Source of the DNA: Sulfurimonas sp. HSL3-2
GTDB taxonomy: Bacteria > Campylobacterota > Campylobacteria > Campylobacterales > Sulfurimonadaceae
NCBI RefSeq assembly: GCF_039645965.1
Contig: NZ_CP147917.1
Span: 1-64,000 of the forward strand
Length of the DNA: 64,000 nt
Reading direction: 5' to 3'
How positions within the stretch are numbered: the stretch's first letter is position 1; every line of letters begins with the position of its first letter. The notes beneath the pieces are model-generated. The model did not search any database, was not told the origin of the DNA, and worked only from the letters and a program-made list of their open reading frames with translations. The position numbers were made by a program, and so were the translations under genes. Positions 1 through 64,000 of this stretch are shown one piece after another.

Positions 1-111
1 ATGTGAAAAACATTATTCACATAGATTTTGCTACCTGTTTAATGTACTTCTATAGTGATTGATGATATTATTCACATAGTTAATTCACACATCATTCACA
101 TAAGGCAATTT
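1..111. other. origin region left of dnaA (oriC1-like DnaA box cluster)
   Basis: The sequence contains the 9-mer TTATTCACA at 13-21 and 68-76, and close variants TAATTCACA at 81-89 and TCATTCACA at 92-100, all in the same orientation and ending just before the dnaA start. TTATTCACA-like boxes are the known DnaA-binding form in Helicobacter, Campylobacter and Wolinella. The window begins inside the cluster, so more boxes may lie to the left. A role as one half of a bipartite origin is inferred by analogy with H. pylori. Confidence 0.6.
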
Positions 112-1428
112 ATGAATATCGGCGAAAAAGTCCTTTCTAAACTCAAAGAAGAGATACCTGAAATCGAATATAACAGATATATTAAGCAGCTCTCATTCGA
201 TGAAAAAAAATCAAGCAGCGATAATGCGATCTATTATGCACCGAACACTTTGATAGCAAACTATATAAAAACGAAATTTTCTGAAAAGATCTCCCATCTT
301 TTTGAAGTATACAGTTCAAATAAAGTGAATGTCGTCATAACACTTAAGTCCAAAGCCGATGTATCTGTCAAAGCGGCAAAAAACGTCGTGGACAAAGAGA
401 AGATCAAACACTCTTTACTTAACCCTTCACATACCTTTGACAACTTCGTCGTTGGCGGCTCCAACCAGTTTGCATATGCGGCAGCAAAAAGCGTAAGTGA
501 AAAACCAGGAGATATCTACAACCCTCTTTTTATCTACGGCGGTGTAGGGATCGGGAAGACCCACCTTATGCAGGCTGTCGGAAACGTGTTACAAAACCAA
601 GGCAAAAACGTTATCTATACATCCGTAGAGCAGTTCCTAAACGACTTCCTCCGCCATCTTAGAAACGGAAATATGGACAGATTCAAAGATAAATATAGAA
701 ACTGTGATGTCCTGCTCATAGACGATATCCAGTTCTTAAGCAACAAAGACTCTCTTCAAGAGGAGTTCTTCCATACATTCGAAGCGCTTAAAAACGATAA
801 GAAGCAGATCATTATCACATCCGATAAACATCCAAAACAGATAGGAGGCCTTGAAGAGAGACTTAAAAGCCGTTTTGAATGGGGACTTATCGCAGATATC
901 CAGCCGCCGGAATTAGAGACGAAGATCAACATCATCAAGAAAAAATGTGAGATCAACCGTATCAAACTCAACAACGATGTCATAAACTATATCGCGACGA
1001 TCATCGAAAACAACGCGCGTGAGATAGAAGGGATCCTCTCAAAACTTCACGCCTATGCAAAACTGATGAATATCGATATCAACATCGAGTTTGCGAAAAA
1101 CGTACTAAAAGAGCAGCAGCGTGAAAACCGTGCAAACATCACGATCGATCTTATTATGGATATTGTTGCAAAAGAGTTAAACGTGAAACCAAGTGAGATC
1201 AAATCAAAAAGCAGATCTAGAAATATCGTCTATGCAAGACGCATCGCTATTTACCTGTGTCGTGACCTGACTACAAACTCTATGCCTCAACTTGCTCAAT
1301 ACTTTGGTATGAAAGACCATACGGCCATATCTCATACTATGAAAAAGATCAACGAGCTTATAAAAAACGATGAGGATTTTAGAACAAAAATCGAGGAGTT
1401 AAACAATAAAATAAAGTCAACTTCGTAA
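112..1428 (+). CDS. dnaA: Chromosomal replication initiator protein DnaA
   Basis: DnaA opens the origin and loads the helicase. The 438-residue product has a short N-terminal domain, an AAA+ core with Walker A GGVGIGKTH near residues 143-151 and Walker B VLLIDDIQFL near 200-209, and a C-terminal DnaA-box-binding domain with DHTAISHTMKKI near 402-413. The frame is open from a GTG at 55, but those extra residues are encoded by the DnaA-box repeats. The ATG at 112, which gives the usual start MNIGEKVL, is preferred. Clustered DnaA boxes lie on both sides of the gene, so autoregulation is plausible. dnaN follows after 191 bases. Confidence 0.97.
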   Translation: MNIGEKVLSKLKEEIPEIEYNRYIKQLSFDEKKSSSDNAIYYAPNTLIANYIKTKFSEKISHLFEVYSSNKVNVVITLKSKADVSVKAAKNVVDKEKIKHSLLNPSHTFDNFVVGGSNQFAYAAAKSVSEKPGDIYNPLFIYGGVGIGKTHLMQAVGNVLQNQGKNVIYTSVEQFLNDFLRHLRNGNMDRFKDKYRNCDVLLIDDIQFLSNKDSLQEEFFHTFEALKNDKKQIIITSDKHPKQIGGLEERLKSRFEWGLIADIQPPELETKINIIKKKCEINRIKLNNDVINYIATIIENNAREIEGILSKLHAYAKLMNIDINIEFAKNVLKEQQRENRANITIDLIMDIVAKELNVKPSEIKSKSRSRNIVYARRIAIYLCRDLTTNSMPQLAQYFGMKDHTAISHTMKKINELIKNDEDFRTKIEELNNKIKSTS

Positions 1429-1619
1429 TTGAAAAGATTTTATTTGTAAGCTTACTGAAAAAAAAGATATAATTTGCATAGTGAAAAGATGTGAAAGATA
1501 CCTGTATGTGAATTCACATAGATATGTTGCTGTGTATTGGGTTGTTGTTGATTTATTCACATACTCACAACCACCTACTACTACGTACTAAAAATTTAAA
1601 AAATAAATAGGAAAATTAG
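1429..1619. other. dnaA-dnaN intergenic region (oriC2-like)
   Basis: This AT-rich spacer holds a TTATTCACA box at 1553-1561 and a perfect 16-base palindrome TATGTGAATTCACATA at 1505-1520, which is two box halves (TTCACAT) facing each other. Related GTGAAA words occur at 1481 and 1491. In H. pylori the second origin half, including the unwinding element, lies between dnaA and dnaN. The same role here is inferred. The spacer must also carry the dnaN promoter, which I could not place with confidence. Confidence 0.55.
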
Positions 1620-2687
1620 ATGAAAATTACAATAGCTAAATCTATACTAGAAAATATACTTATCTCTTCTCAACCGTTTCTTGAAAAAAAAGATACATCA
1701 CAGATAACATCTCATGTTTATATAAAAGTTCAAAACTCTGTATTAACACTAAAAGCTACAGACTATGAGATAGGTCTACATGTAACTGTCGATCAAGTAA
1801 ACTCTATTGAAGACGGTGAAGTAACTGCTAACGGTAAAAAGCTTCTTGATATTATCAGAATACTAAAAGACTCTGATGTCACATTAGAAACTAAAAACGA
1901 TATTCTTCATATCTCTCAAGCTAGTTCAAATTTTAAATTGCCTACATTCTTATCTAATGAATTTCCACTATTTCCAAACTATGAGGGTAAACCGAAGATA
2001 TCGATAGATTCACATACTCTGATTGAATCACTTAAAAAGATCACACCTGCAATAGATTCGAACAATCCTAAGTTCGAACTAAACGGTGCATTAATCGATA
2101 TCAAAAATGACAGCATCGCATTTGTATCAACTGACACTAGACGTTTAGCACTCGTTAACATCGAAAACTCTACACAAAATATACTTTCAATCATTATCCC
2201 TAAAAAAGCTATCATTGAGATCCAAAAACTATTTTTTGATAATATTGAGATCTATTACGATAATACTTACCTGATCATTCACTCTGATCAGTACACGTTC
2301 TATACAAAACTTATAAACGGAAAATTTCCTGATTATTCTAGAATCATTCCAAAAGAGATATCTAAAACTATCGTACTTCCTAAATCTATCATTATCGATT
2401 CTATAAAACAGATCACTACGATCTCAAACGATATGAAGATAACTCTTCATAATGACAAAATCATTTTCGAAAGTCTAAGCAATGACAATATCGAAGCAAA
2501 AACTGAAATAACTCATACAACAGGATTTGATGAGCCGTTTATGTTAGCAGTCAACAGCAGATATATTCTAGACTTCCTTGCACAGATAGATAATCAAGAA
2601 TTTACTATAGGATTAAACGACTCAAACCTTCCTTTTGTTTTAACAGATGAAAACTTTAAAACAATTGTCATGCCGATAGTTATATAA
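1620..2687 (+). CDS. dnaN: DNA polymerase III subunit beta (sliding clamp)
   Basis: The 355-residue product forms the ring-shaped processivity clamp for the replicative polymerase. It starts MKITIAKSILENIL and shows the three repeated clamp folds, with typical segments such as LTLKATDYEIGL, IAFVSTDTRRLALV (the TDTRRLA motif of domain 2) and a C-terminal FVLTDENFKTIVMPIVI, matching the conserved P-[IVM]-x-L/I end of bacterial clamps. Length is normal for the family. It lies between dnaA and gyrB, as in most Campylobacterota, and is followed directly by a strong hairpin terminator. Confidence 0.97.
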   Translation: MKITIAKSILENILISSQPFLEKKDTSQITSHVYIKVQNSVLTLKATDYEIGLHVTVDQVNSIEDGEVTANGKKLLDIIRILKDSDVTLETKNDILHISQASSNFKLPTFLSNEFPLFPNYEGKPKISIDSHTLIESLKKITPAIDSNNPKFELNGALIDIKNDSIAFVSTDTRRLALVNIENSTQNILSIIIPKKAIIEIQKLFFDNIEIYYDNTYLIIHSDQYTFYTKLINGKFPDYSRIIPKEISKTIVLPKSIIIDSIKQITTISNDMKITLHNDKIIFESLSNDNIEAKTEITHTTGFDEPFMLAVNSRYILDFLAQIDNQEFTIGLNDSNLPFVLTDENFKTIVMPIVI

Positions 2688-2695
2688 ATCTTCAC

Positions 2696-2721
2696 AAAAG
2701 AGTCTTTATTGAGACTCTTTT
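2696..2721 (+). terminator. Rho-independent terminator after dnaN
   Basis: Ten-base stem AAAAGAGTCT / AGACTCTTTT with a six-base loop, eight bases after the dnaN stop codon. The right arm ends in a run of T. It separates dnaN from gyrB, so gyrB should have its own promoter in 2722-2800. Confidence 0.85.
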
Positions 2722-2773
2722 ATTACAACTTGTCATAAAAAATAAACTTCTTAACAATTTTTAGATAAAATAA

Positions 2774-5113
<2,340 letters not shown>

Positions 5114-5124
5114 TAACATACGTT

Positions 5125-6519
5125 ATGATATTACCTGAAAAAAAAGAGAGGGAAAATAGATTTAAACTAGCCCTGAGAATGGGCCTTCCTATCTTTTTTC
5201 TAGGGCTTTTGTCTATTTTTATTTTTTTAAATCAACCTGCTAAAGACATAACATCATCTTTTTATATTGGCGCAACACTTATACTTGCGATCATGATATA
5301 TTTCTTTTTATACATGATATATAGAGGATTTGATGAACGTATAACAGATCCGATAACAAATACGTTTACACGTGAATATATGTATAAGTACTTAAAAAAA
5401 GAGATCTTAAAAGAGAACTATACAGTTATGTTGGTCTCAATAGAAAACCTTCATTCGATAAATGAGACTTACGGAATAAAAAACGGGGATATAGTACTAA
5501 AACGTACCGTTAGAGAGATAACAAAGTTTTTATATTCCAAAGGGATATATAACTTTCCGTTAGGTCACATAAAAGGCGGAGATTTTTTAATAGGGCTAGA
5601 GGAAAGTAAAGATGAATATCTGTCTGTTATGGACCTGATGTGTCTGAAATTTTCAAGTTTTCTTATAAACAATATCGAGGTACAGATAGTCGGTTCGATA
5701 ATAGATAATAATTTTTCAAAAAATTTAGATTATATGATAGATTATCTTTTCGAACAACAGAGTTTGAAAAAATCTTCAAAAGAGATCATAAAAGATGAAG
5801 ACATGATAGATCCTAACGATCTTGAGATGTCTATAATAGATGCTATAAGAAACAGCAGTTTTAAAATATATAGTCAAAGTGTCTACGATAAAAACGGAAA
5901 TATTTTTCTTGACGACCTCTCAGCTAAACTTATGATAAAAGATAAAGTTGTCCATCAAAAGGTCTTTATCCCTGTTGTAAACAGGCTGGGACTGGCTAAA
6001 GAGTATGATCTTATGCTTTTGGATGAAGTGGCAAAAAAGATATCTTTGGATGATAACATCTGTTCATTCAGTATATCCCCGACTACGGTTAGAGAAGCAC
6101 ATTTTTTATCATACATGAAAAGTTTGATGGATTCCTATCCGGCAATAAAAAATAGAGTAGTTTTTTTACTGTCGGAGATAGATTACTATAACAATATAAC
6201 ACGTTATAGTCAAACGATACAGAGTCTAAGAAGAATGGGTATATCTATAGCTATCGACAGGTTTGGCGAGTATCATTCAAGTTCTCTGTATTTTAGGGAA
6301 ATAGAAGTCGACATGGTTAGATTTGACTCCAGATATACAAAAAATTTGAAATCAGAAAGATATAAGAAGGTACTAAAAGGTCTGCATGAGAGCGTAAACT
6401 CTTTAAACTCAAGGTCTTGGATCAAGATGGTAGAGGATGAAGAGACATATGAAATAGCACAAGAGATCGGTATCGATATAATACAGGGTAAATACCTAGA
6501 TAATTTGAAGGAGAGATAA
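5125..6519 (+). CDS. membrane protein with degenerate GGDEF and EAL domains
   Basis: The 464-residue protein has two membrane helices in the first 70 residues (FLGLLSIFIFL and a second near 45-68). A GGDEF-like domain follows, in which the signature reads KGGDF near residues 150-154, and then a C-terminal EAL-like domain (from about residue 235) without an EAL motif or recognisable metal ligands. I infer loss of both cyclase and phosphodiesterase activity and a likely role as a c-di-GMP sensor or scaffold. It lies 11 bases after gyrB and overlaps queF through TAATG, so the three genes may form an operon. No clear Shine-Dalgarno precedes its ATG. Confidence 0.7.
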   Translation: MILPEKKERENRFKLALRMGLPIFFLGLLSIFIFLNQPAKDITSSFYIGATLILAIMIYFFLYMIYRGFDERITDPITNTFTREYMYKYLKKEILKENYTVMLVSIENLHSINETYGIKNGDIVLKRTVREITKFLYSKGIYNFPLGHIKGGDFLIGLEESKDEYLSVMDLMCLKFSSFLINNIEVQIVGSIIDNNFSKNLDYMIDYLFEQQSLKKSSKEIIKDEDMIDPNDLEMSIIDAIRNSSFKIYSQSVYDKNGNIFLDDLSAKLMIKDKVVHQKVFIPVVNRLGLAKEYDLMLLDEVAKKISLDDNICSFSISPTTVREAHFLSYMKSLMDSYPAIKNRVVFLLSEIDYYNNITRYSQTIQSLRRMGISIAIDRFGEYHSSSLYFREIEVDMVRFDSRYTKNLKSERYKKVLKGLHESVNSLNSRSWIKMVEDEETYEIAQEIGIDIIQGKYLDNLKER

Positions 6520-6902
6520 TGAAATACGGTGAAAAAATAGTAACAGAATTTGATATAGAAAAAGATATAGAGATATGGCCTAATGAGCATAAACGTGATT
6601 ATCTTATTAAGATGACACTTCCGGAGTTCAGCTGTCTGTGTCCAAGAAGCGGATACCCGGACTACGCGACGATATATCTCGAATATACACCAAATGACTG
6701 GGTCATAGAGTTAAAAGCTATAAAGCTGTATATCAACTCGTTTAGAAACAGATATATTTCACATGAGAACGGTGCAAATGAGATATATGAACTTTTACAA
6801 ACAAAACTAAAACCGAAATATCTTAAAGTTATTGCCGATTATAACCCTAGAGGAAATGTTCATACGGTAATCGAGATAGACAGTTCTAAAGTGGAGCTGT
6901 AA
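6519..6902 (+). CDS. queF: NADPH-dependent 7-cyano-7-deazaguanine reductase QueF
   Basis: Reduces preQ0 to preQ1 in queuosine biosynthesis. The 127-residue product is the short, unimodular type I QueF. It carries the substrate-binding cysteine in SCLCPRSGYPD (Cys41, with Asp48 as the likely proton donor) and the QueF family motif ELKAIKLYINSFRN. It ends with the typical YNPRGN and a short beta strand. The start ATG overlaps the preceding stop (TAATG) and has a good upstream AAGGAG, consistent with translational coupling. Confidence 0.93.
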   Translation: MKYGEKIVTEFDIEKDIEIWPNEHKRDYLIKMTLPEFSCLCPRSGYPDYATIYLEYTPNDWVIELKAIKLYINSFRNRYISHENGANEIYELLQTKLKPKYLKVIADYNPRGNVHTVIEIDSSKVEL

Positions 6903-6926
6903 ACAGATATATAAAAAGAGGTCGGC

Positions 6927-7397
6927 ATGCTTAAAAAATTACTTGGAAAAGAGAAAGAGTTTATTTCTAAAAATGACACTAAACAGCTTGCCGAGTATAT
7001 AGCGAAAGCCGGACTGACAGAGCTACGCTCTTTACTTCTTGGACAAGTGACAAGATTTAAAGTAGATGAAAACACTGTTATAGAGGTTTTAAAAAAACTG
7101 ACTTCTCAAGATGAGAACACAAAAAAAAGATTTTTGGAAAAAGACGACAATGACACAAAGCTGAAAAAAGCTTTCGATACAGTGATTACTGCGGCGAAAA
7201 GTAAAGAGGTGTCTGTGGAAGCTGTCGAGCTTATAGAAAAATTTATGAGGATGTATAAAGACCTGATAGATGATTATGATCTCAGAAACAAACAGGTCTA
7301 TATGCATAAACTGGCAAAAGCGGCAGAACACTCTCTTTCGTTTATAGAACAGATCCTAAACTATTTGAACAAACTGTCGGTGATCAATAAAGGTTGA
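6927..7397 (+). CDS. conserved helical protein of unknown function
   Basis: A 156-residue, lysine-rich protein predicted from its sequence to be almost entirely alpha-helical. It has no signal peptide or membrane segment and no domain I recognise. It lies 24 bases after queF on the same strand, preceded by a GAGGTCGGC ribosome-binding site, and is probably the last gene of that transcript. Its last 14 bases overlap the end of the convergent tRNA nucleotidyltransferase gene. Codon use matches its neighbours, so it is likely a real gene. Confidence 0.6.
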   Translation: MLKKLLGKEKEFISKNDTKQLAEYIAKAGLTELRSLLLGQVTRFKVDENTVIEVLKKLTSQDENTKKRFLEKDDNDTKLKKAFDTVITAAKSKEVSVEAVELIEKFMRMYKDLIDDYDLRNKQVYMHKLAKAAEHSLSFIEQILNYLNKLSVINKG

Positions 7398-8628
7398 ACT
7401 CTTTAAGGTACTCTTTGAGCCACAGTTTTGCATCGTCGTATGTTAAGAAGTGCTCTCGTAACTGCGCATCGTAAAGCGCATTCAATATATCTGAAAAGAT
7501 CGGTGAAGGCTCTAACCCTAAAGCGATCAGATCACGTCCTAAAATAAGCGGCTTTGGCTTACATGTAAGGACATCTAAGACAATAGCCCTCTCTTTGATC
7601 TCATCATATCTTACTTCTCTCGCCTCATGTATCAGTAAAAGGTTCTTTATATTGACCTTCGTACTTAAGATATTGACCTCATAGTCTGTTATAACGTCAG
7701 AGGAGAGCCGTTCTAAATGGTTTTTATGGATATAAAGGTTTAAAACCTCTTGGATGATATCCTTTTCATCTAAAAGCTTGTGTAAAAAAGATTCGACTTC
7801 GTGAGCTGAATTAAAATCAAAGACTAATACGCTAAGCATCAAGATAACATCTGTTTTAAGATCGTTTGTCTTAAGCTCTGCCATGTTGTCGATAAACCTG
7901 AGAGTATCATTTGTCAGTGAAAGCTCCGGGTAGTATCTGTCTAAATGAAAACTATCAAAAAGCAAAAAGCCCAGAGAGGGTTTTTTCGCTTTTAAAAGAA
8001 GTTTTAACAGCTCTTCATAAATACGTTCTTTGGCAAGTTCCGTTATAAGAGCGTTATCTGATATATATCGGCACAGTTCTACAAGTTCGAGGCTGCATGT
8101 AAGCTCAAACCTTGCACAAAACTGCAGGGCTCTAAACACTCTTAACGGGTCTTCTATGAATGTTTTTTGGTTTACATAGGTAAGTGTTTTGTTTTTTAAA
8201 TCGAGCAGACCGTTATAGGGGTCTAAGATAGATCCGCTTTTTGTATCGTACCCTACGGAGTTGATCGTAAAGTCTCTGCGTTTTGCTGCTTCGGTATATG
8301 GAAGCTGTGAATCGAGTGTGACATCGAAGCCTCTGTGACCGGAAGATACTTTTGTCTCTAGTCTCGGGAGGGAGAAGTCGATATCGTAGTCCTCTAAAAA
8401 GAGCTTTAAGACGCCGAAGCTTTTTCCGACAAGGCTGAGGGAACCAAAAGGTTTTAATATCTCCATCATCGCATCATAACCGGAGATGTTATAGACCTCT
8501 ATATCTATATCTTTTGACTCCTTGCCCAAGACGGTATCTCGTATATAACCGCCGACGATAACAGCACTGGCACCGTTACTGTGCAGTGCATCGATGGCAG
8601 GGATAAGAAAATCAGGGACCTTGATCAT
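7384..8628 (-). CDS. cca: CCA tRNA nucleotidyltransferase / poly(A) polymerase family protein
   Basis: Class II nucleotidyltransferase that adds or repairs the 3' CCA of tRNAs. The head domain near residues 20-50 has VIVGGYIRDTVLGK and the metal-binding KDIDIEV (DxD), followed by the neck signature RRDFTINSVGYD and EDPLRVFRALQFCARF, as expected for Cca/PcnB. The 414-residue length is normal. Poly(A) polymerases share this fold, so substrate is inferred. The start overlaps the stop of the upstream histidine kinase gene by four bases, suggesting coupling in a minus-strand operon. Confidence 0.87.
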   Translation of the reverse strand: MIKVPDFLIPAIDALHSNGASAVIVGGYIRDTVLGKESKDIDIEVYNISGYDAMMEILKPFGSLSLVGKSFGVLKLFLEDYDIDFSLPRLETKVSSGHRGFDVTLDSQLPYTEAAKRRDFTINSVGYDTKSGSILDPYNGLLDLKNKTLTYVNQKTFIEDPLRVFRALQFCARFELTCSLELVELCRYISDNALITELAKERIYEELLKLLLKAKKPSLGFLLFDSFHLDRYYPELSLTNDTLRFIDNMAELKTNDLKTDVILMLSVLVFDFNSAHEVESFLHKLLDEKDIIQEVLNLYIHKNHLERLSSDVITDYEVNILSTKVNIKNLLLIHEAREVRYDEIKERAIVLDVLTCKPKPLILGRDLIALGLEPSPIFSDILNALYDAQLREHFLTYDDAKLWLKEYLKEFNLY

Positions 8629-10016
8629 TTTGCCAACGGTTTTAGATCGAAACCAAAAGATGAACCGACGTTTGGTTCGCTTTTAATGATAAGTTCCGTG
8701 TTATGAAGTTTCAGGATAAACGAGACGATCGCAAGACCAAGACCCATAGAATTATCCCAACTGTTTGTCTTTACTCTGTAAAACTTTGAAGTGATCTTGT
8801 CGATCTCGGAGCTGTCAAAACCTACACCATGGTCATTTACCGACAACACGCAGTCGGATATCTTTATCTCTACATTGTCTTCAGAGTACTTAAGTGCATT
8901 ATCCACAAGGTTTATCAGTACAAGCTCTATCATCGTTTTATCCGCAAATACCTTACAGTGTTCGATGTTCAGGTCTATATCACGCTCTTTATATTTTGCT
9001 TTTAAGTTGTTGGCGGTATCGACACACATGTCATAGATATCAAATTCGGTCGCTGTTATAGAAAGGTCGTTGTTCTCTAATTTTATGGAGAGAGCCAGTC
9101 TGTCTATCATCGTAGATATTTTTTTGGCATTTGAAAGGATCTTGTCTAAAAATTTATTGCGTATTTGGATATTGATATCTTCATCATCGCGAATAGTCTC
9201 GGTATATCCCATGATGGCAGCGACAGGGTTTTTAAACTCATGAGAGATCGCCGAGAGAATGTCATTTCTCTGTTTGTTAATAAGTCTGAGTTTCGCTTCG
9301 TTCTTTCTTTTTTTCTTTTCGCGGTTTGCCAGTTTTTTTACAAGGTTTTTGAGCAGCAGCGAGATATGTAAAAATTCATGAAAATACTTTGTTTTCACTA
9401 TCGCTTTGTAGTTTTTGTTCGATATCTCATTTAAATATACTGCTATCTGATCGATATCATAGTTGACTCTTTTACTTATCTTGTTCGTGATAAACAGTGC
9501 AATCAGGATGAAAACGGCATATACAAGTATTATCTTAATATATATGCTGTAAAACTCCTCTTCTAAGACATTTAGATTTTGAGCTACTCTTATGTATCTG
9601 TAGGTGTCTTTGTATTTTATATATTTCGCTACATATAAGAACTGGTGGTGAAGTGTTGCGGACTCTCTTATGGATGATCCGTAAGTCGACTCTTTTGCCT
9701 GCAGTATCTCGACTCTTTTAAGATGGTTTTCCATCTTCAGTTTGTCATAGTTCGTCTCCGCTACAACATTTCCCTTATCATCGACTATCGTTATACGTTT
9801 TTCCGATACGGTATGGATATTTTTTATAAACTGTCCTATATTTTGGATGTTAGGCAGATTTTGATCTATGATGTTTATGATGTCAATAAGCTCTTTTTTC
9901 GAATTTTCAAGGATAATGGACTTGAGTGCAAAATAGCTTACGACCGATGTTACAAGAAGTGTAGCGATATACAGCCCAAGAAAATTATATAAAAAATATC
10001 TATGAAGTTTTAACAA
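8625..10016 (-). CDS. sensor histidine kinase
   Basis: The 463-residue inner-membrane kinase has two membrane helices (about 10-32 and 159-178) flanking a periplasmic sensor domain of about 125 residues. A linker and a HisKA domain follow, with phosphoacceptor His259 in ISAISHEFKNP, and then a HATPase_c domain with the N box INLVDNALKYS, G1 box VNDHGVGFD and G2 box MGLGLAI. It is encoded 12 bases after its response regulator, so the two form a two-component system. The arrangement resembles DccS-type kinases of Campylobacter, but the signal cannot be read from the sequence. Confidence 0.9.
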   Translation of the reverse strand: MLKLHRYFLYNFLGLYIATLLVTSVVSYFALKSIILENSKKELIDIINIIDQNLPNIQNIGQFIKNIHTVSEKRITIVDDKGNVVAETNYDKLKMENHLKRVEILQAKESTYGSSIRESATLHHQFLYVAKYIKYKDTYRYIRVAQNLNVLEEEFYSIYIKIILVYAVFILIALFITNKISKRVNYDIDQIAVYLNEISNKNYKAIVKTKYFHEFLHISLLLKNLVKKLANREKKKRKNEAKLRLINKQRNDILSAISHEFKNPVAAIMGYTETIRDDEDINIQIRNKFLDKILSNAKKISTMIDRLALSIKLENNDLSITATEFDIYDMCVDTANNLKAKYKERDIDLNIEHCKVFADKTMIELVLINLVDNALKYSEDNVEIKISDCVLSVNDHGVGFDSSEIDKITSKFYRVKTNSWDNSMGLGLAIVSFILKLHNTELIIKSEPNVGSSFGFDLKPLAK

Positions 10017-10028
10017 GCAGTTTCCTTT

Positions 10029-10703
10029 TTAATACAGCGTATATCCGACACCGCGGACACTTTTAATATACTCTTTTTCTTTTGTCGGATCGATCTTCTC
10101 TTTTAAGCGGTTAATGGCGACATTGACCGTTCTGTCTTGATAAATCTCGTCATTGCCCCATACATGTTCCAGCAGATAATCTCTGTCAAGCACGATGTTT
10201 TGGTTTTGGATGAGTGTAAGCAGAAGATCGAACTCCAGTTTTGTAAGCTCTATCTTCTTATCATCGACCAAGACAATGCGTGAATCAAGTTTAAGCGTTA
10301 TATCTTTGTAGGAGATCTCTTTTAATGCAGAGATAGGTTTTGTCCTTTTTAAAACGGCTTTTATTCTAAAAAGAAGTTCTTTCATGTTAAAAGGCTTGGT
10401 GATATAGTCATCGCCGCCGCTTAAAAAGCCCTCTTCGATGTTCTCGTCACTGTTCTTTGCACTTAGGTAGATGACCGGTGTCTGTACTCCATCTTTTCTG
10501 AGACCTGCTATAAACTCGCTTCCCTCCACACCTGGAAGGTTTCTGTCCATAATGATCAGATCCACTTTTTCCTCTTCAAGCAGCTCTTTGACGTTTTTTG
10601 TATTTAAAAAACCTATAGTCTCAAATCCCTCTTTGTTCAAGGAATATTCGATCAGTTCTAAGATATCTTCTTCGTCTTCAACGATTACGATTAAATTTTT
10701 CAT
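10029..10703 (-). CDS. OmpR/PhoB-family response regulator
   Basis: DNA-binding response regulator of 225 residues. The receiver domain has the acidic pocket EDEED, phosphoacceptor Asp53 in IIMDRNLPG, and conserved YLSAK and DYITKPF. The C-terminal winged helix ends with the typical IKSVRGVGYTLY. An in-frame upstream start at 10736 is possible, but the ATG at 10703 gives the usual beginning MKNLIVIVEDEED and is preferred. It is the first gene of a minus-strand operon with the kinase and probably cca. Confidence 0.92.
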   Translation of the reverse strand: MKNLIVIVEDEEDILELIEYSLNKEGFETIGFLNTKNVKELLEEEKVDLIIMDRNLPGVEGSEFIAGLRKDGVQTPVIYLSAKNSDENIEEGFLSGGDDYITKPFNMKELLFRIKAVLKRTKPISALKEISYKDITLKLDSRIVLVDDKKIELTKLEFDLLLTLIQNQNIVLDRDYLLEHVWGNDEIYQDRTVNVAINRLKEKIDPTKEKEYIKSVRGVGYTLY

Positions 10704-10813
10704 GTTTGCAAAATCACTTTTTATTAATGATATCAAAATAATGATTACTATCTTATTACATATGAAATTTTAAATACTTAGAATTCGTAACAGTAATAAC
10801 AGTATATTTTGGG

Positions 10814-10819
10814 TATAAT
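10814..10819 (+). promoter_or_regulatory. -10 element of the typA promoter
   Basis: GGGTATAATTCC is a strong extended -10 sequence of the Campylobacterota sigma-70 type, about 56 bases before the typA start and downstream of AT-rich sequence. No clear -35 box is visible, which is normal for this phylum. Confidence 0.6.
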
Positions 10820-10875
10820 TCCAAAAATTTATCTCTTTAATACAGTTAATGTAAGAGAACTACGAGGAAAATACC

Positions 10876-12678
10876 TTGCAAAAGATTAGAAATATCGCCG
10901 TAATCGCGCACGTTGACCACGGTAAAACAACGTTAGTCGATGGATTATTGGAACAATCAGGAACATTCGGTGCTCACGAGCAACATGATGAAAGAGCAAT
11001 GGATAGCAATGCACTTGAAAAAGAAAGAGGGATCACGATCCTTTCTAAAAACACTGCTATTCGCTATAAAGACTATAAGATCAACATTATAGATACTCCG
11101 GGCCACGCCGATTTCGGTGGAGAGGTCGAGCGTGTTCTTAAGATGGTCGATGGTGTTTTAGTTCTAGTTGACGCGTATGAAGGTGTTATGCCTCAAACAA
11201 AATTCGTTGTTAAAAAGATGCTTGCACTTGGTAAAAAGCCTATCGTCGTTATCAACAAGATCGACAAACCTTCAGCTGAGCCTGATCGTGTTGTTGATGA
11301 GATGTTCGACCTTTTTGCTGCAATGGATGCAACAGAAGATCAACTTGACTTCCCTGTAATCTATGCTGCTGCACGTAACGGTATAGCAAAACTAGACATG
11401 GCTGATGAAGATGGTAACTTCGAATGTATCTTCGAGACTATCCTTAGTCAGATCCCAGAGCCTGAAGGTGATAAAGACAATCCTGTTCAAGCACAGGTAT
11501 TTACACTTGACTATGATAACTACGTTGGAAAGATCGGTATTTCTCGTATCTTCAACGGTACTATCAAAAAAGGCAGTAACATCGTTCTTGCAAAAGCGGA
11601 CGGTGAGTTTGTTAAAGGTCGTATCACAAAACTTATCGGTTTCCACGGTCTTAACCGTATGGAGATCGAAGAAGCGGAAGCGGGCGATATCGTTGCATTC
11701 GCAGGTCTAGAGACTGTTGATGTTGGAGACAGTGTTTGTGATCCTAACAACCCTATGCCTCTTGACCCGATGCACATCGAAGAACCGACACTTAGCGTTG
11801 TTTTCTCTGTAAATGATTCTCCACTAGCTGGAACAGAAGGGAAACACGTTACATCTAACAAGATCAAAGACCGTTTAGAAGCTGAGATGCAGACTAACGT
11901 TGCTATGAGATTTGAAGTTGTCGGTGAGGGTAAATTTAAAGTTTCAGGACGTGGTGAACTACAGATCACTGTCCTTGCTGAAAATATGCGTCGTGAAGGT
12001 TTTGAATTCGGTATCAGCCGTCCGGAAGTTATCGTTAGAGAGATCGAAGGCGTAAAATGTGAGCCATTCGAGCACCTTGTAATCGACGTTCCTGAAGAGT
12101 TCGGCGGTACGGTTATCGAGCGTCTTGGAAAACGTAAAGCTGAGATGAAATCTATGATCCCTATGGGTGAAGGTTTCCAACGTATCGAGTTCGAGATCCC
12201 TGCTCGTTCATTGATCGGATTCCGTGGACAGTTCTTGACAGATACAAAAGGTGAGGGGATCATGAACCACTCATTCTTAGAGTTCCGTCCATTCAGCGGT
12301 ACTGTTGAATCTCGTCAGTATGGTGCACTTATCTCTATGGAAGACGGTGTAGCACTTGCGTACTCACTGTTTAACCTTCAAGACCGTGGTGTACTTTTCG
12401 TTTCTCCTCAAGAGAAAGTATATGAAGGTATGGTCGTGGGTGAGCACTCTCGTTCAAACGACCTTGCGGTTAACCCTATTAAAGGAAAAGCGCAGTCAAA
12501 CGTACGTTCATCTGGTGCAGATGAGGCGATCAAGCTTGTTCCACCTCGTAACAACAGCTTAGAGCGCGCACTAGAGTGGATAGAGGATGATGAACTTCTT
12601 GAAGTCACTCCTTTAAATATCCGTATCCGTAAACGTTACTTAACGGAAAACGAACGTAAACGTCACGCTCGTAAATAA
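10876..12678 (+). CDS. typA: translational GTPase TypA/BipA
   Basis: Ribosome-associated GTPase involved in stress adaptation and ribosome assembly. The 600-residue product starts [18 protein letters not shown] with the P-loop at the N terminus. It has the switch [21 protein letters not shown] base recognition, then EF-Tu-like domain II, EF-G-like domains III and V, and the BipA-specific C-terminal domain ending in [16 protein letters not shown]. The start is a TTG at 10876, supported by ACGAGGA eight bases upstream and by alignment with the family's usual N terminus. It is followed by a strong hairpin terminator. Confidence 0.96.
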
Positions 12679-12685
12679 GTAAAAA

Positions 12686-12723
12686 ACAATGTTACATGTA
12701 AACTCTTACATGTAACTGTTTTT
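12686..12723 (+). terminator. typA terminator built from two TTACATGTAA palindromes
   Basis: An inverted repeat with 11-base arms (12691-12701 and 12706-12716) and a four-base loop is followed by a T run at 12719-12723, shortly after the typA stop. Each arm contains the palindrome TTACATGTAA, which recurs elsewhere in the window. Confidence 0.8.
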
Positions 12724-12813
12724 CACACTCTTCACACCCTTTCTAACTCAAATCATCTATTACTTTTTTTAATTACTCTCTTTTAATGATATTATATTGC
12801 AAAAGGTGGTGTT

Positions 12814-13230
12814 ATGAAAAAATATATATTGTTAATTGCCAGTGTCTCAGTTTTATTGATCAGCGGTTGTAGTTCAAGTAAAAATGATCCCAAAGAGGTG
12901 GCGACACATGTATGTGAAGCTCTTAAGAACATGGACTTTGATCAACTCAAAAATTACACAGACGATGAATCTACAAAACAGATAGAACTTAGTCAAAAAC
13001 GGATAGATGAGGCAGAAGCGCAGATGAATGCTCTTCCGGAACCGCAGCGCGAAAGCGTTAAGAAGATATATGATAACCAGATGGCTGTCATAAAGCAGAA
13101 AATGCTGACTATCAACTGCGAAAACATCGTGATAAAAGATGGTGAAGAGAAAGATACTAAGATAGCGATGATCGATGGAAGACCGACAAAACTGAGGTTG
13201 ATCGAGGGGAATTGGAAGCTCTCAAAATAA
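12814..13230 (+). CDS. predicted lipoprotein, DUF4878-like
   Basis: The 138-residue protein begins with a lipoprotein signal peptide whose lipobox ends ISGC (Cys19). The mature part is helical and lysine-rich, with a C-terminal pattern of a charged domain ending LRLIEGNWKLSK. That ending resembles the small secreted DUF4878/NTF2-like fold proteins that finish with a '...dGkWKi' strand. The family call is tentative. It stands alone between typA and nrdB, with a good GGTGGTG ribosome-binding site. Confidence 0.65.
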   Translation: MKKYILLIASVSVLLISGCSSSKNDPKEVATHVCEALKNMDFDQLKNYTDDESTKQIELSQKRIDEAEAQMNALPEPQRESVKKIYDNQMAVIKQKMLTINCENIVIKDGEEKDTKIAMIDGRPTKLRLIEGNWKLSK

Positions 13231-13290
13231 CCTTAAAAAATAAATAGTTTTTCTCTCTATGTAATAAACTTTTCTTAATGTGATTGGTAC

Positions 13291-13296
13291 TATAAT
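13291..13296 (+). promoter_or_regulatory. -10 element of the nrdB promoter
   Basis: TATAAT in the context GGTACTATAATC, 25 bases before the chosen nrdB ATG. It lies downstream of an alternative GTG at 13280, so a transcript starting here would begin after that codon. This supports the ATG at 13322. Confidence 0.55.
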
Positions 13297-13321
13297 CACA
13301 TACTACATAGGGGGAGAAAAA

Positions 13322-14344
13322 ATGCTTAACAGAAAAAAGATATATAATCCAGAGTCAAAAGAACATGTTAATGAGCGTCAGATATTTGGCGGGAATCCTA
13401 CGGGGATCTTCGAGTTAAATAACATCAAATATCAGTGGGCTTATAACCTGTGGGAAGTTATGTTAAATAACACCTGGTTCCCTAAAGAGGTCGATCTTAC
13501 TCGCGATGCCAATGATTATAAAAATCTTACAGACTCGGAAAAAACTGCTTATGATAAAGCTCTCTCCCAGCTTATTTTTATGGATTCACTCCAGACAAAC
13601 AACATCATCGACAATATAAATCCGTATGTGACTGCTCCCGAGGTCAATCTTATCTTGGTCCGCCAGTCATTCGAAGAGGCACTTCACTCTCAAAGTTACG
13701 CCGTTATGGTCGACTCGATCTCACAAAACTCGGATGAGATATATGATCTTTGGCGTAAAGATATGATGCTAAAACATAAAAATGATGCGATCGCTGCTGT
13801 ATATGAGCAGCTATCAAAAGATCCTAGTGAGACAAACTTCTTAAAAGCATGTTTTGCGAATCAGATCCTAGAAGGGATCTATTTTTACAGTGGGTTTACA
13901 TACATCTACACTCTGGCACGTTCTGGGAAGATGCTTGGTTCAGCGCAGATGATTCGTTTTATTCAGCGTGATGAAGTGACTCACCTTGTACTGTTTAAAA
14001 ACCTTATCAACACTCTTCGCCGAGATAAACCGTATCTTTTCACAGAGAAATTAAAAGCTGACGTTATAGATATGTTTAAAAAGGCTGTTGAACTTGAAAG
14101 CAACTGGGGGCAGTATATTACTCAAGGGCAGATACTCGGTCTTACAAACGAGATAGTCGATCAGTACATAAAATTCTTAGCCGATGAGCGTTTGACTTCT
14201 GTCGGATTTGAGAAGATATATAATGTGTCAAACCCTATTAAATGGGTCGATGACTTTGCTAAGTTCAATGATCAAAAAACAAATTTCTTTGAGGGAACAG
14301 TGACAAACTACTCAAAAGGAAGTTTGAATTTTGATGATTTCTAG
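13322..14344 (+). CDS. nrdB: ribonucleoside-diphosphate reductase class Ia, beta subunit
   Basis: Supplies the diiron-tyrosyl radical for reduction of ribonucleotides to deoxyribonucleotides with NrdA, which is not in the window. The 340-residue product has the ligand Asp88 in FMDSLQ and E119-xx-H122-xxx-Y126, where Tyr126 corresponds to the radical tyrosine. The second half-site is EGIYFYSGF and RDEVTHL. The ATG at 13322 is preceded by a strong AGGGGGAG. The frame extends to a GTG at 13280, which is unlikely because it precedes the -10 box. Genes for other deoxynucleotide steps (thyX, dgt) follow nearby. Confidence 0.95.
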
Positions 14345-14356
14345 ACCTTTACATGT

Positions 14357-15088
14357 ATGGACGCGCTGATGCGTCCTTTATGTTCACTCTCTTTTAAAAC
14401 GACTTCGGACTATGAAGAAAATCTCACTACGCTTTTAAACCTTATAAAAGAGACTCCAGAAGATGCTTTGGTCGTTGCACCGGAAGTGTGCCTGACAGGA
14501 TTTGATTATGACAACTTTGATCAGGTCACAGCGTTTGCCCCGCATGCTATAGATGAGATAAAAAAAGTTTCAATAAAACGGATAGTCGTTTTGACTATCA
14601 TAGAAAAAAAAGAGGATAAGATCTATAACACGGCAAAGATCTTTCATAACGGTAAAGTCGTACATGAGAGAGGAAAAGCCCGTCTTTTTCGTTTTGGCGG
14701 CGAACATAACTACTTTACGGAATCAAGCGATGAGGATGTAAAGATAATCGAAGTAGAAGGTTTAAAACTCGGTGTTTTGATCTGTTTTGAACTCCGTTTT
14801 AAAGAGTTATGGAAAAAGCTGGAGGGTGCGGATATCATTGTGACTCCCTCTTGGTGGGGAGCACTCCGTTCTGAGCATTTTAAAGTCATAACACAAAGTT
14901 TGGCGATCATCAACCAGTGTTATGTCGTAGCAAGTGACAGTGCTAACGATGAGTGTACGCAACTAAGCGGAATCATCACGCCTTTTGGTAAAGATGAGCG
15001 AAATGAGAATAGAGCTTGCTTAACAGCTCTATATGATAAAAAAGAGGTGCAGACGATGCGCCGGTATTTGGATGTAGGTATTGGATAA
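14357..15088 (+). CDS. carbon-nitrogen hydrolase (nitrilase superfamily)
   Basis: The 243-residue cytosolic amidohydrolase has the nitrilase triad context: Glu in VAPEVCLTGFDY, Lys in RGKARLFRFGGE and Cys in LGVLICFELRFKELW. The substrate cannot be told from sequence; omega-amidase-like or deaminated-glutathione-amidase-like roles are possible. The start is uncertain: the ATG at 14357 overlaps a TACATGTA palindrome and lacks a clear ribosome-binding site, and an ATG at 14369 is an alternative. It begins 12 bases after nrdB and overlaps pcm by eight bases, so it sits in the same transcript. Confidence 0.8.
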   Translation: MDALMRPLCSLSFKTTSDYEENLTTLLNLIKETPEDALVVAPEVCLTGFDYDNFDQVTAFAPHAIDEIKKVSIKRIVVLTIIEKKEDKIYNTAKIFHNGKVVHERGKARLFRFGGEHNYFTESSDEDVKIIEVEGLKLGVLICFELRFKELWKKLEGADIIVTPSWWGALRSEHFKVITQSLAIINQCYVVASDSANDECTQLSGIITPFGKDERNENRACLTALYDKKEVQTMRRYLDVGIG

Positions 15089-15722
15089 TATAACAGCGAT
15101 GAAAACAGCGCGTTTGGCGCAGGAGATAGAAAAAAAGTTCTCTATCTCAAAAGAGGTGTATGAAGCCATCTCAAAAACAAACCGTGAGGCTTTTGTTCCC
15201 CGCGGATTTACACATAATGCATATAAACTCGACGCTCTTCCTATGGGCTCGGCACAGTGGATAAGTTCCCCCTTAACTGTCGCGAAGATGACTGAGTATC
15301 TTAAACCGCAGGGAGCCGACAGAGTCTTGGAGGTCGGTTGCGGAAGCGGATATCAGGCTGCTGTTCTTTCACATCTTTTTCGCGGAGTGTTTACGATAGA
15401 ACGTATCGAATCGTTGATGATAGAGGCAAAACAGCGTTTTAGGACGTTAGGCATAAACAATGTCCATACAAGGACTGATGACGGGCAAAACGGATGGATA
15501 CAGTACGCACCTTATGACAGGATACTCTTCTCGGCTACTGCAAAAGAGATACCGCAGAAACTGTTTGATCAGCTTGCTGAGGGCGGAGTGCTGGTCGCAC
15601 CGCTTCAAAAAGGAAATAAACAGGTGATCACCCGTTTTACAAAAAGAGGCGCCTCAATAGCAAAAGAGGAGCTTGAAGAGTGTGACTTCGTGCCTATCTT
15701 GGACGGTGTACAAAAGTACTAG
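15081..15722 (+). CDS. pcm: protein-L-isoaspartate O-methyltransferase
   Basis: Methylates isoaspartyl residues in damaged proteins using S-adenosylmethionine. The 213-residue product has the PCMT substrate region REAFVPRGF...AYKLDALPMGSAQWISSP, the SAM-binding motif VLEVGCGSGYQAAVLS, and the post-motifs YDRILFSATAKEIP and LAEGGVLVAPL. Family length is normal. It overlaps the upstream amidohydrolase by eight bases and ends 63 bases before thyX. Confidence 0.93.
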   Translation: MDNITAMKTARLAQEIEKKFSISKEVYEAISKTNREAFVPRGFTHNAYKLDALPMGSAQWISSPLTVAKMTEYLKPQGADRVLEVGCGSGYQAAVLSHLFRGVFTIERIESLMIEAKQRFRTLGINNVHTRTDDGQNGWIQYAPYDRILFSATAKEIPQKLFDQLAEGGVLVAPLQKGNKQVITRFTKRGASIAKEELEECDFVPILDGVQKY

Positions 15723-15785
15723 AACAGGGTAGATAAAAACAGCTTTTTATAGTAAAATACAGATAATTGAAGATAGGGTGTATTT

Positions 15786-16634
15786 ATGGAAAATATGTAT
15801 GGAATCGAATACTCTAAGCCGGAAGTAGTCCTTTTACAAGATACGGGCATAGGCGTTGCGGAAGCAGCGGCAAGAACTTGCTACGACTCGTTTGAAAACA
15901 GCGAGAACGAGGTCATAAAGTGCATTGAACACACTTTACCCGATGAGACTATGTGCTGTGATATAAACTCGATTGAAGAGTCCTCTTTGTTAGATGATCT
16001 TGCTTGGACATATTTTCACCACTCTATCTTAGAACATGCAAATCTCAGCTACCTCGTCCGCGGGACAAGCCGCGGGGTACTTCAAGAACACGCACGCCAC
16101 CGTATACAGGCGATCTCGGTAAGAAGTACGAGATACACTATGAGCTCTGTTATAAATGCGTTTGTAGCATCGCTTGAAGATGCGGATGCCAAGGAGTTCT
16201 TTACACAAAAAGTCCTTGCTTTTGATATGTTCGTGACTTGTGATGAAGCATATAACCGCATAGAGATAGGCGGGATGTTCGACAAACTTTCTTATCAGCT
16301 GAAAATGGTGGAAGATTTTTACTCCATTGCCGTTGCAAAGAGCTCACTTCCTCTTTTAGATATGCATAAAGGTGATTCGCAAGCACTTTTTAATGCGCTT
16401 CAGGAAGGGAAAAAGAAACGTAATGTGGGAGATGCTTTCAAGCATATCATAACAGATAATGTCAAAGTGGATATGGTGGTGACGTTTAACCTAAGAAGCC
16501 TCAAAAACTACTTTACGCTTAGAGACAGCGGTGCTGCATACTTCCAGATCAAGTGGCTGGCACAAGAGATGATGAGAGTTACACCGAAAAAATATTTAGA
16601 CTTGATAATCAAAAAAGGAAAATCAGATGCGTAA
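15786..16634 (+). CDS. thyX: FAD-dependent thymidylate synthase ThyX
   Basis: Makes dTMP from dUMP using methylenetetrahydrofolate and FAD, independent of ThyA. The 282-residue product carries the ThyX motif RHRx7S (Arg104-Arg106 to Ser114 in EHARHRIQAISVRSTRY). It also has the C-terminal segment FNLRSLKNYFTLRDSGAAYFQIKWLA, which includes the conserved LRxxxxFxxLR-type dUMP-binding region. It is longer than the usual 220-250 residues because of an N-terminal extension and inserts. It overlaps the next gene by eight bases. Confidence 0.93.
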   Translation: MENMYGIEYSKPEVVLLQDTGIGVAEAAARTCYDSFENSENEVIKCIEHTLPDETMCCDINSIEESSLLDDLAWTYFHHSILEHANLSYLVRGTSRGVLQEHARHRIQAISVRSTRYTMSSVINAFVASLEDADAKEFFTQKVLAFDMFVTCDEAYNRIEIGGMFDKLSYQLKMVEDFYSIAVAKSSLPLLDMHKGDSQALFNALQEGKKKRNVGDAFKHIITDNVKVDMVVTFNLRSLKNYFTLRDSGAAYFQIKWLAQEMMRVTPKKYLDLIIKKGKSDA

Positions 16635-16854
16635 ACTTTATTATATAGGCATGTTTTTACTGCCGTTTGCATTTAGCGGATGTTCTTTTACAGTCAATGC
16701 CGCGATGTGTGACCAGATACGTACTGATCCAAACCAAGTCGTGCCGCAAGAGTGTAGAAACTACAATGAAAAAGAGGCTGAAAAAGCATCTACTGTCAAG
16801 CCGAAACATGATGACAGCGAGATCATAAAATTTGCACCTTCTGAAGATAAGTGA
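16627..16854 (+). CDS. small predicted lipoprotein between thyX and dgt
   Basis: The 75-residue product has a signal peptide with lipobox FSGC (Cys19), then two further cysteines (in MCDQI and QECRNY) and a lysine/glutamate-rich hydrophilic tail. It overlaps thyX by eight bases and its stop overlaps the dgt ATG by four bases, which implies translational coupling in the order thyX-lipoprotein-dgt. I do not recognise the family. An envelope lipoprotein tightly coupled to two cytosolic nucleotide enzymes is unexpected, so the coupling may reflect transcription only. Confidence 0.65.
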   Translation: MRKLYYIGMFLLPFAFSGCSFTVNAAMCDQIRTDPNQVVPQECRNYNEKEAEKASTVKPKHDDSEIIKFAPSEDK

Positions 16855-17951
16855 TGAGAGCAGACGAGCGTTTTTTCGGTGTAGATAATGACTTTCGTTC
16901 GCCTTTTTCAAGAGACCGTGACCGGATCATCCATTCGGGCAGTTTTAGAAAACTGGAGTATAAGACACAGGTCTTTTTAAACCATGAGGGAGACTTTTTT
17001 CGTACTCGTCTTACTCACTCCATAGAGGTCTCGCAGATCGCCCGTTCGATATCAAACAATCTGGGACTTGTGGAAGCACTTGCAGAGTCTATCGCCCTCG
17101 CACATGACTTAGGTCATACTCCTTTTGGCCACATCGGCGGCGATACACTTGATATCTGTTTGAAAAAAGATGGATATACAAACGGTTTTGAGCATAACTT
17201 TCAAAGCTTTAGAGTCGTTAGTTCGCTTGAGAAAAGATATAAGGCTTTTGACGGATTAAATCTCTCTTTTGCAACACTTGAAGGGATATTGAAACATTCA
17301 TATCCATATAAAAAAGCCTTCCTCCCTGCCATAATCGATGAACAGTTCAATCTCTCCACCCACCCTTCAATAGAGGCGATGGTCGTCGACCGTGCCGATG
17401 AGATAGCATATATAAGCCATGATATAGATGACGGCATAAACTCGGGACTTATTACATTTGATGACCTAAAAGAGAGTGAACTGGTCTCTTTGATACTCAA
17501 AAAAGTTCATGATGAAGGGATAGATAAGCAAAACGACGAGATGTTTAGATACCGTTTCAGCTCACACCTTATTAATCACCTCGTCTACTCTCTTTTGGAC
17601 TACTCTAGAGATAAGGTCGATAATACAGTAGTATTAAGCGCTACAATAGACGCAAAAGAGAGCATTCCAATAGGGTTTGATAAAGAGCTTGAAACGCAGA
17701 TCAAAAAGCTTAAAAAACTGCTTTTTCAAAAGCTATACCAGAGTAAGGACATCACAAGAAAGATGTATGCCGGTAAACAGGCGATAAAGGGTCTGTACAG
17801 TGCTTTGATGGAGGATGAAAATATGCTTCCAAACTACTATAAAGAACTCTTACATGTAAGAAAAAAACATAGAGTCGTGGCTGATTATATCGCTTCTATG
17901 AGCGACAGATATGCGATAAAGCTTTATAATGAGTTATATGGGAGAATATAG
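16851..17951 (+). CDS. dgt: deoxyguanosinetriphosphate triphosphohydrolase-like protein
   Basis: HD-domain dNTP triphosphohydrolase that cleaves dNTPs to deoxynucleoside and triphosphate. The 366-residue product begins RADERFFGVDNDFRSPFSRDRDRII and has the HD metal site RTRLTHSIEVSQIAR (His), LAHDLGHTPFGH (HD pair) and FEHNFQSFRVV. A later aspartate lies in ISHDIDDGI. This arrangement matches the type 2 Dgt-like proteins. It follows the lipoprotein with a four-base ATGA overlap. Together with nrdB and thyX it forms a neighbourhood devoted to deoxynucleotide supply and balance. Confidence 0.9.
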   Translation: MMRADERFFGVDNDFRSPFSRDRDRIIHSGSFRKLEYKTQVFLNHEGDFFRTRLTHSIEVSQIARSISNNLGLVEALAESIALAHDLGHTPFGHIGGDTLDICLKKDGYTNGFEHNFQSFRVVSSLEKRYKAFDGLNLSFATLEGILKHSYPYKKAFLPAIIDEQFNLSTHPSIEAMVVDRADEIAYISHDIDDGINSGLITFDDLKESELVSLILKKVHDEGIDKQNDEMFRYRFSSHLINHLVYSLLDYSRDKVDNTVVLSATIDAKESIPIGFDKELETQIKKLKKLLFQKLYQSKDITRKMYAGKQAIKGLYSALMEDENMLPNYYKELLHVRKKHRVVADYIASMSDRYAIKLYNELYGRI

Positions 17952-17968
17952 GCTTTAAAGCCTATATT
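17945..17968. terminator. palindromic bidirectional terminator between dgt and flgE
   Basis: A perfect 24-base palindrome with 12-base arms reading AATATAGGCTTT on both strands overlaps the dgt stop codon and ends six bases before the end of the convergent flgE. T runs follow on both strands within a few bases. It is well placed to stop transcription from both sides. Confidence 0.65.
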
Positions 17969-17973
17969 GAATG

Positions 17974-20343
17974 TTATTGTTTTAGACCGATAAGAGTCTG
18001 AAGAAGCTGATCCGAAGTCGTGATCGTTTTACCGTTTGCCTGGAAACCTCTTTGGATGATGATAAGCTGAGTCAGTGCACGTGAAAGGTCGACGTTTGAT
18101 GCTTCAAGCGCAGAACTTTGGATAAATCCGCGTCCGCCGTTTGCTGCCGTACCGATAATCGGGTCACCCGAGTTTGCAGATTGTGAGTAAACGTTTCCAC
18201 CCTCTGATGCAAGACCCTCGTTGTTCGCAAATTTCGCCATAGCGATCTGTGCAAGACCAAAACTTCTACCGTTACTGAATGATCCGACAAGCGTACCGCT
18301 TTGATCGATACGGATACCGACTAGATCCCCGCCTGTGTAACCGTCTTGACTGATACCCGATGTCGCAGATTTACTGTCAAAACTTGTAAGTCCGTCAAAT
18401 GAGTTTGCCGTACCGACTGCAAGATTGATACTTTGGTTAGGAGTAGAACCGTTGTTTGCCGTAAAGTCTATACTCGGTGGTGTAAACGTAGAAAGTGCAC
18501 CGCCCGCTGTAAAACTTACAGTACCTTCGACAATATTAGTCGGGATACCAGTAGCTCCGCCGGCAACGTTAATGACACCCGGTTCAGGAACCGTGATCAT
18601 AACTTTCCAAGTACTTCCCGTCGTCGGATTGAACTCCGATTTTCTAAAGTCTATTTTTACCGTATGTTTTGAACCAAGTGAATCAAATACATCTATACTA
18701 GACGAATGCGTCGGAACGTTAAAACTTTGAGATGAACGAGTTCCCAGACTTCCTGCCGGAAGTGCTCCGCTTATAGATTGAATCGTTTGGTTAAATTTCA
18801 CGTTTTCGGTCGTATTTGCATCTATGATGCTTGTTACAAGCACGTTTAGATCATAGTTCGTACCGCCTGTATCAGGATTATGTATCTGAAATTTTCCAGA
18901 ACTGTCAACAGTGACGGTTGGACCCGTACCCGCTGCTGTAATATGATTTGTATCTGCTAAAAGGTCTGCATTATTTGTAGCATCAGTAACTGCACCGCCA
19001 AGAGGTAGGTTGTTACGTACAAGCTGCTGCATACCTTCACGAAGGTCTTCACTCGTCGTAAAATAGTACGTACTTGCCGTTGTATCCCAGCCAACCGGGT
19101 TTACAGAACCGTCAGTATATCTGTACTGTTTCATCGGAGTATCGTCATCAGCACTTGTCAGTCCTGAAGCAGCACCGGCACCGGCAATAGTGACATTGAC
19201 GTTTTTAGATGTGTTCGTATTGTCGTTTACCAGCTGGATATGGTCTTTTGTACCACCACCCGTATCAACGGCTATTGCTGTTACTCCCGTAGTCGATTTT
19301 AGAGTATTGATAGCTGCAGCTATTGCTATTGCATTTTGCTCAGCTGTATTTGCAGCTCCCGTTGTGATGGCAGGAACGGATATTCCGTTGACTACGATAT
19401 CTCCCGCTGCAAGAGCTATAGCACCTGCTGCTGTTGCATTTGTCGATGTTACGGATGCAGTTCTAAAGCCTACCCATTCACCTTGTCCCTGACCAGGTAC
19501 AGAACCGCTTTGTAGTAAGAAGCTTTCACCGCTTTCGTTTGTCATGATACCCATGTTCTCGCCGCGCTCGATTATCTTACCGTTGCTGTCCGTAAAGATA
19601 TGCGTCGGAGTATTCTCGTTGATGCGATCAGGATTCGTTAGAACATTTGCATCGCCGTCAGCATACGGCAGGTTGTCATATGCTGCTTGAGGCGTCGCAA
19701 GAGAATCACTTTGATCAAGTATTCCGTCACGGTTTAAGTCAATTGCTGATGAAAACGCATCAAGTCCGTCAATAGCACTGAAGCTTTGTACGGTATCACC
19801 CGAGTTTAGGTTTGCTTTTAGCGTGATCTGTGTACTTGCTTTTGCCGGAGTCGTAAGTCCAGGCGGGATACTGATAGATGTGATAGGTGCAGTCGAATCG
19901 ACTTTACCTGTTGTCTCATCACGTAACCAACCTTGAATAACAAATCCGTTGTTATCTACGAAGTTACCTGCAGCATCGAATTTAAAGTCACCAGAACGAG
20001 TGTACTGCAGAGTTTTTCCTGCATCGCCGCTGACGATAAAGAATCCGTCACCCTGAATGGCAACGTCGGTATTTTTATCGGTATTTTGCACAGAACCCTG
20101 TGAGTGGATACGTGTCATGGAACTAATAGTAGTACCAAGACCGACTTGAGTAGCATTTTTACCGCCAAGATCACCTTGAGGGGCAGTCGCTATCTGATTT
20201 ACCTGTGCTAGAAGGTTTGAGAAGTTCGCACGTGAATACTTAAAACCTACAGTATTGACGTTTGCTATATTATTAGATTCGACATCCATCGCTATTTGAT
20301 GCGATTGAAGTCCTGATACACCAGAATATAATGATTTTAACAT
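17974..20343 (-). CDS. flgE: flagellar hook protein FlgE
   Basis: Structural subunit of the flagellar hook. The 789-residue protein has the N-terminal rod/hook signature LYSGVSGLQSHQIAMDVESNNIANVNTVGFK and the C-terminal coiled-coil SNVDLSRALTQLIIIQRGFQANGKTI. A long, variable, Thr/Ala-rich surface region lies between them. It is about twice the length of enteric FlgE, as is usual in Helicobacter and Campylobacter. A sigma-54 promoter lies 35-51 bases upstream of the ATG, with an AAAGGA ribosome-binding site. It follows flgE2 in the hook cluster. Confidence 0.93.
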   Translation of the reverse strand: MLKSLYSGVSGLQSHQIAMDVESNNIANVNTVGFKYSRANFSNLLAQVNQIATAPQGDLGGKNATQVGLGTTISSMTRIHSQGSVQNTDKNTDVAIQGDGFFIVSGDAGKTLQYTRSGDFKFDAAGNFVDNNGFVIQGWLRDETTGKVDSTAPITSISIPPGLTTPAKASTQITLKANLNSGDTVQSFSAIDGLDAFSSAIDLNRDGILDQSDSLATPQAAYDNLPYADGDANVLTNPDRINENTPTHIFTDSNGKIIERGENMGIMTNESGESFLLQSGSVPGQGQGEWVGFRTASVTSTNATAAGAIALAAGDIVVNGISVPAITTGAANTAEQNAIAIAAAINTLKSTTGVTAIAVDTGGGTKDHIQLVNDNTNTSKNVNVTIAGAGAASGLTSADDDTPMKQYRYTDGSVNPVGWDTTASTYYFTTSEDLREGMQQLVRNNLPLGGAVTDATNNADLLADTNHITAAGTGPTVTVDSSGKFQIHNPDTGGTNYDLNVLVTSIIDANTTENVKFNQTIQSISGALPAGSLGTRSSQSFNVPTHSSSIDVFDSLGSKHTVKIDFRKSEFNPTTGSTWKVMITVPEPGVINVAGGATGIPTNIVEGTVSFTAGGALSTFTPPSIDFTANNGSTPNQSINLAVGTANSFDGLTSFDSKSATSGISQDGYTGGDLVGIRIDQSGTLVGSFSNGRSFGLAQIAMAKFANNEGLASEGGNVYSQSANSGDPIIGTAANGGRGFIQSSALEASNVDLSRALTQLIIIQRGFQANGKTITTSDQLLQTLIGLKQ

Positions 20344-20377
20344 TTTAAATCCTTTCTGCTATTAAGTAGAGGTTACA

Positions 20378-20394
20378 AAGCAATTTACGTTCCA
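20378..20394 (-). promoter_or_regulatory. sigma-54 promoter of flgE
   Basis: On the minus strand the sequence is TGGAACGTAAATTGCTT, with the invariant GG and GC separated by ten bases, matching the sigma-54 consensus TGGCACG-N4-TTGC. It lies directly upstream of flgE. Hook genes are RpoN/FlgR-controlled in Helicobacter and Campylobacter. Confidence 0.8.
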
Positions 20395-20411
20395 TTTGTT
20401 TGTATCAAATG

Positions 20412-21680
20412 TTATCTATGCATCTGTAATGCTTTTTGAATCATCTGATCACCTGTCGTTACAAGCTTTGCATTCGCATCGTAAGCACGTTGGAAGATAA
20501 TGAGTTCAGTCAATCCTACTTCCGTACTTACATTTGAACTTTCAAGTTTGTTGTTTATAACGCTCGCTCCAAGGATATTGTTTCCGTTCGCATCTTGAAA
20601 AAAGATCGGTTTACCGCTGTTTTGACTCTCTAGAAAACGTGAACCGTCTATCTGGCTCAGACCCTGATCATTTTGAAAATGAAAAACTCCGATCTTAGCC
20701 ATAGATACTTGGCGGCCGTTTGTAAATGTAGCGATCACCTCGGCGTTATGATTGATATCGTATCCGACCAGCTCACCTGCTTCCAGACCATTTGATTGGC
20801 TTGATGCGGTCACGGTGTTAGTATTTGAAACGATCCCGTTATAGCCGGTTCCAAGGTCAATGTTGACTGTTGTACCGTTGTTGTTTATGCTGTTAAGCGT
20901 CGAGCTGACAAGAGCACCTGTAGAGTCAAAAGTAAGAACACCTGTTTGTGTGTCATAAAGTGTGCTTGGCGTTGAAAGAGTAGCAGGAGAGCTTGCAGTA
21001 GCTACGACATCCCATGATGAACCTACGGCAGGCTGCGGTACGGTTTTTGTAAACGTCAGATCAAGGACATTCTTGTTGCCGTTTGCATCGACCATCTTCG
21101 CGCCCATCTTTCTTACCTCGTCCAGTTGACCGAGATTACCTTTAAAAGATGTCAGTGTTGTCGGTTCTGCAGGGTATGTCAAACTCTCCGGCAGTTTTAT
21201 ACTTGTTTGTGTATCTACGTTGCCCATAGTAGTAGTTGTATTTTTTGATGTTAGTACATTGTTAGCGTCAAAGTTATTTGAAAGTGTGCCTAAGACATAC
21301 TGACCGTCAGCATTTACCAAGTCTCTTGAAGCATCGAATCCGAAGTTCCCAGCTCTTGTGTACATAACCTGCCCGTTTCCTTGAACACCGAACCAGCCGT
21401 CACCTTCGATAGCCAGATCCGTGCTGCTGTCAGTTAACATTAAAGAGCCTGCATGCATAAGTGTCGGAGTAGCCTGAAGTGTTGAACCGAGACCCACGGT
21501 AGAGTTAACGGGAGAACCGCCGGAACCTGTTGAAAGAGCATTTTCAAATAGAGATTTAAACTCTATACCATTGCTTTTAAAACCATATGTGTCAATATTT
21601 GCAAGGTTGTTTGATGTGACATCGATACCGGCCTGCTGACTTTGAAGGCCGATGATCCCTGTATAAAATGCTTGGTTCAT
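20412..21680 (-). CDS. flagellar hook-basal body protein, FlgE2-type
   Basis: The 422-residue protein has the hook/rod N-terminal motif FYTGIIGLQSQQAGIDVTSNNLANIDTYGFKSNGIEF and the C-terminal helix EVGLTELIIFQRAYDANAKLVTTGDQM, with a central FlgE-type D2 segment. It is the second of two FlgE-like proteins in the cluster. The order fliK-flgD-this gene matches HP0906-HP0908 of H. pylori, where the last is called FlgE2. Its length, close to enteric FlgE, is shorter than its neighbour's. It starts two bases after flgD ends. Confidence 0.88.
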   Translation of the reverse strand: MNQAFYTGIIGLQSQQAGIDVTSNNLANIDTYGFKSNGIEFKSLFENALSTGSGGSPVNSTVGLGSTLQATPTLMHAGSLMLTDSSTDLAIEGDGWFGVQGNGQVMYTRAGNFGFDASRDLVNADGQYVLGTLSNNFDANNVLTSKNTTTTMGNVDTQTSIKLPESLTYPAEPTTLTSFKGNLGQLDEVRKMGAKMVDANGNKNVLDLTFTKTVPQPAVGSSWDVVATASSPATLSTPSTLYDTQTGVLTFDSTGALVSSTLNSINNNGTTVNIDLGTGYNGIVSNTNTVTASSQSNGLEAGELVGYDINHNAEVIATFTNGRQVSMAKIGVFHFQNDQGLSQIDGSRFLESQNSGKPIFFQDANGNNILGASVINNKLESSNVSTEVGLTELIIFQRAYDANAKLVTTGDQMIQKALQMHR

Positions 21681-21682
21681 GA

Positions 21683-22342
21683 CTAGTAAACCTCTTTAAT
21701 ATCCGCAAGAGAAACAAAACCGGAACCCACTCTTAAAAGAGTGTTAGAACCGTCGAATTTTACAGACTCGATAGGGTATGCCCCGACTCTTGTCCCTTGT
21801 GTCTGATTGTTAGCATCCAGATAAGTCGCATTGACATGGTAAAGTCCTGCATCGACAGTATTGCCCGCCGTGTCTTTACCGTCCCATGTAAATTGATAGA
21901 CACCTTTTGGATTTGTCCCGATATCGATAGTATCCACGGTATTGCCGTTGGTATCGGTGATGGTGATAGTCCCGCTTTGTGCATCGGACGGAAAGTACAT
22001 CTCAAAATCCGTAGAGGTACCGTCACCGTTAGCAGAAACAGTGTCATACCCAAGATCGGCAGTTTTACCGATAGCAGATATTGTCGAGAACTGCTGAGAG
22101 TTTTGTAAAGATGCAGAGAGAGTCTCTAACGCTTTGTTAGTATTATCAGAAGACTCTAACGTTGCCAGCTGAGATGTCTGCTGCAAGATCTTGTCCGTAT
22201 CCATAGGTGCGGTCGGGTCTTGGTACTGCAACTCTGTTAGAAGCAGTTTTAAGAAGTCGTCTTTACCGAGGATCCCTTTTGGATTTGTACCGGCAGGCTG
22301 GTTATTTACACTTGATGTCGACGTTGTATCTACAGTTGTCAT
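21683..22342 (-). CDS. flgD: flagellar hook assembly (capping) protein FlgD
   Basis: Scaffold protein that caps the growing hook and guides FlgE assembly. The 219-residue product has the FlgD N-terminal motif LGKDDFLKLLLTELQYQDPTAPMDTDKILQQTSQLATLES. A FlgD Ig-like/tudor domain follows, with GVYQFTWDGKDTAGNTVDAGLYHVNATY. The length is typical. It is the middle gene of a minus-strand operon and starts 10 bases after fliK. Confidence 0.93.
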   Translation of the reverse strand: MTTVDTTSTSSVNNQPAGTNPKGILGKDDFLKLLLTELQYQDPTAPMDTDKILQQTSQLATLESSDNTNKALETLSASLQNSQQFSTISAIGKTADLGYDTVSANGDGTSTDFEMYFPSDAQSGTITITDTNGNTVDTIDIGTNPKGVYQFTWDGKDTAGNTVDAGLYHVNATYLDANNQTQGTRVGAYPIESVKFDGSNTLLRVGSGFVSLADIKEVY

Positions 22343-22352
22343 GATTTATCCT

Positions 22353-23795
22353 TTATATGTATCGTGGGACCACGATCTCTAAAGAGCTTAGTATCTCTTC
22401 ATTCGTCTCATCATTATCAAAATACTCGTAAGCTTTTTTTGCATTTTCTTTATGATGACCACTTTGTTGCTGCTGTTGACCTTGATTGTCAGACGAGCTA
22501 TTGAAGTTCAATGAAGCATTATTCATTCCATTTTGATTCAGCTGGACTTTCAGATCATTTGCATTTTGAGCCAATGTATTGATGGCTGCCGAGTTGGATG
22601 AGATGTTTACATGTACGTTCTTACCGCGCTGTATGACCGTTAGGTCGACTTCACCGAATTTTGCAGGATTGAGTTTGACTTTTATCCTTGTAAAAGGCGG
22701 TTTGTAGTCCTCTATCGCCTGTTTTATATCATGCGCCAGATACTTGACCATCTGTTTTGCCTCATTGATCTTAACGCCGAGATCCTGATCTACATCTTTT
22801 GTATGTATGGAGTGCTCACCGTGAGAAAAAGCCGGTTTTACAGTAGATGCATCTGCCGGCGTCTGTATGTTTATATTTTTATTATCCGAAGTCTCTCCAT
22901 GCAGAAGCTGACTTAAGACGGACGAATGCGTCTTGTGTTTTGATTCTATCTTTGATTCTGTTTTTGTTTCCAGATTTAAAGGTCTGGTATTGATGTTTTT
23001 TTCTCCGTGAAGCAGTGCTCGTAGCGCGCTGTCACTCTTCTCCGGTGCTTTTTCGGTTTTGAGCTGTTTTTTATCGACGAGCTCTGCCGTCGTATGCGAT
23101 GAAGCGACGTTTTGAGAGAGTTTGAACAGAGATACTTTTTTTAGGGTTGTATCTTCAGAGGGTTGCGTTAAAGGCTGAGCTTTGACCTCTGCTACGGTAT
23201 TTTTTGTTTCAGTTTTTTGAGCGTTTGGAGTCTCTTTTAGAGATACTTTTTTTGTAGTAACCGCATCTTCAAGCTTTATATCTTTCTTGCTTTTTGCCTG
23301 AACCGTCTCAATAGTTATCTTCTCTACATCGATGCCGATCTTTTTTGCAAGTGCAACAAGACCTTTTGTAGTTTTTGGAAGCTCTTTGATCTCGCCTTGT
23401 TTATATGCAAGAGAGTTTTTGATCTGATCTTTTAGATACTCTCTTGCGTCTTTGATGGCATTTTTTAATGATTTTGCATCCATCATCGTTGTGAGTTCGG
23501 GATTGATTATGAACCCTTTTGTATCTTGAGTGTTGTCATTTTTTAAAAGAGATAGCAGTTCACCCTTTTTTGAGCTATCTTTTGCATCGGCTTTTGTTTC
23601 TGTCGATTCTTTTGCATCATCAAGATGAAGCGCTAATGCTCCCTCTTTTAAAGTTTTTTGGTCTGCTTTTTGTGCAGATGAGATAGATTGTAGAAGTTTG
23701 GAAAAATCATTTGCATCGCTCTTGCCGGACTTATCGGTTAAAGGAAGTTGCGGCTGTGAAGATGATTTATCTACTTTTGTCGCTGACATTATCAT
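22353..23795 (-). CDS. fliK: flagellar hook-length control protein FliK
   Basis: Molecular ruler that sets hook length and switches export specificity. The 480-residue product has a long, low-complexity, Lys/Ser/Thr-rich N-terminal part and a C-terminal Flg_hook domain. The latter contains PPFTRIKVKLNPAKFGEVDLTVIQRGKNVHVNISSNSAAI, the conserved L.P..LG.v.v.i core. The C terminus is Gln-rich. The start at 23795 is supported by GGAG seven bases upstream. It heads the fliK-flgD-flgE2 operon behind a sigma-54 promoter. Confidence 0.9.
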   Translation of the reverse strand: MIMSATKVDKSSSQPQLPLTDKSGKSDANDFSKLLQSISSAQKADQKTLKEGALALHLDDAKESTETKADAKDSSKKGELLSLLKNDNTQDTKGFIINPELTTMMDAKSLKNAIKDAREYLKDQIKNSLAYKQGEIKELPKTTKGLVALAKKIGIDVEKITIETVQAKSKKDIKLEDAVTTKKVSLKETPNAQKTETKNTVAEVKAQPLTQPSEDTTLKKVSLFKLSQNVASSHTTAELVDKKQLKTEKAPEKSDSALRALLHGEKNINTRPLNLETKTESKIESKHKTHSSVLSQLLHGETSDNKNINIQTPADASTVKPAFSHGEHSIHTKDVDQDLGVKINEAKQMVKYLAHDIKQAIEDYKPPFTRIKVKLNPAKFGEVDLTVIQRGKNVHVNISSNSAAINTLAQNANDLKVQLNQNGMNNASLNFNSSSDNQGQQQQQSGHHKENAKKAYEYFDNDETNEEILSSLEIVVPRYI

Positions 23796-23841
23796 ATCTA
23801 TTCTCCAAATTTCTCTACATGTAAGAGAGTTTTTGAGATAA

Positions 23842-23858
23842 AAGCAATTTTTATACCA
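23842..23858 (-). promoter_or_regulatory. sigma-54 promoter of the fliK-flgD-flgE2 operon
   Basis: The minus strand reads TGGTATAAAAATTGCTT, with GG and GC ten bases apart as required for RpoN. It lies about 47-63 bases upstream of fliK. The 3' half TTGCTT is identical to that of the flgE promoter. Confidence 0.75.
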
Positions 23859-23954
23859 TAATGTTTTTTTCAGATGTAATCAAGATGTAATCATACTCCT
23901 GTAAAATTTCTCCATCGTGTTTGTCACCACGATTTCATTTCATTCTTCAAAGAA

Positions 23955-24016
23955 GCAATAGAACCCTTCCCTTTCTATCTTCGAACTTAGCGATAGAACC
24001 TGTCCCTTTCTATCGC
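23955..24016. repeat. tandem pair of hairpin repeats in the fliK upstream gap
   Basis: Two 27-base units start 35 bases apart, at 23955-23981 and 23990-24016. The second is a perfect hairpin with arms GCGATAGAA/TTCTATCGC and loop CCTGTCCCT. The first keeps a six-base ATAGAA/TTCTAT core stem and a similar loop CCCTTCCCT. This is the main structured element in the 313-base gap between fliK and the divergent gene at 24109. The rest of the gap is AT-rich, with a sigma-54 promoter at 23842 and a -10 box at 24097. Function is unknown. Confidence 0.6.
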
Positions 24017-24096
24017 TTGCAATCACAAAAATATAATTTTTAACAAAAATGTTAATTTGATGTGAATAAATCAAGTATAAATATGTAAAAACTTGA

Positions 24097-24102
24097 TACA
24101 AT
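24097..24102 (+). promoter_or_regulatory. -10 element abutting the start of the next gene
   Basis: TTGATACAATT places a TACAAT -10 box only six bases before the ATG at 24109, and there is no Shine-Dalgarno sequence. This suggests a leaderless transcript. Confidence 0.5.
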
Positions 24103-24108
24103 TATCGC

Positions 24109-24561
24109 ATGATTACATTAAACCTTATAATGGCTGTTTTAGGACTTTTAATCGTTTTGGTCGTACTGATATTTTTGATCGTCAAACCAAATGAAGAGAT
24201 AACTAAGACGATAACCACTAAATTATCAATACAAGAACCGGTCAAAGAAACGAAAACAAAAGAGTTTGATTTTGAGTCACTTAGAAAGATTATTAAAAAT
24301 AAAAGAAGTAATGCAAAACAGTTGGAAGAGGCATTAGAACTTATAATCAAGTATCACGGAAATATCCATCCAAGACTCGGTGTACGTGCACATCCTGATT
24401 TTGACAGATATATGGATGTCCTTTTTACGATATGCAGACACAAAAACGCCACTTCAAAGATGATCGTGAAGTTCGATAAAGAGCTTGCAGCACTGAATCC
24501 GGATTATGTGAAAGAGATAAACGACGCGATAGCAAGAGGATTAAACTCCAGAGGAGCTTAA
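24109..24561 (+). CDS. small membrane-anchored protein of unknown function
   Basis: The 150-residue product has one N-terminal membrane helix (about residues 5-26) with a short or absent periplasmic tail. A charged linker follows, and then a helical cytoplasmic domain from about residue 50 containing KYHGNIHPRLGVRAHPDFDRYMDVLFTICRHKNATSKMIVKFDKEL. I do not recognise the domain. It is transcribed divergently from fliK and its last four bases overlap the end of the convergent lapD gene. The start has a -10 box six bases upstream and no ribosome-binding site. Confidence 0.65.
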   Translation: MITLNLIMAVLGLLIVLVVLIFLIVKPNEEITKTITTKLSIQEPVKETKTKEFDFESLRKIIKNKRSNAKQLEEALELIIKYHGNIHPRLGVRAHPDFDRYMDVLFTICRHKNATSKMIVKFDKELAALNPDYVKEINDAIARGLNSRGA

Positions 24562-26480
24562 CTCAGCATCTCCGTCACTCTCCCTTGAACTTTATCTATA
24601 CGTATCGCTTGGAGTTTTTCAAGCGATTCCTTGTCCATGACTCCTGTCGCTATAAGGTCTATGCCTATCGAGTCTGCCACGACTTGAAGTGAAGAGAGGT
24701 CTTGAGTCGTCTGACTCAGTAAGTACTCGATCTCAGCTTTTATATATGCCGGTCTTAACTCTTTTAGATATCTGTAGTCTTCCGATTCCCCGATAAACTC
24801 AAATACTCCCAGCTGTATGTTATGAAGTTCAAACAGCTCTTTATATAACTGCAGGTTTTCAGAGTCAGCGCTTAAGGCTTTATCCGGGAGTTCGATTATC
24901 AGCTTAAAGGGCAGATCTTTAGCATACTTGTCAAGAAGATGTTTGAGTTCTGAAAATGTCAGTGTATCTTCAAGGTACTGACTGGAGAGTCTGAGTGAAC
25001 ATACTGATCCTTTTAGTTCAGCATTAGGCTCTTTAAATATCTTCACAAGAGCTTTTTTATATATCTCTATATCAAGTCCAAGCGTGATGGCAGGCGCAAT
25101 AAACTTACCGTATGAGTATTTTTGACCGTCTTGAGAGATGATAGCGATTGTCAGGACATTATGGATGACCTCTTTTGTTCCTGCATTCACGGCCTTGTAC
25201 GTGTCAAAATGGATCGTATTGTGTTGGATCGCAAAATCTATAACTTCACGCCACTCCTCTTTCCCCATGATCTCGGCATCAGATTCTGTTTTATGGAAGT
25301 AGACATGAGTCTTGTCCGTAAAGAGTTTGGCCTGAGAGAGTGCATAATCGGATGCACTGAGCAGTTGAGAGACCGTCTGTTTATGGTTGTACTCATAAAC
25401 ACCGAAAGTGAGGAATGTTTTTGTCCTGTCAAGGTCTTTGCTTAGTAAGATGTCACTTGCATGACTCATATACTCTGCTATAGAGATACCGTTTACTTCA
25501 CTGCATCTAGGAAGAAGGATAAAAAACTCGGTACCGTTCATACGTACGACCAGAGAGTTCTCAAAATCGTTAGAGTGCTGTTTTAGCATTCTTGCAATAT
25601 CTTCATACAGTTTGTCCACTTTTTGACGGCCGAGTATCTTGTTTGCTTCCTGTACGCCGTTTACACTGAGCATGATACAGACCCCGCTTGGTATCTGTGC
25701 ATCAATTTTGAGGTATTCGGGCAGTTTGTTTAGCAGGTACTTTCTGTTGTACAGGCCCGTAGCTTCATCTTTATACATAAGTTCCGATTGACGGCGGAGT
25801 GCATCATTGGCTTTGTTAAAGATATCTTCCACTTTTTTGACCATGATGTTCATCGCTTTTACCACTTCGCTGAAGTCTTTTGTATACGGCAGATACTCTT
25901 GGATAATGAATCTGTTGTTAGAGATAGCGTCGGCTTGATGGCGTATCTCTTTTAGCGGTCTTAGAAGTACGATAAGCAAGATATACAAGATGACCACGGA
26001 GATCACGAATGTGATCGAAAAGGAGACCGCAAGTGAGCATAGTATCTCATAAAGATGCTGATAGGCATCAGAAGTAGAGCTTTGGACATTTAAAATGCCT
26101 ATAGGATTCCATCCTGCCGATACGTTAGCAGAAGCGACGGGCGCCTTGATAGGGATCATCTCTATAAACCAGTTTGGAACATCTATGGTCTTCTCTTCAC
26201 TGTGACGTTCATACAAAAGCTCTCCGTTCATATCCATAAGAGTGATGTTTTGATATGAACCGTTGTCAAAGTTCGCATTTATCATAGTCGACATCATAGA
26301 GATATTGCCGTTGGCACTGGCAAGTGAGAGGCTTAGAGACGTAGCGGTGTTCTTTGCATCGGCATACAGCTGTTCCTGCACTGAATCTGTGGAGTTTTTA
26401 AAATTTACTCCTAACACGATGATAAATATACTTATCAGTAAAAGAGTGACTAAAAAAGATAGTTGTTTATAGAGAGTCAT
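24558..26480 (-). CDS. lapD: LapD-type c-di-GMP receptor (degenerate GGDEF-EAL)
   Basis: Inner-membrane receptor that, when c-di-GMP is bound, sequesters the periplasmic protease LapG and so keeps adhesins on the surface. The 640-residue product has a membrane helix at about 6-25 and a periplasmic LapD/MoxY-type domain with APVASANVSAGWNPIGILNV, then a second helix and a HAMP-like segment. Its GGDEF domain signature has decayed to MNGTEF, and its EAL domain lacks an EAL motif, consistent with binding rather than catalysis. It overlaps lapG by four bases, which strongly supports the assignment. Confidence 0.88.
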   Translation of the reverse strand: MTLYKQLSFLVTLLLISIFIIVLGVNFKNSTDSVQEQLYADAKNTATSLSLSLASANGNISMMSTMINANFDNGSYQNITLMDMNGELLYERHSEEKTIDVPNWFIEMIPIKAPVASANVSAGWNPIGILNVQSSTSDAYQHLYEILCSLAVSFSITFVISVVILYILLIVLLRPLKEIRHQADAISNNRFIIQEYLPYTKDFSEVVKAMNIMVKKVEDIFNKANDALRRQSELMYKDEATGLYNRKYLLNKLPEYLKIDAQIPSGVCIMLSVNGVQEANKILGRQKVDKLYEDIARMLKQHSNDFENSLVVRMNGTEFFILLPRCSEVNGISIAEYMSHASDILLSKDLDRTKTFLTFGVYEYNHKQTVSQLLSASDYALSQAKLFTDKTHVYFHKTESDAEIMGKEEWREVIDFAIQHNTIHFDTYKAVNAGTKEVIHNVLTIAIISQDGQKYSYGKFIAPAITLGLDIEIYKKALVKIFKEPNAELKGSVCSLRLSSQYLEDTLTFSELKHLLDKYAKDLPFKLIIELPDKALSADSENLQLYKELFELHNIQLGVFEFIGESEDYRYLKELRPAYIKAEIEYLLSQTTQDLSSLQVVADSIGIDLIATGVMDKESLEKLQAIRIDKVQGRVTEMLS

Positions 26481-27094
26481 ATTTTTCCTTTTTTTGTGTT
26501 TTGAATCAGATCATCCCACTTCTTTGTAGTTTTTTGGTGGGCTTTTTTTGCCGCTTTAGAAAGGATATCGCCGTTGAAGTTATAGATAGGTATAAGGTCA
26601 GGGCGTTTACTAGCCGGAAGTACAAAGCGGTTGTTATTGTCTAAAATAAGCGGTTCTGAAGTAGGCGTCTCAAAATATGTCAGTACCATATGCGCCTCTT
26701 TGAACTGAGTCGATTTTACATAAGTAAAATACATCTTTTTAGGGTCAATACCAAGGTATTTAAGTGCAAAGAACTTTGCAATCACATAGTCTTCACAATC
26801 TCCGGCATCACGTGCTAAAAACTCCCAAGGCGTAGCCCAGTAATCAGACATCTTGTAGTTTTGCATGTCTGATTTGTACCTTACCTGGTTAAAAAAAGTG
26901 TTTATAGTGTTTAGCTTGATTATCGTGCTTTTATTTTTTAAGGCGTCCAGTCTTTGCTGCATATCGATAAATCTGTTTTCGGCAAATTTATTGTATTTTT
27001 TTTCTACATTTTTTATGATGCTTTGCGATACATACGCTTCGGCTTCTGCAAATGTAAGTGCCAATAATAAGACTAATAGGTGCTTAAAAAACAT
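26477..27094 (-). CDS. lapG: LapG-type periplasmic cysteine protease
   Basis: Bacterial transglutaminase-like cysteine protease that cleaves the N-terminal anchor of large LapA-type adhesins to release biofilm cells. The 205-residue product has a signal peptide (about residues 1-20) and the catalytic triad Cys100 in ARDAGDCEDYV, His135 in KEAHMVL and Asp152 in LILDNNNRF. It is co-transcribed with lapD. No LapA-like adhesin or type I secretion genes are in the window. A TATAAT box lies seven bases before the ATG, with no Shine-Dalgarno. Confidence 0.9.
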   Translation of the reverse strand: MFFKHLLVLLLALTFAEAEAYVSQSIIKNVEKKYNKFAENRFIDMQQRLDALKNKSTIIKLNTINTFFNQVRYKSDMQNYKMSDYWATPWEFLARDAGDCEDYVIAKFFALKYLGIDPKKMYFTYVKSTQFKEAHMVLTYFETPTSEPLILDNNNRFVLPASKRPDLIPIYNFNGDILSKAAKKAHQKTTKKWDDLIQNTKKGKI

Positions 27095-27117
27095 AGTGAT
27101 GATTATATCACATAATC

Positions 27118-28626
27118 TTATTGATGCCTTGCCTGACGCTTGTTAAAATGAGAGCTTTTACTCTCTACCTCTTGCTTCTCCTGCGTATAAAACGGTTTTA
27201 GGTATTTTGGTACAGCTCGGCCTTTTACTTTTAAGATGTCGTTTATCATCGCTTCTGCGACGCGTTCTTCTGCACAGTTTTGTTTACATGTAAGGTATGA
27301 AAAAAGCAGCTCGGCCTGTCTGTCAAGAGAGATCTTGTACGTGGATGCAGTCTGTTCATATATCCATAAGCTAAAATCGGAAAAACTGCTGTATATCTTG
27401 CCATCGCTCTTTAAAAGCTGCATCGAATTTTTGAAGTTTCCGCTGTTGTAGTAGATATCCCAAAACCTTGCGAAACGCTTCATATTCTGGATATCTTTAA
27501 AACTGAGTTCACGCGTTTTTAGTATGTCGTACGGAGGCGTGTCGGAGTAGACCATCCCAAATGTCTCGTCATGTCGTGCTATTGTCGTACCGGAGAGCTT
27601 TTTGAGTATCCCTATCTGTATCTCGCAGCTGCTCATCTGTGTCAGTGCGTCAAGATTTCTGCCAAAACTCTCCAGATCCTCACCCGGCAGACCGACGATG
27701 AGGTCTAGGTGGATATGAGCCGTAGTGCGAGTCTCTAAAAACTCTATGTTCTCTTTTATCTTGTCAAGCTTAAGTGGTCTGTTGATGTTATTTGCTATCT
27801 CATTATTTAGAGTCTGTATTCCGATCTCAAGCTGAAGTGCGCCGTGAGGAAAGCGTGTGATCTTCTCTTTAATAGAGTCTGGAAAATGGTCGGGAATGAC
27901 TTCGAAATGGGCAAAATACTCCTCATCTTTACTAAGGAAAAAGTCTAATATACGGTTTGCCAGACGCATATTGATATTAAAAGTCCTGTCGACGAACTTG
28001 AAGTTTCTTGCGCCTCTTTGCCAAAGTACTTCAAACTCCTCTATCAGTTTATCAAGATCGAAACTGCGTATCTTCTCATCTATGGAGGAGAGACAAAACT
28101 CGCAAAGAAATGGACAGCCGCGGGAAGCTTCGACATAGATATATCTGTTTTTTATATCTTCGTCGGTGTAGTATTTGTACGGGAGTTCTACGGATTTCAG
28201 GTTTTCTATGACGGGTTTGATGATACGCTGTTCTATTTTTTCACCCGATGTTATCTTTTTTGCAAGGTTGTAAAAGGAGGTGTCCCCTTCACCCTGAATG
28301 ATAAAATCTGCCGCACTGAAATCAACACGGAACGGCTCATAACTTACCTCTGGACCACCGAGGATGATCGTCGTATCAGGTGCGACTTTTTTGATGATCT
28401 CTATAAGCTCTTTTACCTCGCTTGCATTCCAGATATAGACGCCGATACCGATGATGGAAGGATTCTCATCGAGAATGTTTTCAGCGACTGACTGGAGGGC
28501 GTCATTGATGCTGAACTCCATGATCTTCGTCTTACATGTAAGCTCGTTCATATTGGCATAGATATATCTGAGTCCGAGTGAAGAGTGCGTAAAACGAGAG
28601 TTTAAAGTGGTTAAAATTATATTCAT
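27118..28626 (-). CDS. B12-binding-domain radical SAM protein (DUF4080 type)
   Basis: The 502-residue protein has an N-terminal Rossmann-like B12-binding domain, including IIGIGVYIWNASEVKELI and TIILGGPEVSYEP. A radical SAM domain follows, with the 4Fe-4S motif CPFLCEFC in EASRGCPFLCEFCLSS. A C-terminal helical region resembles DUF4080. Members of this family are often methylthiotransferase- or methyltransferase-like, but substrates are mostly unknown. It starts with a TATAAT box five bases before the ATG and no ribosome-binding site. It ends 23 bases before lapG on the same strand, in a separate functional context. Confidence 0.85.
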   Translation of the reverse strand: MNIILTTLNSRFTHSSLGLRYIYANMNELTCKTKIMEFSINDALQSVAENILDENPSIIGIGVYIWNASEVKELIEIIKKVAPDTTIILGGPEVSYEPFRVDFSAADFIIQGEGDTSFYNLAKKITSGEKIEQRIIKPVIENLKSVELPYKYYTDEDIKNRYIYVEASRGCPFLCEFCLSSIDEKIRSFDLDKLIEEFEVLWQRGARNFKFVDRTFNINMRLANRILDFFLSKDEEYFAHFEVIPDHFPDSIKEKITRFPHGALQLEIGIQTLNNEIANNINRPLKLDKIKENIEFLETRTTAHIHLDLIVGLPGEDLESFGRNLDALTQMSSCEIQIGILKKLSGTTIARHDETFGMVYSDTPPYDILKTRELSFKDIQNMKRFARFWDIYYNSGNFKNSMQLLKSDGKIYSSFSDFSLWIYEQTASTYKISLDRQAELLFSYLTCKQNCAEERVAEAMINDILKVKGRAVPKYLKPFYTQEKQEVESKSSHFNKRQARHQ

Positions 28627-28739
28627 AATGGATTATATCAAATTTGGATTTAAGAGGATGGTTTAAAGATAAAGGGACTAAGCATAAAAGGGGGTGAAAT
28701 TAGCTTAGCCACACTTTAAATTTTTAAGGAGTGTATAAA

Positions 28740-28796
28740 ATGAAAATCTTCAAAAATGTTAAGGGGAGAACATATTTGAGATTTAAAAGTATATGA
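28740..28796 (+). CDS. possible 18-residue basic peptide
   Basis: A tiny ORF, starting MKIFKNVKGR, lies in the 208-base gap between two minus-strand genes. It has a good AAGGAG eight bases before the ATG, which is the only reason to consider it. The product would be strongly basic (five Lys/Arg pairs and singles in 18 residues). No promoter was placed with confidence. An inverted repeat CTAAGC/GCTTAG lies upstream at 28679 and 28702. It may equally be chance. Confidence 0.2.
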   Translation: MKIFKNVKGRTYLRFKSI

Positions 28797-28834
28797 TGTT
28801 AAAGTTAATGATTTGTAAATGTTAAATCATATCA

Positions 28835-30694
28835 CTATTTGTAAATAGCTTGATTCCTGCCGTCGCCTTTAGCCTGATAAAGAGCGGCATCACATCTTTT
28901 GATCAATGATTCCTCATCATCATCGCTGCCGTATGTGGCTACACCGAGACTGATAGTGACATGTTTAACGGTTGAAAACTCATACTCCTCTATCCGTTTT
29001 CTCATATCTTCTGCAAGACTCATAGCACCCTCTTTGCCTGTTTCAGGGCAGATGATCAAAAACTCTTCACCGCCGAATCTTCCAAGAAAGTCGATCTTCC
29101 TGATATTGTTTTGTAGTATTTGAGAAGCAGATCTTAAAACACTATCACCGGTTTGGTGCCCATAAGTGTCATTGACACGTTTGAAGTGATCGATATCGAT
29201 GATGATAAGAGAAAGCGTCTTATCATAACGTTTTGCTTTTTCTATCTCTAAATGCAGGATCTCGTCAAGTTTACGTCTGTTGAAGATCCCGGTCAGTTTA
29301 TCGGTAACAGAGATCACTTCCAGTCTTTTTTTAGCAGTGATCTCCGTGCCTACGGACATAAAAGAGACTATCTCATCATGATCGTCTTTTATCGGGATAA
29401 TGGTCTGTTCAAGCCAGTACGCTTCTCCGTCTTTGGTCTTGTTCTTGATCTCACCGTTCCACTGTTTTCCTTTTAAGATAGTCGACCAGATATTGCTATG
29501 CACACTTTTTGGAGTGTCTTCATGTTTGACGATGTTTATATTTTTATTTATCAGTTCCTCTTTCGTATAACCGCTGGTTTTGGAAAAAGCGGAGCTGATA
29601 CTTGTGATGATACCGGTTACATTTGTAGTGGCAGTGATAACATATTTATCGATAATATAGGCAAAACGTTTCATCTCGATATTTGCATCATGGAGCGTCC
29701 TCTGAAGTTTTGATGGAGTGCTGGCAGCGTAGATCGCAAGAGGAATACTTAATAAAATGCTCAAGATAGCTACAATAGTCGATGCTATTAAGTTCTCATT
29801 TTCCAAAGACTTCTCTGTCTCTTTTTTTGGCTGTAAGATCAAGATAGCATCGTCATCGTTTTGCAGGATGTTGTCGAGCTTATAGGCAAAAAAGTTCTTT
29901 CCTTTTGTACCGCCGGATAAGATATCTGAAGCATCATGAGGAAAATCCTCATACAGACTTCTTTTAACTCCTGTGTATTTGTTCCATGAGTATCTTTCAT
30001 TTGGATGCAGGATGTAGTTGCCGTATTTGTCGATGATATAGATGTTAAAGATAGGCGAGCTTTGTATAGATGAAAAGAGATCGTTTACTAACATATTGAG
30101 AATGACCATACCCGCGAACTTATTTGTTTTAAACAGGGGGATAGCGACTCTAAAAGTCGGTCTGTAAGGGACATCTATCTTTCCGTTTTCGACATTAAGA
30201 TCGATATCGGAATGCCAGATTTTTTGTGTCGGTATCTTTTTAACGGTAGTAAAGTAATCACGAAGACTTTTGTCTTGCAGTTTTGCTTGTGGGACGATGT
30301 AAGGAAGGCTTTGGAGGTTGTCTCTGTTAACGCGTATTATCTCTTTTCCGGAAGCATCGATATATCGAGCCTGCATAATGTTTTTTTCCGAGTTTGCGAA
30401 AGTCAAAAAGAGATTATTCAGATCTTTGATTTTACTTTTATCATTGTTCTTTATGTACTGCTCAAGTGTCTTATCATCGGCTATTGCCTTTGTAAGGGCA
30501 TTCATTTTATCGATATTTGGTTTTAAAAAGTCGTTTAGTTTGCTGTATGACACCTCTTGAGCGTAACGGTCGATGGTGTCTTTTATGTTGACTACATGGA
30601 TGTTATAGCTGATGAGAGTACTCAGCGCCGTTATGAAAACACCGAAGACGATGAAGTATAAAGTAAATATTAATTTGAAGTTCTTTTTTTGCAT
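28835..30694 (-). CDS. Cache-PAS-GGDEF diguanylate cyclase
   Basis: The 619-residue inner-membrane protein has a membrane helix at about 10-30, a periplasmic double-Cache sensor domain with typical ARYIDASGKEIIRVNRD and YIIDKYGNYILHPNERY, and a second helix near 305-325. A PAS domain with a PAC tail follows, and then a C-terminal GGDEF domain whose active site GRFGGEEFLIICPETG is intact. It should make c-di-GMP in response to a periplasmic ligand. The gene has its own promoter and a good AGGAGT ribosome-binding site. Confidence 0.92.
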   Translation of the reverse strand: MQKKNFKLIFTLYFIVFGVFITALSTLISYNIHVVNIKDTIDRYAQEVSYSKLNDFLKPNIDKMNALTKAIADDKTLEQYIKNNDKSKIKDLNNLFLTFANSEKNIMQARYIDASGKEIIRVNRDNLQSLPYIVPQAKLQDKSLRDYFTTVKKIPTQKIWHSDIDLNVENGKIDVPYRPTFRVAIPLFKTNKFAGMVILNMLVNDLFSSIQSSPIFNIYIIDKYGNYILHPNERYSWNKYTGVKRSLYEDFPHDASDILSGGTKGKNFFAYKLDNILQNDDDAILILQPKKETEKSLENENLIASTIVAILSILLSIPLAIYAASTPSKLQRTLHDANIEMKRFAYIIDKYVITATTNVTGIITSISSAFSKTSGYTKEELINKNINIVKHEDTPKSVHSNIWSTILKGKQWNGEIKNKTKDGEAYWLEQTIIPIKDDHDEIVSFMSVGTEITAKKRLEVISVTDKLTGIFNRRKLDEILHLEIEKAKRYDKTLSLIIIDIDHFKRVNDTYGHQTGDSVLRSASQILQNNIRKIDFLGRFGGEEFLIICPETGKEGAMSLAEDMRKRIEEYEFSTVKHVTISLGVATYGSDDDEESLIKRCDAALYQAKGDGRNQAIYK

Positions 30695-30714
30695 ATTAGA
30701 CTCCTACTGTATGT

Positions 30715-30720
30715 ATTATA
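30715..30720 (-). promoter_or_regulatory. -10 element of the Cache-PAS-GGDEF gene
   Basis: The minus strand reads TGTATAATAC, about 20 bases before the ATG at 30694 with AGGAGT between. This is a conventional promoter and leader layout. Confidence 0.55.
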
Positions 30721-30808
30721 CATTAAAATCTTTCTATGCCTATCAGATAAACTTATATTTTTAAGATAGTGTAAATTTTACTTCTATAGGTTAATAAATA
30801 AAGTAGGT

Positions 30809-30814
30809 TATAAT
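30809..30814 (+). promoter_or_regulatory. -10 element abutting the RDD gene start
   Basis: GGTTATAATTGCACC places TATAAT six bases before the ATG at 30821, and there is no Shine-Dalgarno sequence, consistent with a leaderless mRNA. Confidence 0.5.
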
Positions 30815-30820
30815 TGCACC

Positions 30821-31285
30821 ATGAGATGGCGAAAATTAAAACAGAAAAAAATTACTAAAGATATTGATAAAAAACAGAGTGTTATGTATGCCCGATATAC
30901 AGATAAGATCAAGGGCTTTATAACAGATATGTTTATGATATATGTTCCGATCCTTTATATCATCGCTTATGTCGTTTTAAATGGGAAAGAGGAGTTTCAG
31001 GCGTCTGGAGCCGCACAGTTCGCAGCGGTGGCTTTGTATGCCGTGATCTACGCTGTCTTTATAACTAGAACCGGTCAGACTCCCGGTAAAAAAGCCTACA
31101 GCATGAAAGTCGTAGATGCAAAAAGTTTTGAAAATATTTCATTTTTCCGCGCAATCTGGCGTTTTATAGCTTTTCTATTTACGGCTACGACGCTTTTGGG
31201 TCTGCTGCTTCCGTTCTACAGAAAAGACAGACGTGCTCTGCACGATCTTTTAAGCTCCACGGTCGAGGTAGAGATCCACTCATAA
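30821..31285 (+). CDS. RDD-family membrane protein
   Basis: The 154-residue protein has a basic N terminus and an RDD domain. Conserved elements are RYTDKIKGFITDMFMIYVPILY (first helix, with Arg and two Asp), RTGQTPGKKAYSMKVVDA between helices two and three, and the DRRALHDLLSSTVEV tail. Three membrane helices are visible. RDD proteins are often small membrane proteins of unknown or transport function. The MFS gene follows after four bases and is probably co-transcribed. Confidence 0.85.
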   Translation: MRWRKLKQKKITKDIDKKQSVMYARYTDKIKGFITDMFMIYVPILYIIAYVVLNGKEEFQASGAAQFAAVALYAVIYAVFITRTGQTPGKKAYSMKVVDAKSFENISFFRAIWRFIAFLFTATTLLGLLLPFYRKDRRALHDLLSSTVEVEIHS

Positions 31286-31289
31286 TTTA

Positions 31290-32399
31290 ATGCAGATATT
31301 ACTTTCAGCTTTTTACTTTTTTTACTTTGCCATTATCGGTATATATGTGATCTTTTTACCGAAAGTTCTTTCCATGGTCGGGTATAACGGTGTCGAGATA
31401 GGTATCGTCTTTGCGACCGCTCCGTTAGTGCGTTTTTTAGTCCCGTTCGCTTTTATAAAAGGGATCAAACTCAATATAAGAGTCTTTAACACCGCCATTG
31501 TTATCATAGTCGCTACATCTATACTTTTTTACCTTACGCTTTACAACTTTTACGCGCTTATATTTACAAACATCCTGTTTGGAGTCGGTCTCAGTCTGAT
31601 CCTGCCTTATGTAGAGGTGATAGCTCTGAGCGTTATTACAAAAGAGCGTTACGGGAAAGTAAGACTTTTCGGTTCTATCGGCTTTATTGTCGTTGCGCTT
31701 GTCTTGGTGAAGTATCTAAGCGGAGTGAATATAGCCATATTTTACCTTATCTTTGTGACTGCTATGACGGCATTTTTTGGGTATCTGGTGGCAAAGAACG
31801 AACCTGTTGAGAGTGAAGAGATAGAGAGTTCACAAGGCGGAAATATAAATATCTTTTCTCACTGGAGCTTGTGGGTGGGACTGACACTGATGCAGGTGAG
31901 TTTCGGTCCTTTTTACAACTTCTTTACCATCTACGAGACAGACCACGGCATCAGCATGGATATGACCATCTATCTTTGGAGTTTCGGCGTTGTTATGGAG
32001 ATATTTATGCTCTATTATCAAGGCAGGTTTCTGCAAAAAAACCTGCTGCATGTCATTCAGTTTACGACTTTTATGACTGCACTTAGATGGCTGCTGCTGT
32101 TTTTGTTTCCGCAAAATCTTGTGATCTCTTTTTTCACGCAGTCCATTCACGCTCTTTCGTTTGCGCTTTTTCACTCGGCTGCTATCAGTTATCTGTTTAC
32201 GCTTTACAAAAAAAGAAAACTCGCACAGCAGTTCTTTCTCGGCATAACGTACGGACTTGGCGGGTTTGCAGGCGCGCTTTACAGCGGGTACGTGTATGAG
32301 TATTTCAGCACATACCTGTTTTTAAGTTCTGCGCTTGTTGCATTTGCAGCGTTTTTATTTGTAAGGAATGAGGCGAAAAAAATTCGCCAAGTACATTAG
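31290..32399 (+). CDS. MFS transporter (MFS_1-like/PPP-type)
   Basis: The 369-residue integral membrane protein has about eleven or twelve hydrophobic segments and MFS landmarks such as GYNGVEIGIVFATAPLVRFLVPF and KERYGKVRLFGSIGFIVVALVLV. The latter matches the RxwGsig pattern of the phenylpropionate/nucleoside-permease-like MFS subfamily. The substrate is unknown. It begins four bases after the RDD gene, and its end overlaps the convergent mscS-type gene by four bases. Confidence 0.82.
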   Translation: MQILLSAFYFFYFAIIGIYVIFLPKVLSMVGYNGVEIGIVFATAPLVRFLVPFAFIKGIKLNIRVFNTAIVIIVATSILFYLTLYNFYALIFTNILFGVGLSLILPYVEVIALSVITKERYGKVRLFGSIGFIVVALVLVKYLSGVNIAIFYLIFVTAMTAFFGYLVAKNEPVESEEIESSQGGNINIFSHWSLWVGLTLMQVSFGPFYNFFTIYETDHGISMDMTIYLWSFGVVMEIFMLYYQGRFLQKNLLHVIQFTTFMTALRWLLLFLFPQNLVISFFTQSIHALSFALFHSAAISYLFTLYKKRKLAQQFFLGITYGLGGFAGALYSGYVYEYFSTYLFLSSALVAFAAFLFVRNEAKKIRQVH

Positions 32400-33223
32400 T
32401 TTTTGTTGTTTAGATGGATATCCATTTGAGGATAAGGGATCGAGATCCCTCTTTCATCGAATGTGAGTTTTATCTCTTCTAGCATCGCAAAACGGACATC
32501 ACCGTAATCCTCTGTTTTCACCCATGCACGGACTGCAAAGTTTACACTGCTTTCTCCTAGTTCCGTGACCCCGACAAATGGTGCCGGGTCTTTAGAGATG
32601 CGCTCCTCTTTATTTAATATCTCAAGCAGGATCTCTTTTGCCAGTCTGAGATCATCACCGTAACCGATACCGACGGTAAGATCGAGTCTGCGTTCTGTCT
32701 TGTTTGAGAAGTTTGTGATGTTTCCGCCGGTGATCTTGGAGTTGGGGATGATGATCGTCCTGTTGTCGATCGGGCTGATCGTAGTCGAAAAAAGGTTGAT
32801 ATCCTGAACCGTTCCCATCGCTCCGCCTGCTTCGATGGTATCACCGATCTTAAAGGGACGAAAAAACATGATGAGCACTGCCGCTCCGACATTTGCCAAA
32901 GAACCCTGCAGTGCCAGACCTACTGCCAGACCGATAGCACCAAATACAGCGACAAAAGAGGTGGTTTGTACTCCTAAGACATTCAGCGAAGCCATAATGA
33001 CGGCAAGCATCAAGACAAAGTAGATGATACTTTCGCTAAACTCGACTAAAGTCGCATCCAGCTTTGACTTTTCCATCAATTTTTTTGAGACAAGCGTTAT
33101 CTTATGTGCGAACCATTTACCGACGATAAATATTACTATCGCGCCGAATATCTTAAAACTGTATTGTGCCGCATAGTTTACGACCATATCTACATATTGA
33201 GCATAATCTTGTGTATTAAACAT
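32396..33223 (-). CDS. small-conductance mechanosensitive channel (MscS family)
   Basis: The 275-residue inner-membrane protein has three N-terminal helices. The pore-lining helix (AVFGAIGLAVGLALQGSLANVGAAVLIMFFRPFKIGDTIE) shows the Gly/Ala packing pattern and the RPF.vGD motif of MscS. A beta domain follows (TISPIDNRTIIIPNSKITGGNITNFS) and then the alpha/beta C-terminal domain ending in PYPQMDIHL. It should release solutes on hypo-osmotic shock. It overlaps the upstream DUF309 gene by eight bases and is the last gene of a three-gene operon. Confidence 0.93.
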   Translation of the reverse strand: MFNTQDYAQYVDMVVNYAAQYSFKIFGAIVIFIVGKWFAHKITLVSKKLMEKSKLDATLVEFSESIIYFVLMLAVIMASLNVLGVQTTSFVAVFGAIGLAVGLALQGSLANVGAAVLIMFFRPFKIGDTIEAGGAMGTVQDINLFSTTISPIDNRTIIIPNSKITGGNITNFSNKTERRLDLTVGIGYGDDLRLAKEILLEILNKEERISKDPAPFVGVTELGESSVNFAVRAWVKTEDYGDVRFAMLEEIKLTFDERGISIPYPQMDIHLNNKN

Positions 33224-33539
33224 CGGATGATACCTCTTGCTTGAGTTTTTCTATTCTTTTTTCGATCTCTTCATATCTGTTTGAATATGCAGAGTCTACC
33301 TTAAGGCGTAAAGTTTTATATTTCAGATAATTATTGTAGACCTTTTGAGCTGAATCTTCTCTTCCGCGTTTTATGAGTTCGAAGCTGACAGCGGCATTGA
33401 TGTAGCCTTTTAACAGGTTTGTCTCATCACTCTTTTCAAAACGGCGGGGGAACCAGATCGCCTCGAGCGCTTCATGTGCGTCATAAAAACGTTCCTCGTC
33501 AAGACATTTTAAAAACTCGTCTATATAACTATTGGTCAT
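33216..33539 (-). CDS. DUF309 family protein
   Basis: The 107-residue helical protein has the DUF309 core FYDAHEALEAIWFP...LLKGYINAAVSFELIKRGREDSAQKVYNNYL. It includes the family's characteristic (F/Y)(Y/W)(D/E)AHE and Q/K-G motifs. Function is unknown; the domain resembles small helical proteins found near membrane or metal genes. It overlaps the rhodanese-like gene by 11 bases upstream and the mscS-type gene by eight bases downstream, so all three are translated as an operon. Confidence 0.8.
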   Translation of the reverse strand: MTNSYIDEFLKCLDEERFYDAHEALEAIWFPRRFEKSDETNLLKGYINAAVSFELIKRGREDSAQKVYNNYLKYKTLRLKVDSAYSNRYEEIEKRIEKLKQEVSSDV

Positions 33540-33843
33540 CTGTCACCGTCATGTTTTTTCTCCAGTAGCCTCTGCCGCCTTTGAGGGAGATGCAGATATA
33601 GTCGGGAAATTTCTCTTTGAACTCTTTAAGCCTGTTAAGTGTCGCTTTTCCCGTATCGCAGTAAAAGACAAACACGCTTCCCTTTGGTTCCTGTTTTAGC
33701 TCATAAGGATTGTAGACAACGCTGTCGGCTCTCTCTATGGGAGAGAGGATGGTGTCTATCAGCAGGACCTTCACTCCCTCTTTTTCGAGTCTTTGTTTGT
33801 TAATAAGATACTCTTCTTGAGTCCACTCATCAGGAAAATCCAT
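33529..33843 (-). CDS. rhodanese-like domain protein, atypical active loop
   Basis: The 104-residue cytosolic protein has the last part of a rhodanese fold: VLLIDTILSPIERADSVVYNP, then VFVFYCDTGKATLNRLKEF and ISLKGGRGYWRKN. The Cys in YCDTGKAT sits where the catalytic cysteine of CxxGxRS lies, but the arginine is replaced by Ala and the serine by Thr. Activity is uncertain. It heads the operon with DUF309 and mscS and has a GGAGA ribosome-binding site. Confidence 0.6.
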   Translation of the reverse strand: MDFPDEWTQEEYLINKQRLEKEGVKVLLIDTILSPIERADSVVYNPYELKQEPKGSVFVFYCDTGKATLNRLKEFKEKFPDYICISLKGGRGYWRKNMTVTDDQ

Positions 33844-33867
33844 ACTGTCTCCGCTATTTTTTTAGAA

Positions 33868-33873
33868 ATTATA
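33868..33873 (-). promoter_or_regulatory. -10 element of the rhodanese-DUF309-mscS operon
   Basis: The minus strand reads ATATATAATTTC, 24 bases before the ATG at 33843, with GGAGA in the leader. This is a normal promoter spacing. Confidence 0.5.
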
Positions 33874-33971
33874 TATTATTAGGTTTACTCCCTCTTTAAA
33901 AGGAAGATCTAGTTTTTTTCCTTGATATGCTTTATTATTTGATTGTTTGTGTTTTATAACCTAATTTATCT

Positions 33972-34014
33972 CATGGATATAGTATAATATTTATACTTTA
34001 TAGCGACATCCATG
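33972..34014 (+). promoter_or_regulatory. promoter-like TATAAT flanked by an inverted repeat
   Basis: CATGGAT (33972-33978) and ATCCATG (34008-34014) form an inverted repeat around a consensus TATAAT at 33983-33988. A second -10-like TACAAT at 34030-34035 lies five bases before the helicase ATG. The repeat could be an operator controlling the helicase gene; this is inferred from layout only. Confidence 0.4.
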
Positions 34015-34040
34015 ATGTTAGTAATAGGATACAATTTCGT

Positions 34041-36827
34041 ATGGCAAAGAAAAATAAAAAATCGACTAAGATAAATATAAAAATACGAAACTTTTTTGGC
34101 GGTGATCCATTTGATGTCGGTATTGAGCGGGTAGGGGAAAAGACCCTGATAGAACTCGCTCACACAATAGGTCTTTATGACGTAGAGTTTACAAAAAAAG
34201 AGCTTCTTCGCGCACTTCGTCAGCTTTGGTCGACGGGTGATATGGTGGTTCGTGAAGATATACTGCATTTTTTTCAAGAAGATAAGATACTTTACCCTCC
34301 GCTTACTCCTGCAGAACCTACTTTAGAAAAAGAGGAGAAGATAGAATCTCTTCTAGAAGAGTTCCAAGATCTGACTCCCGACGAGAGAATGGAACTTTTC
34401 GGGATATTTTTAGACGTCAGGACTAAAAAGATCAGCTATGCAAAGATCGAGTCCAAGCTTCAGCATATAAGATTTGAGAAGAAAAAAGAGAGACTGCAAA
34501 AAGCACTAGACGGTACGTTTGATCTTGACGACAGACTGGAGTTCAATGCTTCCATCGCGATAACGTTTCAACACCAGAGTTTTAAAAAGATAACAGTCTT
34601 AAAAACTGCCGTGATAGATATAGATGAGTTGATGCATGAGGATGATGAGGTCTTGATCAAAAAGATCTCTCTACTAAAAGAGAATACTACGGCAAAAAAA
34701 CAAAAAGATGTCGATGAATTCGTTAAAAACCTGAAGCAGCCGCATCCTTACCTTAGCGACGAGCAGATACTAAACGCATTAAAAACGGCAAGTCCGACAG
34801 CTGATCTCAGACTGCCTCCATTAAATAAAACCGTTTTAAAAGCTGTTTTAACGGCTAACGCAGATGTTAGCGATCTGCATATCAGTGATGCGGATGTGGT
34901 CATAATCTCGGATGCGAAGTTTGTGTTTGAAGATCTGGACAAAAGCGTAGAGTATGAAGTACACACAAGCATAGAGCTTCAAGATATCCTGAGTATAATC
35001 TGGAAGGGTGAAGAACTCAATCTAAACAGTATGATCGAAGAGGCAAAAAAAGAGCAGGAGGAGCACTTTAAAGCCGAGTTCAATATGCTGGTCGATGAAT
35101 GTCACAAAGCTTCGACCCTGCTTTTGCTTCCAAAAGGAGAGCTTTTAGAGATGGTCTATGAGCAGCTGTCTCTCTATCTTGACAATAATCTTTCGATCAG
35201 CCCGAAGACGCATAGAAAGATCATTTATGCTTTTAACAAAGCGATTCAGGAACAGCTTTTAAAACGCCAGCGCCAGATGCTTTTAGCACGTACTATCCGT
35301 GACTTTAAAAATCTTTTCCCTCTTGCGCGCTCTATGAAAAGAGAACTGATCCTGCATATCGGGCCGACAAACAGCGGGAAGACTTATGAGGCGATGCAGG
35401 CGCTTAAAGCAGCGGATACGGGTTACTATCTCGCACCGCTCAGACTTTTGGCACTCGAAGGATATGAGGACTTAAACGCAAGTGGAGTGGATGCTTCTCT
35501 TATAACGGGTGAGGAGCAGCTTATCAACGAGGAAGCGACGCATATCAGCTCGACGATCGAGATGCTTAACTTTGATGTGGACGTGGATGTCTGTGTCATC
35601 GACGAGGTACAGATGATAGATGACCGCGACCGCGGTTGGGCATGGGCAAATGCCATTATCGGTGCACCTGCTCAAAAGATCATTATGACAGGTTCTATCA
35701 ACGCAAAAGAGGCGATAATCGAACTCGCAGAGTATCTTGGCGAAAAACTCACTATAGTTGAGTTTGAAAGAAAAAATCCACTAAAACTTCTTACTACTGC
35801 GACAGCCATAGCCGATGTCAGACCTGCTACGGCGATCATCGCTTTTTCAAGAAAAGATGTTCTGCGTCTGAAGCAGAATTTTTCTCGTAACTTCAAAGTA
35901 AGTGTTGTCTACGGAAACCTTTCTCCTGAGGTCAGACGTGAAGAAGCACGTAGATTCCGTGAAAAAGAGACCGATATTCTGATAGCGACAGATGCGATAG
36001 CGATGGGGATGAACCTTCCTATCAAGACCATACTCTTTTCAAAGGTCGTGAAGTTCGACGGTGAAAAAGACAGGTTTTTGACACCTTCAGAGGTTCATCA
36101 GATCGCCGGACGTGCCGGACGTTACGGCTTAAACGAGATAGGATATGTGGGTGCGCTAAAAAGTGATGCCCTGCATGTTATAGAGAAAAATATGTCAAAA
36201 CCCGCAAAAGAGGTAGATATCCCTTTTAAAGTAATGGCAAATCTTGATCACATCAGACTTGTCGGCTCGATACTTGAAGAGAACTCGCTTACAAAGATCC
36301 TGGAGTTCTTTGTTGAAAACATGAAGTTTGACGGACCTTTTACTGCGGCGAACATCGAGACGATGCTCGAAGCGGCAAAGATAGTCGACGGGTATGACTT
36401 AGATATCGCAGAGAAGTATCATCTGGCTTCTGCCCCTCTTACTTTAAAGTCGCCGTTTATCATGGCATCTTTTGAAAGGTATGTGCATAAGCTCGAACAA
36501 AGAGAGCCTATCTATTATCTTCCGCCGGATCTTAAAAGCGAGTTCGCAAGTACGATGGACGAACTTTTAGAGATAGAGGATCGTGTCAAAGAGATCACGC
36601 TGTATCTGTGGCTTAGTTACAGGTTCGCCGATTATTTTGTAGATGCCGACAATGCAAGACATTTCAGAGGAGTTTTAAACAGATACATAGAGAACTCACT
36701 CAAAAACAGCCACTTTGTCCCAAGATGTAAACTCTGTACGAAACCGCTGCCGCTTAACTCAAACTACGGGATCTGTCAAAGCTGTTTTAGAAAGAACTAT
36801 AAGCATAAAACACATCATAAAAGATAA
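34041..36827 (+). CDS. SUV3-type ATP-dependent RNA helicase with long N-terminal extension
   Basis: The 928-residue protein has an N-terminal region of about 430 residues without a domain I recognise. A Suv3-type superfamily 2 helicase core follows: Walker A GPTNSGKT at about 441-448, the unusual DEVQ box (CVIDEVQMIDD, near 521), and motif VI HQIAGRAGRYG at about 686-696. After a helical SUV3_C-like region the protein ends in a zinc-ribbon-like CxxC-x12-CxxC (Cys896, 899, 912, 915). Suv3 works in RNA turnover in mitochondria; a similar role here is inferred. It has no Shine-Dalgarno sequence. Confidence 0.85.
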   Translation: MAKKNKKSTKINIKIRNFFGGDPFDVGIERVGEKTLIELAHTIGLYDVEFTKKELLRALRQLWSTGDMVVREDILHFFQEDKILYPPLTPAEPTLEKEEKIESLLEEFQDLTPDERMELFGIFLDVRTKKISYAKIESKLQHIRFEKKKERLQKALDGTFDLDDRLEFNASIAITFQHQSFKKITVLKTAVIDIDELMHEDDEVLIKKISLLKENTTAKKQKDVDEFVKNLKQPHPYLSDEQILNALKTASPTADLRLPPLNKTVLKAVLTANADVSDLHISDADVVIISDAKFVFEDLDKSVEYEVHTSIELQDILSIIWKGEELNLNSMIEEAKKEQEEHFKAEFNMLVDECHKASTLLLLPKGELLEMVYEQLSLYLDNNLSISPKTHRKIIYAFNKAIQEQLLKRQRQMLLARTIRDFKNLFPLARSMKRELILHIGPTNSGKTYEAMQALKAADTGYYLAPLRLLALEGYEDLNASGVDASLITGEEQLINEEATHISSTIEMLNFDVDVDVCVIDEVQMIDDRDRGWAWANAIIGAPAQKIIMTGSINAKEAIIELAEYLGEKLTIVEFERKNPLKLLTTATAIADVRPATAIIAFSRKDVLRLKQNFSRNFKVSVVYGNLSPEVRREEARRFREKETDILIATDAIAMGMNLPIKTILFSKVVKFDGEKDRFLTPSEVHQIAGRAGRYGLNEIGYVGALKSDALHVIEKNMSKPAKEVDIPFKVMANLDHIRLVGSILEENSLTKILEFFVENMKFDGPFTAANIETMLEAAKIVDGYDLDIAEKYHLASAPLTLKSPFIMASFERYVHKLEQREPIYYLPPDLKSEFASTMDELLEIEDRVKEITLYLWLSYRFADYFVDADNARHFRGVLNRYIENSLKNSHFVPRCKLCTKPLPLNSNYGICQSCFRKNYKHKTHHKR

Positions 36828-36900
36828 GTAGATTAGGGTTTTAGAGATTATTATGATACAATTCCAGTTCAAAAATTTTTAAAGAAAGTGGGTGATGTGA

Positions 36901-37113
36901 ATGCCTGGTATCGTATTACGTCATGACGATAATTTTGATGCAGCTTACCGCCGTTTCAAGAAACAAACAGATAGAAATCTGATTGTTACTGAAGCTCGTG
37001 CTCGCCGTTTCCATGAAACAGAGACTGAGAAGCGTAAGAAAGACAAAATTAGCGCTCGTAAGAAAATGCTTAAACGTCTTTATATGATGAGACGTTATGA
37101 ATCACGCCTGTAG
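36901..37113 (+). CDS. rpsU: 30S ribosomal protein S21
   Basis: The 70-residue, strongly basic protein has the S21 pattern [38 protein letters not shown], followed by a lysine-rich helix. It is part of the small subunit platform near the mRNA start site. The ATG at 36901 follows GAAAGTGGGTGATG. A terminator lies six bases after the stop, so it is transcribed alone. Confidence 0.96.
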
Positions 37114-37118
37114 TAATT

Positions 37119-37138
37119 AGCTCCTTCGGGAGCTTTTT
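37119..37138 (+). terminator. rpsU terminator
   Basis: AGCTCC and GGAGCT pair around a TTCG loop, followed by TTTTT. Confidence 0.92.
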
Positions 37139-37180
37139 GCTCAACCTCTACAAACTTCTTCCATTAACCATTTAATCTGA

Positions 37181-37186
37181 TATAAT
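37181..37186 (+). promoter_or_regulatory. -10 element upstream of the DUF234-like gene
   Basis: TGATATAATTTTAG carries a consensus TATAAT directly after an in-frame stop codon (37178-37180) and 31 bases before the likely ATT start. A transcript from here would cover the upstream coding extension. Confidence 0.5.
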
Positions 37187-37216
37187 TTTAGTAACACCTA
37201 TAAAAAAGGCCATCCC

Positions 37217-38086
37217 ATTTTTTCAATTAATAACTCATTATTAGAGCAGTTTCGCTCGTTTTATACAAAAAACAAGTTCGATGATCTTGAATCAGCTATA
37301 GAGTACTTTACTGTGTTCGGCGGATCAGATATCAAGATAGATGTCAAAAAGCCTGTTTATGAGCTTATCGTAGAACATATCTTAACTAACTATAACTTTC
37401 TGCATAAACAGGTCTCTCATCATGTAGATGTCGAGTACAGCGCCGTTTTAACAGGTTTGGCGCTTGGTGACGGACGTATCCACTCTGCATTTAAAAGAGC
37501 AAGGATCTCTGATGAAAACGCAGGAGAGATCGCTAAAAAACTTATGGACACAAACATAGTCAGACTGCTAAAATCCAGAAAACAGTTCACAAGCTGGGTA
37601 GATGATGAAAGAGTAAGCGACAAGCTTCTATTTACTACTCCGTTCATGCGTTTTTGGTTTGCCTTTGTCGCACCTATCTTTAAGGGGATCAAAGAGGGGA
37701 ACTATGACGAGTTCAACCAAAGATATGAGAACAAGATAGCAGAGTTCCGCGAAGCGGTTTTTAAAGAGCTTTCAAACGAACTTGTGAAGATCAGTTTTGC
37801 GGAAGAAAAAGTGGTCGAAACAGGTGCTTACTGGGATAGAGAGGTCGAACTGGATATCTTCGCAAAGACGGCATCTAAAAAAGTGATCGTCGGTACATGC
37901 CGATACACAAACTCTAAACTCAAAAAGAGTGAGATAGCAAAACTAGAAGAACTCGCTAACAGAGCAAAAATTAAAGCAGATGTTTTTGTGATTGTCGCAA
38001 AAAGAGGTTTTTCGAGTGAGTTGAAATCTCTCAAGAGTGAGGATATCAGGCTTTTCACTCTTAAAAGCTTTAAATCTCTGCTCTAG
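37217..38086 (+). CDS. stand-alone DUF234-like protein, probable non-AUG start
   Basis: The 3' part resembles the DUF234 domain that normally ends archaeal-type AAA ATPases: LLFTTPFMRFWFAFVAP, then ETGAYWDREVELDIFA with the EIDi-type nuclease-like strand. The ATPase domain is absent. The usual E-x-K pair of the related restriction-endonuclease fold reads VGTCRY, so the site looks degenerate. The frame has a GTG at 37313, but upstream codons read like protein (LLEQFRSFYTK...) back to a stop at 37178, with no ATG, GTG or TTG. An ATT at 37217 preceded by AAAAAAGG fits best. The 3' end overlaps the convergent gene by 17 bases. Confidence 0.55.
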   Translation: MFSINNSLLEQFRSFYTKNKFDDLESAIEYFTVFGGSDIKIDVKKPVYELIVEHILTNYNFLHKQVSHHVDVEYSAVLTGLALGDGRIHSAFKRARISDENAGEIAKKLMDTNIVRLLKSRKQFTSWVDDERVSDKLLFTTPFMRFWFAFVAPIFKGIKEGNYDEFNQRYENKIAEFREAVFKELSNELVKISFAEEKVVETGAYWDREVELDIFAKTASKKVIVGTCRYTNSKLKKSEIAKLEELANRAKIKADVFVIVAKRGFSSELKSLKSEDIRLFTLKSFKSLL

Positions 38087-40337
38087 TCACTTTATTTCTG
38101 CCTTTCTCTTTTGAAAGGTACATCGCGGTATCAATACTTTTTATCACATCGTCTATACTTTTTCTTTCAGTGAAACAGCCTACACCAAGGCTGGCTGTCA
38201 GGTGGCCGAGGTTATTTGCAAAGTGGTATGCTGCGATTTTTTCTTTCAGGTTATTTGCGACACTATCGGTCTGTTCGATATCCGTATTTGGACAGATGAT
38301 CAAGAACTCTTCCCCGCCCCATCTGCCGACGATATCCGTCGATCTTACAGCATTTTTTAGTATCTGTGAAAATTGCTGAAGCGCATAGTCTCCGGTTTGA
38401 TGCCCGTACTGATCGTTGATATTTTTAAAATAGTCGATATCAAGCATAATGATCCCGCAGGGTGTCTTGTACCTTGTAAAGAGGTCATATTGGTACTGCA
38501 GGGCTTTATCTGTCTGCATTCTGTTGTACAGTCCCGTCAGTGAATCGGTGATGGAAAGTCTTTTGAGCTCCTCGCTATATCTTCTGAGTTTAAAGTAGTG
38601 GTATAAAAATGCTGTCCCGATAATTAGTAGAACAGACAGCAGTTTGATGAGAAAAGAGTAGTCCATCTCTTTTGACTCTTGAACAGAGACCCAGTGGTTA
38701 TAGATCTGCTGTTTCTCTTTTTCAGAAACTGTATGAACCAGCTTTTGAAATATATCATGAAGGATCGGTTCATCATTTCTTGTTCCGATGGCAAGGGCAA
38801 CTGTATCGTTGACTCTGGCAGATACTTTCATTAGCCCCGTAAAATCGTGCTGTATCGTGTAGGCTAGGACCATCAGGTTGTCAACATAGCCGTAAAGCTC
38901 TCCCTGTTCTACTTTCTTTAACCCCTCATGGATGTTTTTAACATTTACAATATCCATGTTCGGATACTTGCTGCGAAGTATCTCACCGATCGCATATCCG
39001 CCTACGACACCGATCTTTTCATCTTTAAGTGAGTAAAAGTTGTATGTGTAGGGCTTATCCATCTTAGTGGCAAGGACGATAGGAAGTTTCATATACGGGT
39101 CTGTAAAGTCCATATACTTTAAACGGCTTGGTGTAGAAGAAGCCAAGGTTAGCAGGTCGCATTTTCTTTGTTTCGCTGCTTCAAGACTTTCTTGCCATGT
39201 CTTCGTCGGGTAAAGTTCCATATCGACATCAGCTTTTTTTCTGATAAGATTAAAAAAGTCTGCGGCTATGCCTATATGTTTACTGTTTTTAATCCCTTCA
39301 AACGGCATCCAATCAGGGTCGACACAAAGTTTAAGAGTACCTTTGGAATTAAGAAAATCTCTTTCCTCTTTTGTCAGATCGCTGTCATAATGTTTGCTTT
39401 CATATATAAAATCACTAAAGTCTAATGGGGTCTCTTCCGACACGATCCCCATCTCTTTAAAATCTTCTGCCATCATCCTGACTCTTATAGGGTCGATGCT
39501 TCCGACAGGAAAGATGGAAGGAAGTACCATATGCTGGATCTGGTTTGCTTCAAACAGCAATGCTTCATACGATTTGTGCTGGGTGTTGTATTTTTTCATG
39601 ATGAGCTTGATGATCTCATCTTTATGCTTTAAGGCGTACTCCCATCCTTTGATGCTGGCTTTTTTAAAGTTCTCTACTCTTTTTGGATGGTTTATAAGCT
39701 CATTTTTTGATGTGAAAAGATTAACATCATAAAACTCCGTTCCGTAGCTGGAAGGGTTTAACACATTGTATTTTATACCGGCTTTGTCTAGATAAAAAAG
39801 CTCATTCGTACTAAAAACGACCATAGCATCGACTTTTTTATCCACAAACTCATCTATTTTAAAGCTGGGAGGAACATCAATGAAACTGCCCATATTCATC
39901 CCGAAATCTTTGAACATCATTAAAAAGGCCGTGCTCTTTACGGTGTTTTCTATCCCCATGATCTTTTTGTTTTTAAGATCGGCAGGAGTTTTAATATCGT
40001 TTTGTGTTACAAGAACAAGAGGAGAGTGTTTAAAAAAATTCGCAACAAAGACAACCGGTTTGCCGTTTAGATAATCGACGATCAGGTCAGAGTAGGTTAT
40101 CCCGTATGTATCATTCTTATCTATGACATCGTCAACAAGATGAATACCGTTTTCATACTCTTTAAACTTTACGTTAAGACCGACATCTTTGTAAAATCCC
40201 TTTTCCTGAGCGGCATAAAATCCTGCATACTCGAACTGATGCTTCCATTGGAACTGGAGCGTGATATCTTCTGGCTTATCATGCGCGTTTAATGATGAGA
40301 TTAATAATATATATAAAAAAATAATTGTTTTTAACAT
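38070..40337 (-). CDS. NMT1/SBP3 solute-binding-domain diguanylate cyclase
   Basis: The 755-residue protein has a signal peptide ending SLNA and an NMT1/THI5-like substrate-binding domain (QFQWKHQFEYAGFYAAQEKGFY...). A second, SBP_bac_3-like periplasmic domain follows from about residue 330 (LKLCVDPDWMPFEGI). One membrane helix lies near 565-585, and a C-terminal GGDEF domain has an intact GRWGGEEFLIICPNTD. It should convert binding of small periplasmic solutes into c-di-GMP output. The start at 40337 has a TAAAAT box six bases upstream and no ribosome-binding site. Confidence 0.9.
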   Translation of the reverse strand: MLKTIIFLYILLISSLNAHDKPEDITLQFQWKHQFEYAGFYAAQEKGFYKDVGLNVKFKEYENGIHLVDDVIDKNDTYGITYSDLIVDYLNGKPVVFVANFFKHSPLVLVTQNDIKTPADLKNKKIMGIENTVKSTAFLMMFKDFGMNMGSFIDVPPSFKIDEFVDKKVDAMVVFSTNELFYLDKAGIKYNVLNPSSYGTEFYDVNLFTSKNELINHPKRVENFKKASIKGWEYALKHKDEIIKLIMKKYNTQHKSYEALLFEANQIQHMVLPSIFPVGSIDPIRVRMMAEDFKEMGIVSEETPLDFSDFIYESKHYDSDLTKEERDFLNSKGTLKLCVDPDWMPFEGIKNSKHIGIAADFFNLIRKKADVDMELYPTKTWQESLEAAKQRKCDLLTLASSTPSRLKYMDFTDPYMKLPIVLATKMDKPYTYNFYSLKDEKIGVVGGYAIGEILRSKYPNMDIVNVKNIHEGLKKVEQGELYGYVDNLMVLAYTIQHDFTGLMKVSARVNDTVALAIGTRNDEPILHDIFQKLVHTVSEKEKQQIYNHWVSVQESKEMDYSFLIKLLSVLLIIGTAFLYHYFKLRRYSEELKRLSITDSLTGLYNRMQTDKALQYQYDLFTRYKTPCGIIMLDIDYFKNINDQYGHQTGDYALQQFSQILKNAVRSTDIVGRWGGEEFLIICPNTDIEQTDSVANNLKEKIAAYHFANNLGHLTASLGVGCFTERKSIDDVIKSIDTAMYLSKEKGRNKVTRAEI

Positions 40338-40422
40338 TTTGTGATTTTAACGAAAGATAGTTTAATCTTTTCTGCAAAGGAACTTATGTTACAATTACGA
40401 TAATTTTAACATAGGATTTTTG

Positions 40423-41586
40423 ATGCAATTTTCTGCTCCATTAAAAAGTAATTCAAAGCGTATTATGCTTCTTGGTTCAGGTGAACTAGGCAAAGAAGTA
40501 GCCATAGAAGCTCAGCGTTTAGGACTTGAAGTCATAGCAGTCGATAGATATGAGAATGCTCCGGCTCATCATGTCGCACACAGAAGTCATGTGGTAAATA
40601 TGCAGGACCGTGAAGCTGTTTTAGAGATCATCCGTCGTGAGAAACCGGACTTCATCCTTCCGGAGATAGAAGCGATCAGTATCGACGCTCTTTATGATGC
40701 TCAAGCAGAAGGTTTTAACGTTATCCCGAATGCAGATGCAGTCAGTAAGACTATGAACCGTAAAAACATCCGCCGTTTTGCCGCGGAGAAGTTAGGACTT
40801 AAAACCGGACCATACGAGTTTGTAAGTACTCTTGAAGGTTTAAAAGAGGCTGCAGGCAGACTTGGATTTCCATGTGTCATCAAACCTGTTATGAGCAGTT
40901 CGGGTCACGGACAAAGCGTAGCTAGAAGTGCAGATGATCTGGAAAACTCTTGGGAGATGGCAAAAGAGGCTCGCGGTGATGCAAGCGAGCTTATCGTCGA
41001 AGCTTTCATAGATTTTGATTATGAGATCACGATGCTGACAGCCCGTAACGGTAAAGAGACTGTTTTTTGTGAGCCTATAGGACATGAACAGCGTGACGGT
41101 GACTATGTGTTTTCATGGCAGCCGATGCATATGAGCGACAAGGCAAAAGCAAACGCTCAAGAGATCTCTAAAAAGATCACAGATGGTCTTGGCGGACGCG
41201 GACTTTTTGGTGTCGAGATGTTTGTAAAGGGTGATGAGGTTTACTTTAGTGAAGTGAGTCCTCGCCCGCATGATACGGGAATGGTAACGCTTATCACTCA
41301 AAGTCAGAGCGAGTTCGCTCTTCACCTTCGCGCGGTACTTGGACTTCCTTTAGGATTTACATTCTACGGAGACGGTGCATCAGCAGCATTTAAATCGGAA
41401 AAAGACTCATATTCACCGGTAGTCGATGTCAGCGAGAGCCTGTTCACACCGAACTCGTTTGTAAGAGTATTCTCTAAACCTGAGTCACACAAAGGGCGCC
41501 GTATGGCAGTAGCTCTTGTTCTAGATGAGGTCAACTCGGCACTTCGTCAAGCACGTGACCTTATCACAAAGATCAAAGACGCATAA
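40423..41586 (+). CDS. purT: formate-dependent phosphoribosylglycinamide formyltransferase PurT
   Basis: ATP-grasp enzyme of purine synthesis that makes formyl-GAR from GAR, formate and ATP without folate. The 387-residue product starts with the Rossmann-like [41 protein letters not shown]. It continues with ATP-grasp segments [35 protein letters not shown] and [33 protein letters not shown] at 40420 is in frame, but the ATG at 40423 behind TAGGAT is preferred. The next gene starts three bases after its stop. Confidence 0.95.
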
Positions 41587-41588
41587 AG

Positions 41589-42509
41589 ATGAATATAGTC
41601 CTACTCGATGCCGTGACATTTGGAGATACCGATCTAAGAGGGTTTGACGATCTTGGCGCGGTCATCGTATATCAGACGACAAAGCCTGAAGAGTTAGATG
41701 AGCGCATAGCTAACGCAGATGTTATAGTGACAAACAAGGTCGTTATAACAGCTGAGGCGATGCAAAAAGCTAAAAAACTGAACCTTATTTGTATCGCAGC
41801 GACTGGGATGAACAATGTCGATCTCGAAGCTGCGAAAAAATGCGGCATCGAAGTCAGAAACGTCGCCGGATACTCGACAAACTCAGTCGTGCAGCACACG
41901 TTTTCTATGCTTTTTTATCTTGTAGGGCATTCAAGATACTATGATGAGGCTGTTAAAAGCGGCAGTTGGAGTAAAAGCGGCGTGTTTACCGATGTCAGCC
42001 ATCCGTTTTTTGAGATAAGCGGTAAAAAGTGGGGAGTGATCGGACTTGGGACGATCGGCAGAAAAGTGGCTGTTTTAGCCAAAGCTTTTGGAGCCGATGT
42101 CAGCTATTTTTCTACAAGCGGAAGAAACTTAGACTCCGAGTTTAACAGTGTGACGTTAGACGAGCTCTTGGAAGAGAGCGATATCATCACCATTCACGCA
42201 CCGTTGAACAATGCAACGTTAAACCTCTTAAACCATAGGACGATGTCTAAATGTAAAGACGGCGTCGTCATCTTAAACCTTGGACGCGGCGGTATCATCA
42301 ATGAAGCGGATGCTGCAATGTTATTGGATGAGAAAGATATCTATTTTGGTCTGGATGTACTGCATCACGAACCTATACCGCAGAACCATCCGCTTTTACA
42401 AGTAGAGAACAAAGATCGTCTCTATATCACTCCGCATATCGCTTGGACATCCAAAGAAGCACGTGATACTCTTATAGCTTCAGTGGTAGAGAACATCCGT
42501 TCACTTTGA
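41589..42509 (+). CDS. D-2-hydroxyacid dehydrogenase
   Basis: NAD(P)-dependent oxidoreductase of 306 residues. The catalytic domain flanks a nucleotide-binding domain with WGVIGLGTIGRKVAVLAKAFGADV. Catalytic residues are visible: Arg in NLGRGGIINEADAA, Glu in the HHEPI region and His in TPHIAWTS. The substrate is not clear; hydroxypyruvate/glycerate or related acids are plausible. It begins three bases after purT and overlaps the next gene by four bases. Confidence 0.88.
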   Translation: MNIVLLDAVTFGDTDLRGFDDLGAVIVYQTTKPEELDERIANADVIVTNKVVITAEAMQKAKKLNLICIAATGMNNVDLEAAKKCGIEVRNVAGYSTNSVVQHTFSMLFYLVGHSRYYDEAVKSGSWSKSGVFTDVSHPFFEISGKKWGVIGLGTIGRKVAVLAKAFGADVSYFSTSGRNLDSEFNSVTLDELLEESDIITIHAPLNNATLNLLNHRTMSKCKDGVVILNLGRGGIINEADAAMLLDEKDIYFGLDVLHHEPIPQNHPLLQVENKDRLYITPHIAWTSKEARDTLIASVVENIRSL

Positions 42510-42910
42510 TAGCATTTTCGCTTTTTCTCTCAGCCTTTCTGGCTGCGACCATCCTTCCTTTTTCATCAGAAGTAGCGCTTTTTACGGCAGTAGAAGCAGG
42601 TCTTGACAAGAACACGGCACTGCTGGTGGCTTCATGCGGCAACATTCTAGCCGTGATACTAAACTACTATCTCGGCTACTTTTTGTATGAGAAGACAAAA
42701 GACAGACTTTTAAAAAGCAGAAGCGGAAAAAAAGCTTACCATGTCGGACATACCTACGGCTACTATGCTCTTTTACTATCATGGCTTCCAATCATCGGAG
42801 ACCCTCTAACGCTCGTCGCGGGAATGGTAAGACTCAACTTCTTTTATTTTCTGTTGATCGCAGCGACTTTAAGAGTCGCCAGATATATAGCGGTCTTGTA
42901 CTTTAGTTAA
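42506..42910 (+). CDS. YqaA-like DedA/VTT-family membrane protein
   Basis: The 134-residue protein has four hydrophobic segments and the conserved VTT/SNARE-associated motifs EVALFTAVEAG, ASCGNILAVILNYYLGYFL and LLSWLPIIGDPLTLVAGM, typical of the short YqaA family. Function is unknown; relatives act in membrane homeostasis. It starts at TTG (42506), overlapping the upstream stop, so translation is coupled. Its last four bases overlap the convergent AEC carrier gene. Confidence 0.82.
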   Translation: MIAFSLFLSAFLAATILPFSSEVALFTAVEAGLDKNTALLVASCGNILAVILNYYLGYFLYEKTKDRLLKSRSGKKAYHVGHTYGYYALLLSWLPIIGDPLTLVAGMVRLNFFYFLLIAATLRVARYIAVLYFS

Positions 42911-43815
42911 AAATACCCGATTATCTTCGTAGCTGCAAATATCACTCCCAGAAACATAACGGAGGTTATAAACACTAGCGCCGTGACCACTTTTGGTGAA
43001 CAGTCGTAAAGTGATGCAAGGTTGACGTTTGCTATGGCCAAAGGCATCATCAGCTCTATAAATATGATCCCTTTTATCATCGGCGAGAGGTCTAACTGCA
43101 TCAGGATCAAAAATGCCACAACCGGCAAGATAATGAACTTGACCGAAACTACAAGCGTAAGAAGGCTTTTACTGATCTCTTTTATCTTCGTTCCGTAGAG
43201 ATAGATTCCAAATAAGAACAGCTGCATCGTCATCGAAGCGTATGCTCCCATCATCAGCATCGTCTCTATGGTTTCAGAGGGCTTGTAACCATTTACGCTA
43301 AGGAGTATCGCGATTATCGCCGCCCATAAAATAGGAATCTTGACGATGTTCATGATGGAGGTCTTGACATCGAAGTTTCCGCGTGAGTAGTAGTAGACTC
43401 CAAAGCTGTAGACCACGAACACATTGACAAGGTTCACGATGGTCGTGTAGGGGATGGAATCCTCCCCGAATATTGCGATATTAAGCGGGATGCCGAGGTT
43501 TCCCGTGTTTCCTATGATGGCAGCGACCGTCGCTATCGAGCGCTCTTTTTGATCGGAAAAAAGTCTTCTTGCGACAATGATCGAGAGTAAAAGTACGATA
43601 AGCACGATGACAAGATAAGCCGAAGGAGCCCAGAGCAGAGTGATATCCACAGGACGAAGTAAAAGCCCCCAGAAAGTCAAAAATACCTGTAGAAAATAGA
43701 CATTGATGATGGTGATGGTCTTATCGTCGATCTTCTCTTTAAAGCTCATCTTTGCAAGAAATCCCATTGCGATAAAGATGTAGATACTGAGAATAGAATA
43801 GATTATAGAGCTCAA
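42907..43815 (-). CDS. AEC (auxin efflux carrier) family transporter
   Basis: The 302-residue protein has about ten membrane helices in two repeats. The central motif IATVAAIIGNTGNLGIPLNIAIFGEDSIPYTTIVNLVNVF matches the conserved N-x-GNxGxP signature of AEC carriers. It probably exports or exchanges organic acids. It starts at TTG (43815), supported by AAAGG upstream. It begins nine bases after the ICMT-like gene ends, so the two are probably co-transcribed. Confidence 0.85.
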   Translation of the reverse strand: MSSIIYSILSIYIFIAMGFLAKMSFKEKIDDKTITIINVYFLQVFLTFWGLLLRPVDITLLWAPSAYLVIVLIVLLLSIIVARRLFSDQKERSIATVAAIIGNTGNLGIPLNIAIFGEDSIPYTTIVNLVNVFVVYSFGVYYYSRGNFDVKTSIMNIVKIPILWAAIIAILLSVNGYKPSETIETMLMMGAYASMTMQLFLFGIYLYGTKIKEISKSLLTLVVSVKFIILPVVAFLILMQLDLSPMIKGIIFIELMMPLAIANVNLASLYDCSPKVVTALVFITSVMFLGVIFAATKIIGYF

Positions 43816-43824
43816 GCTGGACCT

Positions 43825-44256
43825 TTAAAAGATATAGGGTACAAGACGGTAGGTGTCTTTGGCATACTCTTGGTATCTCTCATCCCTGCAGCGCCACAAA
43901 GACTCCTCATAAAACACCTTTACCAGCAGATTGATAAAGAGGATCAGGTACAAAGCAGCGGCGTAGATGTTCGCATATGCTACGAATACACCGAACATCC
44001 CTGTAAGTACGGATGTATACATCGGGTGTCGTATGTAACCGTATATGCCGTCATTGATAAACATACAGCCCTCTTTTATATCGGGTCTGATGTTGAAGTT
44101 GCCGAGTCTGTTTTTATGCAGTGCGGACAGACCTATGAGTAGCCCGACGAGGATTAGAATGATTCCTGCATATGGATGTTTGATGTCACCGCCAAGGGGC
44201 AGGAGCATTAAAAATATTGTAGCAAATTGGATAAATACTAGGATACGACTTTTCAT
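43825..44256 (-). CDS. isoprenylcysteine carboxyl methyltransferase-like membrane protein
   Basis: The 143-residue protein has four to five membrane helices and the ICMT/PEMT-type motif DGIYGYIRHPMYTSVL. It ends with EESLWRCRDERYQEYAKDTYRLVPYIF, the conserved E..L...fG.eYe.Y......ipf tail of this SAM-dependent methyltransferase fold. The substrate in bacteria is usually unknown. It heads a two-gene minus-strand unit with the AEC carrier. A TAAGAT box lies six bases before the ATG. Confidence 0.82.
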   Translation of the reverse strand: MKSRILVFIQFATIFLMLLPLGGDIKHPYAGIILILVGLLIGLSALHKNRLGNFNIRPDIKEGCMFINDGIYGYIRHPMYTSVLTGMFGVFVAYANIYAAALYLILFINLLVKVFYEESLWRCRDERYQEYAKDTYRLVPYIF

Positions 44257-44408
44257 ATAGTAATCTTAGCAGATTTACTCTAATTTCAAAACAATACCAT
44301 TTATAAAGTTGGGGTTTTGTAAAATCGCTTTTAAAGAAGATATAAATATATTTCAATGTTTTATGAGATATATCTATATTTTTTTATACTTACATGTAGG
44401 GGTCGTAT

Positions 44409-45998
44409 ATGGTTGATGTTTTAGTTATCGGGGCAGGAGGTGCGGGACTTGTAGCTGCACTGAGTGCCAAGGAAGCGGGGGCGAGTGTGAAGGTTCTTAC
44501 AAAGACCTACCCTACCCGTTCACAGACCTGTATGGCTCAAGGCGGCATTAACGCAGCTTTGTCTAATGCAGGTGAAGACAGCATAGAGAGCCATTACGAA
44601 AACACTCTAAAATCGGCACACGGCATCGCAGACGAGAAGATGGTGAAAAAACTTTGTGACGAGGGTGTCGATGCGGTTTTATGGCTTGACCGCATAGGCG
44701 TGCCTTTTAGCAGAGACGAAAACGGCAATATCGCTCAACGCCGTCTGGGCGGAGCGAGTGCACCGCGTGCGTGCTATGCTCAGGATTACACCGGACTTAA
44801 AATCCTTCATACGCTGTACGATCAATGTAACGCAAACGAGATAGAGATGCTAAGTGAGAGGTTTCTGCTTGAACTCATAGTAGCGGACGGAGAAGTCGGC
44901 GGAGCGGTAGTGCTAAACCTGAAAACGGGTGCGATCGAGACACATTATGCAAAAAGTGTGATTCTTGCAACGGGCGGATACAGCCGCATCTACGGAAAGA
45001 ACTCGACGAATGCCGTGGGTTCTACTGGTGACGGCATCGCAGCAGCATTAAGAGCGGGAGCAAAACTCAGCGATATGGAGTTTGTGCAGTTTCACCCCAC
45101 AGGGCTTAAAAACTCATCTATCCTTATCAGTGAAAGTGCCAGAGGCGAGGGCGGTTATCTTTTAAACAAAGAGGGCGAGCGTTTTACCGATGAGCTCGCA
45201 CCGCGAGATATGGTCAGCCGTGCCATCTATGAAGAGATACAAAAAAGCGGTGAGGTCTACATAGATATCCGTCACTTGGGAGAGGAGTTCATTGATCATC
45301 AGCTTCCTCAGGAGAGAAAACTTGCACGTCTGTATGAAAACGTCGATCCTGTGCACGACATTATCCCCATAAAACCTGTCGCTCACTATACGATGGGCGG
45401 TATTGCGGTGGATGCAAGTTCCCAGACGAGCATAAAAGCTCTTTTTGCCGTTGGAGAGTGTGCTAACCATAAAGTCCACGGAGCAAACAGACTCGGCGGA
45501 AACTCGCTTTTGGAACTGATCGTCTTTGGACGCGAGGCAGGGAAAAACGCTTCATCTTCTGCAAAACAGAGTACATTTGTACCCGAAGAGCCTCAAAACT
45601 ATGATGCTCTTTTAAAGGATGTGAACAACTCTGCGGACGGTGTCGACTTTTATAAAAAAAGAGATGAACTGGCTGATTGTTTTTATGAAAAAGTCGGGAT
45701 CAAACGTAATGATGCAGAGCTGCAACAAGCTGCCAAGTTCCTAAAAAGCGTCAAAGAGCAACTGCCTTTTATGGGTGTTAGAGATACAAACCCGATCTAT
45801 AACACGGAGTTAGTAGAGTTCTTGGAGTTTCATAACCTGCTGCAGATCTCTGAAGCGGTAGTTCTTGGCGCGATGAAACGTAAAGAGAGCAGAGGCGCAC
45901 ACTTCAGAGACGATATGCCGAGCGAAAGTGATGAGTTTCAAACAAATACGATTTACTATAAAAACGGAGACGAGTTATGCATAGATTTGACGAGATAA
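44409..45998 (+). CDS. sdhA: succinate dehydrogenase/fumarate reductase-type flavoprotein
   Basis: FAD subunit that interconverts fumarate and succinate. The 529-residue product has the FAD motif VLVIGAGGAGLVAALSAKEAG. Active-site segments include EFVQFHPTGL, LAPRDMVSRAIYEEI, VAHYTMGGIAVD and HGANRLGGNSLLELIVFGR. The histidine that carries covalent FAD (RSHT in SdhA/FrdA) is replaced by Gln39 (RSQTCMAQGG), so FAD is probably non-covalent, as in thiol:fumarate reductase-type enzymes. The C-terminal domain is short. Direction of catalysis cannot be told. Two genes overlap or follow directly. Confidence 0.85.
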   Translation: MVDVLVIGAGGAGLVAALSAKEAGASVKVLTKTYPTRSQTCMAQGGINAALSNAGEDSIESHYENTLKSAHGIADEKMVKKLCDEGVDAVLWLDRIGVPFSRDENGNIAQRRLGGASAPRACYAQDYTGLKILHTLYDQCNANEIEMLSERFLLELIVADGEVGGAVVLNLKTGAIETHYAKSVILATGGYSRIYGKNSTNAVGSTGDGIAAALRAGAKLSDMEFVQFHPTGLKNSSILISESARGEGGYLLNKEGERFTDELAPRDMVSRAIYEEIQKSGEVYIDIRHLGEEFIDHQLPQERKLARLYENVDPVHDIIPIKPVAHYTMGGIAVDASSQTSIKALFAVGECANHKVHGANRLGGNSLLELIVFGREAGKNASSSAKQSTFVPEEPQNYDALLKDVNNSADGVDFYKKRDELADCFYEKVGIKRNDAELQQAAKFLKSVKEQLPFMGVRDTNPIYNTELVEFLEFHNLLQISEAVVLGAMKRKESRGAHFRDDMPSESDEFQTNTIYYKNGDELCIDLTR

Positions 45999-46132
45999 GA
46001 TGTTTTGAGAACAACGAAGAGGAAACAGGGTCTGAGTGCATCTATGATGAAGAGGATGACAAGTGGGGAGAAGGCTGCTGTGAAGACGAGCTTATGGATG
46101 ATGATTTTTACGAAAGAGAGTACTGCGACTAA
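45977..46132 (+). CDS. acidic Cys-rich 51-residue ORF between sdhA and sdhB
   Basis: A previously overlooked ORF starts at an ATG 22 bases before the sdhA stop, in another frame, and ends TAATG, sharing bases with the sdhB start. That arrangement implies translational coupling of all three. The product has 22 Asp/Glu in 51 residues and five cysteines (9, 21, 34, 35, 50), including a CC pair, with no membrane segment. It could be a metal- or cluster-binding accessory, or simply a coupling peptide. I know of no family for it. Without it, 132 bases would separate sdhA from sdhB. Confidence 0.6.
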   Translation: MHRFDEIRCFENNEEETGSECIYDEEDDKWGEGCCEDELMDDDFYEREYCD

Positions 46133-46821
46133 TGAAGATAGAGATAAAAAGAGGCGATGCAATAGTCGCTTATGAGGTCATGCATGAAGACCTTACACTT
46201 TTACAACTACTGACGCATATTAAAACAGAACAGGACAGTACGCTTGCTTTTTCATCCGGATGCCGAAGCAGTGTCTGCGGAAGCTGTGCCATGAGAGTAA
46301 ACGGCAAAGAGGTGCTCGCCTGTTCATACAAACCTCAAGACGGCGATCTTATAGAGCCGCTGAGAAACGCTCCGGTTTTACGCGATCTTGTTGTAGATAT
46401 GGATAAAGCATATGCGTTTAATAAAGTGGCTCGTGCATGGGGTATACCGACACCGGATAACTTACATGTAAGCGTTAAAGATGCCGAGTTGAACGAGGTG
46501 CAAAGTGACTGTATCTTATGCGGTTCATGTTACAGTGCCTGCCCGGTGTATGCAGTAAACGGCGAGTTCATAGGTCCTTTTGCACTGACTCGGGTCTGGA
46601 AGTATGCGACGGATGTCAGACAAAGCGATATCTCTGCTGCGATAGCGGCAGTCCAGACTAGCGGCATCTATGACTGTACCCTTTGTAACGAGTGTGTACC
46701 TGTCTGCCCTCAGGGTATCGCTCCTAAGCAGGATATCGTGATGTTGAGAAACAAAAGCGGGGTCATGGGGTATATGGATCCAAACTTTGCTTCGAGTTTT
46801 GGAGGCGGTCTCACATTTTGA
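46132..46821 (+). CDS. sdhB: succinate dehydrogenase/fumarate reductase-type iron-sulfur protein
   Basis: Electron-transfer subunit of 229 residues. The ferredoxin domain binds 2Fe-2S through CRSSVCGSC (Cys44, 49, 52) and Cys64. The C-terminal domain has CILCGSCYSACP (Cys127, 130, 133, 137) and CTLCNECVPVCP (Cys182, 185, 188, 192). Canonical SdhB has a 3Fe-4S site with no cysteine at the position of Cys185; the full CxxCxxC here suggests a second 4Fe-4S cluster, as in class E/thiol:fumarate reductase-like enzymes. No membrane anchor or CCG-domain subunit follows in the window. Confidence 0.85.
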   Translation: MKIEIKRGDAIVAYEVMHEDLTLLQLLTHIKTEQDSTLAFSSGCRSSVCGSCAMRVNGKEVLACSYKPQDGDLIEPLRNAPVLRDLVVDMDKAYAFNKVARAWGIPTPDNLHVSVKDAELNEVQSDCILCGSCYSACPVYAVNGEFIGPFALTRVWKYATDVRQSDISAAIAAVQTSGIYDCTLCNECVPVCPQGIAPKQDIVMLRNKSGVMGYMDPNFASSFGGGLTF

Positions 46822-46911
46822 TATTAGATTCTGTTATCTTATAAGTAAATTTAATAATTTCTGAAGAAAAATTGTCATATCATATCTAAAGCTTTAATAT
46901 AAGGAAAGATT

Positions 46912-47364
46912 ATGATAAGACCGACTCCGACAGGTGTAGAAGTTGATTTTATAGATGGAAACTTCATATATGAGATAGATAAGGATGGTCATATAACCTA
47001 TGCAAACAGAACGTTTGTGAACTTTACGGGTTATAACAAAAACGATCTTATAGGGATTCATTACAGTGAGATAGTTGATCCTCACATGCCTCGAACACTT
47101 TTTTACTGTATGCAAAACTCGACAGGAAAAGGCGAGACATGGAAAGGGTACTCAAAAAACCTTCTTCATAACGGCGACCACTACTGGGCAATGGCGTATG
47201 TCAGTCCAAAAGAGCAGAAAGAAGAAGGCTATACGGTTATGTACAAAGCTGCCGAGAAAGAAGCGGTCAAAGCGGTAGCCGTAAAATATGAAGAGATCTA
47301 CGAGTTGGAGAAAAAAGGTCAGGACACGACGGGTCTTATCAAGAACATCATAATTGGAGGATAA
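46912..47364 (+). CDS. single PAS-domain protein (CetB/Aer-PAS-like)
   Basis: The 150-residue soluble protein has one PAS domain of the Aer type: FIYEIDKDGHITYANRTFVNFTGYNKNDLIGIHYSEIVDPHMP, then ETWKGYSKNLLHNGDHYWAMAYVSP. An alpha-helical tail follows. Aer-type PAS domains bind FAD and sense redox; CetB of Campylobacter works with a separate transducer, CetA. No CetA-like gene is adjacent. It has an AAGGAAAG ribosome-binding site and lies 90 bases after sdhB. Confidence 0.75.
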   Translation: MIRPTPTGVEVDFIDGNFIYEIDKDGHITYANRTFVNFTGYNKNDLIGIHYSEIVDPHMPRTLFYCMQNSTGKGETWKGYSKNLLHNGDHYWAMAYVSPKEQKEEGYTVMYKAAEKEAVKAVAVKYEEIYELEKKGQDTTGLIKNIIIGG

Positions 47365-47375
47365 GCTTTATCTGT

Positions 47376-47381
47376 TATAAT
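47376..47381 (+). promoter_or_regulatory. -10 element of the yajQ-HTH-dnaG cluster
   Basis: TGTTATAATTAC, 26 bases before the yajQ ATG, with GTGAGGTG as ribosome-binding site between. Confidence 0.5.
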
Positions 47382-47407
47382 TACTAAAACAGTTGTGAGG
47401 TGATGTT

Positions 47408-47908
47408 ATGGCAGCAAAAGAGCACTCTTTTGATATTACGGCAAAGATCGATATGCAGGCATTTAAAGATGCTATCAATCTAGTCGATAAAGAAGTAGCA
47501 AACAGATATGATTTTAAAGGCACGCCGTATGAGGTGAGCTACAAAGAGAAGGAGAAAGCTCTTGTCCTTGTCGCATCAAGCGATAACAAGCTTGAAGCGC
47601 TGTACGATATCGTGATATCAAAACTTCTTAAACGTGATCTCTCTTCAAAAGTCCTGGAAGAAGCCAAAGTAGAAAATGCAAGCGGAAACACAAGAAAAGC
47701 GACATACAAAGTAGTCGACTACATAGACTCAAAAGAGGCTAAAAAGATCGTCGCCGAGATAAAAAATCTAAAACTCAAAGTAACTGCGACCATCGAGGGC
47801 GATGCTATCCGCATCAAGTCAAAACAGATAGACGATCTTCAAAAAGTAATGAAAACGATACGTTCTATGGAGTGGGAAGCTCCTCTAGTTTACGAAAATA
47901 TGCGTTAG
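47408..47908 (+). CDS. yajQ: YajQ family nucleotide-binding protein
   Basis: The 166-residue cytosolic protein has the YajQ pattern HSFDITAKIDMQAFKDAINLVDKEVANRYDFKG and ends with SMEWEAPLVYENMR. It has two ferredoxin-like alpha/beta repeats. Some YajQ proteins bind c-di-GMP and act with transcription factors; others bind tRNA or GTP. Specificity here is not readable. It is the first gene of a cluster with the HTH protein and dnaG. Confidence 0.93.
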   Translation: MAAKEHSFDITAKIDMQAFKDAINLVDKEVANRYDFKGTPYEVSYKEKEKALVLVASSDNKLEALYDIVISKLLKRDLSSKVLEEAKVENASGNTRKATYKVVDYIDSKEAKKIVAEIKNLKLKVTATIEGDAIRIKSKQIDDLQKVMKTIRSMEWEAPLVYENMR

Positions 47909-47917
47909 GGGAGAGTT

Positions 47918-48514
47918 ATGGCAAAGTTAACAATTCAAGAAGCGGCTGATCATTTCAAAGTCTCAAAAGAGGCTGTTCATAACCGTATTAGACGCGGTAC
48001 TTTGCCCTCACTCATGGAGCACGGCGTAAAGTATGTGATAGTCGATGAGGTAAAATCAAATACAAAACCGGTAAACAATGATGATAAATACTACGCTTTT
48101 TTAGAGGAGCAGAACAAAGCTCTACAGGAAAAAGTCGAGCGTCTTGAAAAAGACAACTCCTCTCTTCGCGACCAAAAAGAGCTTATGCTTATAGAGGAAC
48201 GCATTAAGATAGAAAACATCTATAAAGAGAAAGACGAACAGCTTAAAAACATTCTTCAGACCATCTCTACAAAGTTTTTAGCACAGACCATAGAGACTCA
48301 GGATATAGACATATCAAGTGTCGAGGTGATAGATATAGAAGATGAAGATATCTCTTTGAAAAAATATCTAAAATCATTGGGCTTAAAATCAAAACGACAG
48401 GAAAAAGTGATAGCTCGCTTTAAAAAACTCGCAGATAAAGACGAGAGAATAATCATAAAAGACAACAAGCTTTTTGTGAATCCGAAAAAGTACAGCTACA
48501 ACGATATTATTTGA
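47918..48514 (+). CDS. HTH (excisionase-like) DNA-binding coiled-coil protein
   Basis: The 198-residue protein has an N-terminal MerR/excisionase-like helix-turn-helix, TIQEAADHFKVSKEAVHNRIRRGTLPSLMEHGVKYVIVDEV. A long coiled coil follows at about 60-120 (ALQEKVERLEKDNSSLRDQKELMLIEERIKIENIYKEK), and then a basic C-terminal segment. Its role is unknown; it may be a nucleoid or replication-linked regulator. It lies between yajQ and dnaG, 9 bases from each, so it is co-transcribed with primase. Confidence 0.7.
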   Translation: MAKLTIQEAADHFKVSKEAVHNRIRRGTLPSLMEHGVKYVIVDEVKSNTKPVNNDDKYYAFLEEQNKALQEKVERLEKDNSSLRDQKELMLIEERIKIENIYKEKDEQLKNILQTISTKFLAQTIETQDIDISSVEVIDIEDEDISLKKYLKSLGLKSKRQEKVIARFKKLADKDERIIIKDNKLFVNPKKYSYNDII

Positions 48515-48523
48515 AAGAACTAG

Positions 48524-50173
48524 ATGATATCAAATGACTCAATAGAGCAGTTAAAAGCCAGACTCGACATAGTAGACGTTGTCGGCTCCTACATAGAACT
48601 GAAAAAAAACGGCGCAAACTTCAAAGCACCGTGTCCTTTTCATGATGAAAAATCCCCAAGTTTCGTTGTCAGTCCGGCTAAACAGATATACCACTGTTTC
48701 GGATGCGGTGCAGGCGGAGACAGCATCCGTTTTGTGATGGAGTATGAAAAGCTGAGCTATCCCGAGGCGATAGAAAAACTCGCAGGCCAGTACAACTTTT
48801 CACTTCAGTACACGGATAACAAACATCAGCAAAAACGTTCGCAGCTGCTTGATAAACTCAACGAGTACTATCAAAACCTGCTGACGCATAATCAAAACGC
48901 ACTGAGCTACCTTAAAGAGCGCGGTATCTATGAGTCAAGCATAGAGAAGTTCGGTATCGGATACGCACCAAGCTCGGCACAGACCCTTTCTTACATACAA
49001 AAAAATATGTTCACCATGAAAGAGGCGATAGAGGTCGGTGTGGCAGGGCATGATAACGGCAAGAGTTTTGCGCGTTTCATAGAGCGTATCACTTTCCCTA
49101 TCTTTGCCACAAACGGTTCGATCGTCGGTTTCGGCGGACGTACCATCACGGGGCATCAGGCAAAGTATGTCAATTCACCGCAGACACAGCTGTTTAACAA
49201 GTCAAGACTTCTGTATGCTTACAACTTTGCAAAAGACACCATCCATAAAAAGCAGCAGATCATCATAACAGAGGGTTATCTCGATGTTATCATGCTGCAT
49301 CAGGCAGGTTTTACAAATGCGGTCGCGACACTCGGAACGGCACTCACTCCAGAGCATCTTCCTCTGCTTAGAAAGGGAGACCCTAAAGTGGTCATGGCGT
49401 ATGACGGAGACAGCGCGGGAGCTGCTGCAGCACTCAAGGCTTCAAGACTTTTAAGTGCATCGGGATTTAGCGGAGGGGTCATACTGTTCGGCGGAGGAAT
49501 GGACCCTGCAGATATGGTGAAAAACGGCAAGATCGAGGAGCTGAACAACCTCTTTAGAAAGCCAAAACCCTTCATAGAGTTTGTTATAGACCGCATCATC
49601 GCCGGTTATGACATCAAAGACCCCAAAGCAAAAGAGGGTGCGCTTGATGAGGCTATCGGTTATTTGAAAACTTTGTCTCCGTTGCTTCAGGAGGAGTATA
49701 AGTTCTATCTTGCTTCGGCTCTTGGTGTCAACCCGTCATTTGTGAAAGTCTCGTCGCATAATCTTGTCTATTCGAACAAGAAAGATATACAGATACCGCG
49801 TAAAGATATGTGGGAACTCTCACTTATCAAGACGGTTTTGGAGCATCCTGAGTTGATCGATCAGATACTCGATGCCATCGACCCTTCTATATTGCAGTTT
49901 CATCAAAGAGAGTTTCAGCTTGCGATTTCAGGCAAAACGGATATACCGGAACTGATGGCGATCGCCGTAGATGAAGGGATCATCTCTCATAAGAACGATG
50001 AAGAGCTAAAAGCTGAACTTATCAATTTTTTAATAAAATATTATAATCAAGAATATAAAAAGATACAGTTGAGATCTGATATAGCATTTGAGCAGAAAGC
50101 TTTTTTAATACGCTCTATTCGTGGTAAAATTACGAAACTACAAAGAGGTGAACTAGTCGCTTACGAAAACTAA
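48524..50173 (+). CDS. dnaG: DNA primase
   Basis: Makes RNA primers at the replication fork. The 549-residue product has the N-terminal CHC2 zinc finger (Cys37, His40, Cys58, Cys61 in CPFH...HCFGC). The TOPRIM core contains IITEGYLDVIMLHQAGFTNAVATLGTAL and VVMAYDGDSAGAAAALKASRLL. A C-terminal helicase-binding domain follows, with a DnaB-like helical pattern. The length is normal for Campylobacterota. A short spacer with a GTGCTTC sequence leads to the PP-loop gene. Confidence 0.95.
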   Translation: MISNDSIEQLKARLDIVDVVGSYIELKKNGANFKAPCPFHDEKSPSFVVSPAKQIYHCFGCGAGGDSIRFVMEYEKLSYPEAIEKLAGQYNFSLQYTDNKHQQKRSQLLDKLNEYYQNLLTHNQNALSYLKERGIYESSIEKFGIGYAPSSAQTLSYIQKNMFTMKEAIEVGVAGHDNGKSFARFIERITFPIFATNGSIVGFGGRTITGHQAKYVNSPQTQLFNKSRLLYAYNFAKDTIHKKQQIIITEGYLDVIMLHQAGFTNAVATLGTALTPEHLPLLRKGDPKVVMAYDGDSAGAAAALKASRLLSASGFSGGVILFGGGMDPADMVKNGKIEELNNLFRKPKPFIEFVIDRIIAGYDIKDPKAKEGALDEAIGYLKTLSPLLQEEYKFYLASALGVNPSFVKVSSHNLVYSNKKDIQIPRKDMWELSLIKTVLEHPELIDQILDAIDPSILQFHQREFQLAISGKTDIPELMAIAVDEGIISHKNDEELKAELINFLIKYYNQEYKKIQLRSDIAFEQKAFLIRSIRGKITKLQRGELVAYEN

Positions 50174-50203
50174 GCGACCCTTGTGCTTCAACAAAGGTAA
50201 ATT

Positions 50204-51190
50204 ATGTCAAAAACAAAAGCGATCGCACTTTTTAGCGGCGGTCTGGATTCTACTTTAGCGATGAAGCTTATCATCGATCAGGGTATAGATGTCATCGCGT
50301 GTAATATCAACACGGGATTCGGTTCTACAAAAGACAGATATGACCATATGAAAAGTATGTGTGATCAAGTAGGCGCAGAGCTTCGTATCATCGATATCCA
50401 AAGCGAGTATCTTCAAGATGTCCTTTTCAGCCCGAAACACGGCTACGGTAAACATTTCAATCCATGTATAGACTGCCATGCAAAGATGTTTGAAGTAGCA
50501 AAACGCATTATGGCCGATGAGGGCGCAAGCTTTCTTATCAGCGGTGAGGTACTTGGACAACGCCCTATGAGTCAGAATAAAGATGCGCTGCAGACCGTTT
50601 TAAACGAGAGTAACTGTGACGGACTTCTGCTTCGTCCGATGTCCGCAAAACTTTTAGCACCGACGATCGCTGAGCAAGAGGGACTAGTCGACAGAGAAAA
50701 ACTCGAAGAGATCATGGGAAGAAGCCGTGACAGACAGTTTGAACTGGCAGCGAAGTTCGGACTGAAAGATTTTGAAAGTCCCGGCGGAGGATGTCTGCTC
50801 ACCGATGCAAACTTTGCAACAAAGATGAGAGACTTTATCGCTCACGACACCTTTCTTATCAAAGATATCCCGGTGTTAAAATACGGCCGTCATCTTCGTC
50901 TTCCAGACGGTGCGAAACTGGTAGTGGGACGTAACAAAGAGGAGAATGAGAAACTTCAGGAGATAGTTAACGACAAGTTCATACATGTAAGAACCGTCGG
51001 TATCCCGGGACCACACTCATTGCTCTCATCTAATGCGACGCAAAAAGATAAAGAGCTCGCAGCAAGAGTGGTCCTTACTTACTGTAAGACCAAAGAGGAT
51101 GAAAAATATACGATCTCTTTTGATAATGTGGAAATCGAGTCATCTCCTTTATCTTCAAGAGACGAGATAAAGCCTTTTACTATTTTATAA
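50204..51190 (+). CDS. PP-loop ATPase, ThiI/MnmA-like putative tRNA thiolation enzyme
   Basis: The 328-residue protein has the PP-loop SGGLDS near the N terminus (ALFSGGLDSTLAMKLI). A cysteine pair follows in NPCIDCHAKMFEVAKRIM and a third cysteine in ESPGGGCLLTD, then a C-terminal domain with YGRHLRLPDGAKLVVGRNKEEN that resembles an NFACT-R-type RNA-binding segment. The N-terminal half resembles MnmA/ThiI sulfur-transfer enzymes, and such proteins are often labelled argininosuccinate-synthase-domain proteins. I infer tRNA thiolation; the exact base is unknown. It follows dnaG by 30 bases. Confidence 0.75.
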   Translation: MSKTKAIALFSGGLDSTLAMKLIIDQGIDVIACNINTGFGSTKDRYDHMKSMCDQVGAELRIIDIQSEYLQDVLFSPKHGYGKHFNPCIDCHAKMFEVAKRIMADEGASFLISGEVLGQRPMSQNKDALQTVLNESNCDGLLLRPMSAKLLAPTIAEQEGLVDREKLEEIMGRSRDRQFELAAKFGLKDFESPGGGCLLTDANFATKMRDFIAHDTFLIKDIPVLKYGRHLRLPDGAKLVVGRNKEENEKLQEIVNDKFIHVRTVGIPGPHSLLSSNATQKDKELAARVVLTYCKTKEDEKYTISFDNVEIESSPLSSRDEIKPFTIL

Positions 51191-51236
51191 GATTATTAGC
51201 TATATACTAGCCTCAAACAATAATTAAGGAATTTAG

Positions 51237-51659
51237 ATGGCTGGTGTTAATTTTCCATTCAAAAACATTCTTCCTTTGCTTACTCTGAGCATCGGACTTG
51301 CTCAAAGAGTAGACGAAAACAGAGCTGAAAGTATGACTGTTCTTTACTGTAACTTTGCAGATTTTCCATTAGACGTGATATCTGCGAGTCTAGAACATGT
51401 ACTACGCTCATCTGACGCTATTTTAACTTATGAAAACCATTATTTCTTTATTTTGCAATATACTGACAAGTACGGTGCGACGATAGTAAAAGATATGTTT
51501 GAAGAGTTCTTCGCATCCTATATCGAGTCGTGTATGGTGAGTTATCCGATAGACGGTGATGACGCTTACGGGTTGTTGGAAGAGTTACAGGCAAATATCA
51601 GTAAAACATTCTCGACAGACCTGCTTTTCTTAGACAAAGATAGACTCAGCGCTCATTAG
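51237..51659 (+). CDS. small protein with a degenerate GGDEF-like fold
   Basis: The 140-residue soluble protein has a C-terminal pattern like the second half of a GGDEF domain. LEHVLRSSDAILTYENHYFFILQYTDKYGATIVKDMFEEF occupies the place of the active-site hairpin, with ENHYF instead of GGDEF, and CMVSYPIDGDDAYGLLEEL resembles the SiGia.yP.dg.da..Ll segment. No catalytic residues remain. I infer a regulatory or protein-binding role. It has an AAGGAA ribosome-binding site, and its end overlaps the convergent small gene by four bases. Confidence 0.5.
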   Translation: MAGVNFPFKNILPLLTLSIGLAQRVDENRAESMTVLYCNFADFPLDVISASLEHVLRSSDAILTYENHYFFILQYTDKYGATIVKDMFEEFFASYIESCMVSYPIDGDDAYGLLEELQANISKTFSTDLLFLDKDRLSAH

Positions 51660-51886
51660 TTTGAGAATCTATAGACCGTAGAGTTTTTATAAAACTCTAT
51701 CGCAGTCGACATCCTCTGCATATTAGATATCTTTTTATCGCATACACACCGGCACTGAACGCCTTTGTTCGTATCTACATTTTTCGTTTGAGCGATCGGC
51801 AGCAGAATGATTTTTTTCTCCGCTGCGCATTTCCCGTTAGCAAAAGCAAAACTAAACATCAATAAGATCAATACAATATTTTTCAT
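51656..51886 (-). CDS. small periplasmic cysteine-containing protein
   Basis: The 76-residue product starts MKNIVLILLMFSFAFA, a signal peptide cleaved after about residue 16. The mature part has cysteines in NGKCAAEKK and GVQCRCVCDKK, including CxC and a third nearby. I do not recognise the family. A GTG three codons upstream (51895) is less likely. It overlaps the gene at 51237 by four bases at the 3' ends and is divergent from the gene at 51956. Confidence 0.6.
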   Translation of the reverse strand: MKNIVLILLMFSFAFANGKCAAEKKIILLPIAQTKNVDTNKGVQCRCVCDKKISNMQRMSTAIEFYKNSTVYRFSN

Positions 51887-51955
51887 AAAACCCACATCGA
51901 CAAAAAAGATAACTATGTTAAACTATCAGAATAAATTATCTATAAGGATAACATA

Positions 51956-54178
51956 ATGAAGTTTATAATCAAGCTGTTTAAAGCATTAAATTCAGGACAG
52001 ACTCCATGGCAGGTGACACTTGCACTCGTATTGGGAATGGTCATGGGACTAACTCCCGTAAGCGGAGTCCAAACGGTAGTGATTATCTTCTTGGCACTGC
52101 TTTTAAACATCCATTTCGGATTGTTCTTGGTCTCGGCTGCATTTTTTGCGGGTATCGGGTATATCTTTGATCCGCTTTTTGAGTCTTTTGGATACACACT
52201 TTTAAGTGCAGGTGCTTTAAAAGGTCTGTGGACATCGATGTACAACAGCGGTATCATGCGTCTGACATACTTCAATAACACCATAGTTTTAGGTTCGTTT
52301 GTCGTAGCGGTAGTACTGGCACTTCCTCTGTATGTCATCCTTAACAGAGTTATCCTGACTTCTCGTGACAAGATAGCTGCATTTTTAGACAGATATCCGC
52401 TTCTGGCAAAACTGGGCATCCTCAAAAGAAGCGATAAGAAAGACTCGACATTCCGCATCTTGGGTGTGGGTGTGTTTGTAGGAGTTACAGCTTTGGTTAT
52501 AGTCGTAGCGATGTTTGTTATAGATCCGGTCATCAAGCTCTCTTTAGAAAAAGGGCTTTCAACAGTGACGGGTAAAGATGTGGTCATCAAAAGTGTGAAG
52601 ACAAGCTTTAGCAATGCTTCTTTACATGTAAGCGGTCTGGAAGTCCAGGACGACAACGGCAAGACAAACAGTGTCAGCATTGCCGATATCATCGCCGATC
52701 TTGATTTTAACGCTCTGCTGCTGCATAAAAAACATATGGAGCTGGTACAGGTAACGGGGATCGGTTTTGATACTCCAAGTTCAAATCCAAAACCATCCGT
52801 TACAAAAGAGCAGACAGCCAAAACGGCTTCAAAAACAGGCTCTGCGTTTAAGATGCCTGAGATCAAACTCCCGACTCCCGAGGATGTGTTGGCAAAAGCC
52901 GATCTGAAATCTGTAAAAGTGTACGATAAAGCACAAAAAGAGATAGATGCCATCAAAGCAAAATGGGAAAAGATCTCTAAAGAGCAGTTAAGTGCAGATG
53001 CAATTGACGGCTATAAAAAAGATCTTGAGAAGATCAAGTCGGCTTCATCTTCAAAAGACCCTGCAAAACTTCTGAAACTCAAAGACGATATCGCGGCATT
53101 TAAAAAGAAGATAGATGCTGACAAAGCGAGACTTGCATCGATCAAAAAAGATTTTGCAAAAGATCAGGCGCGTATCAAAACGCTGATGGCTGAAGTGAAA
53201 AACGCTCCGGGAGATGACTATAAAAACCTTAAAAGCACTTACTCGCTTGACGGTAGCGGTGCGATCAATGTCGTGGGCGCGATATTTGGCGACAGGGTAA
53301 AACACTATATCGCTATGGCAAAAAGATATTATACGATGGCAGCACCCTATATGAAAAGCGAGAAAAAGGTCGAGCCTCCAAAACCTCCGCGCGGAGAGGG
53401 AAGATGGATCAAGTTTCAAGAGAACACGCCGTCCCCTGATATCTACGTGGCAAAAGTCGACCTGAGCGGTAAGTTTAAAACACAAGGTTTTACAGGCGTT
53501 ATAAACGATATAACGGACGATCAAAAACTTTTAGGTAAAGTCACTACCTTTAAAGCGACAAGCGACGGCGATGTCGTGCAGAAGTTCGTGCTTAACGGAA
53601 AGGACGACAGACTGGGCAAAGAGGCACACGAGAGTGTCGTGTTCAGTGCAAAAAACATCGCATCAAGCGACCTTGCTCTCTCATCTCTTAACATCAAAAA
53701 GAGTAACATTGCCCTTGACGGTAAAGCAGATGTCTATGATCTTTCGACATTGCAGTTAGCAAGCAGTTTTGATTTTAAAAACGCTGTTATCTCACTTGAG
53801 GGCTTAGATAAAAAATATGCAGATATCGTAAACGATACACTTTCTGAAGTAAAAAGCTTTTACGTAAAAACAGATGCGACGGGAAGCTTAGAGTCTCCTG
53901 CCGTACATGTAAGCACAGACTTGGATAAAAAGATATCGGGTGCATTAAAGAGTATCTTTGCCAAAGAGGCGAAAAAATATGAGGCACAGTTAAAGACGAT
54001 GCTTGATGATAAGATGAAAGATCAGTTAAAAGGTCTAAACGGAAGTGCTTCAGGAATACCTGATATCAATTCGTTGGTAGGTTCACAAAGCGGAGAGTTG
54101 GACGGATTGTTATCTCAGACAAGCGGTCTGGGCGGAAAGTCTTCGACAGACAGCATCAAAAATCTACTGCCGTTTTAA
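51956..54178 (+). CDS. TIGR03546/TIGR03545-like membrane protein (fused)
   Basis: The 740-residue protein combines an N-terminal multi-spanning part of about 160 residues (LNSGQTPWQVTLALVLGMVMGLTPVSGVQTVVIIFLALLLNIHFG) with another helix near 168-190. A long AsmA-like beta/coiled-coil part follows (SFSNASLHVSGLEVQDDNGKTNSVSIADIIADLDF...). In many gammaproteobacteria these are two adjacent genes, TIGR03546 and TIGR03545; here they form one frame. The role is unknown but likely in envelope lipid or protein transport. It is followed by paired palindromes. Confidence 0.7.
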   Translation: MKFIIKLFKALNSGQTPWQVTLALVLGMVMGLTPVSGVQTVVIIFLALLLNIHFGLFLVSAAFFAGIGYIFDPLFESFGYTLLSAGALKGLWTSMYNSGIMRLTYFNNTIVLGSFVVAVVLALPLYVILNRVILTSRDKIAAFLDRYPLLAKLGILKRSDKKDSTFRILGVGVFVGVTALVIVVAMFVIDPVIKLSLEKGLSTVTGKDVVIKSVKTSFSNASLHVSGLEVQDDNGKTNSVSIADIIADLDFNALLLHKKHMELVQVTGIGFDTPSSNPKPSVTKEQTAKTASKTGSAFKMPEIKLPTPEDVLAKADLKSVKVYDKAQKEIDAIKAKWEKISKEQLSADAIDGYKKDLEKIKSASSSKDPAKLLKLKDDIAAFKKKIDADKARLASIKKDFAKDQARIKTLMAEVKNAPGDDYKNLKSTYSLDGSGAINVVGAIFGDRVKHYIAMAKRYYTMAAPYMKSEKKVEPPKPPRGEGRWIKFQENTPSPDIYVAKVDLSGKFKTQGFTGVINDITDDQKLLGKVTTFKATSDGDVVQKFVLNGKDDRLGKEAHESVVFSAKNIASSDLALSSLNIKKSNIALDGKADVYDLSTLQLASSFDFKNAVISLEGLDKKYADIVNDTLSEVKSFYVKTDATGSLESPAVHVSTDLDKKISGALKSIFAKEAKKYEAQLKTMLDDKMKDQLKGLNGSASGIPDINSLVGSQSGELDGLLSQTSGLGGKSSTDSIKNLLPF

Positions 54179-54186
54179 AAGAGGGT

Positions 54187-54215
54187 CTTACATGTAAGAG
54201 TTGCTTACATGTAAG
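54187..54215. repeat. paired CTTACATGTAAG palindromes between convergent genes
   Basis: Two identical 12-base palindromes at 54187-54198 and 54204-54215 lie between the ends of the large membrane protein gene and ilvD. Together they can fold into a 12-base-pair hairpin with a five-base loop on either strand. They may work as a bidirectional terminator, although there is no long T run. The same word appears in the typA terminator and in many genes. Confidence 0.65.
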
Positions 54216-54223
54216 CGCAGTAG

Positions 54224-55912
54224 TTACAGCTCAGTCTTTAAAGCTGCACCGTTTGAAGCGTTTGATACCAAAAGGCTGTAACGTTTCAGCCATTTTGACG
54301 GTATCTCTTTTTTCACAGGTTTGAAGTGAAGACGACGACGCTCTAATATCTCTGCATCAACGTTTAGCTGCAGTAGGTGAGTATCGACATCGATCTCGAT
54401 CTCATCACCGTCTTCTATCAGACCTATCATACCGCCTTCAGCAGCTTCAGGACTCACGTGACCGATACTTGCACCGCGTGTAGCACCGGAGAAACGGCCG
54501 TCAGTGATAAGAGCAACGCTCTCACCAAGACCCATACCCTGGATAAGTGAAGTAGGTGCAAGCATCTCCTGCATACCAGGTCCGCCTTTTGGACCTTCAT
54601 AACGGATGACTACGACGTTACCCGATTTTACTTTATGTGCCATGATGCCGTCAATAGCTTCTTGCTGAGAGTTAAAACATACAGCAGTCCCTTTGAACTG
54701 TCTCATGCCCGGTACGATACCAGCAGTCTTAACGACCGCACCCTCTTCTGCAAGGTTTCCAAACAAGATCGAAAGACCGCCGACTTTAGAGTAAGCGTTC
54801 TCGTTTGTATGGATGATATTTGTGTCTTTGATCTCAGCATCTGCGATCCTTGCACCAAGAGTCTCTCCCGTTACCGTAAGAGCATCTAGTTTTAGAACGT
54901 CACCGCGGCGGCTTACCTCTTTCATAACAGCATTTACACCGCCGGCACGGTTGATGTCATCCATGTGGACAGTTGAAAGTGACGGAGATATCTTCGCGAT
55001 ATGTGAAACGTTTTCAGAGATCTCATTGATTCTAGTGATGTCAAAATCAACTTCTGCTTCTTTAGCGATAGAAAGCATGTGTAAAACCGTGTTTGAGCTT
55101 CCGCCCATCGCCATATCGACGACGAATGCATTGTGGATAGCTTTTTCATTTAGGATATTACGCATGTTCCATCTGCCGTCATCGTTAGCTTTAGCCATCT
55201 CGACGATGCGTTTGGCCGCAGTTTTGACCATCTCGATACGCTCAGGAGTCATCGCTAAGACTGTACCGTTACCCGGAAGTGCGACACCCATCGCTTCACA
55301 AAGTGTGTTCATCGAGTTTGCAGTAAACATACCTGAACAGCTTCCGCCGCTTGGACAAGCTTCACACTCTATCTCGTAAAGCTCTTCGTCACTCATGTTT
55401 CCGTCTGCGTGTTTTCCGACAGCTTCAAATGCGGTCGCAAGGTCGATCGGCGTACCGTCTTTTTTGTGACCCGCTTTCATAGGACCGCCTGAAACAAAGA
55501 TCGTCGGTACGTTTACGCGAAGTGCTCCCATAAGCATACCCGGAACGATCTTGTCACAGTTAGGGATACAGATCATCGCATCAAGCTTGTGCGCGTTCAT
55601 AACAGTCTCGATGCTATCTGCGATCAGCTCGCGTGAAGGCAGAGAGTAAAGCATACCGTCATGCCCCATAGCGATCCCGTCATCGACACCGATCGTGTTA
55701 AACTCAAACGGAACTCCGCCCGCTTCACGGATCGCCTCTTTAACGATGCGTCCATATTCTTGTAAAAAGAAGTGACCAGGAATGATATCTATATGAGAAT
55801 TTGCAACACCGATGAACGGTTTGTTAAAATCTTCGTCTTTAAGTCCCGTTGCACGTAAAAGAGAACGGTGTGGAGTGCGGTCAAACCCCTTTTTTATTGT
55901 ATCGCTACGCAT
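54224..55912 (-). CDS. ilvD: dihydroxy-acid dehydratase
   Basis: Fe-S dehydratase of branched-chain amino acid synthesis that converts dihydroxy-acids to 2-keto acids. The 562-residue product has the cluster and metal motifs [37 protein letters not shown] and [12 protein letters not shown], and the C-terminal [19 protein letters not shown] and [20 protein letters not shown]. The frame extends 37 codons further upstream to 56023, but that stretch overlaps a tRNA promoter and has poor coding character. The ATG at 55912 gives the standard N terminus [16 protein letters not shown]. Confidence 0.95.
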
Positions 55913-55981
55913 AAAAATCCTTCTAATAATTATTATATTAATGCGATTATAACACTTTTTCAAAAAAATCACTAAAAACTC

Positions 55982-56010
55982 TTTACATCCAAAAAAAAAT
56001 TTGATATACT
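55982..56010 (+). promoter_or_regulatory. promoter of the tRNA cluster
   Basis: TTTACA (55982-55987) and TATACT (56005-56010) are separated by 17 bases, close to the sigma-70 consensus. They are followed by a GC-rich TCCGGCCC discriminator, as in stringently controlled stable-RNA promoters. The first tRNA starts 33 bases later. Confidence 0.7.
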
Positions 56011-56042
56011 TCCGGCCCAACAATTAATAATGTTGTATAGAT

Positions 56043-56117
56043 GCGGGAATAGCTCAGTGGTAGAGCACAACCTTGCCAAGGTTGGGGTCGCGAGTTCGAA
56101 CCTCGTTTCCCGCTCCA
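56043..56117 (+). tRNA. tRNA-Gly (GCC)
   Basis: Acceptor arms GCGGGAA/TTCCCGC, D loop AGCTCAGTGGTAGAGC and anticodon loop TTGCCAA (GCC). The T arm contains GTTCGAACC and the gene ends with encoded CCA. First of six tRNA genes in one orientation. Confidence 0.96.
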
Positions 56118-56147
56118 TTATAAAAGTTATTTAAAAAGTATTTATTT

Positions 56148-56234
56148 GCCCGGATGGCGAAATTGGTAGACGCAAGGGACTTAAAATCCCTCGGTGGTAA
56201 CACTGTGCCGGTTCAAGTCCGGCTCCGGGCACCA
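56148..56234 (+). tRNA. tRNA-Leu (UAA)
   Basis: Acceptor arms GCCCGGA/TCCGGGC, anticodon loop with TAA in GACTTAAAATCC, a long variable arm, T loop GTTCAAGTC and encoded CCA. The long variable arm is diagnostic of a class II tRNA. Confidence 0.95.
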
Positions 56235-56255
56235 TAAATTAATAATAAAAGAACT

Positions 56256-56329
56256 GGCGCCATCGCCAAGTGGTAAGGCCGGAGCCTGCAAAGCTTCTAT
56301 CCCCAGTTCAAATCTGGGTGGCGCCTCCA
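56256..56329 (+). tRNA. tRNA-Cys (GCA)
   Basis: Acceptor arms GGCGCCA/TGGCGCC, anticodon loop CTGCAAA (GCA), short variable loop, T loop GTTCAAATC and encoded CCA after discriminator T. Confidence 0.95.
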
Positions 56330-56358
56330 ATTTATTATTAAATACTTACATCATTAGT

Positions 56359-56448
56359 GGACAGGTGGCAGAGCTTGGTTGAATGCACCGGTCTTGAAAA
56401 CCGGCGAGGGTCATACCTCCGTGGGTTCGAATCCCACCCTGTCCACCA
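56359..56448 (+). tRNA. tRNA-Ser (UGA)
   Basis: Acceptor arms GGACAGG/CCTGTCC, anticodon loop CTTGAAA (TGA), a long variable arm around GCGAGGGTCATACCTCCGT, T loop GTTCGAATC and encoded CCA. First of two adjacent serine tRNAs. Confidence 0.95.
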
Positions 56449-56485
56449 CTAATACCGACAACAAAATAACTGATAAAAAAAACTT

Positions 56486-56576
56486 GGATAGATGGGTGAG
56501 TTGGCTGAAACCACATCCCTGCTAAGGATGCGTACTGGTAACGGTACCGAGGGTTCGAATCCCTCTCTGTCCACCA
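56486..56576 (+). tRNA. tRNA-Ser (GCU)
   Basis: Acceptor arms GGATAGA/TCTGTCC (one G-T pair), anticodon loop CTGCTAA (GCT), long variable arm, T loop GTTCGAATC and encoded CCA. Confidence 0.95.
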
Positions 56577-56588
56577 CTTTTGGCATAT

Positions 56589-56663
56589 TCCGAATTAGCT
56601 CAGCGGTAGAGTAGGTGACTGTTAATCACTTGGTCACTGGTTCGAATCCAGTATTCGGAGCCA
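56589..56663 (+). tRNA. tRNA-Asn (GUU)
   Basis: Acceptor arms TCCGAAT/ATTCGGA, anticodon loop CTGTTAA (GTT), T loop GTTCGAATC, discriminator G and encoded CCA. Last gene of the cluster; a T-rich stretch follows. Confidence 0.95.
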
Positions 56664-56860
56664 CTTTCTTTTTAAACCTCAAAAAAATACAATATTTCAA
56701 AGATTCAATTTACTTACTGTACCATGTGTGTACCTATTATACTTCTCTTAAACAAGAAGCTTTCTTGACATCTTTTCTTATCCCATACTTAGCATATATC
56801 TGAACTCACTATATTGATTATTTGGATATAATTGTTACCAGTTCACAATGAGAAAGACAG

Positions 56861-57838
56861 ATGATATACATTATTTTAATTCTAATTTTTTTAATAATTT
56901 TTATGTATTTTAGATTTCGTAAGCAGGAACAAAAGCTTATTGAAGCTAAAGAGAAGTATGAGTCTATTGTAGAAGATCTAGGAGAAGATTTCTTTGCGTA
57001 CCGCATGAATGCGGATTTAAATTTTGTTTATTTTAGTAAAAATATGGAAAATATACTCGGAGTTTCTCCAAAAGAGATTCTTGGAAAAAATTTTGATGGG
57101 ATTCTGGAGTGGACAGGCGACTCTTTGGAAGTAGGTGCAAAAAGCCTTGAAGCTTACTATACAGGACAACAAAAAAGTGATTTGACAACGATGTCATTTA
57201 TCCATCCTGCTAGCGGTGAGGAACGATTTGTAAGAGTGGCAGATCATGCTGTTCACGATAGTTCCGGTAATTTATTGTGGATAGAAGGAATCCTTGAAGA
57301 TATCACAGAGAGAGTGAATGCAGAAAAAGCGCTCCGTAAAAAAGAGCTGGAACTTGAAAGACTTGCTACTACAGACGCTTTAACAGAGTGTTACAATCGT
57401 TACTCTATAATGAAACAGATAAAAGAAGAGATCAATCGTATTAAACGTAACGAAGAGCCTCTGTCTATCATTATGTATGATTTTGATAACTTTAAACAGA
57501 TCAATGATAACTTTGGTCATGAGATGGGAGATTATGTATTAAAAGAGTCCACACAAGTTGTAAGCCAAGTTATTCGCGAGATCGATAAAATAGGAAGATA
57601 CGGCGGAGAAGAATTTCTCATATTATTGCCATTTTCCAATTTATCCAATGCACTGGAAGTTGCTGAGAGGGTCAAAGATGCTGTCGCCTCTCATCAGTTC
57701 AAAGATTTGGATCAAGTAACGATCAGCTTGGGAGTGGTCGAATACAACAATGATGAATCTCTTGAGAGCTTTTTAAAACGTGTGGATGAGAAGATGTATC
57801 AATCAAAACACTCAGGTCGAAATACGATATCTTCATAA
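56861..57838 (+). CDS. PAS-GGDEF diguanylate cyclase
   Basis: The 325-residue protein has one N-terminal membrane helix (residues 1-18) and a PAS domain (about 30-150) with LGEDFFAYRMNADLNFVYFSKNMENILGVSPKEILGKNF and PAC tail NLLWIEGILEDITERV. A GGDEF domain with an intact active site, GRYGGEEFLILLPFS, follows. It should synthesise c-di-GMP in response to a cytoplasmic signal. A TATAAT box lies at 56825-56830, upstream of a normal leader. It is followed by a structured region before the Gly-rich protein gene. Confidence 0.9.
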   Translation: MIYIILILIFLIIFMYFRFRKQEQKLIEAKEKYESIVEDLGEDFFAYRMNADLNFVYFSKNMENILGVSPKEILGKNFDGILEWTGDSLEVGAKSLEAYYTGQQKSDLTTMSFIHPASGEERFVRVADHAVHDSSGNLLWIEGILEDITERVNAEKALRKKELELERLATTDALTECYNRYSIMKQIKEEINRIKRNEEPLSIIMYDFDNFKQINDNFGHEMGDYVLKESTQVVSQVIREIDKIGRYGGEEFLILLPFSNLSNALEVAERVKDAVASHQFKDLDQVTISLGVVEYNNDESLESFLKRVDEKMYQSKHSGRNTISS

Positions 57839-57882
57839 ATACTTCTAAAGTATTGCCGTCAATAGCACTTATGTAAGAGTGT

Positions 57883-57914
57883 GCACTGATTTTCTGAAGT
57901 CAGATAGCCAGTGC
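57883..57914 (+). terminator. hairpin after the PAS-GGDEF gene
   Basis: GCACTG (57883-57888) pairs with CAGTGC (57909-57914), with an inner CTGA/TCAG pairing. A run of six Ts follows about 15 bases later. It is a plausible terminator for the GGDEF gene, 45 bases after its stop, but the spacing to the T run is loose. Confidence 0.4.
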
Positions 57915-58000
57915 AGTAATCAAAAGTGTTTTTTACAAAACTAACACTCTGCTAACAGTTTTATTTTATAGTTATACAAATCAAATAAAAAGGATCAACC

Positions 58001-58258
58001 ATGAAAGCAGTAACGATCGTTCTTTCTGTACTATTACTCGGAGCACTCTCTTTAGAAGCAAAAGGCGGCGGTGGCGGTATGGGTGGCATGGGCGGACAAG
58101 GCTCAATGCATAAGTCGATGTTTGGAAATACGACTCAGACTAAGAAAAAGTCAATGGAACAAAAGCGTTTAAAAGACGGCACGGGTGATAGACAACAGAT
58201 CAAAAACCAGTATCAAGACCAGTACAAATATAACATTCAAGAGAAAGTAGGCAATTAA
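58001..58258 (+). CDS. small secreted Gly-rich protein
   Basis: The 85-residue protein has a signal peptide ending LSLEA near residue 20, a glycine/methionine-rich segment (GGGGGMGGMGGQGSM) and a polar, Lys/Gln-rich C terminus. It is probably periplasmic or surface-exposed; I do not recognise the family. It has an AAAAGGAT ribosome-binding site and is monocistronic, with hairpins on both sides. Confidence 0.65.
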   Translation: MKAVTIVLSVLLLGALSLEAKGGGGGMGGMGGQGSMHKSMFGNTTQTKKKSMEQKRLKDGTGDRQQIKNQYQDQYKYNIQEKVGN

Positions 58259-58272
58259 ACCTCGATATAAAA

Positions 58273-58300
58273 GTCAGTCATTTTCAACTAAATGACTGAC
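58273..58300 (+). terminator. hairpin after the Gly-rich protein gene
   Basis: Eleven-base stem GTCAGTCATTT/AAATGACTGAC with a six-base loop, 14 bases after the stop codon. There is no T run, so it may be a weak terminator or an mRNA 3' stabiliser. Confidence 0.55.
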
Positions 58301-58373
58301 GTAAAACACTCCCTGCATAGTTTTTATACACGATTATTCGTTGATTTCATCACTATCAGTCTATAATTCTTTT

Positions 58374-59972
58374 ATGGAAAATTTACTACTAGCAATATTT
58401 TTAACATTAGCGATCGCGACGGTGCTTAACATCATCCTTAAAAGATTTGGCGTATCGCACATCATCGGATATATCCTTACGGGGACGATCATCAGCTATG
58501 TGTTCGGGTTTAACGGACTGAACATCTACTCACTTGAACTCATCGGAGAGTTCGGCATCGTCTTTTTGATGTTTACTATCGGGCTGGAGCTGAGTCTTGG
58601 CAAGATCAAGAAGATGAAAGACATACTGCTCACAAACGGTTTGCTGCAGGTACTCTTTAGTGTCATAGTTATCTTTTTACTCTCGTTTTACCTCTTTAAA
58701 CTGGATTTTAATACTTCGCTTATCATCTCTTTGGCATTTTCGCTTTCATCGACTGCCATTGTTTTGACGTATTTGAAAAAGTCAAAAGATATCCTCACGC
58801 CGTATGGGCAGAAGTCTATGGGGATCCTTATATTTCAAGACTTGGCGGTCATCCCTATCTTGCTGCTTATAACGTTCTTGTCAAACCATGAACTCTCCAT
58901 CGGCGAAGTGCTGGTGCAGACACTCGTCTCCGCCGTACTGGTCGTCGCGTTTATGTTTACCATCGGAGAGAAGATAGTAAACGCTCTGCTACAGTTCTCT
59001 GCTAAGACGGAGATAGAAGAGCTGTTCTTGGGGTCTGTCTTTGCCATCGTCATCGGGGCATCACTGCTGGCTCATTACACAGGGTTTACATACTCTTTAG
59101 GTGCGTTCATAGCAGGGATGATCATCGCCGATACCAAATACAACGTAAAAGTCGAGTCAGACATCGTAAGCTATAAAGACCTGCTTCTTGGTGTCTTTTT
59201 CTTCGGTGTGGGTACAAAGATAGATGTGGTTTATTTTTTACAAAACATTCACATCGTCGTTTTTATCTTTGTGCTGGCGATGCTTTTTAAGTCCATAGTC
59301 ATCTATGCCATTATCCGAAGAAACTCGGACAAAAATACTTCGGCTAAGACCGCTTTAGCTCTGGCGCAGATCGGTGAGTTCTCTTTTGCAGTTTTTGCAC
59401 TTGCCGGTTCGCAAAAACTGATTAGCCAGGAGATGGCGAGCTTTTTGATACTCGTAAGTGTCATTTCCATGATCCTTACACCGCTTGTGCTAAGCAATAT
59501 CTATAAGCTCTCATCTTACTTTGAAAAAGAGTTCTTTGAAGCGGACGTCATTACGCCTATTGGACAAAAGGGGCATATTATTGTAGCGGGCTATTCGACT
59601 TTGGGAAGAAGGATAGCAGCAGAGCTGCAGGCAAGAGGAGCCGACTTTGTCATCATCTCGGACAACTTAAGACACGTACTCTTGGCTAGAAAACTGGGCT
59701 ATATGGCATACTTCGGTCACTTAAACAAACTGCCCGTTTTGGAGTCTTTGGCAGTCGATGAAGCGAAAGCCGTCATCATCACACTGAGCAGCGAGCACAA
59801 CAGACGTCTTATCAGCGAAGCGATACTGGAGTTTTCTCCGCATGCGAACATCATCATTAAGATTGACAGCGTAGAGGAGAGAAAAAGTATGAAAGACCTG
59901 CCGAAGCTTGAGTTTGTCGATGCGAGTTATGAGGTGTCAAAACTGCTGGTGGATCACGCTGTCAAAAAATAA
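58374..59972 (+). CDS. CPA2-family monovalent cation:proton antiporter (KefB-type)
   Basis: The 532-residue inner-membrane protein has about 12-13 membrane helices of the Na+/H+ exchanger fold, with LGVSHIIGYILTGTIISY-like and ELIGEFGIVFLMFTIGLELSLGKI motifs. A C-terminal TrkA_N (RCK) domain follows (GHIIVAGYSTLGRRIAAELQARGADFVIISDN). It probably exchanges K+ or Na+ for protons under control of a nucleotide. The frame opens at a TTG (58341), but the ATG at 58374 is preferred. A TATAAT box lies six bases before it and there is no Shine-Dalgarno sequence. Confidence 0.88.
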   Translation: MENLLLAIFLTLAIATVLNIILKRFGVSHIIGYILTGTIISYVFGFNGLNIYSLELIGEFGIVFLMFTIGLELSLGKIKKMKDILLTNGLLQVLFSVIVIFLLSFYLFKLDFNTSLIISLAFSLSSTAIVLTYLKKSKDILTPYGQKSMGILIFQDLAVIPILLLITFLSNHELSIGEVLVQTLVSAVLVVAFMFTIGEKIVNALLQFSAKTEIEELFLGSVFAIVIGASLLAHYTGFTYSLGAFIAGMIIADTKYNVKVESDIVSYKDLLLGVFFFGVGTKIDVVYFLQNIHIVVFIFVLAMLFKSIVIYAIIRRNSDKNTSAKTALALAQIGEFSFAVFALAGSQKLISQEMASFLILVSVISMILTPLVLSNIYKLSSYFEKEFFEADVITPIGQKGHIIVAGYSTLGRRIAAELQARGADFVIISDNLRHVLLARKLGYMAYFGHLNKLPVLESLAVDEAKAVIITLSSEHNRRLISEAILEFSPHANIIIKIDSVEERKSMKDLPKLEFVDASYEVSKLLVDHAVKK

Positions 59973-60040
59973 TGTTTGACTTAATCTGCTTCTATGATTG
60001 ATTAAGTAGATTCTTAGTAATAGTGGAGTCAAATATAAGT

Positions 60041-60529
60041 ATGAAAAAGATTTATATCATAAGACATGCGAAATCCAGCTGGAAAGATCTCAATCTTGAT
60101 GATTTTGAAAGACCTTTAAATAAAAGAGGGCAGAATGATGCTCCTTTTATGGCAAAGACACTCAAGAAAAAAGGCGTGAAGCCGGATATCATCATCTCAA
60201 GTCCTGCACTTAGAGCAAAGACGACCGCACAGATAATCGCACAAGAGGTAGGATTTAAAAAGTCTATACTATATATAGAGAAGATATACGAGGCAGAAGT
60301 CGAAGACCTTTATGATGTAGTGAGGAACATAGATGAAAAGTACAAAACAGTTTTTATCATAGGACATAATCCTGGATTAAATATGTTTGTCGAGAGTCTG
60401 GTCGGTTTTCATGAGAATATCCCCACATGCGGAATCCTCGAGCTAGAGATAAATTGTAAGAATAATAAAGACATAAGTGCTTCATGCAGCGAGTTCATAT
60501 CTTTTGATTACCCGAAAAGATATAAATAA
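60041..60529 (+). CDS. SixA-like histidine phosphatase
   Basis: The 162-residue protein has the RHG motif IIRHAKSSWKD (phospho-acceptor His9), a second histidine in FIIGHNPGLNMFVES, and LNKRGQNDAPFMAKTLKKKGVKPDIIISSPALRAKTTAQII. This pattern matches SixA, which dephosphorylates histidine phosphotransfer domains. It could act on a phosphorelay. A GTG at 60023 is in frame, but the ATG at 60041 gives the usual start. Confidence 0.85.
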   Translation: MKKIYIIRHAKSSWKDLNLDDFERPLNKRGQNDAPFMAKTLKKKGVKPDIIISSPALRAKTTAQIIAQEVGFKKSILYIEKIYEAEVEDLYDVVRNIDEKYKTVFIIGHNPGLNMFVESLVGFHENIPTCGILELEINCKNNKDISASCSEFISFDYPKRYK

Positions 60530-60576
60530 ATAAGTAGAAATGTGTTAAAATTGTAAAAATATATCAAGGAACACGA

Positions 60577-60813
60577 ATGTTACACGAATACCGCGACATC
60601 ATCACACACATGAAAGAAAATGAAGCTGCAAACGCTCACTTTTTAAAGATCTTTGATCGTCACAACGAACTTGACGATAAGATAACAAAAGGTGAAAACG
60701 GTGATATGCCTTTAACTGATGCTGAGCTTGAAACGCTTAAAAAAGAGAAGTTACTTCTTAAAGATGAAGCTTACGGCATGATCTTAAAATACAAAAAAGA
60801 GCACAACCTATAA
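60577..60813 (+). CDS. YdcH-family (DUF465) protein
   Basis: The 78-residue, highly charged helical protein matches DUF465: MLHEYRDIITHMKENEAANAHFLKIFDRHNELDDKITKGENG with a coiled-coil C terminus. Function is unknown. It has an AAGGAA ribosome-binding site. Its stop codon is the start of a hairpin shared with the convergent nitroreductase gene. Confidence 0.85.
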   Translation: MLHEYRDIITHMKENEAANAHFLKIFDRHNELDDKITKGENGDMPLTDAELETLKKEKLLLKDEAYGMILKYKKEHNL

Positions 60814-60833
60814 TCCATCGTAATGATGGATTA
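60811..60833. terminator. shared bidirectional terminator hairpin
   Basis: TAATCCATC (60811-60819) pairs with GATGGATTA (60825-60833) around a five-base loop. The left arm contains the TAA stop of the DUF465 gene, and the right arm is the complement of the TAA stop of the nitroreductase gene. One stem thus serves both converging genes. Confidence 0.65.
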
Positions 60834-61460
60834 TCTTATATATTCTACAACCTCTTCATATGGCAGTCTGAGTTGAGAAGATTGTTCATTTACTCTATAT
60901 CCAAACGGTAATATCATAGATAACTGGTACTTAGTGGTATCAAGACCGAGTGTCTCTTCAACAGCTTTTTTATCCAATCCTTCGATGGGACATGAGTCGA
61001 TCCCGATATATGCAGCAGCAGTCATCATATTTCCGGCAGCAATATAGGTCTGTCTTGCCGTCCAAGAGTAGATGTTCTCATCACTGCTAAGAGTCTCTTT
61101 TAGATGATCCGCATATAAGTTGAGGTAGAACTCTAACTTTTCTTCTGGCATATCGCGTCTTTGAAATCTTTTTTTAGGGACTCCACTCTCTGGTTTTACG
61201 TTTTCTATCCCCGCAAGAATGACCACAAGATGTGAACATGAAGTTATCTGAACCTGATTCCAACATAACGGACGCAGTTTCGCTTTTAATTCTTCATTTG
61301 TAATGACTAAGAACTTCCATGCTTCCATTCCAAAAGATGAAGGAGATTTTCTTGCTGCCTCCATAATATAATGCATTTCATCATCAGATATTTTTTTATT
61401 TTCATCAAATATCTTGCATGCATGCCTAAAATCCATAGCTTTCATAAAATCATTTGTCAT
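60831..61460 (-). CDS. NAD(P)H nitroreductase family protein
   Basis: FMN-dependent oxidoreductase of 209 residues. The N terminus MKAMDFRHACKIFDENKKISDDEMHYIMEAARKSPSSFGMEAWKFLVI carries the FMN-binding pattern. The later NMMTAAAYIGIDSCPIEGLDKKAVEETLGLD is the conserved substrate/FMN lid region. The substrate is unknown. The frame opens at 61502, but the ATG at 61460 behind AAAGGAAAACAG is preferred. Confidence 0.85.
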   Translation of the reverse strand: MTNDFMKAMDFRHACKIFDENKKISDDEMHYIMEAARKSPSSFGMEAWKFLVITNEELKAKLRPLCWNQVQITSCSHLVVILAGIENVKPESGVPKKRFQRRDMPEEKLEFYLNLYADHLKETLSSDENIYSWTARQTYIAAGNMMTAAAYIGIDSCPIEGLDKKAVEETLGLDTTKYQLSMILPFGYRVNEQSSQLRLPYEEVVEYIR

Positions 61461-61542
61461 CTGTTTTCCTTTGTTTAATAGTTCTTTTGAGCTATGGTAC
61501 ACTATTTTTAGGCTTGTTTTGTAAATGAATACTATAGAAATG

Positions 61543-61749
61543 TGATAAAAATGTTACTAAAATTCACAAGTGTGATAAAAACTTGATAAAACTTGATATA
61601 GAGTAAAAAGTTATCAAAAAATTATTTTCTGTTATTTTTTTAACAATAAAAAATAATTTAGGCACTTTTGATAACTTTTGATTATATCTACTATCAAAAA
61701 TCACCCTTTTTTGATAAATTTAATAGGATTTATAATAAATGCTTATCAA
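61543..61749. promoter_or_regulatory. AT-rich region with iterated TTGATAA motifs upstream of the porin gene
   Basis: This is the main content of the 402-base gap between the nitroreductase gene and the porin gene. TTGATA/TATCAA words occur at 61583, 61593, 61611, 61668, 61692, 61710 and 61743, with related TGATAAAA at 61543 and 61573, in both orientations. Downstream, 61803-61830 could form a small hairpin (TCAAAGCG/CGCTTGA with a bulge) in the porin leader. Regulator binding is inferred from the repetition only; an AT-rich background explains part of it. Confidence 0.45.
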
Positions 61750-61862
61750 TCTTAAAATAAGTTTAAGTTTCAACTAATTTTTTCTCACATATAATGCTTG
61801 CAGTCAAAGCGAACTAACGAACCGCTTGAACAAAAAATTTATAAAACTCTAATGGAGATGAA

Positions 61863-63086
61863 ATGAAGAAAACAATTAAATTAGCTGTAGTGGCTGCATT
61901 AGCTCTAGGGACAACTTCTGCGTTTGCAACAAACGGATCAAACCTAATAGGTATGGGTGCAAAAACTCGTGGTATGGCTGGTACAGGTATCGGTATGAGT
62001 CATGGTGCTGAATCAGCATTAGTTAACCCGGCGTTAATCACATCTGTAAAAGGTACAGAGATATCTTTCGGTGGTACTCTTTTTATGCCTAACGTAAAAA
62101 ATACAAATGATCTTGGTGCTGGCGGTGTTTCTGCTGATAGTGATGCTAAGATGAATGTTATACCAGAAGTTTCTTTAGCTACTAAAGTAAATGATAACTT
62201 TTACTGGGGTGTAGGTATGTGGGGAACTGCAGGTATGGGTACTGACTACCGTTCATCTAAAGATATCGCATCAGGCGGAACACAAATGCAAATGGTTACT
62301 AACCTTCAACTAATGCAGTTCGGTGTGCCTTTAGCATATACTATGGAAGGTGTAAGTGTAGCTATAACTCCAGTACTACAATATGGAGCACTTGATATTA
62401 ATTACAACTCTACAGGTTTACCTGGTGGTGATAAAGTAGGTGCTGGTATTGCTCAAGATTTAAAATTTGGTTATAACTTAGGTTTATCATACCAAACATC
62501 TGGTATCACAATAGGTGCTACATATAAATCTCAAATTGATATGGAATATCAAGGACAATTATCAAATGCAATGCAAGCTTTCGGTTTAACTGGATATACG
62601 AACGATAAATTATCAACTCCAGCTGAGATCGGTGCGGGTGTTAGTTATGCATTTGATGGTAATACAATCGCTATCGATTTTAAACAGATCCAATGGTCAA
62701 AAGCAAAAGGTTACGAAGACTTTAAATGGGATGACCAAAACGTGATCTCTGTCGGTTATGAGTATGCAACAGCTGATTGGGCTGCACGTATCGGTTATAA
62801 CTATGCAAAAAGTCCAATTTCTGAGCAAAGTGGATTCGCAGGTAGTTTGACTGCTCCAAGTAGTGGTTTAATTAACACATTTAACCTTTTAGGTTTCCCG
62901 GCAATAGTTGAGTCTCATTATGCAATCGGTGGTACATATAACTTTAGTACAACAACTTCACTTGACTTAGCATTTACATATGCTCCGGAAGTAAGTAATA
63001 CATATACAAACTTTACTACTGTAACAGATATAACAACAAAACATTCACAAACAAGCGCAAGTGCACAACTTAACTACGCGTTTTAA
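61863..63086 (+). CDS. OmpP1/FadL-family outer membrane protein
   Basis: The 407-residue porin has a signal peptide ending TTSAFA (about residue 22). The conserved N-terminal hatch motif follows: NGSNLIGMGAKTRGMAGTGIGMSHGAESALVNPALIT, the NPA/GAxxxGxAGA pattern of FadL. Alternating beta strands lead to a terminal SASAQLNYAF. It should form a 14-stranded barrel for uptake of hydrophobic compounds. The ribosome-binding site is GGAGATG. Unlike its neighbours it has a long upstream region with repeated motifs. Confidence 0.92.
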   Translation: MKKTIKLAVVAALALGTTSAFATNGSNLIGMGAKTRGMAGTGIGMSHGAESALVNPALITSVKGTEISFGGTLFMPNVKNTNDLGAGGVSADSDAKMNVIPEVSLATKVNDNFYWGVGMWGTAGMGTDYRSSKDIASGGTQMQMVTNLQLMQFGVPLAYTMEGVSVAITPVLQYGALDINYNSTGLPGGDKVGAGIAQDLKFGYNLGLSYQTSGITIGATYKSQIDMEYQGQLSNAMQAFGLTGYTNDKLSTPAEIGAGVSYAFDGNTIAIDFKQIQWSKAKGYEDFKWDDQNVISVGYEYATADWAARIGYNYAKSPISEQSGFAGSLTAPSSGLINTFNLLGFPAIVESHYAIGGTYNFSTTTSLDLAFTYAPEVSNTYTNFTTVTDITTKHSQTSASAQLNYAF

Positions 63087-63109
63087 TAGATAGATTCTAT
63101 TCATTCTCC

Positions 63110-63125
63110 GTCGCCTTCGGGCGAC
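63110..63125 (+). terminator. hairpin after the FadL-type gene
   Basis: GTCGCC and GGCGAC pair around a TTCG tetraloop, 24 bases after the stop. No T run follows, so termination strength is unclear. Confidence 0.6.
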
Positions 63126-63146
63126 ATCTCCAAAGATTTTCAAAGC

Positions 63147-63356
63147 TTAATTCGGGTGCAGCTCTTTTTTTAGTTCTTTTGGCAGTTGTGCAAAAGCTAT
63201 CTTTTGCTGCCCCTGTTTTACATCACCTTCATATACCATCACATCGACGGTCATGTCTTTTTGATAAAAGCGGATAAGCTTGTAAGTCGTATTGTCTCTT
63301 GTGAACGATATCTTTTTATCGCTTAGTTCAATTGTAGGTTTTTTCTTTTTTGCCAT
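63147..63356 (-). CDS. small basic protein of unknown function
   Basis: The 69-residue lysine-rich soluble protein begins MAKKKKPTIELSDKKISFTRDN, with two predicted beta-hairpins and a helical end. There is no signal peptide or domain I recognise. It starts four bases after the CvfB-like gene ends on the same strand, so it is probably co-transcribed with it. It may be an RNA-binding partner, but this is speculative. Confidence 0.6.
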   Translation of the reverse strand: MAKKKKPTIELSDKKISFTRDNTTYKLIRFYQKDMTVDVMVYEGDVKQGQQKIAFAQLPKELKKELHPN

Positions 63357-63360
63357 AATA

Positions 63361-64000
63361 TTACTTTAAATAAATTCCCGTGTCTTTGACCTCTATAAGG
63401 TTCTTTTCCTGTAAAACAGTCAACGAGTGTTTAAAAGCTTTTTTGCTCATACCAAAAGCATCTGTGATGAGCTGTGAATCGCTTTTGTAGTTGTATGGCA
63501 TACTTCCGCCGTTTTTCTTGATAAGTTCTAATACTTTTGTAGAGGAGTCGTCTTTTCTCTCTTGCCCTATCTTTTGGATCGATATATCGATATTGCCGTC
63601 ATTTCGTATATTTTTCACGTAGCCGGTTCTTTTGTCGCCGACATGGACGGTCTCAAAGACCTCGTTTCTATATACCAGACCGTTATATTTGTTATCTACT
63701 ATACATTTATACCCAAGCGGAGTCTCATCATATATAAGTATCTCGACCGCACTGTTGCGAAATAGTCCCTGAGGTTTGTCGTCAAGGTACTTGACAAACT
63801 TTTGAGTCCCAATGAGTCTGTCTGTCTGCTCATCGATCACGACACGAAGAAGTTTTTTATCTCCGACTTGAAATGGCTGTTTTTGTAAAGCTTTGGGAAC
63901 GAAAAGGTCTTTTGGAAGTCCCCAGTTCACGAATGCCCCGAATTTTGTCGTATCGACTACTTCAAAAAGTCCGAACTCGTCTATCATAGCTGTCGGCCTT
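63361..64000 (-). CDS. CvfB-like S1-domain RNA-binding protein (cut by window end)
   Basis: The visible 3' part of the gene encodes S1-type repeats: FGLFEVVDTTKFGAFVNWGLPKDLFVP, then YNGLVYRNEVFETVHVGDKRTGYVKNIRNDGNIDISIQKIG. A C-terminal winged helix follows (KNGGSMPYNYKSDSQLITDAFGMSKKAFKHSLTVLQEKNLIEV). This matches CvfB/YitL. An ATG at 63987 is in frame, but the frame stays open to the window edge, and family members begin with another S1 domain upstream. The true start therefore probably lies beyond 64000. Confidence 0.8.
   Translation of the reverse strand, partial: RPTAMIDEFGLFEVVDTTKFGAFVNWGLPKDLFVPKALQKQPFQVGDKKLLRVVIDEQTDRLIGTQKFVKYLDDKPQGLFRNSAVEILIYDETPLGYKCIVDNKYNGLVYRNEVFETVHVGDKRTGYVKNIRNDGNIDISIQKIGQERKDDSSTKVLELIKKNGGSMPYNYKSDSQLITDAFGMSKKAFKHSLTVLQEKNLIEVKDTGIYLK

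Follow-up and report, generated by a model that had tools for sequence, protein, structure and literature searches.

A 51-codon acidic open reading frame (ORF) lodged between sdhA and sdhB is almost certainly a real protein-coding gene that evolves under purifying selection and is linked to SdhAB, judging by its conservation at the junctions of related genomes. As a tentative explanation that we hold with less than even confidence, but that seems to us the best when everything is taken together, the small protein would be an SdhA-binding assembly or capping factor analogous to mitochondrial SDHAF4, with a C-terminal plug that SdhB would displace. The gene is apparently undescribed: our literature searches turned up no published report of it. 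The features discussed here lie in the window, that is, the complete 64-kb stretch of DNA that was analyzed:

44409-45998, plus strand: sdhA/frdA-type flavoprotein subunit, 529 aa (Pfam FAD_binding_2 and Succ_DH_flav_C; TIGR01812 above cut-off)
45966-45969, plus strand: GGAG inside sdhA, likely Shine-Dalgarno sequence of the small ORF (direct reading)
45977-46132, plus strand: small acidic ORF (direct reading; conserved frame and purifying selection)
46064-46087, plus strand: motif 1, WGEGCCED (alignments A1 and A5)
46112-46129, plus strand: motif 2, C-terminal EREYCD, with the stop directly after it (alignments)
46132-46821, plus strand: sdhB/frdB-type iron-sulfur subunit, 229 aa (TIGR00384 above cut-off; Fer2_3 and Fer4 domains)

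The two-subunit host enzyme

The sequence-only reading of this DNA had assigned the flanking genes to an SdhA/SdhB complex, which is borne out insofar as both subunits match; however, this is not a classical succinate dehydrogenase because there is no adjacent anchor and no His for covalent FAD attachment. By its sequence, the window enzyme belongs to the fumarate-reductase type of SdhAB, with two subunits and no anchor. No gene for an anchor, a CCG subunit, or an SdhE-type protein lies beside sdhA and sdhB, the neighbors being a PAS protein and a methyltransferase-like protein. SdhA reads RSQTCMAQGG from residue 37 (window positions 44517-44546), with Gln at the covalent-FAD His position, whereas the second SdhA of the genome reads RSHS and keeps the FAD-linking His; the Gln is present in the SdhA of all relatives read, whether or not they have the small ORF. 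Given this replacement of His by Gln, the soluble enzyme probably holds its FAD non-covalently. Fumarate reductase mutants that lack the FAD-linking His favor fumarate reduction over succinate oxidation. The active-site His, Glu, and Arg motifs are kept in the window SdhA, including HYTMGG and NRLGGNS, which we take to be the motifs with the substrate-site His and Arg. In SdhB, the site of the third cluster (window positions 46675-46710, CTLCNECVPVCP) contains four Cys, which suggests [4Fe-4S] where [3Fe-4S] is usual.

The second Sdh of the genome (L202; contig position ~951.5-955.2 kb, with its SdhA at L202:4955-6667 on the minus strand) consists of a 570-aa A subunit, a 327-aa B subunit, and an HdrB/SdhE-like third subunit of 293 aa. 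It is of the general SdhABE/MfrABE kind (8-methylmenaquinol:fumarate reductase type), and its HdrB-like subunit is unrelated to the 51-aa ORF. The window enzyme corresponds to the two-subunit fumarate reductase/succinate dehydrogenase of Campylobacterota, which, in the excerpts of PMC4674564 that describe it, consists of just A and B and coexists with a second enzyme encoded by three genes; these excerpts do not mention a small third gene, and they cite the proposal of Sievert et al. 2008 that such enzymes are cytoplasmic and serve the reverse TCA cycle.

Evidence that the small ORF is a gene

The layout and composition of the ORF, as given in the sequence-only reading, proved exact on direct reading: starting with ATG, it encodes 51 aa, shares 22 bases with the end of sdhA (at 45998), and ends in a TAA whose last base, 46132, is the first base of the sdhB start codon (TAATG). 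The product contains 9 Asp and 13 Glu, so that 22 of its residues (43%) are acidic; its five Cys are at residues 9, 21, 34, 35, and 50, of which 34 and 35 form a CC pair. The GGAG lies 7 bases upstream of the ATG, and the Shine-Dalgarno sequence of sdhB itself is weak (GAGAG, 11 bases upstream of its ATG); given these two signals, both seen by direct reading, sdhB is probably translated in part by re-initiation after the small ORF.

The same reading had considered the tight coupling on both sides hard to explain by chance. The gene is indeed real by conservation, but packing by itself is no proof because ORFs of this size arise frequently by chance, with dozens in the ORF listing for the window. 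The first codons of the ORF, moreover, overlap the conserved C-terminus of SdhA in another frame, so that the shared 'MxRFxEI' is not independent evidence. An open frame produced fortuitously by the sdhA overlap and base composition would fit both the abundance of similar-sized ORFs and the mirroring of the SdhA C-terminus in the N-terminal part; it is refuted, however, by the codon-position rates and frame preservation, with pN/pS also speaking against it, and its probability is close to nil. For these rates, only the part of the small ORF outside the sdhA overlap was used. Nucleotide alignments for six clades contained zero out-of-phase aligned bases, the third codon position was ~2-7 times more variable than the first two (for example, 0.083, 0.041, and 0.253 for positions 1, 2, and 3 in genus g11), and the pooled pN/pS was 0.19-0.29 in five groups. 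Wherever the small ORF abuts sdhB, the frame is kept, although these junctions range in length from 58 to 214 bases. Thus, when stops and frameshifts were sought at the junctions of relatives with the same gene order, the ORF emerged as a conserved gene, and the selection analysis that had been proposed along with that search yielded the low pN/pS and the third-position excess.

Two motifs recur in the alignments, W-x-G-x-C-C-E-D and the C-terminal E-[RK]-E-[WY]-C-D-COOH. The C-terminus is conserved, the last residues being mostly E-[RKV]-E-[WY]-C-D with the stop directly after the Asp in all but one listed copy, whereas the middle of the protein is lost or replaced in many relatives. The codons of the terminal motif vary synonymously (GAA/GAG, AGA/CGN, TGT/TGC, GAC/GAT), and the motif is kept in copies that end 115-135 bases before sdhB. 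The description of the protein as Cys-rich holds for the window copy but not as a constant property: among the 15 aligned members of the main family the C-terminal Cys is the only invariant one, many natural versions carry a single Cys, about half of the versions in the Sulfuricurvum clade contain one to three Cys and no CCED, and part of genus g11 has VCED.

Several junctions contain additional DNA. In six rows of the Sulfuricurvum clade (L071, L077, L078, L086, L091, and L093), the small ORF appears to have acquired an insertion of repeat-like DNA, which partly encodes 'PFVVSLSNYERTLRQAQGER'-type peptides and leaves the frame and the C-terminus intact. Elsewhere (L058/L141, L075, L090, and L113), ~100-130 bases of extra DNA separate an intact small ORF from sdhB, and in some of these cases ..G-[WG]-C-D-stop appears once more at the end before sdhB.

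We considered, and rejected, the notion that the C-terminal motif is a mere ribosome-binding site for sdhB, inasmuch as it survives inserted DNA far from sdhB and varies synonymously. A related possibility is that the whole ORF is a translational-coupling leader, with the sole job of delivering ribosomes to the sdhB start. The tight overlaps at both ends, the weak sdhB Shine-Dalgarno sequence, and the unbroken frame of the abutting copies are in line with this; nevertheless, selection at the amino acid level and retention of the C-terminus at a distance from sdhB make it quite improbable as the only role, although coupling may be an added one.

Distribution among relatives

At a loose threshold, every one of the 60 nearest genomes contained a gene matching sdhB; at E 1e-50, such genes were detected in 178 of 200 genomes of the family. 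We read 120 distinct sdhA-sdhB junctions, with the start codons of some small-ORF copies being uncertain; 49 of these contain an acidic ORF that carries at least one of the two motifs, and another 4 harbor degenerate, shortened, or unclear-start copies (L013/L135, L016/L130, L084, L119). The ORF is present at all 29 junctions read in the Sulfuricurvum clade, sometimes in shortened form, in every row of genera g7 and g11, and in 6 of 8 rows of the window's genus; it is missing throughout the Sulfurimonas clade except for the loosely placed L023. At L016/L130, the frame is broken and the last codons alone remain, and at L014/L131, the ORF is gone from the junction. On an SdhB tree, a quick one with many weak branches, presence of the ORF changes 8 times, compared to ~39 times with shuffled labels.

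A second family, f4 (L034, L036, L115, L117, and L119), has a longer version of 61-70 aa where a start was called. The N-terminal half of this version is charged and coiled-coil-like, and the protein has GGNCCED but no WCD terminus; it may represent a second functional type. The presence of the gene in two families together with its scattered absence suggests gene loss, which counts on an unrooted tree cannot prove. In genomes without a junction ORF, profile searches gave no credible match to a copy elsewhere (60 relatives, 399 genomes of the order, and 298 of the phylum). Because some relatives have lost or lack the gene, not every SdhAB of the window type needs it.

Among the relatives from the window's own genus and the Sulfurimonas clade that lack the small gene, SdhA is otherwise alike. 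No SdhA or SdhB positions that track the presence of the ORF independently of phylogeny were found, and the net charge of SdhA and SdhB differs in no clear way. SdhB differences near the last cluster were examined as a co-variation signal and rejected, given that they follow the Sulfurimonas clade and not the presence of the gene.

Candidate functions of the small protein

Searches against Pfam, NCBIfam, and PDB detected no relative of the small protein, in agreement with the earlier remark that no matching subunit was known. The profile of DUF1674 (PF07896) matched none of the 15 members at E up to 10, that of SdhE/SDHAF2 (PF03937) likewise gave no match among the members, and no DUF1674 or SdhE-family protein above cut-off was detected in this genome or in 30 relatives. 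Modeled alone from a 15-row alignment, the protein is predicted to be unfolded (mean pLDDT 58, pTM 0.13, no secondary structure), which is compatible with intrinsic disorder but does not prove it. SdhA was also modeled with AlphaFold as one chain with the small protein, based on L129, in which the two are naturally in frame, and with a Gln at the sdhA stop serving simply as a linker; the tail was unplaced, with pLDDT ~30, a result that is weak either way, the tail having no alignment.

The sequence-only reading proposed a small subunit or an assembly factor; what stands is a conserved gene tied to SdhAB, for which either role is plausible. On balance, it seems somewhat likely that the protein acts in the assembly of SdhA and SdhB and not elsewhere. 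We consider it rather unlikely that the protein is a stable third subunit of the soluble SdhAB, or a docking peptide of this enzyme, providing, for instance, an acidic surface for its soluble electron donor. Such a role would agree with the location of the ORF between the two subunit genes in one operon, with the strong acidity of the protein, and with an SdhAB that has no adjacent anchor or SdhE-type partner, such as the other Sdh of the genome possesses. However, the ORF is absent from most Sulfurimonas that have the same SdhAB, no fold is predicted, and many relatives have lost or replaced the middle of the protein.

Still less likely appears a metal or Fe-S assembly factor, in which the CC pair and the C-terminal Cys would pass iron, sulfur, or a cluster to SdhB. 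The position immediately upstream of the Fe-S subunit gene and the occurrence of CCED in several genera and in the second family could be read in this sense, but many versions from the Sulfuricurvum clade lack CCED, VCED takes its place in part of g11, and no known family matches. In the main family, it is the C-terminus and not the CC pair that is kept longest, which argues against a general metal role, as do the natural versions with a single Cys.

The explanation that we tentatively prefer, an SDHAF4-like factor, can be outlined as follows. The product of the small ORF would be an accessory protein, disordered and strongly acidic, that attaches to freshly synthesized SdhA. The C-terminal -[WY]-C-Asp-COO- of this protein would enter the dicarboxylate site of SdhA and, once bound, would cap the FAD, itself probably non-covalent, until it is displaced by SdhB, which would be translated next through coupled re-initiation at TAATG. 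An Asp at the C-terminus, with its free alpha-carboxylate, presents two carboxylates separated by two carbons and thus resembles a tethered succinate. The retention of the substrate-site His and Arg in SdhA counts for the capping idea; the f4 version, with CCED but no WCD terminus, and the absence of the gene from nearly all of the Sulfurimonas clade and from some relatives in the window's genus count against it. The plug mechanism taken separately is possible but on the doubtful side.

SdhE/SDHAF2/Sdh5 (PF03937) resemble the small protein in being small and in serving, as factors, the flavoprotein, but they are folded, contain an RGxxE motif, and promote covalent FAD attachment; their client SdhA carries the FAD-linking His where the window SdhA has Gln. 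With SDHAF4/Sdh8/DUF1674 the small protein shares its small size and a conservation concentrated at the very C-terminus, including an Asp, and its predicted lack of fold is compatible with the disorder of SDHAF4. The best-studied task of SDHAF4 is the release of SDHAF2 from flavinylated SDHA, which has no obvious counterpart in a system with probably non-covalent FAD and no SdhE found. SDHAF4 acts on SDHA; by itself it is entirely disordered, and its conserved C-terminal residues D107-F108 sit on R451/H407 of SDHA in the dicarboxylate site, blocking this site and shielding FAD during assembly (PMC10784507). The proposed working principle would be the same, without detectable sequence homology. 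There are clear differences: SDHAF4 ends in D-F, whereas the small protein ends in C-D, with the D-F dipeptide absent; no PDB match was obtained although SDHA-SDHAF4 complexes are published (8DYD, 8DYE); and bacterial homologs of SDHAF4 are reported from alpha- and gamma-proteobacteria, whereas the small protein comes from Campylobacterota. With neither a DUF1674 profile match nor a D-F terminus, the small protein would be an analog of SDHAF4, not a member of its family. In a more speculative version, to which we give a low probability, this would be a microprotein family that employs the C-terminal Asp as a built-in substrate mimic to cap a fumarate reductase with non-covalent FAD, either convergent with SDHAF4 or acting as a soluble off-switch regulator.

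The host SdhAB belongs to sulfur-oxidizing bacteria, and no studies of its assembly were found. The small gene adds a conserved protein without a family entry to the enzyme that is thought to perform the fumarate step of CO2 fixation via the reverse TCA cycle. Should the capping idea hold true, it would furnish an independent example of assembly factors exploiting disorder and a substrate-like C-terminus.
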